Assembly: GCF_000756715.1 (NCBI RefSeq)
Contig: NZ_CCSE01000001.1
Coordinates: forward strand, 372,001-436,000
DNA length: 64,000 nt
Reading direction: 5' to 3'
Origin: Jeotgalicoccus saudimassiliensis
Lineage (GTDB): Bacteria > Bacillota > Bacilli > Staphylococcales > Salinicoccaceae
Both the position numbers and the translations under genes were made by a program. The notes beneath the pieces were generated by a model. It worked only from the letters and a program-made list of their open reading frames with translations, was not told the origin of the DNA and did not search any database. Below, in pieces: positions 1 to 64,000 of the stretch; position 1 is the first letter of the stretch; each line of letters begins with the position of its first letter.

Positions 1-1
1 A

Positions 2-1087
2 AACATGCTCGCTGAAAATATATATGCACTGCAGTTTGTAATCGATACATATATTTCAGAAGATAAGACATTTTCAGAAACCGAAATCGTCATGGTGAAC
101 GCCGGAACCGACAGTGTCTTAACCGGTGAATCGCTGTTTTCAGATAATCTGAACAGCCGTGACCACTTATATAATACACTGCTCGGGAGCATGAAGTCCG
201 ACGGGGGCATTGCACCTTATCTCAATGAAGAGAAGCTCGGCAGATGGGTATTTGATGAATCAAACGATTTCAGTAATGTGCGTTTTTCAGATAATGTGCT
301 TGAATTTACATTTGAACAGGGTGAAATTGCGTCCAGGGCAGCAGGGAGTCCCGTTGTCTCATTACAAATGTCCGAGTTGCTGAAAGCCATGCCTGAGAGT
401 ATTACCCGGCTGATTGACGGGGAATATATTGAACGGGATGAACCGGCTTTGAAAGAACGGGGAAAAGAACCGGAGCCGTCTGCATATAAAGTGAGGAAAC
501 TCGATGAAAGTACCAAAATGGCGGCATTAACATTTGATGACGGGCCGGATAATGTACTCACACCGCAGGTACTGTCTCTCCTTGACAGGTACGATGCGAA
601 AGCGACCTTCTTCCTCCTCGGAACGAAAGTGAACCTGTTCCCGGCTATCGTGGAGGAAACGGTTAAGAGTGGTCATGAGGTTGGAAATCATACATGGAGT
701 CACAAAGATTTAACGACGATTTCATTTAATGAAATCACGGAAGAAATTGTCCGGACGAATGAAGTTATCGGTAAGTCTTCAGGTGCAAAACCTGCGGTAT
801 ACAGGGCACCGTTTGGGGCAAATACAGAAGCGGTTGACCAGTTTGTACCGATGACTGAAGTAGATTGGGACATCGATACGGAAGACTGGCTGACGCATGA
901 TCCTGTTCAGATTAATGAAATGGTCAGAAATAATATCAGTGACGGAGATATTATACTGATGCACGATGTGCATGAAATGACAGTGCAGTCACTCGCCGAT
1001 ATGCTGGATTATTTAACAGATGAAGGTTATCAGCTTGTGACAGTATCTGAAATTTTACACTATAAAGAAGATATCAGGACAGAGTAA
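2..1087 (+). CDS. Polysaccharide/peptidoglycan N-deacetylase (NodB family), 5' end missing
   Basis: The frame is open to the left edge, so the true start and any signal or anchor segment lie outside the window. The first ATG inside is at 5 and would give 360 residues. The C-terminal half is a NodB carbohydrate esterase 4 domain: TFDDGP (metal-binding Asp) near residue 176, H-x-x-x-H in GNHTWSH, the RAPFG motif, and a late LMHDVH histidine. The N-terminal ~140 residues resemble the DUF3298/RsiV-like domain that precedes the esterase domain in Bacillus PdaC. By family it removes acetyl groups from cell-wall sugars outside the membrane, often giving lysozyme resistance. The exact substrate (MurNAc or GlcNAc) cannot be told. 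A terminator follows directly. Confidence 0.85.
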   Translation, partial: NMLAENIYALQFVIDTYISEDKTFSETEIVMVNAGTDSVLTGESLFSDNLNSRDHLYNTLLGSMKSDGGIAPYLNEEKLGRWVFDESNDFSNVRFSDNVLEFTFEQGEIASRAAGSPVVSLQMSELLKAMPESITRLIDGEYIERDEPALKERGKEPEPSAYKVRKLDESTKMAALTFDDGPDNVLTPQVLSLLDRYDAKATFFLLGTKVNLFPAIVEETVKSGHEVGNHTWSHKDLTTISFNEITEEIVRTNEVIGKSSGAKPAVYRAPFGANTEAVDQFVPMTEVDWDIDTEDWLTHDPVQINEMVRNNISDGDIILMHDVHEMTVQSLADMLDYLTDEGYQLVTVSEILHYKEDIRTE

Positions 1088-1101
1088 TCTGTCCTGTTTT
1101 T
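1075..1101 (+). terminator. Rho-independent terminator of the deacetylase gene
   Basis: An 8-bp perfect stem (CAGGACAG / CTGTCCTG) with a 6-nt loop is followed by a T run. It overlaps the stop codon. Confidence 0.75.
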
Positions 1102-1172
1102 ATATGGAATAACAGTCTTTTATGGTAAAATATTTTTAAGATTCAGAACACCATTGCAGCGGGGGAGATTGA

Positions 1173-2954
1173 ATGACCGGAGAAATGATTTTTGTCGCAG
1201 TCATCATCGTATTAATGTTAATAGGTTTATCATTTGAGGTTATTCGTGCTGATTTTTTAATATTTCTTGTCCTGGTCATATTTTTAATTACCGGAGTGAT
1301 AAGCAGCAGCCAGGCGTTAAGCGGATTTTCGAATGAGGGGATGCTGACGGTGCTGCTGCTGTTCATCGTAGCGGGTGCGATTCAAAAGCACGGTATTATT
1401 GAACTCGCAGTATATAAACTGCTCGGGAAATCGAGGAGTGTCAAATCCAGTATGCTTAAAGTACTGCTGCCGGTCGGATTGTCTTCAGGATTTCTGAACA
1501 ATACACCGATTGTCGTTGCATTGACACCGATTATTAGGGATTGGGCGATTGACAATGGTTACAGTCCTTCGAAGTTTTTAATTCCTTTATCCTATATTAC
1601 AATACTCGGTGGAACAATTACTATGATTGGAACATCGACGATACTTGTTGTCCACGGTCTCTTAATCAGTGAGAACCTCGACGGATTTTCTTTCTTTACG
1701 CTGGCAGTTGTCGGTGTACCGATTACTATGGCCGGATTGTTATATCTGCTTACCATCGGGTATAAGCTGCTGCCGGAACATCTTGGTGCAAAAGATCAGA
1801 TCAGTACGGAAACAAAAGAGTTTCTGGCGGAGGCAATTATTGAAGAAAACTTCGAGTATGAAGGTCAGACGGTTACAGAGCTTGGGCAAAATGTGCTTGA
1901 CGGTATATACATTATCGAAATTATTAGAAATAAAAGCAGAGTATACCCGGTTACAGGGCATACAAAAGTTATCAGCGGAGATCATATAATTTTTTCAGGC
2001 TCGCTGAATACAATCGGAAAAATTCAGAAATTCAAAGGTGTTACGATTAAGACGGGCACCGAGCTGACGCTGGATGACGTGGTTAATGAAGGCAGCACTC
2101 TCATTGAAACAGTTGTCTCACATAACTCGTCACTGTTGAATAAATCACTGAAACAGACAGATTTTAAAGCAAGGTATAATGCCGGTGTTATTGCAATTCA
2201 TCGTAACAACCAGCGGATTAAAAGCAGGGTCGGGGATATCGTTTTAAAAACAGGGGATACACTTCTCCTGCTTGCAGATAATGAGTTTATCAACAGGAAT
2301 AAATACTCGGCAGACTTTTATCTCGTTACCGATGTTGCACCGCCTGAAAACCTGAACCAGGATATGCGTAAAGGCTGGGTTGGTTTAATTGCACTGATTT
2401 CTATGATTTTGGCCGTGACAATTGGTTTCGTGACGATGCTGGAAGCGATGCTCATACTCGTAGTACTCTTAATTGCTTTTAAATTTATCACACCAATTGA
2501 GATAAAAAAATTCATCCAGTTTGATGTTATTCTGCTGATTGCCAGCGCCTTTGCAGTCGGAGCAGCAATGACAGAGTCGGGACTGGCACAATATATAGCG
2601 GGCGGACTGGTATCACTCGCCACACCGCTTGGCATACTCGGTGTAGTTGTCATTATTTATATAGTAACGAACATATTTACAGAAATTATTACGAACAGTG
2701 CAGCCGCAGTACTGATGTTTCCAATTGCGCTTGAGGTGTCTGAAGTGATGGGAATTAATTATATGGGGCTGATTGTTACTGTTGCAGTCGCAGCATCGGC
2801 AAGCTTTATGACACCAATCGGGTATCAGACCAATCTGATCGTCTATGGCCCGGGCGGTTATAAGTTCAGCGACTATATTAAAGTTGGTGCACCGCTGTCA
2901 CTCCTGACGATGACAATTGCCTCATCTGTTATTTATTTTGTCTGGTTTGTCTGA
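1173..2954 (+). CDS. SLC13/DASS-type transporter with embedded RCK_C (TrkA-C) domains
   Basis: A 593-residue multi-spanning membrane protein. It has an N-terminal hydrophobic block (about residues 1-205), a soluble insert (about 210-375) that reads as two TrkA_C/RCK_C-like ligand-binding domains, and a second hydrophobic block. The motif SSGFLNNTPIVVALTP in the first block and the pseudo-repeat ITNSAAAVLMFPIAL in the second are typical of the SLC13/CitT divalent-anion:Na+ symporter fold. The family imports dicarboxylates or sulfate; the insert suggests nucleotide or ligand gating. The ATG at 1173 follows a GGGGGAG ribosome site. It stands alone between the deacetylase terminator and a lipoprotein gene. 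Substrate unknown. Confidence 0.8.
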   Translation: MTGEMIFVAVIIVLMLIGLSFEVIRADFLIFLVLVIFLITGVISSSQALSGFSNEGMLTVLLLFIVAGAIQKHGIIELAVYKLLGKSRSVKSSMLKVLLPVGLSSGFLNNTPIVVALTPIIRDWAIDNGYSPSKFLIPLSYITILGGTITMIGTSTILVVHGLLISENLDGFSFFTLAVVGVPITMAGLLYLLTIGYKLLPEHLGAKDQISTETKEFLAEAIIEENFEYEGQTVTELGQNVLDGIYIIEIIRNKSRVYPVTGHTKVISGDHIIFSGSLNTIGKIQKFKGVTIKTGTELTLDDVVNEGSTLIETVVSHNSSLLNKSLKQTDFKARYNAGVIAIHRNNQRIKSRVGDIVLKTGDTLLLLADNEFINRNKYSADFYLVTDVAPPENLNQDMRKGWVGLIALISMILAVTIGFVTMLEAMLILVVLLIAFKFITPIEIKKFIQFDVILLIASAFAVGAAMTESGLAQYIAGGLVSLATPLGILGVVVIIYIVTNIFTEIITNSAAAVLMFPIALEVSEVMGINYMGLIVTVAVAASASFMTPIGYQTNLIVYGPGGYKFSDYIKVGAPLSLLTMTIASSVIYFVWFV

Positions 2955-3051
2955 CAAAAAGTACGGCGGAAGAATATATTTCAACAAGGTTACAACTGTG
3001 TTACAATACTTTATGAACGAAATGAAAAGACATTGTTTGTGAGGTCCTAAC

Positions 3052-3723
3052 TTGAGACAAATACTATTATCGATATTTGTATTATTTCTAATCGGATGTA
3101 ATCAGAACGATAAATTTTCAAAAGCTGAAGATTTATCGGCAGTAGTTAAAACACATTTCACTGCAAGTAACCTGGTTATATCGACATCAGGAAATACTGC
3201 AAATATAATATCGAATACTACAGCCGGGAACGGCAATTACGATACTGAAAACCTAATGAAAAATCATATGAGTAACGAGGACAGTAAATTACTGGAGCCT
3301 CTGCTCGGACAAATTGATGAGACTCATAACGACATTTCAACTGTCTGGGACAACGAATTTATTCCGCTTTACAATGCATATCAGTATAATAATCTGGAAG
3401 TGGATTATGCAGCGGACGAAATTACGAACCTGAATGAAAGTTACGGGGAGCTTCAAAAAGAGGTCGAGGGTATTTCCATACCGGAAGATCTGCCGTTGAA
3501 TGAACAGATGCGCATACAGGAAATTAAGGACGATCTGCTTCTTGCAATTTCTAACCGGACGCTCGCGGTAATTGAATTTAAATCAATGCTCGGCAGCGAT
3601 GATATGACACATCAGGCATTTATGGATATTCATATTAACAACAGCGACCGGTATTTGAACGAAGTAAAGATAGTGAATTCCGAGCTCGCACTTAAAAATG
3701 AAGATCTGGTTACGGCAAAATAA
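3052..3723 (+). CDS. Predicted lipoprotein of unknown function
   Basis: 223 residues from a TTG start preceded by GTGAGGT at about 3040. The N-terminus is a lipoprotein signal (charged MRQ, hydrophobic core, lipobox L-I-G-C with Cys16), so the product should be anchored on the outer face of the membrane. The mature part is acidic and largely helical with Glu/Asn-rich stretches. It resembles in general character the YkyA-type helical lipoprotein at 22.3 kb, but I see no shared motif. It is flanked by its own upstream gap and a strong terminator, so it is probably monocistronic. Function not recognised. Confidence 0.75.
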   Translation: MRQILLSIFVLFLIGCNQNDKFSKAEDLSAVVKTHFTASNLVISTSGNTANIISNTTAGNGNYDTENLMKNHMSNEDSKLLEPLLGQIDETHNDISTVWDNEFIPLYNAYQYNNLEVDYAADEITNLNESYGELQKEVEGISIPEDLPLNEQMRIQEIKDDLLLAISNRTLAVIEFKSMLGSDDMTHQAFMDIHINNSDRYLNEVKIVNSELALKNEDLVTAK

Positions 3724-3734
3724 GAAGACTGTTC

Positions 3735-3760
3735 AGCACCGCATTGCGGTGCTCTTTTTT
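3735..3760 (+). terminator. Rho-independent terminator after the lipoprotein gene
   Basis: Stem AGCACCGC / GCGGTGCT with a 3-nt loop, then C and six T. Confidence 0.85.
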
Positions 3761-3827
3761 ATGTTTAGTTCCGGAGAGAATCGGGAAAAAGACGGATTAG
3801 AATGAAACTTACAGGAGGAATTAATTT

Positions 3828-4340
3828 ATGGCAAAAAAAGTAGCTGTTATTATGACGGACTTGGCAGAAGATATAGAGTACACAAGCCCGAAAGAAGCAA
3901 TCGAAGAAGCAGGTCATGAAACGGTGCTCATTTCACCGGACGGATCTGCAGTTGAAGGTAAAAAGGGCGGTAAATTCGAAGCGGAAAAAGCTATCGGAGA
4001 CGTTACACCTGCCGACTACGATGCTTTATTAATTCCCGGAGGATTTTCACCGGACATTTTACGCGGTGATAAAGAAGACCGTTTCGGTAACTTTGCGAAA
4101 CACTTCCTCGAAGAAGACAAGCCGGTATTTGCAATTTGTCACGGTCCTCAGCTTCTTGTAGACACAGGGCTGTTAAAAGACAGAAAAATTACGAGTGTAA
4201 AAAATGTTAAGAATGATTTAATCAATGCGGGAGCGAAATGGGAAGACAGCGCGCTGGCAGTTTGCAGTAATCTCGCAACGAGCCGTACACCTGCCGATTT
4301 AGATCAGTTTAATGCTGAAATTAAAAGACAGTTAGGTTAA
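3828..4340 (+). CDS. DJ-1/PfpI family protein (general stress / glyoxalase-III-like)
   Basis: 170 residues, the usual length for PfpI/YfkM-type proteins. The nucleophile elbow is seen as A-I-C-H-G-P (Cys104-His105), with an upstream GGFSPD segment and an acidic residue near position 14 that can complete the active site. Family members are cytosolic proteins called intracellular proteases, deglycases or glyoxalases; which activity applies here is open. The ATG at 3828 has a clear AGGAGG site 8 nt upstream. It is bounded by terminators on both sides, so it is a single-gene unit. Confidence 0.88.
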   Translation: MAKKVAVIMTDLAEDIEYTSPKEAIEEAGHETVLISPDGSAVEGKKGGKFEAEKAIGDVTPADYDALLIPGGFSPDILRGDKEDRFGNFAKHFLEEDKPVFAICHGPQLLVDTGLLKDRKITSVKNVKNDLINAGAKWEDSALAVCSNLATSRTPADLDQFNAEIKRQLG

Positions 4341-4343
4341 ATA

Positions 4344-4373
4344 AAAAAGGCTGCAGCGGAATTCGCTGCAGCC
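4344..4373. terminator. Bidirectional terminator between convergent genes
   Basis: Perfect 10-bp stem GGCTGCAGCG / CGCTGCAGCC with a 5-nt loop. The A run on the left serves the minus-strand gene. Confidence 0.8.
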
Positions 4374-4387
4374 TGTTCATTTACATT

Positions 4388-5116
4388 TTACTGTACAGTT
4401 ACCGTTCTGGCATCTGCAGCCGGATCACCAAAGCTGTCAAATACAGCATAGGCAATCGTGTATTCACCGGGAGTCTCGGTATCAACTTCACCGGAAATAT
4501 AAAGCAGGTTGCTTATATCGGTACCGTCAATATCGAGTACGCGGACGCCGTCTTTAGGATCAAACGATTCGCCTGTTGTAATTGTTAAGTCTCCGGTGCC
4601 GCTAAAGACGACAGAGTTATTCGATTCTTCAGCTGATGGTGTATCCTGGTCTGAGCCACTCTCGCCGAGCTGTGCGGCAGTAGGAGGAATAAGCGGTACC
4701 GGATCACTGTCTCTGTCCGAGACAGTAACCTGGCGAACGTGTTCATAATACCCACCGCGGTTATTTTCAACACGGTAAGTGATACTGTAAGTTCCGGGTC
4801 TGTCCGTATTCACACTGTTGCTGGTTACTTCTATATTATCGGTTATATTTCCATCCTGGTTATCCAGCGCATAAACACCGGCCAGAGGATTAAAATCACT
4901 TCCGGTTTTAACATTGATATTGCTGACCCCTTTAATAGCAGGAATGTTGCCGCTGTGACTTTCGACTTCCTGTTTCATAGTCGGGCCGCTGTAATTTTCA
5001 TAAGCCTCATCCGGTCCGTCTGACACAGGTTCGATGTCTGTATTGACAAAATCACCGACTATCGGAGCAACGGGCAGGGCGCCAATCATAAATTTTATGA
5101 GCGTATTTGCTTTCAT
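4388..5116 (-). CDS. DUF5011-like tandem Ig-fold surface protein
   Basis: 242 residues. A short hydrophobic N-terminus (KFMIGALPVAPIVG) could be a signal segment, though the basic region is weak and no clear signal peptidase site is seen. Two similar domains follow at about residues 58-135 and 168-242. Each contains the pattern G-x-x-F-(N/D)-P-x-x-G-V-x-(A/V)-L-D and a (R/T)PG-(T/E)-Y-(S/T)-I-(T/A)-Y strand, which is typical of bacterial DUF5011/Ig-like repeats. A Ser/Asp/Glu-rich linker joins them. No LPXTG anchor or transmembrane tail is visible. By family it is an extracellular binding or spacer protein; the ligand is unknown. Confidence 0.65.
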   Translation of the reverse strand: MKANTLIKFMIGALPVAPIVGDFVNTDIEPVSDGPDEAYENYSGPTMKQEVESHSGNIPAIKGVSNINVKTGSDFNPLAGVYALDNQDGNITDNIEVTSNSVNTDRPGTYSITYRVENNRGGYYEHVRQVTVSDRDSDPVPLIPPTAAQLGESGSDQDTPSAEESNNSVVFSGTGDLTITTGESFDPKDGVRVLDIDGTDISNLLYISGEVDTETPGEYTIAYAVFDSFGDPAADARTVTVQ

Positions 5117-5210
5117 TTAATTACACCTCTGGGTTCACAATACTTTTTTTTATTTTATCATACTATTTACCGGGTGACCAAGAATAGTAGGGAGCAGGGA
5201 GAGAAGAATA

Positions 5211-6173
5211 TTGACTTATATATTATTAATTTTCGGCTTTGTCCTGCTGATAAAAGGAGCGGACTATTTTGTCGACGGGGCATCGGCAATAGCGGGGAAG
5301 CTGCATGTTTCACCGCTGATTGTCGGATTGACCATCGTTTCGCTTGGCACGAGTGCTCCGGAAGCAGTCGTCAGTATTATTGCCGCACTGGAAAATAACG
5401 GTGATATGGTAATAGGAAATGTCGTCGGGAGCAACATTATAAATATTTCCCTGATGCTCGGTGTAACTATATTAATATCACCGATACTGGTTGAACGGGA
5501 AACACGTACGAGGGAAATTCCATTTGCACTTGCAGCTGCGGTATTATTATTACTGCTGATGTCCGATCGGTTTCTGCTGTCTGCAAATACAAGTATTATA
5601 GGGCGGATTGACGGGATAATTCTCTTGACCGGTATTGTATTATTTCTGTACTATATTTTTGTTAAAGCACGGAGATCGAGAGCAGCAACATTTGATAATG
5701 AAGCGAGAAAATCAGGGAATGATTCGGGCTGGTTTAAAAATATTGTATTGTTTGTAATCGGTCTCTCCGGTATTATATTCGGGGGTGATATGGTTGTAGA
5801 CAGTGCTTCAGCCATCGCTCTGTCGCTTGGAATGAGCCAGGCGCTTGTCGGTCTGACGATTGTTGCCATTGGAACATCGCTGCCTGAGTTAACAACTTCG
5901 ATATCTGCTGCCAGAAAAGGTGAAGCGGAAATGGCTTTTGGCAATCTGATCGGGAGTAATATATTCAACATATTATTTGTACTTGGTATCTCAGCTGTAA
6001 TCAGCCCGCTGAGTGTCAGTGATTCACTCTTCACAGACGCCTGGGTACTGATCGCAGTATCACTGGTGCTGCTTATAATTGCACTGTGGAAAAATAAACT
6101 GTCACGAAGTGGCGGCATATTGCTGGTTGTATTATATGCGGTTTATTTTATATATATAATTATAAGGGGATAA
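5211..6173 (+). CDS. Calcium/sodium antiporter (CaCA family, YrbG type)
   Basis: 320 residues with about ten transmembrane segments in two homologous halves. The two alpha-repeats carry the ion-binding signatures: G-T-S-A-P-E with GNVVGSNIINI in the first half, and G-T-S-L-P-E-L with GNLIGSNIFNI in the second. These Glu and Asn/Ser residues bind Ca2+ and Na+ in the NCX_Mj structure. The start is TTG at 5211 after GGGAGAGAAG. The protein exchanges Na+ (or H+) for Ca2+ across the membrane. It is monocistronic, with a strong bidirectional terminator after it. Confidence 0.9.
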   Translation: MTYILLIFGFVLLIKGADYFVDGASAIAGKLHVSPLIVGLTIVSLGTSAPEAVVSIIAALENNGDMVIGNVVGSNIINISLMLGVTILISPILVERETRTREIPFALAAAVLLLLLMSDRFLLSANTSIIGRIDGIILLTGIVLFLYYIFVKARRSRAATFDNEARKSGNDSGWFKNIVLFVIGLSGIIFGGDMVVDSASAIALSLGMSQALVGLTIVAIGTSLPELTTSISAARKGEAEMAFGNLIGSNIFNILFVLGISAVISPLSVSDSLFTDAWVLIAVSLVLLIIALWKNKLSRSGGILLVVLYAVYFIYIIIRG

Positions 6174-6195
6174 ATTCTCTTGTATATACAAATAA

Positions 6196-6223
6196 AAAGC
6201 TCCCTGCACATGCAGGGAGCTTT
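6196..6223. terminator. Bidirectional terminator (antiporter / folD)
   Basis: 13-bp perfect inverted repeat AAAGCTCCCTGCA / TGCAGGGAGCTTT with a 2-nt centre between convergent genes. Confidence 0.8.
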
Positions 6224-6232
6224 GCTTAATGC

Positions 6233-7084
6233 TTATTTATCTTCGTTGTGCCACTTGGCAGCAAGAAGCGTGTTGTTTAATACCATAGTAATAGTTAACG
6301 GACCAACTCCGCCCGGAACCGGTGTAATGTAGCTTGCAACTTCTTTCGCGCTTTCAAAGTCAACGTCTCCGACTAATTTTTCGTCAACGACTGTGTTGCC
6401 CACGTCGATTACGATTGCGCCTTCTTTTAAGTCAGCTCCTGTAATCAGTCCAGGCTTACCAACAGCACTTACGACAACGTCGAAGTTTTTAAGCTGTTCA
6501 ACCATGTTCTGAGTACGTGAGTGCATCAGTGTTACTGTTGCGTTCTGATCAGTCAGTAATTTGGCAACCGGCTGACCGACGATGTGAGAGCGCCCGACAA
6601 CTGCGACAGTTTTACCTTCAAGTGAACCAGTATGTTTTAGCAGTTCCATAACACCGAGCGGTGTACAAGGCACAAACGTACGCTGGCCTGTATACAGACG
6701 TCCGATATTAATCGGGCTGAAGCCGTCAACATCTTTATGCGGAGCGATTGCTTCAAGCACTTTATTCTCATCTACCTGATCAGGCAGTGGAACCTGAACA
6801 AGAATTCCATTTACTTTATCATCATTGTTAAGTTTTTCAACTGTTGCAAGAACTTCTTCTTCCGAAGTATCCTCATCAAGATGTACGATAGAAGACTCCA
6901 TCCCGATTTTTTCAGCTGCTTTGTTTTTAGAACGGACGTAGCTTAATGAAGCACCGTCGTTTCCAACGATTACTACTGTAAGGTTTGGTACGATTCCCTG
7001 TGATTTTAATTTTTCAACTTCACTTTGTAATCCGGCACGGTAATCCTTGGCGATCTCACGGCCGTTTAATAATTCTGCAGTCAT
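6233..7084 (-). CDS. folD: Bifunctional methylene-THF dehydrogenase / methenyl-THF cyclohydrolase
   Basis: 283 residues beginning MTAELLNG, the normal FolD length. I chose the ATG at 7084 because AGGAGG lies just upstream; the longer open frame to 7156 has no ribosome site and no family similarity. Visible motifs: Y-V-x-x-K (YVRSKNKA), the substrate loop [15 protein letters not shown] of the Rossmann nucleotide site, and the C-terminal PGGVGPLT. It interconverts 5,10-methylene- and 10-formyl-tetrahydrofolate for purine and formyl-Met-tRNA synthesis. It is divergent from purD across a 172-bp gap. Confidence 0.95.
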
Positions 7085-7256
7085 AAAAAAAATCCTCCCT
7101 AAAAGTTTGTCTATTTCATTATCTCGAAAAACATAAGAAAAAGCTATAGATATCATTTAATATGTGCATCAGGAAATTAGTAGAGTTTATCTATTTAAGT
7201 TATACTGATATTAAGTTCATATTACATAATTGTGACAGTATGAAAGGGGAATAATT

Positions 7257-8519
7257 ATGAACGTTGCAGTAATTGGCAAGGGCGGCAGGGAACATGCCAT
7301 TGTCAAGATGTTGGCAAATTCTAAAAGTGTTAATAATATTTATGCAATACCGGGGAACGCGGGCATGCGTGAAATATGCGAAGTAATGTATCGAGTCAAT
7401 GAAGATGACTTCGATGCCATTGCAGGAATATGTATAGAAAAGCAGGTGGACTGGGTCGTCATTGGGGATGCCGGACCATTGTCACTGGGCCTGGCAGATT
7501 TTCTGATTGATGAGTACGGCCTGACTGTTTTCGGACCGCGTAAACATGAAGCGCGCATGGAAACGAGCAAGTCTTTCACAAAAAATCTGCTGAAGAAATA
7601 TAATATTCCTACAGCAGACTTTAAAGTGTTTAACAGTTATGAAAAAGCTGAACAATATATTGAAACGGCAGTACCGCCGTATGTCATTAAAAAAGACGGT
7701 CTGACAGAAGGCAAAGGTGTTGTGATTGTAAAAGAGAGCGAGGAAGGCTTAAAAGCTCTGAAAGACCTTGCTGAGTTTTCTGACGAAGGTGAAATGGAGC
7801 CTCTCATTTTTGAAGAATATTTAGAGGGCGAAGAGTTCTCGCTAATGGTTATGGTGAACGAGGAGTACACGCATGCCTTCGAAGTAATCGCACAGGATCA
7901 TAAGAGTGCATTCGGCAAGGAAAAAGGGCCAAATACAGGCGGTATGGGTGCCTATGCACCGGTGACACATATCAGTGAAGCAGTCAGGCAGGAAGCTGTT
8001 AAAAATATTATCGAACCGACAGCAGCTGCGATGGTAAAAGAAGGTATGAGTTATTTTGGTATACTTTACCTCGGTGCAATGCTGACAGATGACGGTGTCA
8101 AAGTTCTTGAATATAATGCGCGCTTCGGAGATCCGGAAGCCCAGGTGCTACTGTCAATGATAGACAGTGATTTTGCATGTATTCTTGAACATGTGCAGCG
8201 GAAAGAACCCGTTAAAATTAACTGGAAAGCCGGTTATACAGTTGGTATTATGCTCGCAACCGAAGGCTATCCGTACGAGTATAAGCGGGGCATTGGTATT
8301 GCGTTTACCGATGAAATTATGGACCGGAGTTTTATAAGCGGACTGGCACAGACGGAAAACGGGGATTATATCTCATCAGGCGGCCGGATTATGCTCGTAA
8401 CAGGCACAGGCGGCACAATCGAAGAAGCGCTCAGCTCCGCATACAGCGGTGTTGAGCGAATTGAATTTAATAAAAATGAAGTGTTTTACAGAACTGACAT
8501 TGCACACCGTGCACTGTAA
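7257..8519 (+). CDS. purD: Phosphoribosylamine-glycine ligase (GAR synthetase)
   Basis: 420 residues, the normal PurD length. The N-terminal domain starts with the nucleotide-fold motif GKGGREHAI. The ATP-grasp core shows VIKKDGLTEGKGV, GPNTGGMGAY and the metal-binding stretch LEYNARFGDPEAQ. The C-terminal domain keeps GYP. It catalyses ATP-dependent joining of glycine to phosphoribosylamine, step 2 of purine synthesis. AGGGG lies 6 nt before the ATG. No other pur gene is next to it: folD is divergent upstream and a terminator follows, whereas in S. aureus purD closes a long pur operon. Confidence 0.95.
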   Translation: MNVAVIGKGGREHAIVKMLANSKSVNNIYAIPGNAGMREICEVMYRVNEDDFDAIAGICIEKQVDWVVIGDAGPLSLGLADFLIDEYGLTVFGPRKHEARMETSKSFTKNLLKKYNIPTADFKVFNSYEKAEQYIETAVPPYVIKKDGLTEGKGVVIVKESEEGLKALKDLAEFSDEGEMEPLIFEEYLEGEEFSLMVMVNEEYTHAFEVIAQDHKSAFGKEKGPNTGGMGAYAPVTHISEAVRQEAVKNIIEPTAAAMVKEGMSYFGILYLGAMLTDDGVKVLEYNARFGDPEAQVLLSMIDSDFACILEHVQRKEPVKINWKAGYTVGIMLATEGYPYEYKRGIGIAFTDEIMDRSFISGLAQTENGDYISSGGRIMLVTGTGGTIEEALSSAYSGVERIEFNKNEVFYRTDIAHRAL

Positions 8520-8525
8520 AAAATT

Positions 8526-8556
8526 AAAAGAGGTTAGCGGAATGCTAACCTCTTTT
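8526..8556 (+). terminator. Terminator after purD
   Basis: 13-bp perfect stem AAAAGAGGTTAGC / GCTAACCTCTTTT with a 5-nt loop. Confidence 0.85.
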
Positions 8557-8770
8557 GCATGAGTAAAGAACAATTAAATGATATAATTACTCCTTATCAT
8601 TCATGTTGAAATCTTAAGTATATTAGTCGTTAATTGTCGGCTGATATCATTAATTATATTATTATCTGTTGGTTAATATATATCCGGATTTCAGAATAGT
8701 AAACATAAATATGCGGAAGAATGATTTTTATATGTGAATTTTATATAATGGAGAAGATTGAGGTGACACG

Positions 8771-10027
8771 ATGATAAGTAAATTAAGAAATCGCAGTGAA
8801 GTGATTATAAGTTTTGTACTCGGTGTATTTTTTATTGTATTAGGTCTTTTTATTTTATTTAACACCGGTCAGATCAGAAACGAAGAAGAACCTGTGGAAG
8901 AAGATAAGATTGAAACCATATTTGATTTAATCAATGCATTTTTCGTTGAAGTATCAAATATGCTGTCGGTAATGATTGGCGGATTTCCTATTCTGGCAGG
9001 AATCCTGATTATTCTGTTCGGGCTGTTTATGTTTAAAGTGGGGTCGTGGATTAATACGACGACCAAATACGATGTGCCCCTGACATTTTTCTTTATCGGG
9101 CTGTCACTGGTGCTGTTTATCGTCACAACGGTATTAATGACACAGGCATACGGATTATGGGCACTCTTATTCCTTGCAGCATTTATTATACACTTACTGT
9201 TCAGTATTTTTAATGAGTATTTAAATCCTGAACACCGTAAAGAACATTACATGATAATACTGCTGTTTTACGGTATTGCATATTTCTTTACGCAGAATGC
9301 GGTGTATTCAAATATAGAATCGACAATTACACCGACGGATGTACTGTCGATTAATTTATTCTTTGCACTCGTCTGGGTATCATCATTTATGGCACTCTGG
9401 GTTGGAGTGTTCATGCTTAAGGCGAACAACCTCCTGAAAAAACCGGCAGCTGCAGAACCGGAAAAATTATCGAGATTAAATAAGAAAAATAAAAAGATGA
9501 ATTTTACCCCGGATAAATATCTGGGATTCTCCGGAAAGTTATACGATTTCCGCAATACGATTCTCGATAAGCTGAAGCGGTTCTTTGAAACAGATTTGCC
9601 GTCATGGTTTAAAGTCAATTACCTCGAAGTACTTTTCGGCATTATCGTATTGATATTCGTCTTTTTGGAATTTAATAACCGCAACGGCGTCTTTGTCGAA
9701 GGTTATTTCCGATTGAACCAGATGCAGACGATATACGAGTGGGTAAATCTGTTTATTACACTCGTGCTTGCCGTGCTGTATTTAGTGTTTACGATAATGA
9801 ATCTCGTGAAAAATAAATACTATCACCGCCAGATGATCGTTATTTTCGTTCTCTGGCTGAATGTAACGGTAAGTCTGTATATAACTCTGTTTAAGGATGT
9901 GGAGTTATCTCTGTTTATTTTACCGTTTAACGTGTTTCTGGTATTACTGCTGACACCGCTTTTACTGATCAGCATATTTAAGGAATTTAAAGGGGAAGAT
10001 AAAAATGAACCGGACAGAAAAATTTAA
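8771..10027 (+). CDS. Polytopic membrane protein of unknown function
   Basis: 418 residues with about ten hydrophobic segments. There is a charged cytoplasmic-looking loop near residues 225-290 (LNKKNKK, two KLYDF/FETDL-type amphipathic stretches) and a basic-acidic tail. I recognise no family motif. The ATG at 8771 follows GAGGTG. The 3' end overlaps the start of the HutG-like gene by 23 nt, so translation of the two is probably coupled and the proteins may share a pathway. The 251-bp gap upstream is AT-rich and, apart from the purD terminator, shows no structure I can name. Confidence 0.7.
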   Translation: MISKLRNRSEVIISFVLGVFFIVLGLFILFNTGQIRNEEEPVEEDKIETIFDLINAFFVEVSNMLSVMIGGFPILAGILIILFGLFMFKVGSWINTTTKYDVPLTFFFIGLSLVLFIVTTVLMTQAYGLWALLFLAAFIIHLLFSIFNEYLNPEHRKEHYMIILLFYGIAYFFTQNAVYSNIESTITPTDVLSINLFFALVWVSSFMALWVGVFMLKANNLLKKPAAAEPEKLSRLNKKNKKMNFTPDKYLGFSGKLYDFRNTILDKLKRFFETDLPSWFKVNYLEVLFGIIVLIFVFLEFNNRNGVFVEGYFRLNQMQTIYEWVNLFITLVLAVLYLVFTIMNLVKNKYYHRQMIVIFVLWLNVTVSLYITLFKDVELSLFILPFNVFLVLLLTPLLLISIFKEFKGEDKNEPDRKI

Positions 10028-10898
10028 CTACTCGGGCCGTACGGATGATGCGTCAGTGCATGAGAGAGTGCATCAGATTATTAAGGAATACGGCGGAGAA
10101 CAGGGTGTACATGTAATTACAGGATTCAGTTCCGATGAAGGCGTCAGGCGGAACAAGGGAACGCAGGGGGCAGCAGAAGGTCCGTTTAAAGTACGTGAAA
10201 AGATGGGCTCTTATGCATTTACCGGTGAGCTGTACGATGCAGGTACAGTAATCGGCACTGAGGATCTCGAAGGTTCCCAGCAGAATCTTGGAAATGTGCT
10301 GGCTGAAATTTATAACAACGGCAGTTTCCCGCTTATTATCGGCGGAGGACACGAGACCTTTTACGGCCACTATCTCGGAGCGAGACAGGTGTTCTCAGGG
10401 AAAATAGCGATAGTCAATTTCGATGCGCATTTTGATCTGCGCAATGAGAGACCGTCATCCGGCACGATGTTTTATCAGATTTTATCTCAGGATAAAAAAG
10501 CAGATTATTATTGTCTTGGGCTGCAGCCGCAGGGCAATACGAAAACACTTTACGACACTGCTGATGAATTTGGTGTTAAGTACTATTCAATTGATGAGAT
10601 TCGTGAAACCGACGCAGCGGAAGAAATATTGGAAGCACTGAAAGGATACGATGCAGTCGTCATGACACTGTGTATGGATTCACTCCAGCAGTCGATTGCT
10701 CCGGGGGTCAGTGCACCGAGCCCGAACGGTTACACGGCAGCTGAAATTCACAATCTTATAAAGAGATTTGCCGCCCTCCCGAATCTGAAAAGCTTCGATA
10801 TTTCGGAAGTTTCACCGCCGCTTGACGAGAATGACCGGACAAGTGCGATGGCAGCAAGCATTCTTTATAAATTTTTAACCGTCAGGCAGTCATATTAA
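10005..10898 (+). CDS. hutG: Formimidoylglutamase-like ureohydrolase (HutG type)
   Basis: 297 residues of the arginase/ureohydrolase superfamily. GGGHET (113-118) is the HutG form of the first metal motif, and NFDAHFD (138-144) is the second. The last motif reads C223-M-D225 followed by APGVSAPSPNG; in most superfamily members it is Asp-x-Asp. HutG converts N-formimidoyl-glutamate to glutamate and formamide, the last step of histidine degradation, with two Mn2+ ions. No hutH, hutU or hutI is nearby. Instead the gene overlaps an unknown membrane protein, so its substrate could differ. The symbol reflects the family. Confidence 0.7.
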   Translation: MNRTEKFNYSGRTDDASVHERVHQIIKEYGGEQGVHVITGFSSDEGVRRNKGTQGAAEGPFKVREKMGSYAFTGELYDAGTVIGTEDLEGSQQNLGNVLAEIYNNGSFPLIIGGGHETFYGHYLGARQVFSGKIAIVNFDAHFDLRNERPSSGTMFYQILSQDKKADYYCLGLQPQGNTKTLYDTADEFGVKYYSIDEIRETDAAEEILEALKGYDAVVMTLCMDSLQQSIAPGVSAPSPNGYTAAEIHNLIKRFAALPNLKSFDISEVSPPLDENDRTSAMAASILYKFLTVRQSY

Positions 10899-10962
10899 GT
10901 TCGAAAAATAAAAAAACGGGTATAGCATATAATATCACTTTACAGACAAAGGAGTATTGACT

Positions 10963-11439
10963 ATGGCCGGACCATTAACACACGCACAAATAGAAGAACG
11001 TACGAAAGAAGCACGTGCGCTTGTAAAATCAAAAGCCGGTACATCAGCATTGGCAGCTGCATTACCGATACCGCTGCTTGATATCGGGACAGATATGAAA
11101 CTGCTGAATGAAATTACCGGAGAGATTGAAGAGATATTTGGTGTTACACACGATGAAATATCGAAATATACCGATGATATGAAGACGAGAGCTGCAGTAA
11201 TGATTTCAAGTATGGGCGGTGAAATTATTGCCCGTAAAACGATTGGCTATGCAGTAAATAAAATCAGCAGGAAAAACCGTAAAGAAAGCGGTCGCTTTGG
11301 AATGATACCGCTCGTTACCCAGGGATCAACAGCATTAATCAGCTATTTTCTGATGAAAAAACTCGGGCATAACCACATTGATAAATGCGTGGAGTATTTA
11401 GAGTCTAAAAATTTAGACGGTTCTGTGCAAGATTCTTAA
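10963..11439 (+). CDS. DUF697/EcsC-like small membrane-associated protein
   Basis: 158 residues from the ATG at 10963, which has AAAGGAG 8 nt upstream; an upstream in-frame TTG is less likely. The sequence has an Ala/Pro-rich hydrophobic stretch (AALPIPLLDIGTD) followed by helices, then a second hydrophobic patch (TQGSTALISYFLM). The pattern 'PIP..DI.T...LL..I..I(F/Y)G' is what I recall from DUF697-type proteins, which are often associated with GTPases or the membrane. The product is probably cytosolic or peripheral. Function unknown; the family call is tentative. Confidence 0.6.
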   Translation: MAGPLTHAQIEERTKEARALVKSKAGTSALAAALPIPLLDIGTDMKLLNEITGEIEEIFGVTHDEISKYTDDMKTRAAVMISSMGGEIIARKTIGYAVNKISRKNRKESGRFGMIPLVTQGSTALISYFLMKKLGHNHIDKCVEYLESKNLDGSVQDS

Positions 11440-11496
11440 AAGTGGTGTAAAATAGGTGTAATCACTGTGAAATTCACACTTAAAGGAGAAAACATA

Positions 11497-11763
11497 ATGG
11501 AAGCAAAGTCATTTCTAATTATAGATGAAACGGGTATCCACGCACGCCCGGCGACAATATTAGTGCAGACAGCAACGAAATTCGAATCGGATATCGAGTT
11601 GGAACATAACAGCAAAAAAGTGAATCTTAAATCAATTATGGGTGTAATGTCACTTGGAGTAGGAAAAGGAGCAGAAGTAACGATTCATGCGGACGGCAAA
11701 GACGAAGCAGAAGCGATTGAAGCAATTTCTGAAACTTTATCTAGCGAAGGACTGACTGAATAA
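11497..11763 (+). CDS. ptsH: Phosphocarrier protein HPr
   Basis: 88 residues from the ATG at 11497, behind AAAGGAG. Both regulatory sites are in canonical positions: His15 in IHARPA, phosphorylated by enzyme I, and Ser46 in NLKSIMGVM, phosphorylated by HPr kinase. P-Ser-HPr is the co-effector of CcpA, which fits with the cre sites found further along in this window. HPr passes phosphate from enzyme I to sugar-specific EIIA proteins. Its stop codon overlaps the ptsI start by one base (TAATG). Confidence 0.96.
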
Positions 11764-13487
11764 TGCCGGAAATTATTACAGGTTTAAAATTGAGTGAAGG
11801 AATCGGCTTTGGAAGTATTTTTATTTCAACGGAAGCAGATATCGAAATCTCGGAAAGGGAAATCGAAGCTGCTGAAATTGATGCGGAAATATCGTCGTAC
11901 AAAGACAGTATTCAACAAGCTCATATCCAGCTGCGCAAACTGAGAGAAAATGTAGGTGAACACCTCGATGAGGACAGCGCCGCAATTTTTGATGCGCATA
12001 TTATGATGCTGGATGATCCAGGCTTTAATGAGCATATTATTAATCATATCAACAATCTTAACAACGCAGAGCAAGCAATTCAGCTTGCCGGAGAGGTGTA
12101 CATTACTAAATTCGAATCATTGGATTCGGAATATATGAAAGCACGTGCACTGGATGTTAAAGATATCTGTATGCGTTTAATAGCGAATGTACAAGGTGTG
12201 CAGCTGACTGATTTATCGCGCGTGGACGAACCTGTAGTAGTTGTGGCGGAGGAACTGACTCCATCCGCTTCAGCACAATTGGACAGTAAATATGTAAGAG
12301 GTATTATTACTGTAAAAGGGGGCATCACCAGCCATTCTGCTATTATTGCCCGCAGCCTGAACATACCTGCTGTTTCCGGAGCCGGGGATATATTGTCGAA
12401 AGTGAATCACGGCGATGATATTATTCTCGACGGCTTTACGGGAGATATCGTACTCGCGCCGACAGAAATTGAAATGGCGGCATACAGCGAAAAGAAAAAA
12501 GCGCAGGAACAACGGGAAGAAAAGCTGAAGGATTACATCGGTAAAGAAACGAAGACGCTCGATGGCATTAATATTAGCCTGTATGCGAATATTAAGGGGC
12601 CGGAAGATGTTAAAGATGTATCTGACAACGATGCTGAGGGCATTGGACTTTACCGCACGGAATTCCTGTATATGAACAGAATGAACCTGCCGTCGGAAGA
12701 AGAGCAGTATAAAGCGTATAAGGCAGTCCTGTCTTCTCAGGGCGATAAACCGGTTATTATCCGCACGCTTGATATTGGCGGTGATAAGGAACTGTCATAT
12801 TTAAATCTTCCGAAAGAGAGCAATCCGTTTCTCGGAGAGCGCTCCATACGTTTCCTGTTAAAGAATGAAGAAATTTTTAAAACGCAGCTGCGTGCACTGG
12901 TCAGAGCAAGTGAACACGGGAATTTAAAAGTAATGTTCCCGATGGTTACGACAATCGATGAGTTTAACCGGGCAAAAGCACTGCTTGTGGAAGAAAAAGA
13001 ACGCTACGAAACGGAAAACAGCAAAACATTAAATGATATCGCCGCGGGAATTATGGTGGAAACACCTTCTGCTGCGATGATCAGTGATCAGCTGGCAAAA
13101 CACGTAGACTTTTTCAGTATCGGATCCAACGATTTAATTCAATATACGATGGCTGCAGACCGGCTGAATGAACAGGTAAGTGACTTATATCAGCCTTATC
13201 ATCCGAGCGTGCTCGGCCTGATTAAAAAAGTGATTGACAGCGGCCGAAATAATGACAAGTGGGTTGGAATCTGCGGAGAAATGGCATGTGATCATAAATC
13301 GATTGCACTGCTTACAGGTTTCGGAATCGACGAACTGTCAGTGTCACCTGGAAATATTCTCGGCATCCGTGAATATATTTCAAACATCAAAAAGACCGAT
13401 ATGGAGCAGCTGAGCGAACAGGTGCTGACATGTGACAGTGCGGAAGATGTTTTGTATTTAATCGAGGAACACTTAAACTTAACTTAA
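11763..13487 (+). CDS. ptsI: PTS enzyme I (PEP-protein phosphotransferase)
   Basis: 574 residues, normal for EI. Domains in order: an N-terminal helical HPr-binding/phosphohistidine domain with the active-site His in GGITSHSAIIARS (near residue 190), and a C-terminal PEP-binding barrel with RTEFLYM, IIRTLDIGGDK, MFPMV, FFSIGSNDL and the catalytic Cys in GICGEMACD. It uses PEP to phosphorylate HPr His15. It is translationally coupled to ptsH (TAATG overlap) and followed by a terminator, so ptsHI is a two-gene operon. Confidence 0.96.
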   Translation: MPEIITGLKLSEGIGFGSIFISTEADIEISEREIEAAEIDAEISSYKDSIQQAHIQLRKLRENVGEHLDEDSAAIFDAHIMMLDDPGFNEHIINHINNLNNAEQAIQLAGEVYITKFESLDSEYMKARALDVKDICMRLIANVQGVQLTDLSRVDEPVVVVAEELTPSASAQLDSKYVRGIITVKGGITSHSAIIARSLNIPAVSGAGDILSKVNHGDDIILDGFTGDIVLAPTEIEMAAYSEKKKAQEQREEKLKDYIGKETKTLDGINISLYANIKGPEDVKDVSDNDAEGIGLYRTEFLYMNRMNLPSEEEQYKAYKAVLSSQGDKPVIIRTLDIGGDKELSYLNLPKESNPFLGERSIRFLLKNEEIFKTQLRALVRASEHGNLKVMFPMVTTIDEFNRAKALLVEEKERYETENSKTLNDIAAGIMVETPSAAMISDQLAKHVDFFSIGSNDLIQYTMAADRLNEQVSDLYQPYHPSVLGLIKKVIDSGRNNDKWVGICGEMACDHKSIALLTGFGIDELSVSPGNILGIREYISNIKKTDMEQLSEQVLTCDSAEDVLYLIEEHLNLT

Positions 13488-13512
13488 TCTTAAATATTGT
13501 ATAGTACACTGG

Positions 13513-13544
13513 GCATGTAGAAGTTTTTCTGCATGTCTTTTTTT
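13513..13544 (+). terminator. Terminator of ptsHI
   Basis: 10-bp stem GCATGTAGAA / TTCTGCATGT (two G-U pairs), 4-nt loop, then C and seven T. Confidence 0.75.
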
Positions 13545-13570
13545 ACAAAAAATGAAGGGAAGTTTAATAT

Positions 13571-14869
13571 ATGCAGCGACAAAGCCGTAAACCGGCCGTT
13601 TTGTTTTTATCACTGCCTGTTCTAGCCTGGGCCTTATTTGATTTTGCCAACACGATATTTTCGGCTAATATTGTGACATTATTTTTCCCGCAATACATAA
13701 CTGAAATTATTGGTACGGATGCGCGTCTGGAACAGATATCTTCGACGGTTATTGCATACGCCAACGCCGCCAGTGCGTTACTGCTTATTTTATTTTCACC
13801 GTTATTCGGAGTATTGATGGACAGAACAGGGAAACGTAAAAAATACATTATCATTTTTACGCTTTTGACAGTAGGGTCATCAATTCTGATGGGGATATTT
13901 GGCGGTGTGAATACAGGAACGATATTCGGTATTCCGAACGGACTGTTCCTGACGATTATTCTTTTTGTCTTTGCTAAATTTGCATACAGTTCCGGCAATG
14001 TTTTTTACGACGGCATGCTGTCCTCTCTCGGGAATAAAAAAGAGGTGCCTCTTATATCAGGGTTCGGTGTAGCGCTGGGTTATCTGGGCACACTGTTTGG
14101 TATATTCTCAGTGCTGATAATTATTGGAGACCACAGTATTCATAACGCATTCTGGCTGAGCGGTATTCTATTTCTGCTCTTTGCGCTGCCATTGTTTTTT
14201 ATCAACAGAGATCCTGTTCAGAAACCAAAACCGAAACAACAGTTTCTTAAAGGCTATAAAGATATATACAGAACGTTCAGGGAAGCGAGGGACTATCCCT
14301 CAATATTCTTTTTTATGATTGCCTATTTCTTTATTAACGATGCGCTCGCAACAGCAATTGCGATGATGCAGCCGTATGCAACAACAGTCGTCGGCTTTGA
14401 GGCGGGGGCATTCCTCATCGTCTTTATGGTGGCAACGCTGTTCAGTATTATCGGTGCACTCGTATTTGGTTTCGTAAATCAGAAGTACGGTTCAAAACCT
14501 ACTTTCAGCATAATCGGTCTGCTGCTCGCATTCGCGATTACAATCGCGGCATTGCCGCTCCCGATGTGGACATTCTGGATTGCGGCGAGTTTATTCGGTA
14601 TTGCGATGGGATCGGTCTGGGTAGTGTCGCGGACGATTATTATCGAACTGTCACCTGAAGGCAGGGAAGGCCAGTTTTTTGGTTTATTCGCCTTCAGTGC
14701 AAAAATGAGTGCAATCGTCGGACCATTTATATACGGCACAATTACATTATTGCTGAGCGATTTCGGTACACTCGCATCCCGTATTGCAATAACGAGTCTG
14801 CTTATTATGGTCATTATCGGATTATATTTCCACAGCAAAGTGAAAATACCTCACGATGGGACAGTTTAA
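13571..14869 (+). CDS. MFS transporter, UMF1/Atg22-like
   Basis: 432 residues, about 12 transmembrane segments. The N-terminus WALFDFANTIFSANI matches the W-A-x-(Y/F)-D-(W/F)-A-N-S/T signature of the UMF1 (Atg22-like) branch. The cytoplasmic loop after helix 2 has GVLMDRTGKRKK, the MFS motif A. Yeast members export amino acids from the vacuole; bacterial substrates are mostly unknown. AGGGAAG precedes the ATG at 13571. I do not recall a gene at this place in S. aureus, so it may be lineage-specific. Confidence 0.8.
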   Translation: MQRQSRKPAVLFLSLPVLAWALFDFANTIFSANIVTLFFPQYITEIIGTDARLEQISSTVIAYANAASALLLILFSPLFGVLMDRTGKRKKYIIIFTLLTVGSSILMGIFGGVNTGTIFGIPNGLFLTIILFVFAKFAYSSGNVFYDGMLSSLGNKKEVPLISGFGVALGYLGTLFGIFSVLIIIGDHSIHNAFWLSGILFLLFALPLFFINRDPVQKPKPKQQFLKGYKDIYRTFREARDYPSIFFFMIAYFFINDALATAIAMMQPYATTVVGFEAGAFLIVFMVATLFSIIGALVFGFVNQKYGSKPTFSIIGLLLAFAITIAALPLPMWTFWIAASLFGIAMGSVWVVSRTIIIELSPEGREGQFFGLFAFSAKMSAIVGPFIYGTITLLLSDFGTLASRIAITSLLIMVIIGLYFHSKVKIPHDGTV

Positions 14870-14886
14870 TAGTTAGAAATAAAAGT

Positions 14887-14904
14887 ATGTTAATTTATTC
14901 ACAA
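14887..14904 (+). promoter_or_regulatory. Candidate Rex-binding site upstream of cydAB
   Basis: The 18-mer ATGTTAATTTATTCACAA matches 16 of 18 positions of the Gram-positive Rex consensus TTGTGAAWWWWTTCACAA (mismatches at 1 and 5). It lies about 85 nt before cydA. Rex senses NADH/NAD+ and represses cydAB in Bacillus and staphylococci. Binding here is inferred from sequence and context. Confidence 0.5.
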
Positions 14905-14933
14905 ATATGTCACTAAATTATAGACCTAACCAT

Positions 14934-14962
14934 TTAATAGATGATGGTAAAACAGTTATAAT
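14934..14962 (+). promoter_or_regulatory. Likely sigma-A promoter of cydAB
   Basis: A perfect -10 TATAAT (14957-14962) lies 17 nt after a weak -35, TTAATA. It is 29 nt before the cydA ATG. Confidence 0.5.
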
Positions 14963-14990
14963 AATAGGTATGAATATGGGGTGAATATAA

Positions 14991-16373
14991 ATGGATGAGG
15001 TATTAATTGGACGGGTCCTGACCGGCATGACATTAGGTTTTCATATTATTTTTGCAACTATCGGGGTCGGTGTTCCAATCGTATTTATGGTTCTTGAATT
15101 TTTAGGATTAAGAAACAAAGATGCGCAGTACTTAACAATGGCACGCCGTATTGCGAAAGGTTATACGGTAACAGTCGCTGTCGGTGTTGTGACCGGTACG
15201 ATTATCGGTCTGCAGCTGTCGTTAATATGGCCTGACTTTATGAGGCTCGGCGGTCAGATTATAGCGCTGCCTTTGTTTATGGAAACATTTGCGTTTTTCT
15301 TTGAGGCTATTTTCCTCGGAATATTTTTATATACGTGGGATCGTTTTAAAAACCCTTGGTATCACTGGCTTTTAAACATACCAATTGTTCTCGGTTCTAC
15401 TTTATCAGCAGTGTTTATTACAACTGTGAACTCATTTATGAATACACCGGCCGGATTTGATTTTGAAGGCGGAGAGTTTTTAAATATCGATCCGATTGCC
15501 GCGATGTTCAACCCTTCCACATGGGTCAGAGTATTTCACGTTGTCGTTACGGCGTATATGACAATTGCATTCCTAATGGCGACAGTCAGTGCAGTTAAAC
15601 TGCTGCGTGCATCGCATAAAGAGGATAAGACATATCACAAAAAAGGCTTAAAAGTGATGATGTCAATCGGTATCATTATGGCCGGTCTGACGATTCTGGC
15701 AGGTGACCTGTCTGCTAAGTTCCTGCATGAGCATCAGCCGGAAAAACTTGCCGCTTTTGAATGGCATTTTGAAACAGAAGAACGTGCGGATCTCGTGCTC
15801 TTCGGTATATTGGATGAAGAAACACAGGAAATTAAATATGAGCTGCGTATTCCATGGGCGCTGAGCTTTTTAGCCGGCAACTCTTTTGACACTGAAGTTA
15901 CAGGATTAAATGATATCCCGGAAGATGAACACCCGCCGCTCATCATTCATTACTTCTTTGATCTTATGGTGTTTTTCGGTATGTACGGTTTCGGTATTGC
16001 AGCGGTGTACTTTATCGTTAAGCTTACGAAACGATGGACGAAAATACATGAGTATCATCCGGGACTCTTATATATGTATGCGCTGGCGGGTCCATTGTCA
16101 TTCCTTGCAATAGAAGCGGGCTGGTTCCTGGCAGAGATGGGACGTCAGCCGTGGATTGTACGAGGTTATATGAGAGTATCTGAAGCAGTGACAGAGGCGA
16201 GCGGTCTCGGTATTACACTGATTGCATTTGCGCTCTTGTATATGGTACTCGGTGTTACTTGTGTTTATGTACTTTTAAGAATGTTTAAAGGCCGGTCAGC
16301 GGAGGAAGATAAGCTGAACTGGTACGGTGAGTCCGGTATTGTATCGAAAGGTGAAGGAGGTCGGCTGCCATGA
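14991..16373 (+). CDS. cydA: Cytochrome bd quinol oxidase subunit I
   Basis: 460 residues, the length of the Bacillus/Staphylococcus short-Q-loop form. His18 in GMTLGFHIIFA is the expected haem b ligand, the GRQPW segment of the quinol site is present (EMGRQPWIVRGYM), and about nine transmembrane helices can be traced. CydA binds haems b558, b595 and d and oxidises menaquinol with high O2 affinity and without proton pumping. It overlaps cydB by 4 nt (ATGA). A Rex-like site and a TATAAT box lie upstream. The haem d assembly exporter genes cydCD are not adjacent. Confidence 0.95.
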   Translation: MDEVLIGRVLTGMTLGFHIIFATIGVGVPIVFMVLEFLGLRNKDAQYLTMARRIAKGYTVTVAVGVVTGTIIGLQLSLIWPDFMRLGGQIIALPLFMETFAFFFEAIFLGIFLYTWDRFKNPWYHWLLNIPIVLGSTLSAVFITTVNSFMNTPAGFDFEGGEFLNIDPIAAMFNPSTWVRVFHVVVTAYMTIAFLMATVSAVKLLRASHKEDKTYHKKGLKVMMSIGIIMAGLTILAGDLSAKFLHEHQPEKLAAFEWHFETEERADLVLFGILDEETQEIKYELRIPWALSFLAGNSFDTEVTGLNDIPEDEHPPLIIHYFFDLMVFFGMYGFGIAAVYFIVKLTKRWTKIHEYHPGLLYMYALAGPLSFLAIEAGWFLAEMGRQPWIVRGYMRVSEAVTEASGLGITLIAFALLYMVLGVTCVYVLLRMFKGRSAEEDKLNWYGESGIVSKGEGGRLP

Positions 16374-17395
16374 TCCTGGATTATGAAATTATCGGTGTCA
16401 CGGTTCTGTGGACGTTCCTGTATCTGTACGTCATTATCGCATCAATTGATTTCGGTGCAGGATTCTTTAACTTTTATTCAAAACTGACGGGTGACGACAA
16501 TATTATCAGCCCGATTATCGCACGGTATTTAAGTCCGGTATGGGAGACGACCAACGTATTCTTTGTGTTCTTCTTCGTCGGCATCGTCGGATTTTATCCG
16601 GACACAGCGTATTATTTAGGCACAACGCTGTTAATCCCGGGTTCTGTGGCATTAATACTGCTGTCGATTCGCGGTTCGTACTATGCGTTTAACTCGTATA
16701 ATACCGAAAGCAAATTGTCGTGGTCGGCGCTGTATGGTATAACAGGTCTGCTGATTCCTGCGTCACTGTCTGTCGCGCTTGTTATTTCAGAAGGCGGTTA
16801 TATTAACGAAACTGCAGCAGGTATTGATTTGAATGTTGAAGAATTGATTTTCAGCCCGTACGGATGGTCGGTCGTGTTTCTTGCAATTATTTCGGTTCTG
16901 TATATTTCCAGTGGTTTTCTGACATTTTATGCAGCAAAAGCAGAGGATAAAAAAGCGAGTAATTTAACGAGAACATGGTTTCTCATTTGGACAATTCCGA
17001 CACTGGTTATTACACAGTTTACATTCCTCGGTCTCAGACAGCATAACTACGAGCACTTCGTGCGGGCGCAGGATTACTGGTATTTATTCGGACTGAGCCT
17101 TTTGGCAATGATGACTGCCGTTTTCCTGGTCTGGAAACGCCGCAATTACGGTACCGCATTTATTATGATTATGCTGCAGTACGGTTTTGCATTTTACGGC
17201 TATGGAATAAGCAAGTTGCCATATATTCTTTATCCGTATGTAAATATTAATGATGCTGTTGTGAATGAAAATATGGCATTTGCATTGACAGTTGTGTTCG
17301 TGTTAGGTTTACTATTATTAATTCCATCATTATTCCTCCTTGCAAGACTGTTCTTGTTCGATAAGGATTATGTAAAAGGGAAGAAAAAATATTAG
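16370..17395 (+). CDS. cydB: Cytochrome bd quinol oxidase subunit II
   Basis: 341 residues with about eight transmembrane helices. The early segment ASIDFGAGFF and the following PVWETTNVFFVFFFVG match CydB, where the W-E-x-(T/N)-x-V motif is conserved. CydB pairs with CydA to stabilise the di-haem site. The start overlaps the cydA stop, with GGAGG in the end of cydA as ribosome site. The ktr-type gene follows after 25 nt without a terminator, so read-through is possible. Confidence 0.95.
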   Translation: MILDYEIIGVTVLWTFLYLYVIIASIDFGAGFFNFYSKLTGDDNIISPIIARYLSPVWETTNVFFVFFFVGIVGFYPDTAYYLGTTLLIPGSVALILLSIRGSYYAFNSYNTESKLSWSALYGITGLLIPASLSVALVISEGGYINETAAGIDLNVEELIFSPYGWSVVFLAIISVLYISSGFLTFYAAKAEDKKASNLTRTWFLIWTIPTLVITQFTFLGLRQHNYEHFVRAQDYWYLFGLSLLAMMTAVFLVWKRRNYGTAFIMIMLQYGFAFYGYGISKLPYILYPYVNINDAVVNENMAFALTVVFVLGLLLLIPSLFLLARLFLFDKDYVKGKKKY

Positions 17396-17420
17396 TTACT
17401 TAAAAGAATAGGTTGATACT

Positions 17421-18086
17421 ATGAAAAAAGAAATAGCAGTAATCGGACTTGGCAGATTTGGCGGCAGTATTGTCATGGAGTTAAGCGAAATGGATGCCGA
17501 AGTGCTGGTCATCGATACAGATGAAGCGAGAGTTAATGAATATCAGGAGTATTATTCCGAAGGTATTATCGGAGATTCGACAGACGAAGCCATGCTGAAA
17601 AGCATCGGGATTCATAATTATGACAATGTCATAGTTGCAATCGGCGATAATATTCAGGCAAGTATTCTGACGACGCTGATACTAAAAGATCTCGGTGTAG
17701 AAAAGGTAACCGCAAAAGCACAGAACGCATATCACGGCAGAGTGCTTGAGAAAATCGGCGCAGATATCGTCGTGCATCCGGAACGTGATATGGGACGCAG
17801 AATTGCACACAGACTGGTGTCTTCAGCAGTAGTTGAATATTTGGAAGTATCGAGCAGTCATTCAATTATTGAATATAGTGCCAATCTAAAACTTGAGAAT
17901 AAGAGAATTAACGATCTGAACCTTAAAGACAAGTTCGGTATCAGTATTATTGCCATTAACAGGGATAACGATATTATCGTCAGCCCCGACGGACAGATTA
18001 CAATACTGACAGGGGATATACTGATTCTTATAGGCAGCGATGCACAGCTGAACAACTTTGAGAATACAATGGAACGTCTTAAATAA
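17421..18086 (+). CDS. ktrA: Potassium uptake RCK subunit (KtrA/KtrC)
   Basis: 221 residues, the size of cytosolic Ktr gating subunits. The N-terminal RCK_N Rossmann domain has GLGRFGGSI (G9-x-G11-x-x-G14) and an acidic residue at the end of strand 2 (VIDTDE) for nucleotide binding. The C-terminal RCK_C domain (about 140-220) binds c-di-AMP in relatives. It assembles as an octameric ring on a KtrB-type membrane channel and gates K+ uptake by ATP/ADP. No ktrB is adjacent, as in S. aureus, where the subunit at this locus is also stand-alone. KtrA versus KtrC naming is uncertain. Confidence 0.88.
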   Translation: MKKEIAVIGLGRFGGSIVMELSEMDAEVLVIDTDEARVNEYQEYYSEGIIGDSTDEAMLKSIGIHNYDNVIVAIGDNIQASILTTLILKDLGVEKVTAKAQNAYHGRVLEKIGADIVVHPERDMGRRIAHRLVSSAVVEYLEVSSSHSIIEYSANLKLENKRINDLNLKDKFGISIIAINRDNDIIVSPDGQITILTGDILILIGSDAQLNNFENTMERLK

Positions 18087-18096
18087 GCAGTTATAT

Positions 18097-18135
18097 AAAA
18101 GCAGCATCTGTCCGAGACGGACAGATGCTGCTTTT
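18097..18135. terminator. Strong bidirectional terminator
   Basis: 18-bp perfect inverted repeat AAAAGCAGCATCTGTCCG with a 3-nt loop, between the convergent ktr and acetamidase-family genes. Confidence 0.85.
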
Positions 18136-18138
18136 GTG

Positions 18139-19047
18139 TTATTTAAAATGAATACCGTAATGATCGAGAATATAATTCGGAACAAAGTAGCGTGCAGTTT
18201 TTTTCGGGTCGACCACCTGATTGATTTCCGCCTGTCCGGCAAGACTCATCAGCATAGTAAATTCTTCCATACTTAAATCAGTTTTCGGCTGGAGGAGTTC
18301 TGCCATTTTACGAACAGAAGTATCGACAGCTGTATCGAGACTTTCATCGGAAACATTGAGGTAGATACCGTCTCTGTTAATGATGACCGGGTGTTCTGTT
18401 TTGAGGATTTCGGCTTTCTCAAATGTAACATTGACATTGGCAGTGACCTCAAGACCGGAAACACTGACTTCACCGTCTGCCATTGCAGCGTGAACGTCAC
18501 CGAGTCCGAACAGAGCACCGTCATGATACACAGGCAGGTACAATGTAATACCCTCTGCCATTTTAAGTGAATCCAGATTTCCGCCGTGAGTATCCGGTGT
18601 ACCGTTATTTACCGGAGTATCCGGCGGTGCAACTCCAATGACACCAATCATTTTGTTTACAGGAATTGAAAGGCCGTTAAAGTCGACTCTATTATTAGTC
18701 GTATCGACATCGTAAATACGCACGAGTGAATTTTCCAGTATATCACCCATAACGCCCATACCGGGACCGGTAACCATCACGCCGGTGTCTGATATGTCGA
18801 TTTTGTTAATTGTTACTTTTAAAACATCTCCGGCATAAATACCATCTATGTAAATAGGACCTGATGCGGGATTAATTCTTTCCCAGTCGAGTCCGCCGAA
18901 CGAACTTTCCTCGTCTGTAATTTGGCCTGTAAAGCAGTCGTGTGTTTCAATATCGACAGTATCCCCGAGGCTGACTTTTAATGCTGGTTCATTATCTTTG
19001 CTCATTGCATAGAAAAGATTATCTTTTGAAAGCTTGTGATGTGACAT
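18139..19047 (-). CDS. Acetamidase/formamidase family protein
   Basis: 302 residues starting MSHHKLSKDN at 19047. GGAGGAGG lies 7 nt upstream, which favours this ATG over an in-frame ATG ten codons earlier. The sequence fits the FmdA/AmdA fold: an early V-x-I-x-(T)-H-D-C-F-x-G segment, NPASGPIYIDGIYAGD, GVIGVAPP and a late GDVHAAMADGEVSVSG with the conserved acidic/His cluster. Members hydrolyse short amides (formamide, acetamide) to ammonia plus acid. Formamide is also the HutG product, so a metabolic link to the gene at 10.0 kb is possible, but this is inference. Confidence 0.85.
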   Translation of the reverse strand: MSHHKLSKDNLFYAMSKDNEPALKVSLGDTVDIETHDCFTGQITDEESSFGGLDWERINPASGPIYIDGIYAGDVLKVTINKIDISDTGVMVTGPGMGVMGDILENSLVRIYDVDTTNNRVDFNGLSIPVNKMIGVIGVAPPDTPVNNGTPDTHGGNLDSLKMAEGITLYLPVYHDGALFGLGDVHAAMADGEVSVSGLEVTANVNVTFEKAEILKTEHPVIINRDGIYLNVSDESLDTAVDTSVRKMAELLQPKTDLSMEEFTMLMSLAGQAEINQVVDPKKTARYFVPNYILDHYGIHFK

Positions 19048-19108
19048 TGAAGTTCCTCCTCCATAATATGTATTCATCTTTCATTATAGAGTAAACAAAA
19101 TTAAAGAC

Positions 19109-19134
19109 AAAAAAAGCACCGGAGGACCGGTGCT
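19109..19134 (-). terminator. Terminator of rpoY-rnjA
   Basis: Minus-strand stem AGCACCGG / CCGGTGCT with a 4-nt loop followed by seven T (A run 19109-19115 on the plus strand). Confidence 0.85.
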
Positions 19135-19143
19135 CTGAATATA

Positions 19144-20823
19144 TTATTTATCGTCGTTAACTCTCATAATAATTGGAAGAATCATCGGACGGCGTTTCGT
19201 TTTGTTGTAAAGGAAGCCGCTTAGTTCTTCAATAATCAGCTGTTTGACGTTGTACCACTCAACATTTTCTTTCGAATCGAGCAGAGTTCTGACTTCGTCA
19301 CGGATTTTTTTCTCTGCGCTGCGGATCAGTCCGTACGATTCTCTCATATAGACAAAACCGCGGGAGATAATATCCGGTCCGCTTAACAGTTCGCCGGTTT
19401 CAAAATCGATTGTCAGGACTACGATTGCAAGACCTTCTTCAGACAACGATTTACGGTCGCGGAGAACGATGTTACCAATATCCCCGATGCCGTTACCGTC
19501 GACGAATACCGTACCTGCAGGAACGCGGTGTGAGAATCTTGCACTGTCTTTTGTCAGAGCAAGGACATCACCGATTTCAAAGACGAAAACATTTTCTTCT
19601 TTGACACCAGTAGATACTGCGAGTTTCTTATGCAGATCGAGCATACGGTATTCACCGTGAATCGGCATAAAGTACTTCGGCTGAATCAGGCGGAGCATTA
19701 ATTTCTGCTCTTCCTGTGAACCGTGTCCTGATGTGTGGATGTTTGAAAGTTTGCCATGAATAACATCTGCGCCTGCTTTGTATAAAGCGTTGATCGTTTT
19801 GTTGACACTTAAAGTGTTGCCCGGAATCGGAGATGAACTGAAGACTACAGTGTCATCCGGAATGATGCTGATCTGTCTGTGTGTACCGTTTGCAATACGG
19901 GACAGGGCAGCCATCGGCTCACCCTGAGAACCGGTACAAAGAATCATAACTTTATGCTTTTCAATCTTGTTAATCATCTTGGGTTCGATAAACGTCTCCG
20001 GCGGAGCAGTGATATAGCCGAGTTCCTGACCAATCTTAATGTTATTTTCCATGCTTCGTCCGAAAATACAAATTTTACGGTCAAATTTCACCGCTGCTTC
20101 AATGGCCTGCTGAACACGGTAAATGTTCGATGCGAATGTTGCAAAGATAATACGGCCGGTACATTTACGGAAGATATCCTCAACGTTCTGACCGACTTCT
20201 TTTTCACTGATTGTGAAATTAGGAACAGTGGCATTAGTCGAGTCGGAAAGAAGTGCGAGCACGCCTTCTTCACCAAGTTTAGCCATTTTTGCAAGATTTG
20301 CGGGTTCGCCGACCGGAGTGAAGTCGAATTTGAAGTCTCCTGTGTGAACGATGTTGCCTTCCGGAGTACGGACAATAACACCGTAGGCTTCAGGGATAGA
20401 GTGAGTTGTTAAGTAGAACTCAATATCCATGTGCTTAAATTTCAGAACTGTCTCTTCCTCGATTGGAATTAACTCAGTCTGATTAAGGAGGTGATGTTCC
20501 TCAAGCTTGTTGCGGATTAATCCTAACGCAAGCGGTCCCGAATAGATAGGCACTGAAATTTGTCTCAGCAGGAATGGAATACCGCCGATGTGGTCTTCAT
20601 GACCGTGTGTCACGATAAGTGCGCTGATTTTATCTTCGTTTTCTTTTAAGTAAGTGTAATCAGGAATTACGTAATCGACGCCAAGTTCATCATCTGTCGG
20701 GAACTTGACCCCCGCATCGATAATAATGATTTCATCTTTGTATTCGACACAATATGTGTTTTTCCCGATTTCTCCCAGTCCCCCAAGAGCGAATACACCT
20801 ACTTCATTTGATTCAAGTGTCAT
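19144..20823 (-). CDS. rnjA: Ribonuclease J1
   Basis: 559 residues, standard for RNase J1. The metallo-beta-lactamase core has H73-G-H75-E-D77-H78 for the two zinc ions, followed by the beta-CASP domain ([14 protein letters not shown]) and a C-terminal dimerisation domain ending in basic residues. It has 5'-3' exonuclease and endonuclease activity in mRNA turnover and 16S rRNA maturation. The start overlaps the end of rpoY at position 20823, so the pair is translationally coupled as in Bacillus and staphylococci. It ends at a clear terminator. Confidence 0.96.
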
Positions 20824-21041
20824 TACGCGATAGTCTCGACTTTGAAATCGTCGTTGTTGTTCTGTTCGTATTCCAGATGCGCGGGACTAAGTGCCTGGAT
20901 AAACTCGATGTTGTTATTGTTCGCTTTTAAATATTTACGAACTTCTTCTTCTGTTTCTGCTTCGACATAGCGGATCTGCGTGTCTTCTCTAATGATACGC
21001 GTGTCCATGTCTGTTTGGAAAAATACTTTAAATACTGCCAT
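20823..21041 (-). CDS. rpoY: RNA polymerase epsilon subunit
   Basis: 72 residues, the usual length of the DUF1447/YkzG family. The start MAVFKVFFQ and the phrase [12 protein letters not shown] are characteristic. Epsilon is a small accessory subunit of Firmicutes RNA polymerase with a phage Gp2-like fold. Gene position directly before rnjA, with a one-base overlap, is the conserved arrangement. Confidence 0.95.
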
Positions 21042-21087
21042 AATTTATGACTCCTTTATTAGTTATTATCATTATTAAATTAAACGT

Positions 21088-21124
21088 AAAAAATAAAAAT
21101 ATGTGCCTAAATATTTAAGCACAT
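21088..21124 (-). terminator. Terminator of the 31-codon gene
   Basis: Minus-strand inverted repeat ATGTGCTTAAAT / ATTTAGGCACAT (one G-U pair), then ATATTTTTATTTTTT. It lies upstream of rpoY, so it belongs to a transcript that starts further upstream. Confidence 0.65.
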
Positions 21125-21136
21125 TATTTAGGGAAC

Positions 21137-21232
21137 TTATTTACCCTTCATATATTCATTGCGCAATAAACCTTTTCTGCCCAGGATGCTTTTCAACTTT
21201 TTCATCAGTTTCTCTCGTAACCTTTTCAGCAT
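21137..21232 (-). CDS. Small cationic amphipathic peptide, 31 residues (unannotated type)
   Basis: An ATG at 21232 opens 31 codons ending in TAA. The peptide begins MLKRLREKLMKKLKSIL and carries 12 Lys/Arg against 2 Glu (net about +10). Leu2, Leu5, Leu9, Leu13, Ile16 and Leu17 fall on one helical face. The ORF sits in a complete transcription unit: promoter TTGCAA-17-TAAAAT (21289-21261), AAGGG about 9 nt before the ATG, and a terminator at 21124-21088. The hydrophobic/cationic pattern is reminiscent of membrane-active or RNA-binding peptides, but I recognise no family. The alternative is that the roughly 150-nt RNA is the functional product and the ORF is incidental. Confidence 0.55.
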   Translation of the reverse strand: MLKRLREKLMKKLKSILGRKGLLRNEYMKGK

Positions 21233-21260
21233 ACTATCACACCCTTATATACTTACTATC

Positions 21261-21289
21261 ATTTTACAATATAGACTCTGTACTTGCAA
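21261..21289 (-). promoter_or_regulatory. Promoter of the 31-codon gene
   Basis: On the minus strand, -35 TTGCAA (21289-21284) and -10 TAAAAT (21266-21261) are separated by exactly 17 nt. Predicted start is near 21254, about 22 nt before the ATG. Confidence 0.6.
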
Positions 21290-21322
21290 AGACTTTATAA
21301 TAGGAAGAGGGGAGGGGAAACT

Positions 21323-21595
21323 GTGAAGATAGAACAGATAATGACAAAGGTTAAAAATGAGAAGATGCGAAGCGATAAAATGTTCACGGGTATAGAGTTC
21401 AATGTGCGGGATGAACAGGTGGTCATGAACTATGTTTATGCGGACTACGGAAGCGGTGAGGGTACGAATACCGAGATGTACATGCCGCACGGTGGGGACC
21501 CGGAATTTATCAGTGAGGAAGAAATGAATATGCTCATTGAGAAACTGCGCGATAAAAATATTGGATATAATATCAGAAAAGACGATTTTATTTAA
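21323..21595 (+). CDS. Conserved hypothetical protein, 90 residues
   Basis: The GTG at 21323 is chosen because GAGGGGAGGGG lies just upstream; the frame extends further 5' without a ribosome site. The product is acidic and soluble with no signal or membrane segment. It has alternating strand-like segments (MFTGIEFNVRDEQVVMNYVYADY) and a C-terminal helix, EEEMNMLIEKLRDK. I do not recognise a domain. A small gene at the same place before def in S. aureus is my recollection. It converges on def through a shared terminator. Confidence 0.7.
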   Translation: MKIEQIMTKVKNEKMRSDKMFTGIEFNVRDEQVVMNYVYADYGSGEGTNTEMYMPHGGDPEFISEEEMNMLIEKLRDKNIGYNIRKDDFI

Positions 21596-21601
21596 CAGAG
21601 C

Positions 21602-21634
21602 AAAAGACGGCACCCGGTAAAGGTGCCGTCTTTT
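21602..21634. terminator. Bidirectional terminator
   Basis: 13-bp perfect stem AAAAGACGGCACC / GGTGCCGTCTTTT with a 7-nt loop, between the hypothetical gene and def. Confidence 0.85.
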
Positions 21635-21645
21635 ATACTGTCATT

Positions 21646-22197
21646 TTACTCGAGCGGCTGTGCGTCGCCGGTCGGATCGAATGGTGCTTCTTTATTAATG
21701 TGATCGTAGAACATAACCCCGTCAAGGTGATCGAGTTCATGCTGCAGTACGACAGCCAAAAAGCCTTTGGCTTTAATTTCGACTTTTTCACCGTCAATCG
21801 ACAGCCCGCTGACGCGGATGCGCTTCTTACGCTGTACGATGCCTTCAATTTCCTTATCCACACTCAGACAGCCTTCGCCGCCCGGTAAATAAGTTTCATT
21901 AACAGAATGACTGATTACTTTCGGATTGATCAGCATATAATCATATTCCGGATCTCCGTTCTCATCTGTCACGTAGACAGCAAGCATACGCTTGTCGAGA
22001 CCAATCTGCGGCGCGGCAAGTCCGACACCGGCTCTCAGTCCGTATTTTTCACTCAACTCCGGATCCTGTGAATTGATAAGGTATTCCCTCATACTTTTCA
22101 ATTCTGATATAGTCTGTGGGTCAATTTCAGCCACTTCTCTTACTTTTTTACGCAGTATCGGATGACCGTCGCGTACAATATTTTCCATAGTCAGCAC
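21646..22197 (-). CDS. def: Peptide deformylase
   Basis: 183 residues, the length of the staphylococcal/Bacillus type II enzyme. All three motifs are present: G-V-G-L-A-A-P-Q, G-E-G-C-L-S and Q-H-E-L-D-H, giving the Cys and two His that bind the catalytic Fe2+. It removes the formyl group from nascent proteins. The start MLTMENIVRDGHP matches the S. aureus protein, and GGAGG precedes it. It stands alone and is divergent from the ykyA-type lipoprotein gene. Confidence 0.96.
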   Translation of the reverse strand: MLTMENIVRDGHPILRKKVREVAEIDPQTISELKSMREYLINSQDPELSEKYGLRAGVGLAAPQIGLDKRMLAVYVTDENGDPEYDYMLINPKVISHSVNETYLPGGEGCLSVDKEIEGIVQRKKRIRVSGLSIDGEKVEIKAKGFLAVVLQHELDHLDGVMFYDHINKEAPFDPTGDAQPLE

Positions 22198-22307
22198 GAT
22201 AAAACCTCCTCCGTTTCAAACACTCGGTTTATTATACAATATATTTGCGTTAAAATGGTATTGGAAATACTGTTAAACAATTAAATTAACATGGGGGTAC
22301 ATTTTAG

Positions 22308-22937
22308 GTGAAGAAACTTATTTTAATGCTGGGCGGAGCGGCACTGTTTTTATCTGCGTGCAGCAGCGCTGAGGCGGAACTGAACGAATTTTATGATGCA
22401 TTCACGGGGAGCCTGAGTGAAGAACAGGGACTTGGTGAACTGAATGACCAATATAATGAACTTGAAGGTAAGAAAGCATCACTTCAGGAAGATCTGAACA
22501 ATGCTGACATTGAAGCAATTAATAATATCAGCGGTGAGCTTCAGAGTAACACGTCGGAACGCCTTGACCTGCTCGAAGAAGAACGCGGTCTGATTGCAGA
22601 TTCAAAAGAAGCTTTTGAAAAAGCACATGAAAAAGCGGAAGAGATTTCCAATGAAGAGTATAAAAAAGAAGCAGACTCTTTAGTCGCAGCGATGAATGCG
22701 CGTTTTGAGGCGCATGAAACGATGACTGATACATATACAGAAGCACTTGAAGCAGAACAGGCACTTTTCGAGTATTTAGGTGAAGAAGAGATTACTCAGG
22801 ATGCAGTCGACGAGCATTTAAACAAAATTGCAGAGTACAGCGAACCGATTAACGAAGCGGCAGAAACATTTTCGGCAGAAACGGAAAAAATTAATCAGCT
22901 GAAAGGTGAAATTGAACAAATCCTTGAAAACAACTAA
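22308..22937 (+). CDS. ykyA: YkyA-type putative cell-wall-binding lipoprotein
   Basis: 209 residues from a GTG at 22308 with GGGGGT upstream. The signal peptide ends in a lipobox L-S-A-C (Cys18). The mature part is almost wholly helical and acidic, with long Glu/Lys/Ala-rich coiled-coil stretches, which matches the YkyA family. Position directly before pdhA is conserved in Bacillus and staphylococci. It should be lipid-anchored outside the membrane. Function is not known. There is no terminator that I can see before the pdh control region. Confidence 0.82.
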   Translation: MKKLILMLGGAALFLSACSSAEAELNEFYDAFTGSLSEEQGLGELNDQYNELEGKKASLQEDLNNADIEAINNISGELQSNTSERLDLLEEERGLIADSKEAFEKAHEKAEEISNEEYKKEADSLVAAMNARFEAHETMTDTYTEALEAEQALFEYLGEEEITQDAVDEHLNKIAEYSEPINEAAETFSAETEKINQLKGEIEQILENN

Positions 22938-22940
22938 GAA

Positions 22941-22969
22941 TTTAAAAGTGTTACTATAACAGTTATAAC
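22941..22969 (+). promoter_or_regulatory. Possible upstream pdh promoter with palindrome on the -10
   Basis: TTTAAA and TATAAC are 17 nt apart. The perfect palindrome ACAGTT-AT-AACTGT (22959-22972) covers the -10, as an operator would. Confidence 0.4.
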
Positions 22970-23033
22970 TGTACTACTACTGAAAATACTGACATATCAA
23001 CTCTGTTCCAAACTGTTATACCTTAGCTTGGTT

Positions 23034-23049
23034 TACTGTTAGAACAGTA
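23034..23049 (+). promoter_or_regulatory. Operator-like palindrome upstream of pdhA
   Basis: Perfect inverted repeat TACTGTT-AG-AACAGTA, 54 nt before the pdhA ATG. It has the same ACTGTT/AACAGT half-sites, in the opposite orientation, as the palindrome at 22959. A further AACTGTTAT half-site lies at 23011-23019. TTGGTT and TGATAA flank it as poorly spaced promoter candidates. Confidence 0.4.
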
Positions 23050-23096
23050 GTGTGATAAACTGAAGGTAATAACAAACAAATTAGAAGGGATTGTGA

Positions 23097-24209
<1,113 letters not shown>

Positions 24210-24211
24210 TT

Positions 24212-25189
24212 ATGGCACAAATGACGATGATTCAAGCTATTACTAATGCTATGGCAACAGAACTTAAAAATGATGAAAACGTTCTTGTTTTTGGTGAGGA
24301 CGTTGGTGTTAACGGCGGGGTATTCCGTGCAACAGAAGGTTTGCAGGAAGAATTCGGTGTTGACCGCGTATTCGATACACCACTTGCAGAAAGTGGTCTG
24401 GTGTCATTAGGTTTAGGCTTAACTTTAGAAGACTACCGCCCGGTAGTTGAAATACAGTTCTTCGGTTTCTTATTTGAAGCGATGGATGGTATTGCAGGAC
24501 AGATTGCACGTCACAGAATCCGTTCAGGTGCATCGAAGTCTGCTCCAATCGTTATCCGTGCACCATTCGGCGGCGGAGTTAATACGCCTGAACTGCACGC
24601 AGATTCACTGGAAGGTCTGATGGCCCAGACTCCAGGTTTACGTGTTGTTATCCCGTCAAACCCGGTAGATGCAAAAGGTCTGCTAATTTCAGCGATTCGT
24701 TCAAATGATCCTGTCATTTTCCTTGAGCATATGAAGTTATACCGTTCATTCCGTGAAGATGTTCCTGAAGAGGACTACGAAGTGGAAATCGGTAAAGCAA
24801 GCGTTAAACAGGAAGGTACTGACATTACACTGATCGCTTACGGTGCAATGGTCCAGGAAGCAATGAAAGCTGCAGAAGCGCTTGCTGAAGAGGACGTGAG
24901 TGCGGAAGTTATCGACCTTCGTACTGTTTCACCTGTTGATTACGAGACGTTAATCGAATCTGTTAAAAAGACAAACAGAGCAGTAGTTATCCAGGAAGCA
25001 CAGCGTCAGGCCGGTGTTGCAGCAAACGTCGTATCTGAATTATCAGAGCGCGCAATTCTGCACCTTGAAGCACCGATTAAACGCGTTACTGCACCGGACA
25101 CAGTATATCCATTCACTGCAGCTGAAAGTGTGTGGCTGCCGAACAAAGATGATATCATTGAACGTGCAAAAGAAGTGCTGGATTTCTAA
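24212..25189 (+). CDS. pdhB: Pyruvate dehydrogenase E1 beta subunit
   Basis: 325 residues, normal length. It begins [31 protein letters not shown] contains the conserved Glu near the thiamine ring, followed by FDTPLAESG and the C-terminal transketolase domain ([11 protein letters not shown]). It forms the alpha2-beta2 E1 heterotetramer with PdhA. AAAGGAG at the end of pdhA serves as its ribosome site. Confidence 0.96.
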
Positions 25190-25214
25190 AGTCTAATAAA
25201 TAGGAGGAATAGTT

Positions 25215-26525
25215 ATGGCATTTGAATTTAAACTCCCGGACATCGGTGAAGGAATTCACGAAGGGGAAATCGCAAAATGGTTAGTAGCCGAAGGCGATAA
25301 AATTAACGAAGATGATGTATTGGTAGAAATTCAAAATGATAAAGCAGTCGTAGAAATTCCATCTCCGGTAGATGGGACAATTTCTAAAATCCATGTCGAA
25401 GAAGGCGAAGTTACTACTGTCGGGACGACAATTGTAACGATTGATGACGGCAGCGAAGATTCAGGTTCTGATGAAAAGTCAGAAAACAAAGCTGAAAAAC
25501 CTGCAGATGATGCAGCGAAACCTGCTGAAGAAGAGAAGGTTTCTGAAGAAACTCCGAATAAAGAAGACAAAAAAGCAGATACTGATGCAGCAGACAGCGA
25601 TAAAATTGTTATTGCAATGCCTTCTGTACGTAAATTTGCACGTGAAAACGGTGTAAATATTAAAGAGGTTGCAGGTACTGGTAAGAACGGCCGAATCCTG
25701 AAAGAAGATATCGAGAACTTCGGAAAAGAATCTGTTAAACCTGCAGAGGCTGAAACTGAATCTTCAGAAGAAACTGCTGAACCAGCAGCTGAGAAGAAAG
25801 CACCTGCCAAACAGGCGACGGGCGATCTTGAAACACGCGAGAAGATGAGCGGTATGAGAAAAGCGATTGCGAAAGCAATGGTTAATTCTAAACACACATC
25901 TCCTCACGTTACACACATCGACGAAGTGGAAGTTGATGCACTGTGGGATCACCGTAAGAAGTTCAAGGAAATTGCAGCGGAGCAGGGTGTTAAATTAACA
26001 TTCCTTCCTTATGTTGTTAAAGCACTTGTATCAGCACTTAAGAAATATCCTGAACTTAACACTTCAATTGATAATGAAACATTTGAAGTCATTCAGAAAC
26101 ATTACTATAATGTAGGTATTGCGGCAGATACTGAAAAAGGTTTAGTAGTACCTGTTGTAAATGATGCTGACAAACTTTCAATGTTCGAAATTTCTGATGA
26201 AATAAACGAACTGGCTACAAAAGCACGTGACGGCAAACTTTCATCAGATGAGATGAAGGGCGGTTCAGTAACGATTTCGAATCTTGGTTCAGCAGGCGGT
26301 AAATGGTTCACACCTGTTATCAACCAGCCGGAAGTTGCTATTTTAGGAATCGGACGCATCGAAGAACAGCCTGTTGTCAAAGACGGAGAAATTGTCGCAG
26401 CGCGTGTTCTCGCACTATCACTAAGTTACGACCATAGACAAATTGATGGCGCAACAGCTCAAAATGCTTTAAATCACATTAAGCGTCTGCTTAATAATCC
26501 GGATTTATTATTAATGGAGGGGTAG
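25215..26525 (+). CDS. pdhC: Dihydrolipoamide acetyltransferase (E2) of pyruvate dehydrogenase
   Basis: 436 residues. Domains in order: one lipoyl domain with the modified Lys43 in [11 protein letters not shown]; an acidic Ala/Glu/Lys linker; a peripheral subunit-binding domain (about 135-170, [12 protein letters not shown]...[11 protein letters not shown]); a second linker; and the catalytic acetyltransferase domain ending in [12 protein letters not shown] with active-site His and Asp. E2 forms the 60-subunit core of the complex and transfers acetyl to CoA. AGGAGG precedes the ATG. Confidence 0.96.
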
Positions 26526-26529
26526 TAAA

Positions 26530-27936
26530 ATGGTAGTTGGAGATTTTCCTATTGAAACAGATACAATTGTAATTGGTGCAGGTCCCGGCGGATATGTCGC
26601 TGCGATCAGAGCTGCACAGCTTGGCCAGAATGTAACACTGGTTGAGAAAGGCAACGTGGGCGGAGTATGCTTAAACGTCGGATGTATTCCTTCAAAAGCA
26701 ATGATTTCATCAGCTCACCGTTACCAGGAAGCTCAAAACTCTGAAGACATGGGTGTTATTACTGAAGGCGTTAAATTAGACTTCTCTAAAGTTCAGGAGT
26801 TTAAAGACAGCGTAGTAAACAAACTTGTCGGCGGTGTTGACATGCTCCTTAAAGGAAACAAAGTCAACGTTGTTAAAGGTGAAGCTTACTTTGTAGACAG
26901 CAACAAGCTAAAAGTTATGGATGACAAGCAGTCACAGACTTACGAGTTTAAAAATGCAATTATCGCAACTGGTTCACGTCCGATTGAAATTCCAGGATTT
27001 AAATTCGGCGGCCGTATTTTAGATTCTACCGGTGCACTGTCACTTGAAGAAGCGCCTGAGAAACTAATCGTTATCGGCGGCGGATATATCGGTACTGAGC
27101 TTGGTTCTGCTTATGCCAACTTTGGTACTGAAGTGACAATTCTTGAAGGAACACCTGATATTTTAGGCGGTTTCGAAAAACAGATGACTCAGCTTGTTAA
27201 GAAAAACCTTAAATCTAAAAATGCTACGATTGTAACTAAAGCAATGGCTAAATCTGCTGAAGAAACTGACAACGGAGTTAAAGTAACTTACGAAGCTAAA
27301 GATGAAACTCATGAAGTTGAAGCTGACTACGTACTTGTTACTGTAGGCCGCAGACCAAACACTGATGAACTTGGTCTTGAAGAGTTAGGAATTAAAATGA
27401 CTGACCGAGGTTTAATCGAAGTTGATAAACAGTCACGTTCAAGCGTATCCAATATTTATGCTATCGGTGATATCGTTGACGGACTTCCACTTGCCCACAA
27501 AGCAAGTTACGAAGGTAAAGTTGCTGCTGAAGCAATCGCAGGCGAAAAATCAGAAGTTGATTACATCGCTATGCCAGCAGTATGTTTCACTGAGCCGGAA
27601 CTGGCTACAGTGGGTTACAATGAAAAACAGGCTAAAGACAAAGGTCTTGAAGTTGTTACAGGCAAGTTCCCGTTCCAGGCTAACGGCCGTGCACTTGGAC
27701 TTAACAAAACAGACGGTTTCGTTAAAGTTGTCGCACGTAAAGAAGACGGTCTCGTGATCGGTGCTCAGGTTGCAGGTAACGGAGCTTCGGATATTATTTC
27801 TGAACTTGGTCTTGCAGTTGAAACTGGTATGACACTTGAGGATATCGCTCTAACAATCCATGCGCACCCTACATTAGGTGAAATTCCTATGGAAGCAGCT
27901 GAAGTTGCTTTAGGACGTCCGATTCACTCAATGTAA
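26530..27936 (+). CDS. pdhD: Dihydrolipoamide dehydrogenase (E3)
   Basis: 468 residues. The FAD site is [17 protein letters not shown], the redox-active disulfide Cys47-x4-Cys52 is in [13 protein letters not shown], the NAD site is [10 protein letters not shown], and the C-terminal interface has the catalytic HAHPTLGE His-Glu pair. It reoxidises dihydrolipoamide of E2 with NAD+. Last gene of the pdh operon; a terminator follows. Synonymous codons here look more A/T-ending than in pdhA, though not enough to claim transfer. Confidence 0.96.
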
Positions 27937-27949
27937 TTTTATAAATTTT

Positions 27950-27985
27950 AAAGGTCAGGGTTAATTACTCTGGCCTTTATTTTAT
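27950..27985 (+). terminator. Terminator of the pdh operon
   Basis: 9-bp stem AAAGGTCAG / CTGGCCTTT (one G-U pair), 11-nt loop, then a T-rich tail. Confidence 0.7.
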
Positions 27986-28000
27986 TTGGAGGTAATTATA

Positions 28001-28276
28001 ATGAATAATGAATATTCGTATCCGCTCGATTATGACTGGAGTACTGAGGAAATACTGCATGTAATGTCGTTTTATCAGGCTGTTGAGATCGGTTATGAGG
28101 AAGGTGTGCTTGCAGGAAAGTTCGAGGAAGCATACAGGGATTTTAAAGAAATCGTCCCGTCAAAATCAGAAGAAAAAACACTGTTTAAAGAGTATGAAAA
28201 AGTCAGTGGCATGGTCCCGTATCTGCTGATTAAACAGCTGAAAGATGCAGCACCTTCAGATATAATTAAGCCTTAA
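28001..28276 (+). CDS. UPF0223 family protein (YktA-like)
   Basis: 91 residues from the ATG at 28001, with TTGGAGG 8 nt upstream. The start NNEYSYPLDYDWSTEEILHV and the phrase FKEIVPSKSEEKTLFKEYEKVSG are typical of the UPF0223/YktA family, a small all-helical cytosolic protein of unknown function. Location directly after pdhD agrees with what I recall of the staphylococcal order. Confidence 0.88.
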   Translation: MNNEYSYPLDYDWSTEEILHVMSFYQAVEIGYEEGVLAGKFEEAYRDFKEIVPSKSEEKTLFKEYEKVSGMVPYLLIKQLKDAAPSDIIKP

Positions 28277-28342
28277 AAAAAGATTGTCATACTGCAGCGT
28301 CCTCGCATATAATAAATTGAATGATTACAGGGGAGGTCAGCT

Positions 28343-29428
28343 ATGACAGTTATTAAGCTTCACAATATTACGCAATCATATAATGATAATAAGATACTGC
28401 ATAATATAAATTATACGTTTCAAAATAATAAGTTTTATACAATTCTCGGTCCTTCGGGCTGCGGGAAGACAACTGTATTAAAGCTCATCGGCGGTTTTAT
28501 TCATCCAACCGGCGGTGAGATTTTTTTCGGCAATACAAAAATGAACGGTGTCGGTGCGAACAAAAGGAAGGTAAATACGGTCTTTCAGGATTACGCACTG
28601 TTTCCCCATCTGAATGTATACGAGAATATCGCATTCGGCTTAAAAGTTAAAAAAGTAAACAAAAAAATAATCGATGAAAAAGTACTGGAAGTATTAAAGC
28701 TCACAAACTTAACGGAATATAAATACCGGGACATCAGTGAATTATCCGGCGGTCAGCGCCAGCGTGTTGCAATTGCACGGGCAGTCGTAAATGAGCCGGA
28801 CATATTGCTGCTCGATGAACCGCTGTCAGCACTTGACCAGAAACTGCGTGTGGATATGCAGTATGAACTGAAGGAAATGCAAAAAAGACTGGGAATCATA
28901 TTTATTTTTGTGACGCATGATCAGGAAGAAGCGCTCGCTTTAAGTGATGAAATTATCGTGATGCAAAAAGGGAATATCGTCCAGGCCGGTACACCGAAAG
29001 ATATATACGATGAACCGCTTAACAGATATGTTGCGGACTTTATCGGTGAATCAAATATCGTCAGAGGCACGATGGTGGAAGATATGAAAGTAGATATATA
29101 CGGGAAAACATACGGATGTATTGACGGGGGCATTAATCCCGGTACTCCGGTCGATGTAATGATTCGTCCCGAAGATATTTTTATCGTTAAACATAATGAG
29201 GGAAAGCTGAACGTGACTGTCGATTCAACATTGTTCAGGGGTGTACACTATGAAATATGCTGTATCGACGAAGATGGATATGAATGGGTGCTTCATTCGA
29301 CGAAAAATGCAGAAACAGGCAGCAGGGTATCGCTGAATTTTGAGCCGGAAGATATTCATATAATGATTCCGGGTGAGGACGAAGATGAATTTAATGAACG
29401 GCTTGAGTCATTCCAGGAGGAACAGTAG
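28343..29428 (+). CDS. potA: Spermidine/putrescine ABC transporter ATP-binding protein
   Basis: 361 residues. Nucleotide-binding domain: Walker [11 protein letters not shown]-loop [12 protein letters not shown], signature [14 protein letters not shown], Walker [13 protein letters not shown] and the switch His in [14 protein letters not shown]. The C-terminal ~110 residues form the TOBE regulatory domain. PotA energises polyamine uptake through PotB and PotC. AGGGGAGG lies before the ATG at 28343. The stop codon directly abuts the potB start. I see no regulator gene in front of it; from memory S. aureus has an XRE-type one there. Confidence 0.94.
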
Positions 29429-30226
29429 ATGAAGCGTTTAATAGCCGTTCCTTATTTTATCTGGATGCTGCTGTTTGTTATCGTTCCGCTTCTGTTAATG
29501 ACCGGTTACAGTTTTATTGATTTATCCGGAAATATTACGCTTGGAAACTATGCTGCATTCCTGTCTGAAAATTATATAAAAATGACCGTTTCATCTTTCT
29601 GGTATGCATTTTTAATTACGCTGTTTACTCTGCTTGTCAGTTATCCGCTGGCTCTTGTAATCAGCAGCACGAAAAGAAAAGCGATGTGGCTCCTGATTAT
29701 CATACTGCCGACATGGATTAATCTGCTGTTAAAAACGTATGCATTTATCGGTATTTTCGGCCGCAGGGGTGTCGTGAATGATATTGCCGCATATATCGGG
29801 CTTGGTGAATTTCCGCTTCTGTTCAGCGATGCAGCTTTTATCATAGTGAGCGTATATATATTTATGCCGTTTATGCTGCTGCCTGTATTTAATGCAATTG
29901 ATGATATCGATAATAATCTGCTCAGTGCAGCAAAAGATCTTGGGGCGAACAGCATGGAAGTGCTGTTCAAAATGATTATGCCGCTGTCTTTGGAAGGTGT
30001 AAAAACCGGCGTCCAGGTTGTATTTATACCGTCACTCAGTCTGTTTATGATTACCAGACTGATTACCGGCAATAAAGTAATCACTCTCGGCACAGCAATT
30101 GAACAGCAGTTTTTAACTAACGAAAACTGGGGAATGGGTTCGACAATCGGTGTATTTTTAATTTTAATTATGCTGATTGTTATGATCTTTACCGGCGGCA
30201 GCAGAAAGCAGGCGGGTAAGATATGA
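29429..30226 (+). CDS. potB: Spermidine/putrescine ABC transporter permease PotB
   Basis: 265 residues, six transmembrane helices. The EAA loop that docks on the ATPase is seen as SAAKDLGANSMEVLFKMIMPLS, with Gly at the usual place. It starts immediately after the potA stop and overlaps potC by 4 nt. It forms the membrane channel with PotC. Confidence 0.93.
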   Translation: MKRLIAVPYFIWMLLFVIVPLLLMTGYSFIDLSGNITLGNYAAFLSENYIKMTVSSFWYAFLITLFTLLVSYPLALVISSTKRKAMWLLIIILPTWINLLLKTYAFIGIFGRRGVVNDIAAYIGLGEFPLLFSDAAFIIVSVYIFMPFMLLPVFNAIDDIDNNLLSAAKDLGANSMEVLFKMIMPLSLEGVKTGVQVVFIPSLSLFMITRLITGNKVITLGTAIEQQFLTNENWGMGSTIGVFLILIMLIVMIFTGGSRKQAGKI

Positions 30227-31008
30227 GGAAACTTTCAAATTACTATCTGACACTGGTTGTAATTCTGCTGTATTTCCCGATTTTTTACTTAATGTTTTAC
30301 TCTTTTAACAGTGCCGGCAGCATGAGCAGTTTTGATAGTTTTACTGTCGAACACTACCTGAATATATTCACCGATACGCGCCTGATTGTGATTATTCTTA
30401 ATACACTGGCGGTTGCATTAATTTCAAGTGCAGCTGCAGCATTAATCGGCCTCGGCGGTGCATTGTTTTTATACAATGTGAAACACAGTACGAGACATCT
30501 GCTGTTAAGTATTAACAATATAATGATCGTGTCGCCGGATGTGATAATCGGTGCATCTCTGTTAATTCTCTTTACAGTTCTCGGTATTTCACTGGGGCCG
30601 GTTTCTGTAATACTTGCGCACATTGCATTTTCGGTACCGATTGTCGTGCTGATGATACTGCCGAAGCTCTACAATATGAACCGTTCACTTGTCGATGCAG
30701 CAAGAGATCTCGGTGCGGATTCAAAGACGATAATACTAAAAGTAATTATTCCTTTTATAAAGCCGGGTATTATAGCGGGATTCTTTATGGCACTGACATA
30801 TTCACTGGATGACTTTGCCGTGACATTTTTTGTGACGGGAAGCGGATTTTCCGTATTGTCAGTTGAAATATATGCTATGGCACGGAGAGGAATCACACTG
30901 GAAATTAATGCGGTATCCACGCTGATATTTATATTTGTCCTTTCTCTCGTATTTATATACTATCTACTGAGTACGCGTAACCAGATGAAAAGAGGTACGG
31001 TGAAATGA
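30223..31008 (+). CDS. potC: Spermidine/putrescine ABC transporter permease PotC
   Basis: 261 residues, six transmembrane helices. The EAA loop reads DAARDLGADSKTIILKVIIP. The early SFNSAGS region matches PotC-type permeases. It overlaps both potB and potD by 4 nt, so the four genes are tightly coupled. Confidence 0.93.
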   Translation: MRKLSNYYLTLVVILLYFPIFYLMFYSFNSAGSMSSFDSFTVEHYLNIFTDTRLIVIILNTLAVALISSAAAALIGLGGALFLYNVKHSTRHLLLSINNIMIVSPDVIIGASLLILFTVLGISLGPVSVILAHIAFSVPIVVLMILPKLYNMNRSLVDAARDLGADSKTIILKVIIPFIKPGIIAGFFMALTYSLDDFAVTFFVTGSGFSVLSVEIYAMARRGITLEINAVSTLIFIFVLSLVFIYYLLSTRNQMKRGTVK

Positions 31009-32075
31009 AGACATTTATCAGCTTAATTACAGTCTCCGTTGCAGCAGGATTACTGCTGTTTGCTGCTGCAGATATGCTTGAACAGTCTGAAGGAAGTTCA
31101 GACAATACATTGTATGTTTATAACTGGGGAGAATATATCGATCCTGAACTGCTGGATGCCTTTTATGATGAAACCGGAATTCGCGTCGTCTACGAAACCT
31201 TTGATTCAAACGAAGCAATGATGGTTAAGGTGAATCAGGGCGGTACACCTTACGATGTCATTTTTCCGAGTGAGTATACTGTTGAGAAAATGGTTAAGGA
31301 CGACTTAATTATGAAACTCGATTACAGCAGGCTTCCGAATGCTGCAAATATCGATCCGGACATTGCAGCGCGGATGCCTGAAGCGCTTATCGAATATTCT
31401 GTACCGTATTTCTTTGGTACAGTCGGGATTTTATATAATGAAAACACTGCATCTGACCTTGATTTTTCAACCTGGAACACATTGTGGAATGAATCTCTGA
31501 AGAATGAAATTCTAATGGTGGACGGAGCGCGCGAAGTGCTGGGTATGTCCTTAAACAGCCTGGGGGAATCACTCAACGAAACAGATGACAAAAAGCTGAC
31601 TGCAGCTACGGATAAACTGCTGGAACTTTCGCCGAATATAAGAGGTGTTGTCGGCGATGAAATTGCTGCGATGATGACGGAAAACGAAGCAGAAGTTGCT
31701 GTCGTATGGAGCGGTATGGCGCAGGATATTATGTGGGAAAATGAAGATTTGAATTATACAATACCGTCTGAAGGGTCGAATCTCTGGTTCGATGCGATGG
31801 TGATTCCGAAAAGTTCGACCAATCAGGACGGTGCCTATCAGTTTATTAACTTCCTGCTGGACAGTGAGAATGCGGCACAGAATACGGATTGGGTCGGCTA
31901 TGCGACACCGAATGCAGCCGCGCTGGAATTGATGGACGAAACGGTACGTGAAGATGAAAGATTCTACCCTGCAGATACGCAGCTGGAAACTTTGGAAATG
32001 TACAAAGACCTCGGTCCGGAGATGATCAGCCGATACAATGAACTGTTTTTACAATTTAAAATATCACTTGATTAA
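31005..32075 (+). CDS. potD: Spermidine/putrescine-binding protein
   Basis: 356 residues. After a signal-like N-terminus, LYVYNWGEYIDPELLDAF and YDVIFPSEYTVEKM are the classic PotD substrate-site segments, and later WSGMAQDIMW and DWVGYATPN line the pocket. Gram-positive PotD proteins are usually lipoproteins. Here the hydrophobic stretch AGLLLFAAADMLEQ has no Cys, so the protein may be held by an uncleaved helix or secreted. It is the last gene of potABCD; no clear terminator follows before the next gene at 32127. Confidence 0.93.
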   Translation: MKTFISLITVSVAAGLLLFAAADMLEQSEGSSDNTLYVYNWGEYIDPELLDAFYDETGIRVVYETFDSNEAMMVKVNQGGTPYDVIFPSEYTVEKMVKDDLIMKLDYSRLPNAANIDPDIAARMPEALIEYSVPYFFGTVGILYNENTASDLDFSTWNTLWNESLKNEILMVDGAREVLGMSLNSLGESLNETDDKKLTAATDKLLELSPNIRGVVGDEIAAMMTENEAEVAVVWSGMAQDIMWENEDLNYTIPSEGSNLWFDAMVIPKSSTNQDGAYQFINFLLDSENAAQNTDWVGYATPNAAALELMDETVREDERFYPADTQLETLEMYKDLGPEMISRYNELFLQFKISLD

Positions 32076-32126
32076 AGAAGGTTCAGTATGGGTATTAATC
32101 AATAAAGACAAATTAGGAGGATTATT

Positions 32127-32978
32127 ATGGCAAAAGAGTACACACAAACAGTAAAACCTGTCAGCCGTATCGCTGAAAGAATTTTCGGCTGGCTCGGCTG
32201 GCTTCTGCTGCTGGCATTTACAGCAGGAATATTGTTTTTCTCATTAGTTACTATGAATGATCAGGCAACAATTGACAATGTTACAACACAGTTGGAAGCG
32301 GAACTTCAGACGATGGAACTGCAGGGTGCCGATCCGCAGGCTGTTATCGATATGACACTTGGCTTCCTCGGTAATTTCTGGATGATTTCATTGTATCTGG
32401 TACTGCCTTTAATTATTTCACTAATCGGTTTACTGAATATGCGACGCAGAATTTTAGCAGGAATACTGTTGCTGCTCGCAGCAATTTTAGCAGCACCGTT
32501 AGTAGTGACGTTAATTTCTTCACTGTTCTTCGTTATCGCAGCAATTCTGCTGTTTGCACGTAAAGACCTTGTAGTGAAAAATGAACATCCTGAAGATGCT
32601 TATCCGCGTGATGACCGCGGGAGAGGTAATGACTACAATGCACGTGATGACTATCGTCATGAACAGAGCCACAGACATGAGGAACGCCGTACAGCAGTTC
32701 CGGCTGACGATGATGTTAAACTGCATGAAAAAAGAGATTCTGAATACGGCTACGATGATAAATCAAGTCATGATGATATTGAAAGTACACGCAAGTTCAG
32801 CCGTATCGACGAAGATGAAGTGAACGCAGTGGATGATAACATTGACTCTCGGAACATTAACCGTCCGGTAACCGAAAATGAATATAACCGTAACAGCGGT
32901 GTGGATTTTGACGAAGCGGACAGGGAAGACCCTGCACGTACGAGAAGAGATAACGTAGACCGCAGAAACCGTAATTAA
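32127..32978 (+). CDS. DUF4064-like membrane protein with charged C-terminal tail
   Basis: 283 residues. The first ~150 contain about four transmembrane helices with an AERIFGWLGWLLLL start like the DUF4064 family. The last ~130 are extremely hydrophilic and rich in Asp, Arg, Asn and His (RDDRGRGNDYNARDDYRHEQ-type composition), probably disordered and cytosolic. AGGAGG precedes the ATG. It lies right after potD but its relation to polyamine uptake is unknown. A strong terminator follows. Confidence 0.72.
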   Translation: MAKEYTQTVKPVSRIAERIFGWLGWLLLLAFTAGILFFSLVTMNDQATIDNVTTQLEAELQTMELQGADPQAVIDMTLGFLGNFWMISLYLVLPLIISLIGLLNMRRRILAGILLLLAAILAAPLVVTLISSLFFVIAAILLFARKDLVVKNEHPEDAYPRDDRGRGNDYNARDDYRHEQSHRHEERRTAVPADDDVKLHEKRDSEYGYDDKSSHDDIESTRKFSRIDEDEVNAVDDNIDSRNINRPVTENEYNRNSGVDFDEADREDPARTRRDNVDRRNRN

Positions 32979-32989
32979 GAATTATTTTG

Positions 32990-33022
32990 ACCGGAAGAGT
33001 TTAAAAGCTCTTCCGGTTTTTT
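32990..33022 (+). terminator. Terminator after the DUF4064-like gene
   Basis: 10-bp stem ACCGGAAGAG / CTCTTCCGGT, 8-nt loop and six T. Confidence 0.85.
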
Positions 33023-33058
33023 ATTTTGTAAAATTTTACACATAATTATAAAAGTGAT

Positions 33059-33074
33059 ATGTAAACGTTAACAA
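33059..33074 (+). promoter_or_regulatory. cre-like CcpA site upstream of the BASS transporter-ilvD unit
   Basis: ATGTAAACGTTAACAA fits every fixed position of WTGNAANCGNWNNCWW and is almost palindromic. It lies about 120 nt upstream of the predicted transcription start, a distance seen more with activation than with simple repression. Confidence 0.6.
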
Positions 33075-33151
33075 CATGATTGTTTCAATAGTTGAAGAAT
33101 ATTATATTTATTATCAGTTGTCTGAATTTATTAAATAATCAAATATCCGAG

Positions 33152-33180
33152 TTCTAAATTTTGAAAATTTCTGTTATGAT
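33152..33180 (+). promoter_or_regulatory. Promoter with overlapping CodY-like palindrome
   Basis: Extended -10 TGTTATGAT (TATGAT 33175-33180) sits 17 nt after TTCTAA (33152-33157). The spacer holds AAATTTTGAAAATTT (33156-33170), a perfect palindrome. Its minus strand matches the CodY consensus AATTTTCWGAAAATT at 11 of 15 positions. CodY control of branched-chain genes is known in the group; binding here is inferred. Confidence 0.45.
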
Positions 33181-33222
33181 ACCTGTTATAACTAAATAAC
33201 AATTGAAAATGGAGTGATTCAT

Positions 33223-34218
33223 GTGAAAGCTTTAATCAAATTGAGTACATTTATCGGTAATACGTTCGCTGTCTGGGTCATTTTATTTGCAGCATTGGCT
33301 TTTGCTCTGCCTGGAGGTTTTACGTGGATTGCACCATACATAAATCTGCTGCTTGGGATTATTATGTTCGGCATGGGCCTGACTTTAAAATTCCGTGATT
33401 TTAAACAAGTGGTCAAAGCACCGAAAGAAGTGATTACACTCGTAATTGCGCAGTATACAATAATGCCGCTTATTGCACTCGGCCTGGTACTTCTATTCCA
33501 GCTGCCGGCGGAAATTGCCATCGGTGTCATCCTTGTCGGATGTGCACCCGGCGGAACATCAAGTAATGTAATGACGTTCCTGGCAAAAGGGAACATGGCG
33601 CTGTCGGTTACGGCAACATCTGTATCGACTTTACTAGCACCTGTTATAACTCCGGCGCTGACGCTGCTTCTTGCAAGCGCATGGCTGCCGGTTTCGTTCT
33701 CGGCAATGTTTATATCGATTATTCAGATTGTACTTGTGCCGATTGCCCTCGGTGTAGCAGTACAGTATCTGCTCGGTTCCAAAGTGGAGCAGGCTGTCGG
33801 CGTGCTGCCGTTGATTTCAGTAATCGGTATTATCGGTGTAATTACAGCTGTAGTATCAAATAACGTTGAAAATATACTGACGTCAGGACTGCTTATCTTT
33901 GCAGTAGTCGTACTCCATAATTTACTGGGCTACTTAACAGGGTATCTGCTGGGGAGAGTGTTCCGATTTGATCTGAGAGATACTAAAACTTTATCTATTG
34001 AAATTGGTATGCAGAATTCAGGGCTCGCAACAACACTTGCTGCGACGCACTTTTCACCGATAGCTGCAGTACCGGGTGCACTGTTTAGCGTATGGCACAA
34101 CATTTCCGGCTCACTTGCAGCGAACTGGCTCAGTAAGCTTGGAAAAGGTCAGGAGCTGACAGAAGAAGATAAAGCAACAATTGAACAGCATAAAGAAGTA
34201 AAAAAATCAGAAATTTAA
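33223..34218 (+). CDS. Bile acid:sodium symporter (BASS) family transporter
   Basis: 331 residues from the GTG at 33223, 8 nt after GGAG; an in-frame GTG three codons upstream lies on the ribosome site. About ten transmembrane helices. Typical BASS segments: GIIMFGMGLTL, GVILVGCAPGGTSSNVMTFLAKGN (the cation-binding crossover region) and EIGMQNSGLA. Despite the name, bacterial and plant members carry pyruvate, pantoate and 2-keto acids. It is only 24 nt upstream of ilvD and shares its promoter, so transport of a branched-chain precursor or keto acid is a reasonable inference. Confidence 0.85.
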   Translation: MKALIKLSTFIGNTFAVWVILFAALAFALPGGFTWIAPYINLLLGIIMFGMGLTLKFRDFKQVVKAPKEVITLVIAQYTIMPLIALGLVLLFQLPAEIAIGVILVGCAPGGTSSNVMTFLAKGNMALSVTATSVSTLLAPVITPALTLLLASAWLPVSFSAMFISIIQIVLVPIALGVAVQYLLGSKVEQAVGVLPLISVIGIIGVITAVVSNNVENILTSGLLIFAVVVLHNLLGYLTGYLLGRVFRFDLRDTKTLSIEIGMQNSGLATTLAATHFSPIAAVPGALFSVWHNISGSLAANWLSKLGKGQELTEEDKATIEQHKEVKKSEI

Positions 34219-34242
34219 AAGATTAAAAAGGCGGGGGAAATT

Positions 34243-35955
34243 ATGACAGAGAAGAAAGATATAAGAATTCGTTCACATGTATATGATGATACTGGCTTAA
34301 AAGCACCAAACAGAGCAATGCTCAGGGCTGTCGGCTTTAACGATGAAAGTTTTAAAAAGCCGCAGATCGGCGTAGTCAGCAACTGGGCGGAAACGACACC
34401 ATGTAATGTTCATTTAAATGATCTGGCACAATTTGCTAAAGAGGGTGTATCGGAAGCCGGCGGTGTGCCGGTGCAATTCAATACTATTACTGTAGCAGAC
34501 GGTATTGCCATGGGAACACCGGGTATGAGGTTTTCACTGCCGTCAAGAGACATCATTGCAGACTCAATTGAAACAATGGTCCAGGGACAGAACTTTGACT
34601 CATTTGTAGCTATTGGCGGTTGTGATAAAAACATGCCGGGCTGTGCAATTGCCATTGCGAATACTAACATTCCGGCCGTATTCGTATACGGGGGAACGAT
34701 TGCACCGGGCCGTCACAACGGCCAGGATATCGATCTTGTATCAGTGTTCGAAGGCGTAGGCAAATGGAACAACGGCGACATCGATGATGCAGAATTAAAA
34801 CGGGTGGAATGTGCAGGATGTCCGGGTCCGGGTGCCTGCGGCGGTATGTACACAGCAAATACGATGGCTGCAGCCATCGAAGCGATGGGCTTAAGTCTTC
34901 CGGGATCAGCATCAAATCCTGCGGTTACGAAAGAAAAAGAACAGGATGTCTACGAGGCGGGTAAAGCTGTACTGAATCTTCTTGAAAAAGAAATTTATCC
35001 GAAAGATATTTTAACGAGAGAAGCTTTTGAGAATGCGATCACCGTCGTTCTTGCACTTGGCGGTTCGACAAATGCAATTCTTCATCTACTTGCAATTGCA
35101 CATGCAGCGGAAGTCGAGCTGACTATTGACGACTTTAATGACTTCCAGGAAAAAGTACCGCATCTTGCAGATTTGAAGCCGTCCGGTAAATACGTCTTCC
35201 AGGATCTGTTTAATGTCGGCGGAGTACAGGGTGTTATGAAGTATCTGTATGAAAAAGGATATATTCATGGAGACTGTCTGACAGTTACCGGCAGAACGGT
35301 TGCTGAAAACCTTGCAGATGTTGAACATTTAAAAGAAGGACAGGATGTCATTCTTCCACTTGAAAATCCAAAACGTGCCGACGGTCCGTTAATTGTCCTT
35401 AAAGGAAACCTGGCACCTGAAGGTGCGGTGGCAAAAGTGTCGGGAGTTAAAGTGCGCCGTCATGTCGGCGAGGCTAAAGTATTCGATACGGAACAGGCTG
35501 CAATCGAAGCGGTTATGGCTAATGAGGTTGTTAAAGGTGACGTGGTTATTGTACGTTATGTAGGACCTAAAGGTGGACCGGGGATGCCGGAAATGCTTTC
35601 ATTATCCAGTTTAATTGTCGGCAAGGGTCTCGGTGAGGATGTCGCACTCTTAACGGATGGCCGATTCAGCGGCGGAACCCACGGACTTGTAGTCGGGCAT
35701 ATTGCACCGGAAGCGCAGGACGGGGGGAATGTTGCCCTGATTCAGACAGGAGATATCGTTACCATTGATCAGGATACTAAAGAACTGTCGTTCAATGTTT
35801 CTGATGAAGTGATTGAAAAACGCCGTAAAGATTTAGTATTGCCTCCGCTCCACAGTAAAGGCGTACTTGGTAAATATGCACATATCGTATCTTCATCATC
35901 GAAAGGTGCAATTACAGATTTCTTCAATCGTGATGATTTGCCAGGAAGAAACTAA
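34243..35955 (+). CDS. ilvD: Dihydroxy-acid dehydratase
   Basis: 570 residues, full length. Fe-S ligands and flanks are visible in [14 protein letters not shown] and [20 protein letters not shown], and GRFSGGTHG lies near the C-terminal active-site region. It dehydrates dihydroxy-isovalerate and -methylvalerate to keto acids for Val, Leu and Ile. It follows the BASS transporter by 24 nt and ends in a strong terminator, so it is separate from ilvB; in S. aureus ilvD leads one continuous operon. Confidence 0.96.
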
Positions 35956-35978
35956 TCAATTAAATAAAATTACTCCTA

Positions 35979-36023
35979 AACCCGTACATAAAACATTCCA
36001 ATGAAAATTATGTACGGGTTTTT
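35979..36023 (+). terminator. Terminator after ilvD
   Basis: 13-bp perfect stem AACCCGTACATAA / TTATGTACGGGTT with a 16-nt loop and a T run. Confidence 0.8.
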
Positions 36024-36101
36024 ATATTTTTATAAAGAAACCTGGAAAGGTGTAAAAAGTAATAAAAACATTGATTTTATGAGAAGACGGACATATCAGC
36101 A

Positions 36102-36117
36102 TTGGAAACGATTACAT
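36102..36117 (+). promoter_or_regulatory. cre-like CcpA site upstream of the ilvB operon
   Basis: TTGGAAACGATTACAT fits all fixed positions of WTGNAANCGNWNNCWW. Its centre is about 87 nt before the predicted transcription start, similar in placement to the activating cre of the B. subtilis ilv-leu operon. Confidence 0.6.
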
Positions 36118-36160
36118 TATCAGAAATGTTAGATTATTTAAAATAATTGGCTTTTTGCTG

Positions 36161-36189
36161 TTGCTTTTGTTTTATATCCGGGGTATTAT
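36161..36189 (+). promoter_or_regulatory. Promoter of the ilvBH-ilvC-leuABCD-ilvA operon
   Basis: -35 TTGCTT (36161-36166), 17-nt spacer, -10 TATTAT (36184-36189). Predicted start near 36196, about 40 nt before the T-box Stem I. Confidence 0.6.
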
Positions 36190-36235
36190 ACATTCATTAA
36201 GAAATTTAAATAATCAAACAATTTAAATAGTTCAG

Positions 36236-36516
36236 AACTTAAAGCGTTGAAGGGAACTTCGATATTGCAGAGCATTTTCAGAGACCGGGTGGATGGTGTG
36301 AATCCGGAATGCAGCAGTTGAGAATCTCATCCCTGAGTGCCCGGCTGAAAAGAAGTAGGCAGGGACGGGTTAAAACTCGTTATTAATTTTAACTGGTTAT
36401 GCCAGTTGCAGAGGTATGCACAGAAATGTGTGTACAAATTTGGGTGGTACCGTGAAAGCTCCTTTCTCCCCATTGATCATGATTACAATGATCGATAGGG
36501 AGAATGGAGTTTTTTA
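36236..36516 (+). ncRNA. T-box riboswitch leader of the ilv-leu operon
   Basis: Within this 592-bp gene-free stretch (35956-36547) the leader shows the AG-bulge region AGAGACCGGG pairing with CCCGGCTGA, the distal GGATG / CATCC helix, and the T-box sequence TGGGTGGTACCG (36441-36452). An intrinsic terminator follows (36459-36516): CTCC-TTTCTCCC and TTGATCAT arms pair with their complements and lead into six T. Uncharged tRNA binding at the T-box would favour the antiterminator and let transcription enter ilvB. Gene context implies a Leu, Ile or Val tRNA. I could not read such a codon at the expected specifier place (after CTGAA the triplet is AAG). Confidence 0.9.
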
Positions 36517-36547
36517 TTTTAAGTTTATGCTATAAGGAGGAAATAAT

Positions 36548-38278
36548 ATGAAGGTTGAAGTTGAACACTCACAGGAAGTTATTGCGAATATAAAAACAGG
36601 TGCTGACTTATTAGTAGAAGCATTAGCGGAACAAGAAGTAGATACTGTCTTCGGATATCCGGGCGGTGCTGTCCTTCCGATTTACGATGCGCTCTACCGT
36701 CATGAGAGTTCATTCAAACACATTCTTTGTAGACATGAACAGGGCTTAATCCACGCAGCAGAAGGATATGCAAGAGTGAGCAGTAAACCGGGCGTTGTTA
36801 TCGCAACGAGCGGTCCCGGTGCAACAAACTTAATTACGGGCATAACCGACGCGATGATGGATTCACTGCCTATAGTGGCATTTACCGGTCAGGTATCTAC
36901 CAAAGTAATCGGTACAGATGCTTTTCAGGAAGCAGATATCATCGGTTTGACAACACCGATTACAAAGCACAACTATCAGGTAACTGACGTAAAAGATTTA
37001 AAAAGAATAGTTAAAGAAGCATTTCATATCGCATCTACCGGCCGTCCCGGTCCGGTCGTTGTGGATATTCCGAAAAACATTTCGGAGGCAGTGGTGGAAG
37101 AGGCGGCAGATGATGCAATTCATCTTCCCGGTTACCAGCCGACAACAAAGCCGAACCCGCTGCAGATCAGCCGCCTTCTTGAAGCGCTGCAGAAAGCAGA
37201 GCGTCCGGTAGTGTTAACAGGTGCCGGGGTTCAGTTTGCAAAAGCTTCAGAAGAACTTCGTCAGTTCGTTAAACAGTATGATCTGCCGGTAGTATCGACG
37301 CTGCTTGGTCTTGGTACTTTTAACGCAGACGATAAAAATTTCCTCGGTATGGCGGGAATGCACGGTACGTACGCTGCCAACATGGCGATTCATGAATCAG
37401 ATCTGCTGATTAATATCGGTGCCCGGTTTGATGACAGACTGACAGGAAGAATTGCAGATTTTGCACCGCATGCCAGAGTTGCACATATAGATATCGACCC
37501 GGCAGAAATTGGTAAGAACGTGGAAACGCAAATACCGGTCGTTGCGGATGCGAAAGAAGCACTTGAAATGTTAAACAGCGGCAAATGCGAGATGAAAGTT
37601 ATTGACAGCTGGAGACACAAAACACAGGCTGATAAACAACAGAATCCACTCTGGTACGATCGCAGCGAAGATTTAATCTCACCGCAGTGGTTTATCGAAC
37701 AGGTATATGATGCAACTGCCGGTGAAGCGATTGTAACGACAGATGTCGGTCAGCATCAGATGTGGAGTGCACAGTTCTATCACTTTAACCAGCCGAATCA
37801 TTTCGTCACATCCGGCGGTCTCGGCACGATGGGCTTCGGTCTTCCGGCAGCCATCGGTGCACAGCTTGCATTCCCGGAAAAAACAGTGGTGGCTGTAGTC
37901 GGAGACGGTGGATTCCAGATGACAATGCAGGAACTTGCCACGCTGAAGCAGTACAATCTGCCGGTGAAAGTAGTCATCGTCAACAACGAAGCACTCGGTA
38001 TGGTGAGACAGTGGCAGGAGAAGTTTTACGATGAACGTTATTCAGAGTCCCTGATGCAGACGAATCCGGATTTTGTGAAACTGGGTGAAAGCTTCGGCGT
38101 TAAATCATACAGATTTACTGAGGAAGATAAAGTGTCGGAAGAACTGAGAGAAGCAATGACATCTGATGAACCGGTACTGATTGATGCCAGAGTTGTGAAA
38201 CTTGACCTTGTATATCCGATGGTCCCGGCAGGTAAGGGGAATCATGAAATGATAGGAGTGAGACAATGCAGCGAGTAA
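36548..38278 (+). CDS. ilvB: Acetolactate synthase large (catalytic) subunit
   Basis: 576 residues, full length. The thiamine-activating Glu lies in [15 protein letters not shown], followed by the FAD/central domain and the ThDP/Mg2+ motif [30 protein letters not shown] (GDG-x-NN). It condenses pyruvate with pyruvate or 2-ketobutyrate, the first common step to Val/Leu/Ile. AGGAGG precedes the ATG. It overlaps ilvH by 13 nt, coupling synthesis of the two subunits. Expression is gated by the T-box just upstream. Confidence 0.96.
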
Positions 38279-38781
38279 TTACACTGACAGTACAAAACTC
38301 AAGCGGTGTTTTAAACAGAGTTACCGGTATGCTCGCCAAACGCGGTTTTAACATCGAAAGTATTACAGTCGGTGCATCGGAGGCACCCGGAATATCCAAA
38401 ATGACCATTGTCGTTGAAATTTCCAACGACAAGAGCTCCGAGCAGCTGACCAAACAGCTGCACAAACAAATCGATGTACTTAAAGTCGATGATATTACGG
38501 ATTCTAAAATTGTCTCCCGTGAGCTCGCCCTTATTAAAGTTGGGGCAAACAGCACATCGAGAGGCGAAATTCAAAGTATTATCGAGCCGTTCAGAGCACG
38601 GGTGCTCGATGTTTCAAGAAACTCACTCATTATAGAAGTTACCGGTAAACCGGATAAGGTGGATGCGTTAATCGAGCTGCTGACACCATACGGTTTGAAG
38701 GATTTATCCCGTACCGGTGTAACAGCATTCAGACGCGGACAGCAAAAAGGTATTCAGGATTTAAAAACACTAAGTGTTTAA
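38266..38781 (+). CDS. ilvH: Acetolactate synthase small (regulatory) subunit
   Basis: 171 residues: an N-terminal ACT domain (about 3-75, [29 protein letters not shown]) and the C-terminal ALS_ss domain ending [13 protein letters not shown]. This is the long IlvH type with both domains. It stimulates IlvB and confers valine feedback. Its GTGAGA-rich ribosome site and start lie inside the end of ilvB. Confidence 0.95.
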
Positions 38782-38819
38782 ATTAAATAAATAATATATG
38801 TATAAAAGGGAGAAATTAA

Positions 38820-39821
<1,002 letters not shown>

Positions 39822-39851
39822 AATAATAAAACTGAAGAGAGGAAGGTCAAT

Positions 39852-41417
39852 ATGACTGATATAACTGATATTAAAATTTTTGATACTACGCTGAGAGATG
39901 GTGAGCAGTCACCCGGAGTAAACTTAAATAAGCAGGAAAAACTGGAGATTGCAAAGCAGCTCGAGCGACTCGGCGTTGACGTTATAGAAGCAGGCTTTCC
40001 TGCATCTTCAGAAGGTGACTTCCAGGCAGTGAAGCTCATTGCGGATACGATTAAAAAATCATCTGTTACAGCACTTGCCAGAACTAAAAAGCACGATATT
40101 GACCGTGCATACGAAGCGCTGAAAAACACGCCGAGTCCAAGAATTCACATCTTTTTGGCAACGAGTCCGATTCACCGCGAGTTCAAGCTGAAGATGGATA
40201 AACAGCAGGTGATCGACACGTCTGTAGAAATGGTGAAGTATTCAAAGACACTTTTTAATGAAGTGGAATGGTCAGCTGAGGATGCGTCCCGTACGGAGCT
40301 TCCATTTTTAGCAGAGATTATTGAAGCGGTGATCGAAGCAGGTGCATCCATTATTAACCTGCCTGATACAGTCGGCTATACAACACCTGAGGAATACGGA
40401 GAGATGTTCAGGTATGTAAGTGAAAACGTACCGAATATCAATCAGGCAATATTGTCGACGCATTGCCATAACGATCTTGGGATGGCAGTTGCAAACTCCA
40501 TCGCAGGTATAGAAAATGGAGCGACACAGATAGAATGTTCCATTAACGGTATCGGTGAACGTGCAGGAAACGCAGCGCTGGAAGAAATTGCAGTCGCACT
40601 TCATATACGCGGAGATGCTTATCCGTATACGACAAACTTAAACCTTCAGGAAATTAAACGTTCAAGTGATGTTGTGGCTAAACTGACAGGCATGACGGTG
40701 CAGCCGAACAAAGCGATTATCGGCCGCAATGCCTATGCTCATGAATCGGGTATTCACCAGGACGGCATGTTGAAAAATGCGGAAACTTATGAAATTATAT
40801 CCCCGGCTCTGGTCGGTGTTTCGGCGGACTCGGCAAATACGCTGTTCCTGGGTAAACATTCCGGACGACATGCGTTTAAAGACAAAGTAAAATCATTTAA
40901 CGTTGAACTTTCCGATGAAGAGCTGTCAGCAGCATTTAAGAATTTTAAAGCACTGACGGATCATAAAAAAGAAGTCACAGATGATGATATTTATTCAATC
41001 ATTATGGAGATTAAAACAGATGCATCGAATATTGAACGTTATGTCCTCGACAACTTCTATGTTAATTACGAACAGGACGGACAGACGAAAGCACATATCG
41101 ATGTCGTCACACCGGCTGGAGAGCCAGTATCGCACGAAGTAACAGGTTCAGGCAGCGTGGAGGCGTTATATAAAGCAATCCAGGAGATACTGTCGGAATC
41201 GACAAATCTGCTCGACTACCAGTTAAGTTCTGTCGGCGGCGGTAAAGACGCCCTCGCGGAATCGCGTGTTCAAATTAATATTAACGGTCAGAAATTTTCC
41301 GGCCGGGGTACTGCACAGGATGTTCTTGCAGCATCGGCGAATGCATATTTTAATGCAGTCAACCGTTATCTGATGAGTGAACATGCGACAGAACCTGCAA
41401 TCAGCGTAAATGCATAA
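39852..41417 (+). CDS. leuA: 2-isopropylmalate synthase
   Basis: 521 residues. The HMGL-like barrel begins [14 protein letters not shown] (metal Asp and catalytic Arg), with [15 protein letters not shown] supplying the metal His residues and [17 protein letters not shown]. The C-terminal leuA_dimer domain (about 370-500), which carries leucine feedback, is present in full. It condenses 2-ketoisovalerate with acetyl-CoA, the entry to leucine. It follows ilvC by 30 nt. Confidence 0.95.
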
Positions 41418-41432
41418 AGGGGAGAAACGGCA

Positions 41433-42491
41433 ATGAAAAAACATATAATTACACTTCCCGGCGATGGTATCGGCCCGGAAATTATGAACTCGGCTCACGA
41501 ACTGCTGAAGGCTGTGGGAGAAAAATATAATCACGAATTTACAGTTGAGTCAAAAGACATAGGCGGGATCGCTATAGATAAACATAACGATCCGCTGCCG
41601 GCTGAAACCATTGAAGCATGTGAATCTGCTGATGCAATTCTGCTCGGCGCAGTCGGCGGCCCAAAATGGGCCGACAGCAAAATCCGTCCGGAACAGGGAC
41701 TGTTAAAAATCCGCAAGCAGTTCAATCTCTTTGCAAACCTGCGTCCCGTAACAATTTTTGATTCACTGGAAGCATCTTCACCGCTGAAACAGCATGTAGT
41801 TCGCGGCAGTGATTTAATGATTGTCAGGGAGCTGACAGGGGGACTGTACTTCGGTCAGCCGAGTGAGCGCCGTGACGGTGGTCAAAGCGTCGTAGATACT
41901 CTGACTTACACTTACGGGGAAATCGAACGCATCGTTCGAACTGCTTTTGATACTGCGATGTCGAGACGTAAACATTTAACATCGGTGGATAAGGCAAATG
42001 TACTCGAATCCAGCAGAATGTGGCGGGAGATCGTCAATAAAGTAAGCAGTGAATATCCCGAAGTGACAGTCGAACACGAACTGGTTGATGCAGCTGCAAT
42101 GAAGTTGATAACGAATCCCTCTTATTTCGATGTCATCGTCACAGAAAACCTGTTCGGAGATATATTAAGTGATGAAGCATCTGTAATCACCGGCTCTCTC
42201 GGTGTTCTGCCGTCAGCGAGTTTAAGTGATAAAGGACTCGGGCTGTTTGAACCGATTCACGGTTCAGCACCTGATATTGCAGGAGAAAATAAAGCGAATC
42301 CAATCGGTATGATGTTGTCCGTCGGCATGATGCTGAAATATTCATTCGGGCTGCATGAAGAATCAGCAGCGATTGAAAAAGCTGTGAACCAGGTCCTGGC
42401 AGACGGCTTTAAAACGGGAGATTTACAAATTGACAGAGCAGTAACGTTATCTACGACGGAAATGACTGAAAAAATTATCAGCGTTCTGTAA
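41433..42491 (+). CDS. leuB: 3-isopropylmalate dehydrogenase
   Basis: 352 residues. [11 protein letters not shown] at the start, [29 protein letters not shown] and the Mg2+/substrate region ([29 protein letters not shown]) match LeuB of the isocitrate/isopropylmalate dehydrogenase family. It oxidatively decarboxylates 3-isopropylmalate with NAD+. GGGGAG precedes the ATG, 15 nt after leuA. Confidence 0.96.
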
Positions 42492-42514
42492 AAAAGTTAA
42501 AGGAGAAGATTAAC

Positions 42515-43927
42515 ATGGCTCAGAAAAAAACAATTATCGAAAAAATCTGGGAACGGCATGTCGTTCATCAAGAAGAAGGCAAACCGGATCTGCTCTATAT
42601 CGATCAGCATCTAATCCATGAAGTGACTTCACCTCAGGCTTTTGAAGGATTGCGCTTAAATAACAGAAAAGTCCGCCGTCCGGATTTAACGTTTGCAACG
42701 ATGGATCATAATGTACCGACAAAAAACAGAGAAGACACACAGGATGCCATCGCCCAAAAGCAGATGGATGCTTTAAAGAAAAACTGTGAGGAATTCGGTA
42801 TTAAGCTGGCGGATATGTACCACCCGGATCAGGGAATCGTTCACGTCATCGGGCCGCAGCTCGGTCTGACGCAGCCGGGTAAAACGATTGTCTGCGGTGA
42901 CTCGCATACATCGACACACGGTGCGTTCGGTGCACTCGCATTCGGCATCGGGACGAGTGAAGTGGAACACGTATTTGCAACGCAGACATTGACTCAGTCG
43001 AAGCCTAAAACGATGAATGTAAAAGTTAATGGAGCATTAAGTGTCGGTGTAACAGCGAAGGATTTAATTCTCGCTATTATTGCGAAATTCGGTGTTGATT
43101 TCGGTACCGGTCATGTTGTGGAATATACCGGACAGGCGATCAGGGACTTAACGATGGAAGGCCGTATGACGGTATGTAACATGTCGATTGAAGGCGGTGC
43201 ACGTGCCGGTTTAATCTCCCCGGATGAAACGACAGTGGACTTCCTTCGCGGGCGCCGTTATGTTCCGAGAGATGAAGCAGAATACAATGCACTTGCAGAA
43301 GAATGGCTGGATCTTCGTACTGACGAAGGTGCTGAATATGATACAACACTTGAAATTGATGCTTCTGAAATTGAACCGCAGGTATCATGGGGGACAAACC
43401 CGAGTATGGTCGTTCCAATCAGTTCGACCACTCCTGTTGTCAGCGGCTCAAAAGATGAAGATTCAACGAAGCGTGCTCTGGAGTATATGGGACTTGAAGA
43501 GGGAATGGCAATTACAGATATAGAAATTGACCATGTCTTTATCGGTTCCTGCACGAACTCCCGTGTACTGGACTTACAGCGTGCAGCGGATATTATTCAG
43601 GGCAGTAAAGTTAAAGAAGGTGTGAAAGCAATCGTTGTACCGGGATCATTTCTCGTTAAACAGGAAGCGGAAGCACTTGGCATAGACAAAGTATTTATCG
43701 ATGCAGGATTTGAATGGCGGAATGCCGGGTGCAGTGCATGTCTTGGTATGAACGAAGACACTGTACCGCCGGGCGGACGCTGTGCATCCACATCAAACCG
43801 CAACTTTGAAGGACGCCAGGGTAATGGTGCAAGAACTCACCTTGTCAGCCCTGAAATGGCCGCTGCTGCAGCGATTAACGGTCGCTTCGTAGACGTCAGA
43901 AAATATCAGAGCAGAGTCACTGCATAG
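42515..43927 (+). CDS. leuC: 3-isopropylmalate dehydratase large subunit
   Basis: 470 residues of the aconitase superfamily. The three [4Fe-4S] cysteines are visible in FIGSCTNSR and [10 protein letters not shown], and [26 protein letters not shown] is the conserved active-site region. With LeuD it isomerises 2- to 3-isopropylmalate. It is spaced 10 nt from leuD. Confidence 0.96.
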
Positions 43928-43937
43928 GAGGGTAATT

Positions 43938-44534
43938 ATGGAGGCAATTTCAAAGCACGAGGGTAAAGTCTATCCGCTGAACCGTTCCAATGTGGACACG
44001 GACCAGATTATCCCGAAGCAGTTTTTAAAACGTATCGAACGTACCGGGTTTGGACAGTTCGTATTTCACAACTGGCGTTTTAATGACGACGGTTCGAAGC
44101 GGGAAGACTTCGATATGGATGATCCGAAATTCGACGGTGCTTCGGTACTTGTTGCCGGTGATAACTTCGGCTGCGGCTCATCGAGGGAGCACGCGCCGTG
44201 GGCACTGCTTGATTACGGGTACAAAGTAATTATTGCACCGGGATTTGCGGATATTTTCTATTCAAACGCATTTAAGAACGGCATCATCCTAATTAAGATG
44301 CCGGAAGAGCAGGTGGCAGAGTGGCAGGAGCAGTCAAAGGACGGAGATTTTACTCTGTCAGTTGATCTTGAGACACAGAAAGTTACAGACAGCAGCGGAA
44401 AAACACTGGACTTTGAAATTCCGGCCTATCATAAAGAAAAATTAATTAACGGCTGGGATGATATTGCATTAACTTTATTAAATGAAGAAAAAATAACAGC
44501 TTTTGAGGAGCGTGGTCTTTTGGGAATTCGTTAA
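43938..44534 (+). CDS. leuD: 3-isopropylmalate dehydratase small subunit
   Basis: 198 residues, normal for LeuD. NVDTDQIIPKQFLK near the N-terminus and NFGCGSSREHAPWAL in the swivel domain are the aconitase small-subunit signatures. GGAGG precedes the ATG. Its stop codon is 23 nt before the ATG I use for ilvA. Confidence 0.96.
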   Translation: MEAISKHEGKVYPLNRSNVDTDQIIPKQFLKRIERTGFGQFVFHNWRFNDDGSKREDFDMDDPKFDGASVLVAGDNFGCGSSREHAPWALLDYGYKVIIAPGFADIFYSNAFKNGIILIKMPEEQVAEWQEQSKDGDFTLSVDLETQKVTDSSGKTLDFEIPAYHKEKLINGWDDIALTLLNEEKITAFEERGLLGIR

Positions 44535-44557
44535 ATAATGATTTAGTCAGAGATGCT

Positions 44558-45535
44558 ATGGAATATCTGCGCGGAAACGTACACAAGACACCGGTGGTAA
44601 CATCGCAGACTACAAATGAAAAAACCGGCAAGAAAGTTTATATGAAGTTGGAAAATCATCAGAAAACGGGCGCATTTAAATACCGGGGTGCTTCTTACAA
44701 ATTGTCGAGACTGACTCCGGCACAGCTTGAAGCGGGTGTGGTGACTGCATCTGCCGGGAATCATGCCCAGGGCGTTGCGCTTGCAGCGAAGAAATTGAAT
44801 GCTGTTGCAACAATCTTTATGCCGGAGGGAACACCTTCAGCCAAAGTTGAAGCAACAAGAGGATACGGTGCTGTTGTTAAGCTTGTCGGACAGAGTTTCC
44901 AGGAAGCATACACTGCATCCCTGGAACATAAAAAACTGACAGGTGCAACATACGTTCATCCTTTTGATGACTATGACATCATGGCAGGACAAGGTTCAAT
45001 CGGTGTTGAAATGCTGGAAGAAATTCCACAGCTGGATACGATTATCGTACCGATTGGCGGCGGCGGATTAATAAGCGGTATCGCGGTTGCAGCGAAGATG
45101 ATTAAACCATCTATTAAAATAATCGGTGTGCAGGCAGCAAATGCACCTTCGATGTTTAAATCATATTATACTAAAGACGACCATGTGCTCTTGGACAGCT
45201 GCAGTACGATAGCAGAAGGAATCGCGGTTAAACAGCCCGGTGAATTGACACAGCAGGTTGTCCGTCAGTACGTAGATGAAATCTACTGCGTGTCGGAAAG
45301 TGAAATTGCGTACGCAATGATCTATCTGCTTGAGCGTACGAAATCATTGGTAGAGGGTGCAGGTGCATCAGCACTCGCAGCACTCCTGGCATATAACGAC
45401 AAAATAGACTCTGAACATACAGGAGTTATTGTCAGCGGAGGAAATCTGGACCTCGGTAAAATGGGGGAAATTCAGGCACTTTCGCTGAAATCAAATCATA
45501 AAACAATAACGAAAGAACAAATTACTGCACTGTAG
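44558..45535 (+). CDS. ilvA: Threonine deaminase, short form without regulatory domain
   Basis: 325 residues of the fold II PLP family: Lys41 in KTGAFKYRGAS forms the Schiff base, SAGNHAQG holds the cofactor, GGGGLISG binds phosphate. It converts threonine to 2-ketobutyrate for isoleucine. The biosynthetic IlvA of S. aureus is about 420 residues with a C-terminal ACT-like domain; this protein stops after the catalytic domain. It also reads closer to catabolic TdcB (KLEN, AGQGSIG, AEGIAVKQPGE), so isoleucine inhibition is unlikely. The ATG at 44558 has only a weak ribosome site, and family similarity seems to begin about ten codons upstream, inside leuD's 3' end. No ATG, GTG or TTG exists there, so start choice is uncertain. 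Confidence 0.88.
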   Translation: MEYLRGNVHKTPVVTSQTTNEKTGKKVYMKLENHQKTGAFKYRGASYKLSRLTPAQLEAGVVTASAGNHAQGVALAAKKLNAVATIFMPEGTPSAKVEATRGYGAVVKLVGQSFQEAYTASLEHKKLTGATYVHPFDDYDIMAGQGSIGVEMLEEIPQLDTIIVPIGGGGLISGIAVAAKMIKPSIKIIGVQAANAPSMFKSYYTKDDHVLLDSCSTIAEGIAVKQPGELTQQVVRQYVDEIYCVSESEIAYAMIYLLERTKSLVEGAGASALAALLAYNDKIDSEHTGVIVSGGNLDLGKMGEIQALSLKSNHKTITKEQITAL

Positions 45536-45543
45536 ATTTATAG

Positions 45544-45586
45544 CAGCCGTCACCTTTCTCCGGAAAGTGTCCGACGGCTGTTTTTG
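45544..45586 (+). terminator. Terminator of the ilv-leu operon
   Basis: Outer stem CAGCCGT / ACGGCTG and inner stem CTTTC / GAAAG, followed by five T. Confidence 0.8.
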
Positions 45587-45627
45587 TGTTTAAGTTTTCA
45601 TGACCGTCAAAAATAATTCAGCTGATG

Positions 45628-45656
45628 AAAAACGCAAAACCTTTACGGTTCTGCGT
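45628..45656 (-). terminator. Terminator of yktB
   Basis: Minus-strand stem ACGCAGAACC / GGTTTTGCGT (one G-U pair) with a 5-nt loop, then a T run. Confidence 0.7.
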
Positions 45657-45669
45657 CAGCAATACTATA

Positions 45670-46284
45670 TTAATTCTGGTGGTAGAACTGAAGAAGGTTT
45701 TCCATAACCTGCTCAAGATCTTTTACAAAAACATCGTCAGAACTTAATTCTTCGTCGCCCGGTTTATATACTTTCCCGACTAAAAATTCACCTTTCTTAA
45801 CGTCGCGCAGTCTGATGAGCCCTTTTTCAAGTTCATCTTCAGTCATTTCGTTAAGCGCTGTTTTAGCAGGCTTCATATGATCCAGTGAAATTTGATAGTC
45901 CTGCGGCAGGTTCTCGAATTTGTCCATATTTTTAAGCCAGTTTTCAGCGAGGCGCTGCTTGTCTTTTGATTCGTAGATGATGCCGTACATGCAAAATGCA
46001 TGACTGTTATATACGCCAATCTGGAAATGCGGCATCATCTTATAACCGCGCGGGTTAGTACTGAATGCAACCCATGTATCATCGGGCGGATTCGTTGTAC
46101 GGCGTGCGTGTTTTGCGACATGTGCATATGTTTCGTCACCGGTCATTTCAGTTATATAGTCACTGAAGTGTTCACCGAGCTGTTCAAGCTTTGGACGCGT
46201 ATTTTCAATAAGGGCTGCCATTCTGTTTTCTAGACCGTCGATATTAAAGACATCAAAGTCTGTTTGTGTAAATGTATACTTCAT
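45670..46284 (-). CDS. yktB: UPF0637 family protein (YktB-like)
   Basis: 204 residues, the usual length. The N-terminus FTQTDFDVFNIDGLENRMAAL and phrases WVAFSTNPRGYKMMPHFQIG and MCMYGIIYESK-like region fit the YktB/UPF0637 (DUF1054) family. It is a cytosolic protein of unknown function, typically next to suhB, as here (divergent, 78-bp gap). GGAG precedes the start. Confidence 0.88.
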   Translation of the reverse strand: MKYTFTQTDFDVFNIDGLENRMAALIENTRPKLEQLGEHFSDYITEMTGDETYAHVAKHARRTTNPPDDTWVAFSTNPRGYKMMPHFQIGVYNSHAFCMYGIIYESKDKQRLAENWLKNMDKFENLPQDYQISLDHMKPAKTALNEMTEDELEKGLIRLRDVKKGEFLVGKVYKPGDEELSSDDVFVKDLEQVMENLLQFYHQN

Positions 46285-46362
46285 TGAGGTTGAGCTCCTT
46301 TCAAAAGGTCTCTCTTATGATAAAATAAACTTGAGTAGCAATCAAATGATTGAGGTGTATTC

Positions 46363-47175
46363 ATGGATATATATAACTTTGGCAAAGAATTAATCGTTGA
46401 AGCAGGTAGATTTATCGAAACACGCATGACTCAGAATTTTCAGATCGACAGCAAATCAAATCCAAATGATCTGGTTACGGATGTCGATAAAGAAACAGAG
46501 CAGTTTTTATACGCCAGAATACTGGAACGTTTTCCGGAACACCGCATTATCGGTGAAGAGGGACATGGTGAAAATATAAGTGATACTGATGGTGTCATCT
46601 GGATTGTCGATCCGATTGACGGTACTTTAAATTTTGTACATCAGGGAGAGAATTTTGCAATTTCCATCGGCGTGTTTATCGACGGTGAACCGTACTGCGG
46701 GTTAATCTATGATTGTATGAAGCGGGATCTCTATCATGCCAAATATAAAAGTGGTGCCTTTCTAAATGAAAGTGCACTGCATCAGGCTGAGAACGTTCCG
46801 TTAAATCAGTCTCTCGTTGCTGTTAATCCTAAGAGAATTCTCAGAGAAGCGACCCGGGATCCATTTTTTGAAATTATGGCGAAGTCTCGCAGCGTCCGTT
46901 CATACGGCTCGGCAGCCTTGGAATTTGCAATGCTTGCAAAAGGCCAGATTTCGGCATTGATGTTTTTCAAACTGCACCCGTGGGATTATACCGGCGGTTC
47001 GATAATTACAGGTGAACTCGGATACAAAACAACGGATATATACGGTAAAGACCTGCCGCTCTTAAGCTCGACAAGTGTCATCAGCGGAAATCCGGAAATT
47101 CACTCTGAAATTATCGGGCATTTTACAGAAGATAAATCTCTGCATGAGTTCCATGATGCATTTCACGATTTATAA
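46363..47175 (+). CDS. suhB: Inositol monophosphatase family protein
   Basis: 270 residues. Metal-binding motifs: GEEGHGE (Glu), IVDPIDGTLNFVH (Asp-x-Ile-Asp-Gly-Thr) and the late HPWDYTGGSII (W-D). The family dephosphorylates inositol phosphates, and some members act on NADP or fructose bisphosphate; the true substrate in this group is unclear. The ATG at 46363 follows TGAGG. The last 13 nt overlap the convergent NERD-like fragment on the minus strand. Confidence 0.9.
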   Translation: MDIYNFGKELIVEAGRFIETRMTQNFQIDSKSNPNDLVTDVDKETEQFLYARILERFPEHRIIGEEGHGENISDTDGVIWIVDPIDGTLNFVHQGENFAISIGVFIDGEPYCGLIYDCMKRDLYHAKYKSGAFLNESALHQAENVPLNQSLVAVNPKRILREATRDPFFEIMAKSRSVRSYGSAALEFAMLAKGQISALMFFKLHPWDYTGGSIITGELGYKTTDIYGKDLPLLSSTSVISGNPEIHSEIIGHFTEDKSLHEFHDAFHDL

Positions 47176-47521
47176 TAATACTGCTGGGCGTGTTTTGAAG
47201 GCTTTGTAAATAATTTTCCGATGTATTTCAGCAGTGCATAATTACTGAGCGGCACGTTAATATGTTTTTTAATATCCTTTTTACTGTATGGCTGTGTAAT
47301 GTTTAAGAGATTCAGCATATCAAAGTAATTGGTAAATATACTCTCCAGGTTATGGATGGTATGACAGGCTTCGCATATTACCAGCTTACTGCTCAGAAGT
47401 GAGAGTTTAAACTCCATGCATGCGGTGCATTTAAAACCGTGCGTAAATTCATTGGCAGCTGCGTTCGAGACTACCGCACGGTTTTTTAACTTTGCAATCC
47501 CGGACGCGGCTGCTTTTTTCT
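47163..47521 (-). pseudogene. C-terminal zinc-ribbon part of a frameshifted NERD-like gene
   Basis: The frame is open from about 47521 down to 47163. It encodes a Cys-rich segment, GFKCTACMEFK with ICEACHTIHN (two CxxC pairs 17-18 residues apart, a zinc ribbon), then a helical tail. The first ATG (47417) lies between the Cys pairs and has no ribosome site, so this piece is not a sensible gene alone. It continues the upstream protein: adding one base in the A6 run (T6 at 47514-47519 on the plus strand) joins the two frames as RKKAAASGIAKLKNRAVV. Its end overlaps suhB by 13 nt. Confidence 0.6.
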
Positions 47522-48046
47522 CATGACTGCACTGTGCTCGATGGCCTTTAAATAGTAAGGCAGATTTTTAAGCGATAAAAACTGATCCGACGGACGTTTA
47601 ACCAGTCTGAACGTCTCATTCATCACGACATGTTTAATAATAATAGGGCGCTGGAATGTTCCATCATCAATCAGTGCTTCTTTAAATTTCTCATATACTT
47701 TTTCTGTTCTGTTTAAATCGTAAACTGCTTCGTAACTGCTGTCGATCAGAATGTTGAAAGGGTTAATAAAATGTTCGCCTGCATAATCGTGAAGAATGAA
47801 AAGGTAGTAGCAGTACTCCGTAGCCAGAAGTACGTTTATCAGCTCGTGATCTGTGCCGATGATTACTTCGCAATGCCAGAACAGCTCCATGTTTTCCTTA
47901 TTAATTTTGCTGAGATACAAATCGAAATGCTCCTCCAGCAGATCCATCCGCTGCATTGCTTCGTATTCTTCAGTTTCGTCATCGCTAAAAGGCAACCGGT
48001 TATACAGAAATTCGTAGACTTTCAGTTTTTCATTTTTTTGTCTCAC
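47486..48046 (-). CDS. N-terminal part of a degenerate NERD-domain protein
   Basis: 186 residues from a GTG at 48046 with AAAGGAG upstream and a good promoter. The central region (about 30-140) looks like the staphylococcal type of nuclease-related domain (NERD). Where NERD proteins usually have I-D ... E-V-K-N-Y, it reads INVLLATEYCYYLFILHDY, so the catalytic Asp, Glu and Lys seem replaced. The frame ends KKQPRPGLQS at a stop, just after a six-A run where a one-base change would open a zinc-ribbon extension. It may be an inactive, decaying gene or a slippage-controlled one. The family call is moderate. Confidence 0.5.
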   Translation of the reverse strand: MRQKNEKLKVYEFLYNRLPFSDDETEEYEAMQRMDLLEEHFDLYLSKINKENMELFWHCEVIIGTDHELINVLLATEYCYYLFILHDYAGEHFINPFNILIDSSYEAVYDLNRTEKVYEKFKEALIDDGTFQRPIIIKHVVMNETFRLVKRPSDQFLSLKNLPYYLKAIEHSAVMRKKQPRPGLQS

Positions 48047-48075
48047 GGCAAAGCTCCTTTAATAATGATAGATAC

Positions 48076-48104
48076 ATTATTAACCGGTCGTATAATACGG
48101 TCAA
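48076..48104 (-). promoter_or_regulatory. Promoter of the NERD-like gene
   Basis: Minus strand: TTGACC (48104-48099), 17-nt spacer, AATAAT (48081-48076), about 30 nt before the GTG start. Confidence 0.5.
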
Positions 48105-48127
48105 AACACAGAAACTTAAAAAAAGGC

Positions 48128-48180
48128 AAAAAAATACAACAGATTTCCCCGTTTCTTCAATACAAATAAGGAAATCTGTT
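48128..48180 (-). terminator. Terminator of the ylaF-like gene
   Basis: Perfect 11-bp arms AACAGATTTCC / GGAAATCTGTT, 21-nt loop, then a T run on the minus strand. Confidence 0.7.
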
Positions 48181-48212
48181 ATAATTAACAAGCAGTTAAT
48201 TTAAAACTGAAG

Positions 48213-48404
48213 TTAAAGCCAGTCATTCTCACGATACTTTTTTTTCAGTGTAAAACCCGCACCGAAAATAGCGATAAACACCACGACGGACAGTATTGCC
48301 ATAACTATCATTTCTTCGGCGATAAACACTGAAAATGCAACCATCATTGCCACTGCGAGAACAGCCAGTATTAAAAATACAGCTTTTGATTTTTTCTTTT
48401 CCAT
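48213..48404 (-). CDS. ylaF: Small membrane protein (YlaF/DUF5325-like)
   Basis: 63 residues from the ATG at 48404, with AGGGGA upstream; seven in-frame codons further 5' have no ribosome site. The protein starts MEKKKSK, has two transmembrane helices joined by a short acidic turn (VFIAEEMIVMA) and ends KKKYRENDWL. Size, topology and position divergent from typA match ylaF of Bacillus. Function unknown. Confidence 0.7.
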   Translation of the reverse strand: MEKKKSKAVFLILAVLAVAMMVAFSVFIAEEMIVMAILSVVVFIAIFGAGFTLKKKYRENDWL

Positions 48405-48543
48405 AAGTAGTCCCCTAAAAGTCATTTGTCTTATTTTGAATTATATCACAAAAAATAAATCTCTGAATGTTCAAACTGGTAAAAAATGTGGTATACTGAT
48501 ACGGTTATAAAGATATTCTATATACGAAGGGAAAATCCTCTTG

Positions 48544-50370
48544 ATGAACCTGAGAGAAAACATTAGAAACATAGCAATTATTGCACACGTAGACCATGGT
48601 AAAACGACGCTGGTAGACCAGCTTTTAAAACAATCCGGTATTTTCCGTGAAAATGAACACGTTGAAGAACGTGCCATGGACTCGAATGATATTGAACGTG
48701 AACGAGGAATTACAATTCTGGCAAAAAATACGGCAATCGATTATAAAGATACGCGTATAAACATTTTAGACACACCGGGTCACGCTGACTTCGGCGGTGA
48801 AGTGGAACGCATTATGAAAATGGTTGACGGGGTAATCCTCGTTGTCGATGCATATGAAGGGACAATGCCTCAGACGCGTTTCGTACTGAAGAAAGCATTG
48901 GAACAAAACTTAAAACCTGTAGTAGTAGTAAACAAAATTGATAAACCGAGTGCACGTCCTGAAGAAGTAGTAGACGATGTTCTTGAGTTATTTATCGAAC
49001 TTGATGCGAATGATGAACAGCTTGAATTCCCGGTTGTATATGCATCTGCAATGAACGGTACAGCAAGTCTTGAACCGGGTCAGCAGGATGAAAACATGCA
49101 GTCAATCTACGATACTATTTTAGATTACGTACCGGCACCTGTTGATAACAGTGACGAGCCGCTGCAGTTCCAGGTGTCACTGCTGGACTATAACGACTAT
49201 GTCGGCCGTATCGGAATCGGACGCGTATTCCGCGGTACGATTAACGTTGGTGAAACAGTATCATTAATTAAAGTGGACGGAACGACTAAAAACTTCCGAG
49301 TGTCGAAAATTTTCGGTTTCCTTGGACTGACACGTGTAGAAATTGACAGTGCGAAAGCCGGGGATCTGATTGCAATTAGCGGTATGGAGGACATCAATGT
49401 AGGTGAAACGATTACTCCTACTGATGTTCAGGAACCACTGCCGATAATGCATATCGATGAGCCGACACTGCAGATGACATTTGCAGTAAACAACTCACCG
49501 TTTGCAGGCCGTGAAGGTAAACACGTTACAGCGAGAAAAATTGAAGAGCGTCTGCACCTTCAGCTGGAGACTGACGTATCGCTTCGTGTAGATCCGACAG
49601 ATCAGCCGGATGCATGGAAAGTGGCAGGACGCGGTGAGCTTCACCTGTCTATTCTTATTGAGAATTTACGCCGTGAAGGGTTCGAGCTTCAGGTTTCAAA
49701 ACCTGAAGTAATCGTCCGTGAGATTGACGGAGTTCAATGTGAGCCGTTTGAGCGTGTACAAATCGACGTACATGAAGAAAATACGGGAAGCATTATCGAA
49801 TCTATGGGCGCACGTAAAGGTGAAATGCTCGATATGGTAACAACAGGTAACGGACAGACTCGTCTGACATTCCTTATTCCTGCACGCGGACTTATCGGAT
49901 ACCGTACAGAATTTATGTCAATGACACGCGGCTATGGTATTATTAACCATACTTTTGAAGAATACCGACCGTTAGTTAAAGGACGTATCGGCGGACGCCG
50001 AAACGGTGTACTTGTATCGATTGATAAAGGTGCTGCAAGCACGTACTCAATCCTTGCACTTGAAGGACGCGGAACGAACTTTATGGAGCCGGGTACAGAA
50101 GTTTACGAAGGAATGATCGTCGGTGAAAACTCACGTGAAAATGACCTTGCAGTAAATATCACTAAAGTAAAAGCTGCAAACAACATCCGTTCAGCAACAA
50201 AAGAGCAGACGACTACGATGAAGAAACCGAGAAGTCTGACTCTGGAAGAAGCGCTTGAATATATTAATGACGACGAGCTTGTTGAGATTACGCCTGAAAC
50301 AGTTCGTATGCGCAAGAAGATTTTAGAGAAAAACGCCCGTGAAAAAGCGTATAAGAAAAATAAGCAATAA
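48544..50370 (+). CDS. typA: Ribosome-associated GTPase TypA/BipA
   Basis: 608 residues from the ATG at 48544 (a TTG directly before it is the other possible start; GAAGGGA lies upstream). G1 HVDHGKTTL, switch I RERGITI, G3 DTPGHADFGGEVER, G4 NKIDKPSAR. EF-G-like domains II, III and V follow, then the TypA-specific C-terminal domain. It is a translational GTPase that binds the 70S/30S ribosome and supports assembly and stress responses. ylaH follows closely, as in Bacillus. Confidence 0.96.
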   Translation: MNLRENIRNIAIIAHVDHGKTTLVDQLLKQSGIFRENEHVEERAMDSNDIERERGITILAKNTAIDYKDTRINILDTPGHADFGGEVERIMKMVDGVILVVDAYEGTMPQTRFVLKKALEQNLKPVVVVNKIDKPSARPEEVVDDVLELFIELDANDEQLEFPVVYASAMNGTASLEPGQQDENMQSIYDTILDYVPAPVDNSDEPLQFQVSLLDYNDYVGRIGIGRVFRGTINVGETVSLIKVDGTTKNFRVSKIFGFLGLTRVEIDSAKAGDLIAISGMEDINVGETITPTDVQEPLPIMHIDEPTLQMTFAVNNSPFAGREGKHVTARKIEERLHLQLETDVSLRVDPTDQPDAWKVAGRGELHLSILIENLRREGFELQVSKPEVIVREIDGVQCEPFERVQIDVHEENTGSIIESMGARKGEMLDMVTTGNGQTRLTFLIPARGLIGYRTEFMSMTRGYGIINHTFEEYRPLVKGRIGGRRNGVLVSIDKGAASTYSILALEGRGTNFMEPGTEVYEGMIVGENSRENDLAVNITKVKAANNIRSATKEQTTTMKKPRSLTLEEALEYINDDELVEITPETVRMRKKILEKNAREKAYKKNKQ

Positions 50371-50391
50371 TAGTGAAGTGGAGTGAGGCAG

Positions 50392-50766
50392 TTGTTTAAT
50401 CCTCTCATTCTCCTGAACACACAAAGTGGGACAGGCTTAACTGAGCGTCTCACTTTCTTTGGGAGATTATATGGTCTGGATTCCAATCCTGAGGCAGGTA
50501 TGTGGTATTTATTCATTACGATTTTCGTGCTGTGTGCTATCGTGTATCAGCTGGGATTTGCCCGCAAAGTGAAGCTGTGGCAAACGGTGGTTATTTATAT
50601 ACTGATGTTTATCGGTGTAATATTCCTAACGTTTTTCGGAGCATTTTATCCTGTTGCCGAGTGTTTAATTGTTATTGCAATTATTCTTGCCGGCTACAGA
50701 TACAGACTGCATAAAGAAAGAAAAGAAGGAAACATTGCACAGCCGAAAGGGCCGCCGGCGCAATAA
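50392..50766 (+). CDS. ylaH: YlaH-like membrane protein
   Basis: 124 residues from the TTG at 50392, 8 nt after GGAG; a GTG three codons upstream overlaps that site. Three transmembrane helices (GMWYLFITIFVLCAIVY, VVIYILMFIGVIFLTFF, ECLIVIAIILAGY) and a basic tail, fitting the YlaH family. It follows typA closely, an arrangement kept in Bacillus. Function unknown. Confidence 0.82.
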   Translation: MFNPLILLNTQSGTGLTERLTFFGRLYGLDSNPEAGMWYLFITIFVLCAIVYQLGFARKVKLWQTVVIYILMFIGVIFLTFFGAFYPVAECLIVIAIILAGYRYRLHKERKEGNIAQPKGPPAQ

Positions 50767-50768
50767 AT

Positions 50769-50800
50769 AAAAAACGCGAACATTATGTTCGCGTTTTTTT
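50769..50800. terminator. Bidirectional terminator
   Basis: 14-bp perfect stem AAAAAACGCGAACA / TGTTCGCGTTTTTT with a 3-nt loop. Confidence 0.85.
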
Positions 50801-51285
50801 TATTGGAACTCAATTTTAGTTACGTAAACCAGACGTTCTTTTTCGATGCCGTCTTCGCCGACGACGAGCAGATCAAATAATCCGTCTTCGTGCAGACGTT
50901 TCCCTTTGTTTGAGAAATGTGCATAAAACGTTTCGCGGTCTTTATAGAGCAGTTCTGTTTCACCGTCATTATGTACAAAAACAATTTTAGCATTCTCGTC
51001 TTCATATGCTTCGGCATATTCAAGGAATGGTGCCAGACTGATAACGAATGAACTTTCCAGCAGTTCGCGTTTCTTAAATTTCTTTTCGGATTTCAAAGTC
51101 GGCGGTTTAGTTTCGCCTTCGATAATCTGGCGGTTCCATTCAGATTCATCGTTAAAAGTGATTTCCTCGCTGTCTTCCCCATGTGACAGTAAATCCTCGA
51201 GGACAATTTTGCGGTCATCGAATATCCATGTCGATGGATCCAGGGTAATTTGATAACGGACATTGCCGGTAAGTTGAATAATCAT
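50800..51285 (-). CDS. Conserved hypothetical protein (YlaL-like by position)
   Basis: 161 residues, acidic, no signal or membrane segment. Features: VRYQITLDPSTWIFDDRKIVLEDL at the N-terminus, an acidic middle, KKFKKRELLESSFVISLAPFLEYAEA, and a mixed alpha/beta C-terminus. Size and place between typA-ylaH and ylaN agree with ylaL of Bacillus and an equivalent gene in S. aureus, as I recall. No catalytic motif is seen. GGGAG precedes the ATG. Confidence 0.72.
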   Translation of the reverse strand: MIIQLTGNVRYQITLDPSTWIFDDRKIVLEDLLSHGEDSEEITFNDESEWNRQIIEGETKPPTLKSEKKFKKRELLESSFVISLAPFLEYAEAYEDENAKIVFVHNDGETELLYKDRETFYAHFSNKGKRLHEDGLFDLLVVGEDGIEKERLVYVTKIEFQ

Positions 51286-51440
51286 AAATATCGCTCCCTT
51301 TGCTTAAAAATTATAGCAAAGTTTTCTATAAAATTATACAATGGAAACATAAACATTCACGATTACGTCCTTGAATGTCACTTGCTTTTTGCCGAACGTT
51401 AAGATAAAATTTTATGAAGAGTAAATGAGGGGGGAACCGC

Positions 51441-51731
51441 GTGTCTGCTGAAAAACAATTAAGTAAAACTGCTTATGATCAATTGGACAAAGACGCCGAC
51501 AGAATTCTCCAACTAATCGAAGTTCAAATGGAAAATTTAACGATGCCCCAGTGTCCGGTTTTTGAAGAAGTACTGGATACACAAATGTTCGGACTATCGA
51601 AAGAAATAAATTTTGCAGTGAGACTTGGTTTGGTTGACGCACAAGACGGCCGTGATATACTGGATCATCTTGAAGTTGAAGTATCCAAAGTACACGAAGC
51701 ATATATGGAAAAAGAAAAGAATCAAGTCTAA
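51441..51731 (+). CDS. ylaN: YlaN family protein (DUF1507)
   Basis: 96 residues from a GTG with GGGGGG upstream. The sequence is all helical and acidic, with [28 protein letters not shown], a strongly conserved YlaN stretch. In Bacillus and S. aureus YlaN is required under iron limitation and has been linked to iron homeostasis and Fur. Position directly before ftsW is conserved. Confidence 0.93.
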
Positions 51732-51770
51732 AGAATATTTCTTTAGACTTTTTTAAATGAGGGACCAGCC

Positions 51771-52949
51771 GTGCAATTTATAAAAAACTTTTTCAACTAC
51801 GTTAAATCGTATTCCAAGTACGTTGACTTTTTAATATTAATCGCATATGTTGCACTATCGCTCATCGGTCTGGTCATGGTATACAGTGCGAGTATGGTAC
51901 CTGCACAGATGAACGAGGGTAATTCTGAACATTACTATATCAGACACCTGATGTTTATCATTCTCGGTTTCGGCCTCGTATTTTTTATGACGTACTTTAT
52001 GAGCGGGAACTTTTTTAAGATGAAAGGTGTCCAGCTGCTGATGCTCGGAGCAATTATCATTCTGCTTTTGGTAACGATGTTTTTCGGTACCGAGGTCAAC
52101 GGGCAGCGTAACTGGATCAGAGTCGGAGGTTTTGGCCTTCAGTCATCTGAATTTTTTAAAGTCGTTGCGATATTGTATTTAGCGTACATATATTCAAGAA
52201 GAGAAAAAAGAATCGACAACGATGAACTGACGAGTATAATTCCACTTGTATTTATTCTCGTGGTTTCAGGGATGGTTATGATTAACGACTTCGGTACGTG
52301 GATGGTTATTGCTGCGATTATTCTCAGTATGTTTTTATATATCCGTATTCCGCTGAAGGTAATAGGCTGGACAGCAGCGCTTGGAACAGTAACGCTCGGA
52401 GTCATCGCAGGTGTACTCTATCTGGTGAACGGCTCCGTGCTGTCGAATTACCAGATGCACCGTATCGAGACGTTCTTCCATCCCTTTAACGACCCGATGG
52501 GAACGGGATATCAGCTGACCAACTCACTGATCGCGATATCCCACGGCGGCCTGTTCGGTACAGGCATAGGCAATGGAATAATTAAACTCGGTTATCTTCC
52601 GGAACCGCATACGGACTTTATAATGGCGGTTATCGCGGAAGAACTCGGTCTGATCGGCGTATTATTTATCGTCCTGCTGTACCTGGTAATTATATTGAAG
52701 GCATTATCCTATGCCCACCGTTCCACGGATACATTTTACAGAATCATCTGTATCGGTGTCGCAATGTATATTACGATGCAGGTATTTATAAACGTCGGCG
52801 GTATTTCAAAAATTATCCCGCTGACAGGAGTGCCGCTGCCGCTCTTAAGTTACGGCGGATCATCATTCCTCAGCGTGTCGATTGCGATAGGTCTGTTGAT
52901 TATCGCGGCCAAACACGTTAAGCAGAAAGAAATTGAACTGAAGAAATAA
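51771..52949 (+). CDS. ftsW: Peptidoglycan glycosyltransferase FtsW (SEDS family)
   Basis: 392 residues from a GTG with GAGGGA upstream; about ten transmembrane helices. SEDS motifs: VYSASM in the first helix region, RNWIRVGGFGLQSSEFFK after helix 4, HTDFIMAVIAEELGLIG around the catalytic loop, and GVPLPLLSYGGSSF near the end. It polymerises lipid II at the division septum with a partner class B PBP. It is followed by a strong bidirectional terminator. From memory pycA comes next in S. aureus; here a cation-efflux gene does. Confidence 0.95.
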   Translation: MQFIKNFFNYVKSYSKYVDFLILIAYVALSLIGLVMVYSASMVPAQMNEGNSEHYYIRHLMFIILGFGLVFFMTYFMSGNFFKMKGVQLLMLGAIIILLLVTMFFGTEVNGQRNWIRVGGFGLQSSEFFKVVAILYLAYIYSRREKRIDNDELTSIIPLVFILVVSGMVMINDFGTWMVIAAIILSMFLYIRIPLKVIGWTAALGTVTLGVIAGVLYLVNGSVLSNYQMHRIETFFHPFNDPMGTGYQLTNSLIAISHGGLFGTGIGNGIIKLGYLPEPHTDFIMAVIAEELGLIGVLFIVLLYLVIILKALSYAHRSTDTFYRIICIGVAMYITMQVFINVGGISKIIPLTGVPLPLLSYGGSSFLSVSIAIGLLIIAAKHVKQKEIELKK

Positions 52950-52956
52950 TTGTAAC

Positions 52957-52988
52957 AAAGCCTCCGGAAATTTTTTTCCGGAGGCTTT
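52957..52988. terminator. Bidirectional terminator
   Basis: 13-bp perfect stem AAAGCCTCCGGAA / TTCCGGAGGCTTT with a 6-nt loop, between ftsW and the CDF gene. Confidence 0.85.
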
Positions 52989-52999
52989 GTTATGCCGTT

Positions 53000-54001
53000 T
53001 TATATTTTACCTGTTTTATTATCGAGCTGATTTTGTGTTTTCGGCCATGACCGGCGGCCGTCGTCAACTTCGAATTCCAGGTTCACATCAGCGATATGAC
53101 TTTGTTTCATAATGACTTCTTCAATATCATCACGTAATTTGTTTGTGTATTCGACAGTTAAGTCCGGAGCGATTTCTGCTACGACTTCTACGTGAAGGTC
53201 ATCTCCTTCTTTCATCACGATTAGTCTTTGTATATCTTTAATATCATTGTGATTGAAGACGATTTGTGAAATGCGCTGTTCCATCTGCGGATCGCTTTCA
53301 CCAAGCACACCTGCCGCATTTTCCATAAACACTTTATAAACAATATAGAACATCATGAGACCAATCATTACCGATACGACACCTTCTGCCTGTTCGATGC
53401 CTGCGAAACGGCCGAGCAGTATACCGATAATAGCGAGCAGCGCACCGGAAGTCGCTACTGTATCTTCTAAAAAGACAAGCTTGGTTGCCGGTTTGGCACG
53501 GTTCATATGTTTATAACTCAGTGTGAGCGGCTTAATTCCGTCATATGGCTGCTCAGCCTGCTGCAGCAGTTCTTTGCCTGCTTTGTAGAGGACAAAACCT
53601 TCCAGTATAACTGCGATTGACAGGACACCGAGGTTTATCAGCAGCATTGTTGTGTCGGTCTGTGCTGGGAGCGGCTCGACAATATGGTGAATACCTTCCC
53701 TCACTGTTTCGTATGAAAGAATTGCAACGATAATAATGGCGAAGAGACAGACGAGGTTGACCAGTCTGCCGAACCCGAACGGAAATCTTTTAGTCGGTGC
53801 TTTCTTTGACAGGCTGGATCCTGCAAACACGAAAAGCTGGTTAATCGCGTCACCGAGTGAATGCATCATTTCGGCGAACATAGCGACGTTTGCCGTAAAC
53901 AGAAAGGCGAGGCCTTTAAGACCTGCAAGAACAAAGTTTACGATAGCGGCAGTCAGCGCTGCCATACTCCCTTTTTTAAGTAAAGCAAATATTTCTTTCA
54001 A
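53000..54001 (-). CDS. Cation diffusion facilitator (CDF) family transporter
   Basis: 333 residues from a TTG at 54001, with AAGGAGAGGG 6 nt upstream; the ATG ten codons earlier has no ribosome site. Six transmembrane helices with the metal motif HSLGDAINQ (H-x3-D) in helix 2 and EDTVATSGA (E-D) in helix 5, plus a C-terminal cytosolic domain with HVEVVAEIAPD. The family exports Zn2+, Mn2+ or Fe2+ in exchange for H+. The helix 2 motif is HxxxD rather than DxxxD, so metal choice cannot be predicted safely. Confidence 0.88.
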   Translation of the reverse strand: MKEIFALLKKGSMAALTAAIVNFVLAGLKGLAFLFTANVAMFAEMMHSLGDAINQLFVFAGSSLSKKAPTKRFPFGFGRLVNLVCLFAIIIVAILSYETVREGIHHIVEPLPAQTDTTMLLINLGVLSIAVILEGFVLYKAGKELLQQAEQPYDGIKPLTLSYKHMNRAKPATKLVFLEDTVATSGALLAIIGILLGRFAGIEQAEGVVSVMIGLMMFYIVYKVFMENAAGVLGESDPQMEQRISQIVFNHNDIKDIQRLIVMKEGDDLHVEVVAEIAPDLTVEYTNKLRDDIEEVIMKQSHIADVNLEFEVDDGRRSWPKTQNQLDNKTGKI

Positions 54002-54065
54002 TAAAATCCCTCTCCTTAATAATAAAGACATTAAAATGCAATACCCAAAAAGAGGGAAATATATG

Positions 54066-54099
54066 TAAAAAAACCGCCAATTTTAGGATTGGCGGTTTT
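54066..54099 (-). terminator. Terminator of ctaA
   Basis: 11-bp stem AAAACCGCCAA / TTGGCGGTTTT with an 8-nt loop and a T run on the minus strand, directly after the ctaA stop. Confidence 0.75.
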
Positions 54100-54106
54100 A
54101 ACAGTT

Positions 54107-55006
54107 CTAATCTTTATTTCTCGATAACAGCATAATAAAGTAGCATAACAGTCCGAACAGGAGTGTGATAAATAAAGCATGGAATAATGCGATGAAAATA
54201 TTAACCATTGTAAAGACTGAAAGCATACCTGTAATTACCTGCATCATCAGCAGAGTAAATGCTATAATCCAACAGTACTTAATCAGCTTCTTGTCACTGT
54301 ATTTTCTCAGTACATGGATAAGAATCAGCAGCATCCAGATTGCTAAAATTCCAACGAGGAATCTGTGACCCATCTGCACTGACTGATAAAAGTTAGCCGG
54401 CATAATTGTACCCGGCATGCAGTGAGGCCATTCCGTACATGCCAGTGAAGAGTCTGTGTGTCTGACAAGAGCTCCGCTGTATATTACAAAATATATGTAG
54501 ATAGTCAGCAGTATCGTGTTGTACCTTAAGAAAGGACTGACCACAATTTTGCGTTCGTGCTGTCCGTAGGAAACTTCAAAAATAAGTACTGTCAGCAGAA
54601 ACACCGCAGCAAAACATATTAATGAAATACCGAAGTGGGCTGCAAGTACGAAGTCACCTTCCCATATACCAATAACAGCTGCTGCTCCAATCAGTGACTG
54701 AATCAGAATAAAACTGAGTGACAGGTAGATGAGGAATTTCGCTTCACGGACATGTCCAATCTGTTTCCAGGCCATATATCCCAGCGCCAGCAGGAAAATA
54801 ATAGCAATGCCTGAAACTCCACGGTGTGCGAGTTCAATAATCGTATCGAGCGGCCAGTCTTTCGGAATAAGCTGTCCGTGACACAGCGGCCAGGTTTCTC
54901 CGCAGCCGTCTTCAGAACCTGTTTTTGTAACAAGTGCGCCACCAATCTGGACGAAGACCATAATCAATGTCGTAATAACTGCTACAATTTTTAAATTTCT
55001 ATACAA
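54107..55006 (-). CDS. ctaA: Haem A synthase
   Basis: 299 residues from a TTG at 55006 (MYRNLKIVAV), with GAGGTG 7 nt upstream; an in-frame TTG at 55024 is less well placed. Eight transmembrane helices. The external Cys pair GCGETWPLCHG and a second pair ACTEWPHC match the four-Cys Bacillus type. Haem-ligand His residues lie in ELAHRGVSG, AAHFGISL, MGHRFLVG and FHALFI. It oxidises the C8 methyl of haem O to give haem A for aa3/caa3 oxidases. It is divergent from ctaB. Confidence 0.94.
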   Translation of the reverse strand: MYRNLKIVAVITTLIMVFVQIGGALVTKTGSEDGCGETWPLCHGQLIPKDWPLDTIIELAHRGVSGIAIIFLLALGYMAWKQIGHVREAKFLIYLSLSFILIQSLIGAAAVIGIWEGDFVLAAHFGISLICFAAVFLLTVLIFEVSYGQHERKIVVSPFLRYNTILLTIYIYFVIYSGALVRHTDSSLACTEWPHCMPGTIMPANFYQSVQMGHRFLVGILAIWMLLILIHVLRKYSDKKLIKYCWIIAFTLLMMQVITGMLSVFTMVNIFIALFHALFITLLFGLLCYFIMLLSRNKD

Positions 55007-55053
55007 ATGCAACACCTCAAACAATCGCGTTTCTGTTCGCTATACAAATAATA

Positions 55054-55082
55054 AATATATATCAGTACAGCGTTCTTTGCAA
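55054..55082 (-). promoter_or_regulatory. Promoter of ctaA
   Basis: Minus strand: -35 TTGCAA (55082-55077), 17-nt spacer, -10 TATATT (55059-55054). The -35 is embedded in the palindrome at 55075-55091. Confidence 0.5.
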
Positions 55083-55091
55083 TGTGCAAAG
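55075..55091. promoter_or_regulatory. Operator-like palindrome in the ctaA/ctaB divergent region
   Basis: CTTTGCA-ATG-TGCAAAG is a perfect 7-bp inverted repeat covering the ctaA -35 and lying just upstream of a ctaB promoter candidate (TTAACA-16-TAAAAT, 55105-55132). The rest of the 319-bp gap holds a short hairpin (ATACTC-TTCT-GAGTAT, 55162-55177) in the long ctaB leader and no other gene I can support. Confidence 0.45.
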
Positions 55092-55325
55092 TTTTGAATA
55101 GCTCTTAACAATTTATAAAACTATGGTAAAATTAATTAGTGTAGAGATTCATACCATACTCTTCTGAGTATAAATCAGATCCCGTATCATAATGAGGCAT
55201 ATTGATGAATAATTCATGAACAATGCAAAAAGTAACAATTTAATTTCAAATATGTATAGAAAATGTGACCGGGATAATCTATTATTAAAGGTAAATGTGT
55301 TTGTTTATGAAAGGGGGGCGTATAG

Positions 55326-56246
55326 ATGCACAGTGATGTTTACCAGCAAGAGGTACATCAGACAGCACGCAGTAAAGATTGGAAAGCAGTTAAAACACTC
55401 ATCAAGGACGGCATAATTAAAGCGAATTTAATACCTGCATTTGCAGCTGGCTTTCTTGCTGTTATGTATTATAACATTTCATTTTTCGAAGCAATACCTG
55501 TCATGCTGTTGATGCTGCTCGGTACAACACTAGTCATCGGAGGCGTTTGTGCCCTTAACAATTTCTACGACAGAGATATTGACAGACTGATGAAGTCGAA
55601 ACAGGAAAGACCGAGTATTGACGGAACATTTTCAGGCAAAGAGATTCTGGCAATCGGATTTACGATGGTCGGGATCGGTCTGGCAATGTTATTTTTAATC
55701 AATCCGACTGTCGGGGTTCTAGGGTTAACCGCAGCGTTTGGTTATGCAGTTGTATATTCAATTTTCGCAAAACGACATCTTGTCTCAAACACAATTATAG
55801 GAGCGATCCCCGGAGCGATGCCTCCGCTAATAGGCTGGGCTGTTTTTGAGCCTGAACTACATATATTAGCGTGGTCGATGTTCATCGTAATGTTCTTTTG
55901 GCAGATGCCTCATTTCTATGCACTTGCCATCAGACGCAGTGATGAGTATAGAGAGGCGGGTATTCCGATGCTTCCTTCTGTGAAGGGGAATGTTCGCACC
56001 AGAAACTCCATTATTCTTTGGGTGACACTTCTTTTGTTCACACCACTGATGATGTTTGAACTCGGAACATGGTTTGTTGCACTGACAGCCGTACTTAATA
56101 TTATCTGGTTTTACTTAAGTGTTAACCGGTTCAAACGGATTACGGACTATAATCGCTATGCCGGGCGAATATTTGTCTTTTCACTTAACTACGTTGTGAT
56201 ATTTTTCGTCATGATCATCGTAGCCGGCTTACTTGTGAATATTTAA
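55326..56246 (+). CDS. ctaB: Protohaem IX farnesyltransferase (haem O synthase)
   Basis: 306 residues, UbiA family, about nine transmembrane helices. The prenyl-diphosphate/Mg2+ motif is ALNNFYDRDIDRLMKSKQ (N-D-x-D-x-x-D, about 78-91); the second Asp-rich region reads YSIFAKRHLVSNT, as in other CtaB. It attaches a farnesyl group to haem B, giving haem O for CtaA. GGGGGGCG precedes the ATG. ctaC follows after 30 nt without a terminator, so ctaB-ctaCDEF may be one transcript. Confidence 0.94.
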   Translation: MHSDVYQQEVHQTARSKDWKAVKTLIKDGIIKANLIPAFAAGFLAVMYYNISFFEAIPVMLLMLLGTTLVIGGVCALNNFYDRDIDRLMKSKQERPSIDGTFSGKEILAIGFTMVGIGLAMLFLINPTVGVLGLTAAFGYAVVYSIFAKRHLVSNTIIGAIPGAMPPLIGWAVFEPELHILAWSMFIVMFFWQMPHFYALAIRRSDEYREAGIPMLPSVKGNVRTRNSIILWVTLLLFTPLMMFELGTWFVALTAVLNIIWFYLSVNRFKRITDYNRYAGRIFVFSLNYVVIFFVMIIVAGLLVNI

Positions 56247-56276
56247 AAAGTAAATGAATGAAAGAGGGGTCTAACA

Positions 56277-57410
56277 ATGAATTTAAGTTTTCTTAAAGGT
56301 AAGGCACTATTATTAGTTTCAGCTCTTACTCTTTTCCTTGCCGGTTGTGGTACGAATGAATTAAGTACTTTAAGACCTGCAGGTGAAGTTGGACAGGAAC
56401 AGTTTAACTTAATGATTTTATCAATCATTATTATGGTGCTTGTAATTGCAGTCGTTACTGTACTGTTCACAGTTGCAGTATTGAAGAGCCGCAGAAGTAA
56501 AAAAGGTGAGGATTTTGAACCGGCTGATGTTTCCGGTAACCACACACTTGAAGTTATCTGGACATCGATTCCGATTCTTCTGCTTATCGTTTTAGCTATT
56601 CCGACTGTTTACTACGTATTTAAACAGGCAGACACTGAAGCAATGACAGATGCTGACGGCAATGTAAACGCTGAAGAAACAGTAATCAATGTCAGAGCAT
56701 ACCAGTACTGGTGGGAATTTGAATATCCAAACGAAGAAGTTGTAACAGCTCAGGAACTTGTCGTTCCAACAGACCAAAAAGTTTACTTCAACCTTCAGGG
56801 TGCAGATGTTAAACACTCATTCTGGGTACCGGCAGCAGGCGGTAAGCTCGATACTAATATCGACGGTATCAACAGCTTCTACTTAGTATTCGACGATGAA
56901 GCATCTCAGGAAGCGGACCGTTTATTCTACGGCAAATGTGCCGAGCTTTGCGGACCGTCACACGCACTTATGGACTTTAAAGTAAAAGCATTACCTGAAG
57001 AAGAGTACAATCAGTGGCTTGCAGATATGAAAGCAGTTGAAGAACCTGTACAGGCTTCATCTGAAGATGCACAGCGCGGAGAGGAAATCTTCAATAACTC
57101 ATGTATGGGTTGTCACGCAGCTACACCGACAAGCCCGGGTGCCATGGGTCCTAACTTAACGAACTTCGGTGACCGTGATTTAATCGCCGGATTCATGGAA
57201 CACAATCAGGAAAACCTTGAAGCATGGATTAAAGATCCGGAGTCATTTAAACCGGATAACAAAATGGCAGGTACTTATGAATTAACTGACGAAGAAATTC
57301 AGGCAGTAGCATCATACTTAATGGAACTTAAAGTTGAGGAAGGTTCAGGTGACGTTTCGTCATTAACTGAATCAGCTGCAGATGAAGAGTCAGAAGAGGG
57401 GGGTAACTAG
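56277..57410 (+). CDS. ctaC: Cytochrome caa3 oxidase subunit II with cytochrome c domain
   Basis: 377 residues. Lipoprotein signal with lipobox LAGC (Cys24), two transmembrane helices, then the CuA cupredoxin domain with all ligands: His in VKHSFWVPA and Cys-x3-Cys-x3-His plus Met in GKCAELCGPSHALM. A fused cytochrome c domain follows (about 255-350): haem site C-M-G-C-H and axial Met in DNKMAG. This makes the enzyme a cytochrome c (caa3) oxidase, not a quinol oxidase. AGAGGGG precedes the ATG. The tail is acidic. Confidence 0.96.
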   Translation: MNLSFLKGKALLLVSALTLFLAGCGTNELSTLRPAGEVGQEQFNLMILSIIIMVLVIAVVTVLFTVAVLKSRRSKKGEDFEPADVSGNHTLEVIWTSIPILLLIVLAIPTVYYVFKQADTEAMTDADGNVNAEETVINVRAYQYWWEFEYPNEEVVTAQELVVPTDQKVYFNLQGADVKHSFWVPAAGGKLDTNIDGINSFYLVFDDEASQEADRLFYGKCAELCGPSHALMDFKVKALPEEEYNQWLADMKAVEEPVQASSEDAQRGEEIFNNSCMGCHAATPTSPGAMGPNLTNFGDRDLIAGFMEHNQENLEAWIKDPESFKPDNKMAGTYELTDEEIQAVASYLMELKVEEGSGDVSSLTESAADEESEEGGN

Positions 57411-57412
57411 GA

Positions 57413-59332
57413 ATGTCACAGGCAACAGCACAAAAACGCGGTTTCTTGTCGGTAATCTGGGATTACATGACAACCGTTGACCATAAGAAAATTGGTATAC
57501 TTTACCTGATTGCTGGTGGATTCTTCTTCGTACTCGGTGGTATTGAAGCAATGCTGATCCGTATTCAGCTTGCAGTGCCGAATAACGATTTCCTTTCAGC
57601 AGGACTGTTTAACGAAGTAATTACGATGCACGGTACAACGATGATATTCCTTGCAGCGATGCCGCTCTTATTTGCGTTTATGAACGCTACCGTACCGCTC
57701 CAGATTGGTGCGCGTGACGTAGCATTCCCATTCCTGAACGCATTGGGTGTATGGTTATTTATCTTTGGTGGTATCTTCCTTAACCTGTCATGGTTCTTAG
57801 GCGGAGCACCGGATGCCGGCTGGACAAGCTACGCATCACTGTCAATTGCATCACCTGGACACGGGATTGACTTCTACGCACTTGGACTTCAGGTTTCAGG
57901 GGCGGGTACATTAATCTCGGGTATTAACTTTGTAACGACAATTATTACGATGAGAGCACCTGGTATGACGTATATGAGAATGCCGCTTATGACATGGACT
58001 ACACTTGTTGCAGGTGTACTGATTGTCTTTGCATTCCCACCGTTAACAGTTGGTCTTTTCCTACTGATTTTTGACCGTATGTTCGGTTCCAACTTCTTTA
58101 TTGTTGAAGCCGGCGGTAACACGATTATCTGGGAGCACCTGTTCTGGATCTTCGGTCACCCGGAAGTTTATATTCTAATCCTTCCGGCATTCGGGATATT
58201 CTCTGAAATATTCTCGACATTTGCCCGTAAACGTCTGTTCGGTTACTCGGCAATGGTATTCGCAACAGTGCTTATCGGTTTCTTCGGATTCATGGTATGG
58301 GCACACCACATGTTCACAGTTGGTCTGGGACCGACAGCTAACGCTATTTTCGCATTAGCAACAATGGCAATCGCAGTACCGACAGGTATTAAAATATTTA
58401 ACTGGATCTTCACGATCTGGGGCGGAAGCATCGAGTTCACAACACCGATGATGTACGCACTTGCATTTATCCCTTCATTCGTAATGGGTGGGGTAACGGG
58501 AATCATGCAGGCAGTAGCTCCGGCTGACTACCAGTACCATGACTCGTACTTTATCGTCGCTCACTTCCACTACGTAATCGTAGGCGGGGTAGTGTTCGCA
58601 TTGCTTGCCGGTCTTCACTACTACTGGCCGCTGATGTTCGCTACTATGCTGAGTGAAAAATTAGGTAAGATAACATTCTGGTTATTCTTTATCGGTTTCC
58701 ACCTGACATTCCTTATCCAGCATTTCTTAGGACTATGGGGAATGCCGCGTCGAGTGTTTACGTATCTCGATGGACAGGGCTACAACGCAGCAAACATGAT
58801 ATCAACAATCGGTGCATTGTTTATGGCACTGGCTGTTATCGTACTTGTAATCAACATTATTATTACAGTAGCTAAAAACGAAAGAGTCGGCCGCGACCCA
58901 TGGGGCGACGGACGTACACTTGAGTGGTCACTTCCACTTCCGGTACCGTATTACAACTTTGCACAGATTCCGTTAATCCGCGGACTTGACGCATTCTGGA
59001 TTGAGAAGAAAGAAGGCAACGGAGAAATGCTTCCGGCTGAATCACTGGATGACTTCCACATGCCGAACAACTCAATCATTCCATTTGTAATGTCATTAGG
59101 ACTGTTCGTCGCTTCATTCGGTGCGCTCTACTTTGCTTCAGGTAAAGAGTGGGCAATCGATGCAGTGGCAGATTTACCGGTAAGACCTTGGGCGTTCTGG
59201 GTACTTGTAATCGGACTTGCAATTACATTTATTTCAATGATTGTACGTTCATTCAAAGACGACCTTGGCTACTATGTAACTAAAGAAGAAGTTTTAAGAG
59301 ATCTTGAAGAACTTGAAAGGGGTGCAAAATAA
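57413..59332 (+). CDS. ctaD: Cytochrome caa3 oxidase subunit I
   Basis: 639 residues, haem-copper oxidase core with extra C-terminal helices as in Bacillus CtaD. Haem a/a3 and CuB ligands: MHGTTMIF, WIFGHPEVYILILPAFG, WAHHMFTVG (His pair) and HFHYVIVGG. Pumps protons while reducing O2. It starts 2 nt after ctaC; the stop overlaps the ctaE start by 1 nt (TAATG). Confidence 0.97.
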   Translation: MSQATAQKRGFLSVIWDYMTTVDHKKIGILYLIAGGFFFVLGGIEAMLIRIQLAVPNNDFLSAGLFNEVITMHGTTMIFLAAMPLLFAFMNATVPLQIGARDVAFPFLNALGVWLFIFGGIFLNLSWFLGGAPDAGWTSYASLSIASPGHGIDFYALGLQVSGAGTLISGINFVTTIITMRAPGMTYMRMPLMTWTTLVAGVLIVFAFPPLTVGLFLLIFDRMFGSNFFIVEAGGNTIIWEHLFWIFGHPEVYILILPAFGIFSEIFSTFARKRLFGYSAMVFATVLIGFFGFMVWAHHMFTVGLGPTANAIFALATMAIAVPTGIKIFNWIFTIWGGSIEFTTPMMYALAFIPSFVMGGVTGIMQAVAPADYQYHDSYFIVAHFHYVIVGGVVFALLAGLHYYWPLMFATMLSEKLGKITFWLFFIGFHLTFLIQHFLGLWGMPRRVFTYLDGQGYNAANMISTIGALFMALAVIVLVINIIITVAKNERVGRDPWGDGRTLEWSLPLPVPYYNFAQIPLIRGLDAFWIEKKEGNGEMLPAESLDDFHMPNNSIIPFVMSLGLFVASFGALYFASGKEWAIDAVADLPVRPWAFWVLVIGLAITFISMIVRSFKDDLGYYVTKEEVLRDLEELERGAK

Positions 59333-59958
59333 TGGCTGAAATGAAATATAATGTCCCTAACGAACAGTGGCCTGAGCACCCGGAGACAGCAACACTCGAA
59401 GGTAAGAATAAATTCGTCGGTTTCTGGACATTCTTAGGCGGAGAGACTGTACTATTCGCATCACTATTTGCGACTTACCTTGCACTGAAAGACAGCGTGC
59501 CAAGCTCGGATCACCTGCTTGCAGCTGACCTGTTCCACCTTGAACTTGCATTTGTCATGACGATGTTACTTCTTACATCGTCACTGACGAGTGTATATGC
59601 TGTATACCACATGCGTAACAACAATTTCAGCAAGATGCAGTTATGGTTAGCCGTTACAGTATTACTTGGTGCAGGGTTCCTTGCACTTGAAATTTACGAG
59701 TTCTATGAGTATGTTCACCTTGGACATTCATTCAGATCAAGCGCATTCGGTAGTGCATTCTACATTCTGATCGGTACACACGGTTTCCACGTAATTATCG
59801 GTCTGATCTGGATTACGGGTCTTATTATCCGTAACGCATCGCGCGGTTTATCAGTATACACTGCAGCAAAAGTTAACACTGCAGCATTATACTGGCACTT
59901 CATTGACGTTGTGTGGGTATTCATCTTCACAATCGTTTACCTGTTAGGAGTGATATAA
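59332..59958 (+). CDS. ctaE: Cytochrome caa3 oxidase subunit III
   Basis: 208 residues, five transmembrane helices, the short bacterial form of COX3. Landmarks are FWTFLGGETVLFASLFATYLAL, HGFHVIIGLIW and the C-terminal YWHFIDVVWVFIFTIVYL with the invariant H-F-x-D-x-x-W. It stabilises subunit I and the proton-entry path. It is overlapped by ctaD and abuts ctaF. Confidence 0.95.
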   Translation: MAEMKYNVPNEQWPEHPETATLEGKNKFVGFWTFLGGETVLFASLFATYLALKDSVPSSDHLLAADLFHLELAFVMTMLLLTSSLTSVYAVYHMRNNNFSKMQLWLAVTVLLGAGFLALEIYEFYEYVHLGHSFRSSAFGSAFYILIGTHGFHVIIGLIWITGLIIRNASRGLSVYTAAKVNTAALYWHFIDVVWVFIFTIVYLLGVI

Positions 59959-60300
59959 GTGGCAGAACTAGAAGCAAAAACAATGACAGAAACTCAGCTG
60001 AGAAATCTTCGACGCCAGAGAACTAAAGAAATGCGTCTGCAGCTTACAGGATTTGGACTTATGATTTTCCTGACATTCATGGCATTCGGCATGGTGGCAC
60101 TGGACTTTAACGCAACATTCATTTTAGGGATTGTAATGCTTTTCGCATTCATCCAGGTTATTCTTCAGTTCTACTATTTCATGCACATGAAAGATGACGG
60201 GCATGATTTCGCCAAACTGTTCATGGTTGTGGGAATGTTCTTTGCAATTGCATTCTGTGTAACATTCATTTATATCGTATGGATCGGTTCACCGATTTAA
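59959..60300 (+). CDS. ctaF: Cytochrome caa3 oxidase subunit IV
   Basis: 113 residues with three transmembrane helices after a charged N-terminus (LRNLRRQRTKEMRLQ). The phrase FYYFMHMKDDGHDFAKLF is the COX4 (caa3 type) signature. GTG start at 59959 directly after the ctaE stop. A terminator closes the ctaCDEF unit. Confidence 0.9.
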   Translation: MAELEAKTMTETQLRNLRRQRTKEMRLQLTGFGLMIFLTFMAFGMVALDFNATFILGIVMLFAFIQVILQFYYFMHMKDDGHDFAKLFMVVGMFFAIAFCVTFIYIVWIGSPI

Positions 60301-60303
60301 TAC

Positions 60304-60340
60304 AAAAAAAGATGGCCTCGTAAGAGGTCATCTTTTTTTT
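60304..60340 (+). terminator. Terminator of the ctaCDEF unit
   Basis: 16-bp A-rich/GC stem around GATGGCCTC / GAGGTCATC (one G-U pair) with a GTAA loop and eight T. Confidence 0.85.
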
Positions 60341-60438
60341 GGTCAACAGTTTGTCACTTTGTGTGTTTTTATCGTCTTGAGTTATAAAGGCAATGATTTT
60401 ATAATAGAAGTAATAAGGACAAATTTAAGGTGGTACGG

Positions 60439-61398
60439 ATGGAAAATATAACTTCAATAAAAATATTTGGTTTCATGGCACTTTGGAGTCCATTTTTCCT
60501 GGCTTTCGTCATTTTACTGACAGCAGTATTTTTTCTTGTGACGACAAGATGGTACAGGGAATTTGAAGGCGGGCGCCCGCTGACTCAAAAAGAAGGCGCA
60601 CTGTTTGTAGTCAATATGATTTTACTATATGCGATGTACGGGGCACCAATCGATCTGTTAAGTCATATACTGTTTACATTCCACATGGTGCAGATGGCTT
60701 TTGTGCTGTTTTTAATTGCACCGTTAGTGTATTTCAGTATTCCTGAATATTTACAGAAATATTTAGTATCACTGCCGGTAATCGGACCGGTACTGCGTCT
60801 TGGAGCAAACAAGCCGCTGTTTTCACTTATGCTGCTGATAGCTGCATTTTCAATTTATCACCTGCCGGTAGTCATGGATAATCTGAAGATGAGTTCCACA
60901 TTACATACACTCGTTCTCGCGATTATGTTCCTGACAGCAGTAATGGCATTTTACCCGATATTCAATAAGGTTGAACCTGAAGAAAAACACATGGGCGGGC
61001 TGTTTAAGCTGCTTTACGTATTCGGTATCGGTGCATTTGTTACACCAGCGTGTGCTCTCATTATCTTTGCGGGATCTCCGATGTATGCGACATTTACTGA
61101 AGGAGAAGCGTGGCTGAATGCGATGGCACTTTGTGTACCTGCCGGTATTCTTGACAGCATTGCAGGAGCGGGTATGATCTCCGGTCCTGAATATTTCACT
61201 AATACCACACCGTTGATCGATCAGCAGACGGGCGGAATTATTATGAAAGTGCTGCAGGAAGTTTTCTTTGGTGTAATGCTTGCGCACATCTTCTTCAAGT
61301 GGTTTAACGAAGAGCGCCAGAATGAAGATCAGATTACAGAACGTGCTTTAGCTAAAGCTCAGGCGCAAAAAGAAATGAACGAACGCTTTAGAGTATAG
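60439..61398 (+). CDS. ctaG: Cytochrome oxidase assembly protein CtaG (caa3_CtaG family)
   Basis: 319 residues from the ATG at 60439, 7 nt after AAGGTGG; a GTG three codons upstream overlaps that site. Seven transmembrane helices. LLSHILFTFHMVQMAFVLFLIAPLVYF, FSIYHLPVVMD and LHTLVLAIMFLTAVMAFYPI match the Bacillus CtaG family, which is needed for CuB insertion into the caa3 oxidase. Note that this is not the Cox11-type CtaG of proteobacteria. It has its own short leader and 11-nt spacing to ctaM. Confidence 0.92.
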   Translation: MENITSIKIFGFMALWSPFFLAFVILLTAVFFLVTTRWYREFEGGRPLTQKEGALFVVNMILLYAMYGAPIDLLSHILFTFHMVQMAFVLFLIAPLVYFSIPEYLQKYLVSLPVIGPVLRLGANKPLFSLMLLIAAFSIYHLPVVMDNLKMSSTLHTLVLAIMFLTAVMAFYPIFNKVEPEEKHMGGLFKLLYVFGIGAFVTPACALIIFAGSPMYATFTEGEAWLNAMALCVPAGILDSIAGAGMISGPEYFTNTTPLIDQQTGGIIMKVLQEVFFGVMLAHIFFKWFNEERQNEDQITERALAKAQAQKEMNERFRV

Positions 61399-61409
61399 GA
61401 GGCAACAAC

Positions 61410-61871
61410 TTGGACATATATTTTATCCTGCCGACAATCAGTACATCATTTATCGTACTGAGTGCGATATTTATGGCAATCGGCATTTATCATGTTAAAA
61501 AAGGAAATGTGCAGACTCATGAGAAGTTCATGACATTTGCTGCAATTTCTGCTCTGGCATTTTTCATTGTTTATATTTCAAAAACAGTGTTCCTCGGTAA
61601 CACGCAGTTCGGCGGTCCTGATTGGCTTGAAATTTACTACGTAATCTTCCTGATCAGTCATATTATACTGTCGACAACAGGTGGGATATTCGGAGGAATC
61701 CAGGTGTTTACAGGCAAAAAGAACAAGCTGCGCCAGCACAGAAAATTCGGTATGACTGCAGCGGCTATCTGGTCGCTTACTGCAATTACCGGAGTTATGG
61801 TTTACATTATTCTTTATGTTTTATATCCGGGTGGAGAAACGACAGGTTTATGGGATGCGATATTCCACTAA
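61410..61871 (+). CDS. ctaM: DUF420 membrane protein (CtaM/YozB), haem A oxidase maturation
   Basis: 153 residues from a TTG at 61410 with ATAGGAGGCAA upstream; four transmembrane helices. DUF420 features: THEKFMTFAAISALAFFIVYISK, a His in FLISHIILSTTGG and RQHRKFGMTAAAIWSLTAITGVMVY. S. aureus CtaM and B. subtilis YozB of this family are required for active haem A-containing oxidases. In S. aureus ctaM directly follows ctaB; here the caa3 structural genes and ctaG lie between. Confidence 0.88.
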   Translation: MDIYFILPTISTSFIVLSAIFMAIGIYHVKKGNVQTHEKFMTFAAISALAFFIVYISKTVFLGNTQFGGPDWLEIYYVIFLISHIILSTTGGIFGGIQVFTGKKNKLRQHRKFGMTAAAIWSLTAITGVMVYIILYVLYPGGETTGLWDAIFH

Positions 61872-61879
61872 AATTAAAG

Positions 61880-61916
61880 AAAACCTCTTACAGTTATGCT
61901 GTAAGAGGTTTTTTAT
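61880..61916. terminator. Bidirectional terminator
   Basis: 14-bp perfect stem AAAACCTCTTACAG / CTGTAAGAGGTTTT with a 5-nt loop, between ctaM and the yugN-like gene. Confidence 0.85.
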
Positions 61917-61926
61917 GTAGCAGCGA

Positions 61927-62301
61927 TTACTGCTGGTGGTAAGCTGCAACTTCAGTTAATTCTTTGCTTATTGCTCTGATCTTGCTGATCGCATGTTCAA
62001 CGATGCGTTCAGGGAATACTTCATCACTGCCGTATTCGATACCAGTCGGGTAGTAGTGTTTACCCATGTACGGGTCCATCAGCTGCATTGTTGCATTGTT
62101 TGCACCAACGTCGCCGTTCACTGCATATCCAGGAAAACGTAAGTAATAAATACCTTCAGGAATTTCGTATTTATAATCGAAAGTCATACGCTCATAATCC
62201 CAGCTGCCGCCAAGAACACAACCATTGTGGTTCATAATATCCTGCAGTGAGCCTTGTGGAATGACTATATTTTCAATACCTGAGTTTTCAAAAACCATCA
62301 T
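61927..62301 (-). CDS. YugN-like family protein
   Basis: 124 residues. GSWDYERMTFDYKYE and YYLRFPGYAVNGDV are typical of the YugN-like family, a small soluble alpha/beta protein of unknown function. Two ATG codons in tandem open the frame, and GGGGGC lies 7 nt upstream of the first. The position between ctaM and ylbF is kept in staphylococci, as I recall. Confidence 0.82.
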   Translation of the reverse strand: MMVFENSGIENIVIPQGSLQDIMNHNGCVLGGSWDYERMTFDYKYEIPEGIYYLRFPGYAVNGDVGANNATMQLMDPYMGKHYYPTGIEYGSDEVFPERIVEHAISKIRAISKELTEVAAYHQQ

Positions 62302-62425
62302 TTTTGCCCCCTATCATTTATCCATTACCCTAATTTTAATCTATTACAATACCAGTTGCAAATGGTATTTATCATATAGTAACAAATGTATCAATATGAT
62401 AAAATGATTGGGGAGAGGTGATTAT

Positions 62426-62863
62426 ATGATAATGACAACAGATTTTGAAATTATGGATTCACTAGACTCTCTAAACGATATGATTACTGAGACAGAAGAG
62501 TATTATAACTACTGTAAATATAAAGCACTCCTCGATACGGATGATGAAGTCAGTAAAATGATTAAACATTTTGCACGGTTAAAAGAGGATTTTACCGATG
62601 TTGAACGGTTCGGTAAATATCACCCGGATTTCAGTTCGAAACGAAAAGAAATCAACCAGTATAAAAAAGCATTGGATATGCATCCGATTATTATGGAATA
62701 CAGAAGAGCGGAATTTCAGCTGCAGTCACTGCTGGATGAAGTGCTTTTTATTATCGGTCAGTCGGTCAGTCCGCATGCTAATATCGTCAGCAGCAATCCA
62801 TTTTTCTCAAACAGTTCAAACAGCGGCTGTGCAACAGGCGGAAGCTGCAGCTGCGCAGGTTAA
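62426..62863 (+). CDS. ylbF: YlbF (RicF) family regulator
   Basis: 145 residues from the ATG at 62426, 8 nt after GGGGAGAGG; an in-frame TTG six codons upstream lies in that site. All-helical Com_YlbF domain (about 15-110: LLDTDDEVSKMIKHFARLKED, YKKALDMHPIIMEYRRAEFQL), then a Ser/Asn linker and a Cys-rich end with Cys135, Cys141 and Cys143 (GCATGGSCSCAG). In B. subtilis YlbF with YmcA and YaaT forms the Ric complex, which carries [4Fe-4S] clusters and acts with RNase Y in mRNA processing. The tail probably provides cluster ligands. Confidence 0.88.
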   Translation: MIMTTDFEIMDSLDSLNDMITETEEYYNYCKYKALLDTDDEVSKMIKHFARLKEDFTDVERFGKYHPDFSSKRKEINQYKKALDMHPIIMEYRRAEFQLQSLLDEVLFIIGQSVSPHANIVSSNPFFSNSSNSGCATGGSCSCAG

Positions 62864-62875
62864 TATATACTTTAG

Positions 62876-62910
62876 AAGAGCACGTACCGGGATGGTGCGT
62901 GTTCTTTTTT
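62876..62910 (+). terminator. Terminator of ylbF
   Basis: 13-bp stem AAGAGCACGTACC / GGTGCGTGTTCTT (two G-U pairs), 5-nt loop, then a T run. Confidence 0.75.
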
Positions 62911-62913
62911 CTG

Positions 62914-62940
62914 AAAAAAAAGACCCGCTCGATGCGGGTC
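62914..62940 (-). terminator. Terminator of the glycerophosphodiesterase gene
   Basis: Stem GACCCGC / GCGGGTC with a 5-nt loop; the adjoining A run reads as seven T on the minus strand. Confidence 0.75.
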
Positions 62941-62947
62941 GGAATTA

Positions 62948-63868
62948 TTAGTATCTGTCTTTTAACAGGTGGTAGCTGATGTCCGGATAGTCGGTCACAA
63001 TAGTGTGTGCACCTTTTTGGATGAGTTCATCCATCTTATCCATTTTATTAATATTCCAGTAGCCGACTGCGATGTTCAGGCTCGTCAGGAATTCGATAAA
63101 GCCTTTCGTATCCAGGCGGATGCCGTTATATTCTGCCGGAATCTGGAACGTATCTGCCGCAGGTTCATACATATGTCCGAAGCCTGCACGGTGGATAAAG
63201 AATGCACGGCTGACCTGATCAACGCCGGCACCAAGTGCCACAGAATCCTCAGCGTAGAGATTAAACTGTTTAATCTGTGCGTCGTGGAAACTTGTTACAA
63301 GTACACGGTCTTCCGCACCGAGTTCTGTAATTAAACGGTAGAGCAGACTTGGAACAAGGCTGCCCGCGTAGGATTCGGGATCATCTTTAATATCGATGTT
63401 GATTAACGTTCCCGGGTATTCTTCAATCAGTTCGCGGAGTGTAACAATTTTAGCTTTGTCATGTCCGCGGTACGGGTGATTGCCTTCAACATCAGTAAAG
63501 TGGTAACCGAAATCAAGCTCTTTTAAATCTGCGAGCGTCAGGTTGCTTACTTTACCTGCACCGTTGGAAGTTCTGTCTACGTATGCGTCGTGGAAAACGA
63601 CGATTTCTTCATCTTTTGTCAGACGGATATCAATTTCAAATCCCTCAACGTTAAACTCCGATGCTTTGTCAAAAGCGATGCGTGTATGTTCAGGCGCAAG
63701 ACCCATACCGCCGCGGTGTGCAAAAATATACGGTGAACGCTGCTTGAAGTATGGTTTAATATCGCGGACTTTCGTTTCTTTTAATAATTTAGTACCTGCC
63801 CAGAGGCCGAGTGTCAGACCGGTTGCGACGCCGACTGCTGTTGCCATTCTTTTAATACATTTTGCCAT
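62948..63868 (-). CDS. Glycerophosphodiester phosphodiesterase, membrane-anchored
   Basis: 306 residues from the ATG at 63868, 8 nt after GGAGG; an ATG five codons upstream overlaps that site. An N-terminal hydrophobic segment (ATAVGVATGLTLGLWAG) acts as signal anchor. The GDPD barrel has the catalytic H-R-G in FAHRGG, then APEHT, GFEIDIRLTKDE (Glu-x-Asp metal ligands) and VFHDAYVDRTSNG with the second catalytic His. It hydrolyses glycerophosphodiesters, or glycerol-phosphate wall polymers in some Gram-positive relatives, outside the cell. It sits between ylbF and ylbG on the opposite strand. Confidence 0.92.
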   Translation of the reverse strand: MAKCIKRMATAVGVATGLTLGLWAGTKLLKETKVRDIKPYFKQRSPYIFAHRGGMGLAPEHTRIAFDKASEFNVEGFEIDIRLTKDEEIVVFHDAYVDRTSNGAGKVSNLTLADLKELDFGYHFTDVEGNHPYRGHDKAKIVTLRELIEEYPGTLINIDIKDDPESYAGSLVPSLLYRLITELGAEDRVLVTSFHDAQIKQFNLYAEDSVALGAGVDQVSRAFFIHRAGFGHMYEPAADTFQIPAEYNGIRLDTKGFIEFLTSLNIAVGYWNINKMDKMDELIQKGAHTIVTDYPDISYHLLKDRY

Positions 63869-63955
63869 GTTGGAAACCTCCATGAGATATTCATTTAAAA
63901 AACATACAGAATATATGTTATTATGATTCTAAAGATTTAGATAGGTGGTCAGTCA

Positions 63956-64000
63956 ATGATAGTCAACCGACTTGGTATATATGTTTATTTTAAACAAAAT
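63956..64000 (+). CDS. ylbG: Start of a YlbG-like (UPF0298) gene, cut by the window edge
   Basis: ATG at 63956, 7 nt after AGGTGG, opens a frame running off the right edge: MIVNRLGIYVYFKQN. The R-x-(G/S)-I-(Y/V)-V-Y-x-K opening fits the UPF0298/YlbG family, and ylbG normally follows ylbF. Only 15 residues are visible, so the call rests mainly on position. Confidence 0.5.
   Translation, partial: MIVNRLGIYVYFKQN

Follow-up and report, generated by a model that had tools for sequence, protein, structure and literature searches.

A short gene for a strongly basic peptide, encoded upstream of rpoY and rnjA on the same strand, is almost certainly a real, selected small-protein gene that is common to many families of the Bacillales. 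We came upon it in Jeotgalicoccus saudimassiliensis, within the stretch of 64,000 nucleotides that was analysed as a whole and is here called the window; its distribution is wider than the original prediction had proposed, and it is presumably expressed. As to its function, we give a chance of roughly one in two (0.5) to a trans-acting, basic amphipathic helix within the RNA polymerase epsilon/RNase J module. Such a helix would dock in trans onto RNA or a negatively charged partner in this module and would tune transcription or RNA turnover, while its place as first operon gene in some clades, and as a terminated mini-gene in others, could set its dose relative to RpoY. Should Bacillus subtilis 168, of all Gram-positive bacteria the best studied, indeed encode next to the genes for RNA polymerase epsilon and RNase J1 a 23-aa protein that is conserved over many families and has gone unrecognised (relative only to the libraries and literature searched), then the role of epsilon and the setting of the RNase J1 level, both poorly understood, may have a peptide partner or a translated leader in common.

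Layout of the locus

On the minus strand of the window a promoter-like site, a ribosome-binding site, a 31-codon ORF and a terminator-like hairpin are followed by rpoY and rnjA (Table 1). The first four had been predicted in this very order, with the promoter as TTGCAA-17-TAAAAT, along with 12 Lys/Arg and two Glu among the 31 residues, and both statements were confirmed in the sequence. Promoter-like sites in the region number six, against 4.3 (sd 2.0) in shuffled sequences, which alone is not significant, and a 31-codon ORF is by itself unremarkable where 85 ORFs of at least 25 aa overlap positions 18000-25000. Since promoter-like sites are no commoner than in shuffles and short ORFs lie everywhere, the claim had to rest on comparison. 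The peptide gene is present as a single copy in its own genome; the 15-base block TATAAAGTCTTTGCA has one exact copy in the window, and its extended pattern occurs once in the genome.

Table 1. Features of the peptide locus, with coordinates in the window.
Feature	Position	Strand	Remarks
-35-like hexamer TTGCAA	21284-21289	-	overlaps conserved block 21285-21299
-10-like hexamer TAAAAT	21261-21266	-	17 nt from TTGCAA
15-base block TATAAAGTCTTTGCA	21285-21299	-	near-invariant in the Jeotgalicoccus/Salinicoccus/Lacicoccus family; overlaps the -35
Ribosome-binding site AAGGGTGTG	21238-21246	-	from sequence; immediately 5' of ATG
Basic-peptide ORF, 31 aa, MLKRLREKLMKKLKSILGRKGLLRNEYMKGK	21137-21232, including stop codon	-	ORF list, conservation, coding selection
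Short hairpin with the peptide stop codon in its loop	21130-21147	-	weak in the window copy; stronger in several relatives
Intrinsic-terminator-like hairpin and U-rich tract	21091-21124	-	hairpin 21124-21101, then ATTTTTATTT
rpoY (RNA polymerase epsilon)	20823-21041	-	constant downstream neighbour; PF07288, E 7.2e-22
rnjA (RNase J)	19144-20823	-	same strand, directly 3' of rpoY

Conservation in the window's own family

The family sample consists of 33 genomes, the window's own and 32 others, and represents Jeotgalicoccus, Salinicoccus and Lacicoccus (13 of 14 named loci). An intact relative of the 31-aa peptide lies upstream of rpoY in 25 of these genomes, starting with ATG in 21 and with TTG in four. 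Conservation of the ORF and its frame in related genomes, whose lack would have refuted the original prediction, is thus borne out by 25 of the 33 family members and, as described below, by 52 genomes elsewhere. Among the remaining eight, the ORF contains a stop codon in G014, is diverged or broken in G009, G018 and G021, and was not found upstream of rpoY in G010, G011, G015 and G019. Seen by genus, it is broken or diverged in four of six genomes of one (g2) and absent from three of another (g4), and by eye the promoter block and hairpin are still there in the loci of both genera that have no intact ORF.

The putative promoter of the peptide has a better case than it looks, owing to the conserved block that overlaps its -35: TATAAAGTCTTTGCA is identical in 32 of the 33 genomes and always starts 32 nt 5' of GTA[AG][AG]AT, and among the eight genomes with no intact ORF only G010 is without it. 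In three family loci (L062, L064 and L065), promoter block and terminator-like hairpin are kept with no peptide ORF between them, and, judged by eye, about 35-40 nt lie between the end of the hairpin and the start of rpoY, which is little room for another promoter.

Distribution beyond the family and linkage to rpoY

A scan of a genome collection returned a 28-aa relative in Oceanobacillus luteolus, likewise between def and rpoY-rnjA. More generally, the DNA upstream of rpoY in other Bacilli holds a relative, usually of 23 aa, in 50 of 71 loci (L092 and L100-L169). When a profile was run over 119 loci upstream of rpoY, 75 (25 family, 50 other) scored 21-47 bits, with the scores of 26 sequences inflated because the profile had been built from those 26. 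The broken G014 copy reached 15.3 bits, the others at most 4.0 or no match, and the reverse strands of the same 119 stretches, serving as control, at most 5.7.

An alignment search of 299 Bacilli genomes found 56 with one match each (E <= 0.01), 52 of them outside the family. All 56 matches share contig and strand with rpoY and precede its domain match by 95-399 nt, and rpoY itself is present in 124 of the 299 genomes; in the 175 genomes of this sample that are rpoY-less, no peptide match was found. Fisher's test on this co-occurrence gives p 3e-26, uncorrected for relatedness, and since the sampled genomes are related the counts are not independent events. RNase J domains occur in 296 of the 299 genomes (the three without one are also without rpoY), and 172 genomes have RNase J, no rpoY and no peptide match, so that here the occurrence of the gene goes with rpoY and not with RNase J. 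The earlier suggestion of a nucleic-acid-binding peptide near the RNase J locus may hold and is close to our best guess, except that in the sampled Bacilli the gene's distribution follows rpoY. Among the loci checked, rnjA comes directly after rpoY on the same strand in all 51 from outside the family, where some genomes appear twice, and in all 25 from within it (L031-L055); for 46 of the 51 non-family loci the fetched flank also includes def.

The genus of G306, whose identity as Bacillus is inferred and which we call the Bacillus genus, has a peptide match in 42 of 44 genomes (E <= 0.1), with the ORF intact in all 42 (41 plus G220, read as L106). In G460, which we take to be almost certainly B. 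subtilis 168, the peptide is MLRKLRKKLRRQWNGMLRKKAIA, encoded at 1525122-1525190 on the minus strand with its stop codon extending to 1525119, and RNase J follows. Conversely, 68 of the 124 rpoY-bearing genomes sampled gave no peptide match, Staphylococcus-like ones included, so the peptide is dispensable for RpoY and RNase J as such. Upstream of rpoY in Staphylococcus-like genomes (an inferred assignment), the peptide was present in none of ten loci, and none of the 56 matches falls in that family. By eye, most of these leaders (L056, L058, L059, L060, L071, L074 and others) have a GTAAAAT-type -10 upstream, and several leaders without the peptide carry CCTAG...CTAGG arms near rpoY; possibly, the Staphylococcus-like leader is a separate leader RNA of rpoY-rnjA.

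Coding selection and the predicted helix

A check for selection on homologues, as proposed at the outset, returned pN/pS values of 0.25 for the family (24 distinct sequences), 0.36 for other Bacillales (46 distinct) and 0.21 for the Bacillus genus (33 distinct), which are rough values, since every sequence pair entered the sum and synonymous sites have diverged strongly (pS 0.65-0.79). Third positions account for 52%, 49% and 57% of the mismatches, respectively. It is the conservation in 25 of 33 family genomes, together with the ratio of 0.25 and a terminator-like hairpin in 21 of 25 family loci against 4% of shuffles, that lifts the ORF above chance. The alternative of a small RNA with an incidental ORF would fit a short terminated unit, and also the three family loci that keep promoter block and hairpin without an ORF. 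Yet amino-acid constraint combined with free synonymous change is coding-type substitution, the frame is open in 113 distinct genomes, and Rfam gave no match at the peptide locus, either on the window or on 13 loci; we thus reject this reading as highly improbable.

The N-terminus is the most regular part of the peptide. Positions 2, 5, 9, 13, 16 and 17, which had been pointed out as a Leu/Ile face of a helix, are hydrophobic in all 60 distinct N-terminal 18-mers, and positions 3, 4 and 8 are Lys or Arg in all 60. The column-averaged helical moment peaks at 100 degrees (60-180, in steps of 10; p 0.012 by column permutations). For single peptides the hydrophobic moment is mostly within that of shuffles, at p 0.39 for the whole window peptide and 0.08 for its residues 1-18, and at 0.037-0.24 for the others (six tests). 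AlphaFold, given an input alignment of only 21 near relatives, places a helix at residues 2-19 followed by a looser tail, with a mean pLDDT of 87 in the first block of ten residues and 77 in the second. Our prediction is an amphipathic helix that spans the first ~18 residues. Peptide length ranges from 23 to 43 (median 23, mostly 23-31), and the C-terminal tail differs by clade, being KK[ST]IA-stop in most, VPTT in an Oceanobacillus-like group and GLLxNEYMKxx in the window's family (GLLNNEYMKKD).

Across 116 loci the net charge is +7 to +13, and no long hydrophobic stretch is present. A hydrophobic face that carries Trp or Leu at position 13, on a peptide of such charge, would suit a membrane-active role, either as a cationic amphipathic helix on the inner membrane face or as a toxin or antimicrobial. 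Toxins are patchy in occurrence, however, whereas this gene gives one match per genome, always syntenic with rpoY, and its occurrence is housekeeping-like. Neither 50,697 phage records, queried only with the 23-aa B. subtilis peptide, nor 72,556 plasmid records, queried only with the 31-aa window peptide, gave a match, although queries this short have low sensitivity. Taken with the missing hydrophobic stretch, these results make a membrane-active peptide unlikely. Type I toxins and phenol-soluble modulins, which likewise are short amphipathic peptides, have a long hydrophobic span or a near-neutral amphipathic helix, and are patchy or mobile and often present in several copies. By its charge and its lack of a long hydrophobic span, as the original prediction had held, and also by its occurrence, the peptide falls outside these classes.

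Promoter-like sites, ribosome site and terminator-like hairpin

To describe the unit we used 116 loci (25 family, 50 other and 41 Bacillus genus), in which three genomes appear twice and 113 are distinct. A terminator-like hairpin lies within 75 nt after the stop codon in 100 of these, namely 21 of 25, 43 of 50 and 36 of 41, with shuffled sequences reaching 4%, 7% and 17%, respectively. Where found, its stem starts 0-15 nt past the stop codon. No terminator passes the criteria in the other 16 loci, among them four of the family (L041, L042, L044 and L047) in which a hairpin is nevertheless kept. In an alignment of 23 of the 25 family sequences, from the end of the ORF to the U tract, the terminator hairpin is the only consensus structure, with changes on both sides at three of its seven pairs. 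The ribosome site in other clades is often AAGGAGTGAT or AAAGGAGG; the longest exact match to AAGGAGGTGATC has a mean of 4.4 nt in the family, where it never reaches 6 nt, 5.8 nt in the other loci and 6.9 nt in the Bacillus genus, compared with ~3 in shuffles.

A second, shorter hairpin holds the peptide stop codon in its loop. Its arms differ among species yet still pair, in the window (21130-21147, minus strand) and in L040-L051. Shuffle tests gave p <= 0.05 in 11 of 25 family loci and p 0.235 for the window copy, and the hairpin stayed unaligned in the MAFFT alignment. We dropped it as a regulatory switch: it folds in many family loci, but the shuffle test is mixed.

Whether the peptide unit is transcriptionally separate from rpoY differs between clades. 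An own promoter-like site for rpoY, at a shuffle p <= 0.1, was found in 37 of 41 Bacillus-genus loci, 18 of 50 other loci and none of 25 in the family. In addition, the -10-like sequence ATATAATAGA follows the peptide unit in all 41 loci of the Bacillus genus. On these counts rpoY in the Bacillus genus seems to be served by a promoter of its own and the peptide unit to stand apart from it, so the original description of a unit separate from rpoY-rnjA is supported there; it does not carry over to the window's own family. In the family, none of 25 loci with such a site and four of 25 with hairpins that fail the terminator criteria make it likely that read-through produces rpoY-rnjA, and the peptide unit could stand at the head of rpoY-rnjA as its first cistron, followed by a terminator that leaks. 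Three Oceanobacillus-like loci (L157, L156 and L092) are among the 16 without a terminator after the ORF, which ends 31-163 nt before rpoY, and their peptides have a longer, different tail. From this arrangement, the peptide looks like the first gene of a rpoY-rnjA operon in that group.

Action in cis or in trans

These observations bear on a possible, if tentative, alternative, a cis-acting leader ORF whose translation decides RNA polymerase read-through into rpoY-rnjA; in one variant the ribosome would pause on the basic chain, or at the stop codon near the terminator stem. The strict position upstream of rpoY (56 of 56) agrees with such a leader, and a coding ORF directly upstream of an operon, with a terminator between them in 100 of 116 loci, provides two features of attenuation leaders, and where a terminator-like hairpin is found its stem begins within reach of a terminating ribosome. 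The lack of any rpoY promoter-like site above shuffles makes it likelier in the window's own family, and the three terminator-less Oceanobacillus-like loci speak for it too. On the other side, genes of Bacillus commonly have a terminator immediately behind the stop codon, and most Bacillus-genus loci carry a promoter-like site for rpoY past the hairpin. Furthermore, the peptides agree in the pattern of their N-terminus but, between clades, not in their C-terminus. As the C-terminus is the part of an arrest peptide that is under the strongest constraint, the idea of an arrest peptide is weakened. No alternative antiterminator fold was identified in the family alignment. A slippery A AAA AAG near the C-terminus was also considered and discarded as not conserved, judged by eye and from a codon table.

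For a peptide acting in trans, in turn, we count a constraint that spans the whole helix and leaves the tail variable. In the Bacillus genus a cis role is not needed, given that 36 of 41 loci have the hairpin and 37 of 41 a promoter-like site that serves rpoY separately. Against trans action stands that the peptide is never away from rpoY in 299 genomes, as a purely trans-acting gene might occasionally be, and that rpoY and rnjA are retained where it is missing. The broken or absent ORFs of g2 and g4, and the single-peptide amphipathicity that mostly stays within shuffles, count against it as well. A gene for a helix of ~23 aa sits beside epsilon in genomes from Jeotgalicoccus to B. subtilis 168, and in our sample only where epsilon occurs. 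One could go further and take this basic helix of ~23 aa for an overlooked modulator or small subunit in the RNA polymerase/RNase J system of the Bacillales, one that couples transcription to RNA decay, a proposal that we regard as speculative and rather doubtful.

Relation to known systems

Among known systems, SR1P of B. subtilis is a 39-aa peptide encoded on SR1 RNA and reported to modulate RNase J1 action via GapA. Like SR1P, ours would be a small peptide made in Bacillus from a short RNA with a terminator; SR1P has another sequence and locus, whereas the basic peptide is strongly cationic and always beside rpoY. Attenuator leader peptides, such as the uORF of vmlR, also combine a short ORF, a ribosome site and a terminator ahead of an operon. 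They differ in that here no antiterminator was found in the family alignment, constraint extends over the whole helix with a clade-variable C-terminus, and in the Bacillus genus the downstream rpoY comes with a promoter-like site of its own. SpoVM-type membrane peptides share an amphipathic helix of ~25 residues and a cytosolic origin, but our peptide is far more basic and its locus is not one of sporulation.

No relative of the peptide was returned from Pfam, NCBIfam, PHROGs or PDB sequences; the best PHROG had an E of 0.15, and among PDB sequences the sole hit was to 14 residues of ribosomal protein L1 (E 0.5). Order-wide matches of 14.0 bits were set aside as chance likeness to L1: among the matches listed, they cover profile positions 12-25, mostly in open frames of ~230-275 aa, and these positions also match ribosomal protein L1 in the PDB. 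A match in G104 (E 1.6e-4), of 12 residues within a 423-aa frame, was likewise taken as chance. Searching for the peptide's letters as text found no paper in the literature covered. In the parts available of PMC8266666, PMC10303841, PMC3297567 and PMC4409812 a small ORF upstream of rpoY is unmentioned, and the terms looked up do not occur in those of PMC5521070 and PMC8464778.

Neighbouring features of the window

The block TATAAAGTCTTTGCA is shared with a second, putative promoter. A divergent promoter-like site on the plus strand, TAGACT-18-TATAAT (21272-21301), overlaps the peptide promoter, and its -10 is overlapped by the block as well; as this block is common to both and unchanged in 32 of the 33 genomes of the family, use of one promoter may preclude use of the other. 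On the same strand follows a divergent 90-aa gene (21323-21595) with a GTG start and a purine-rich ribosome site, for which neither Pfam nor NCBIfam gave a match. Elsewhere in the window, a T-box leader lies at 36238-36475 on the plus strand (Rfam RF00230, 97.8 bits).
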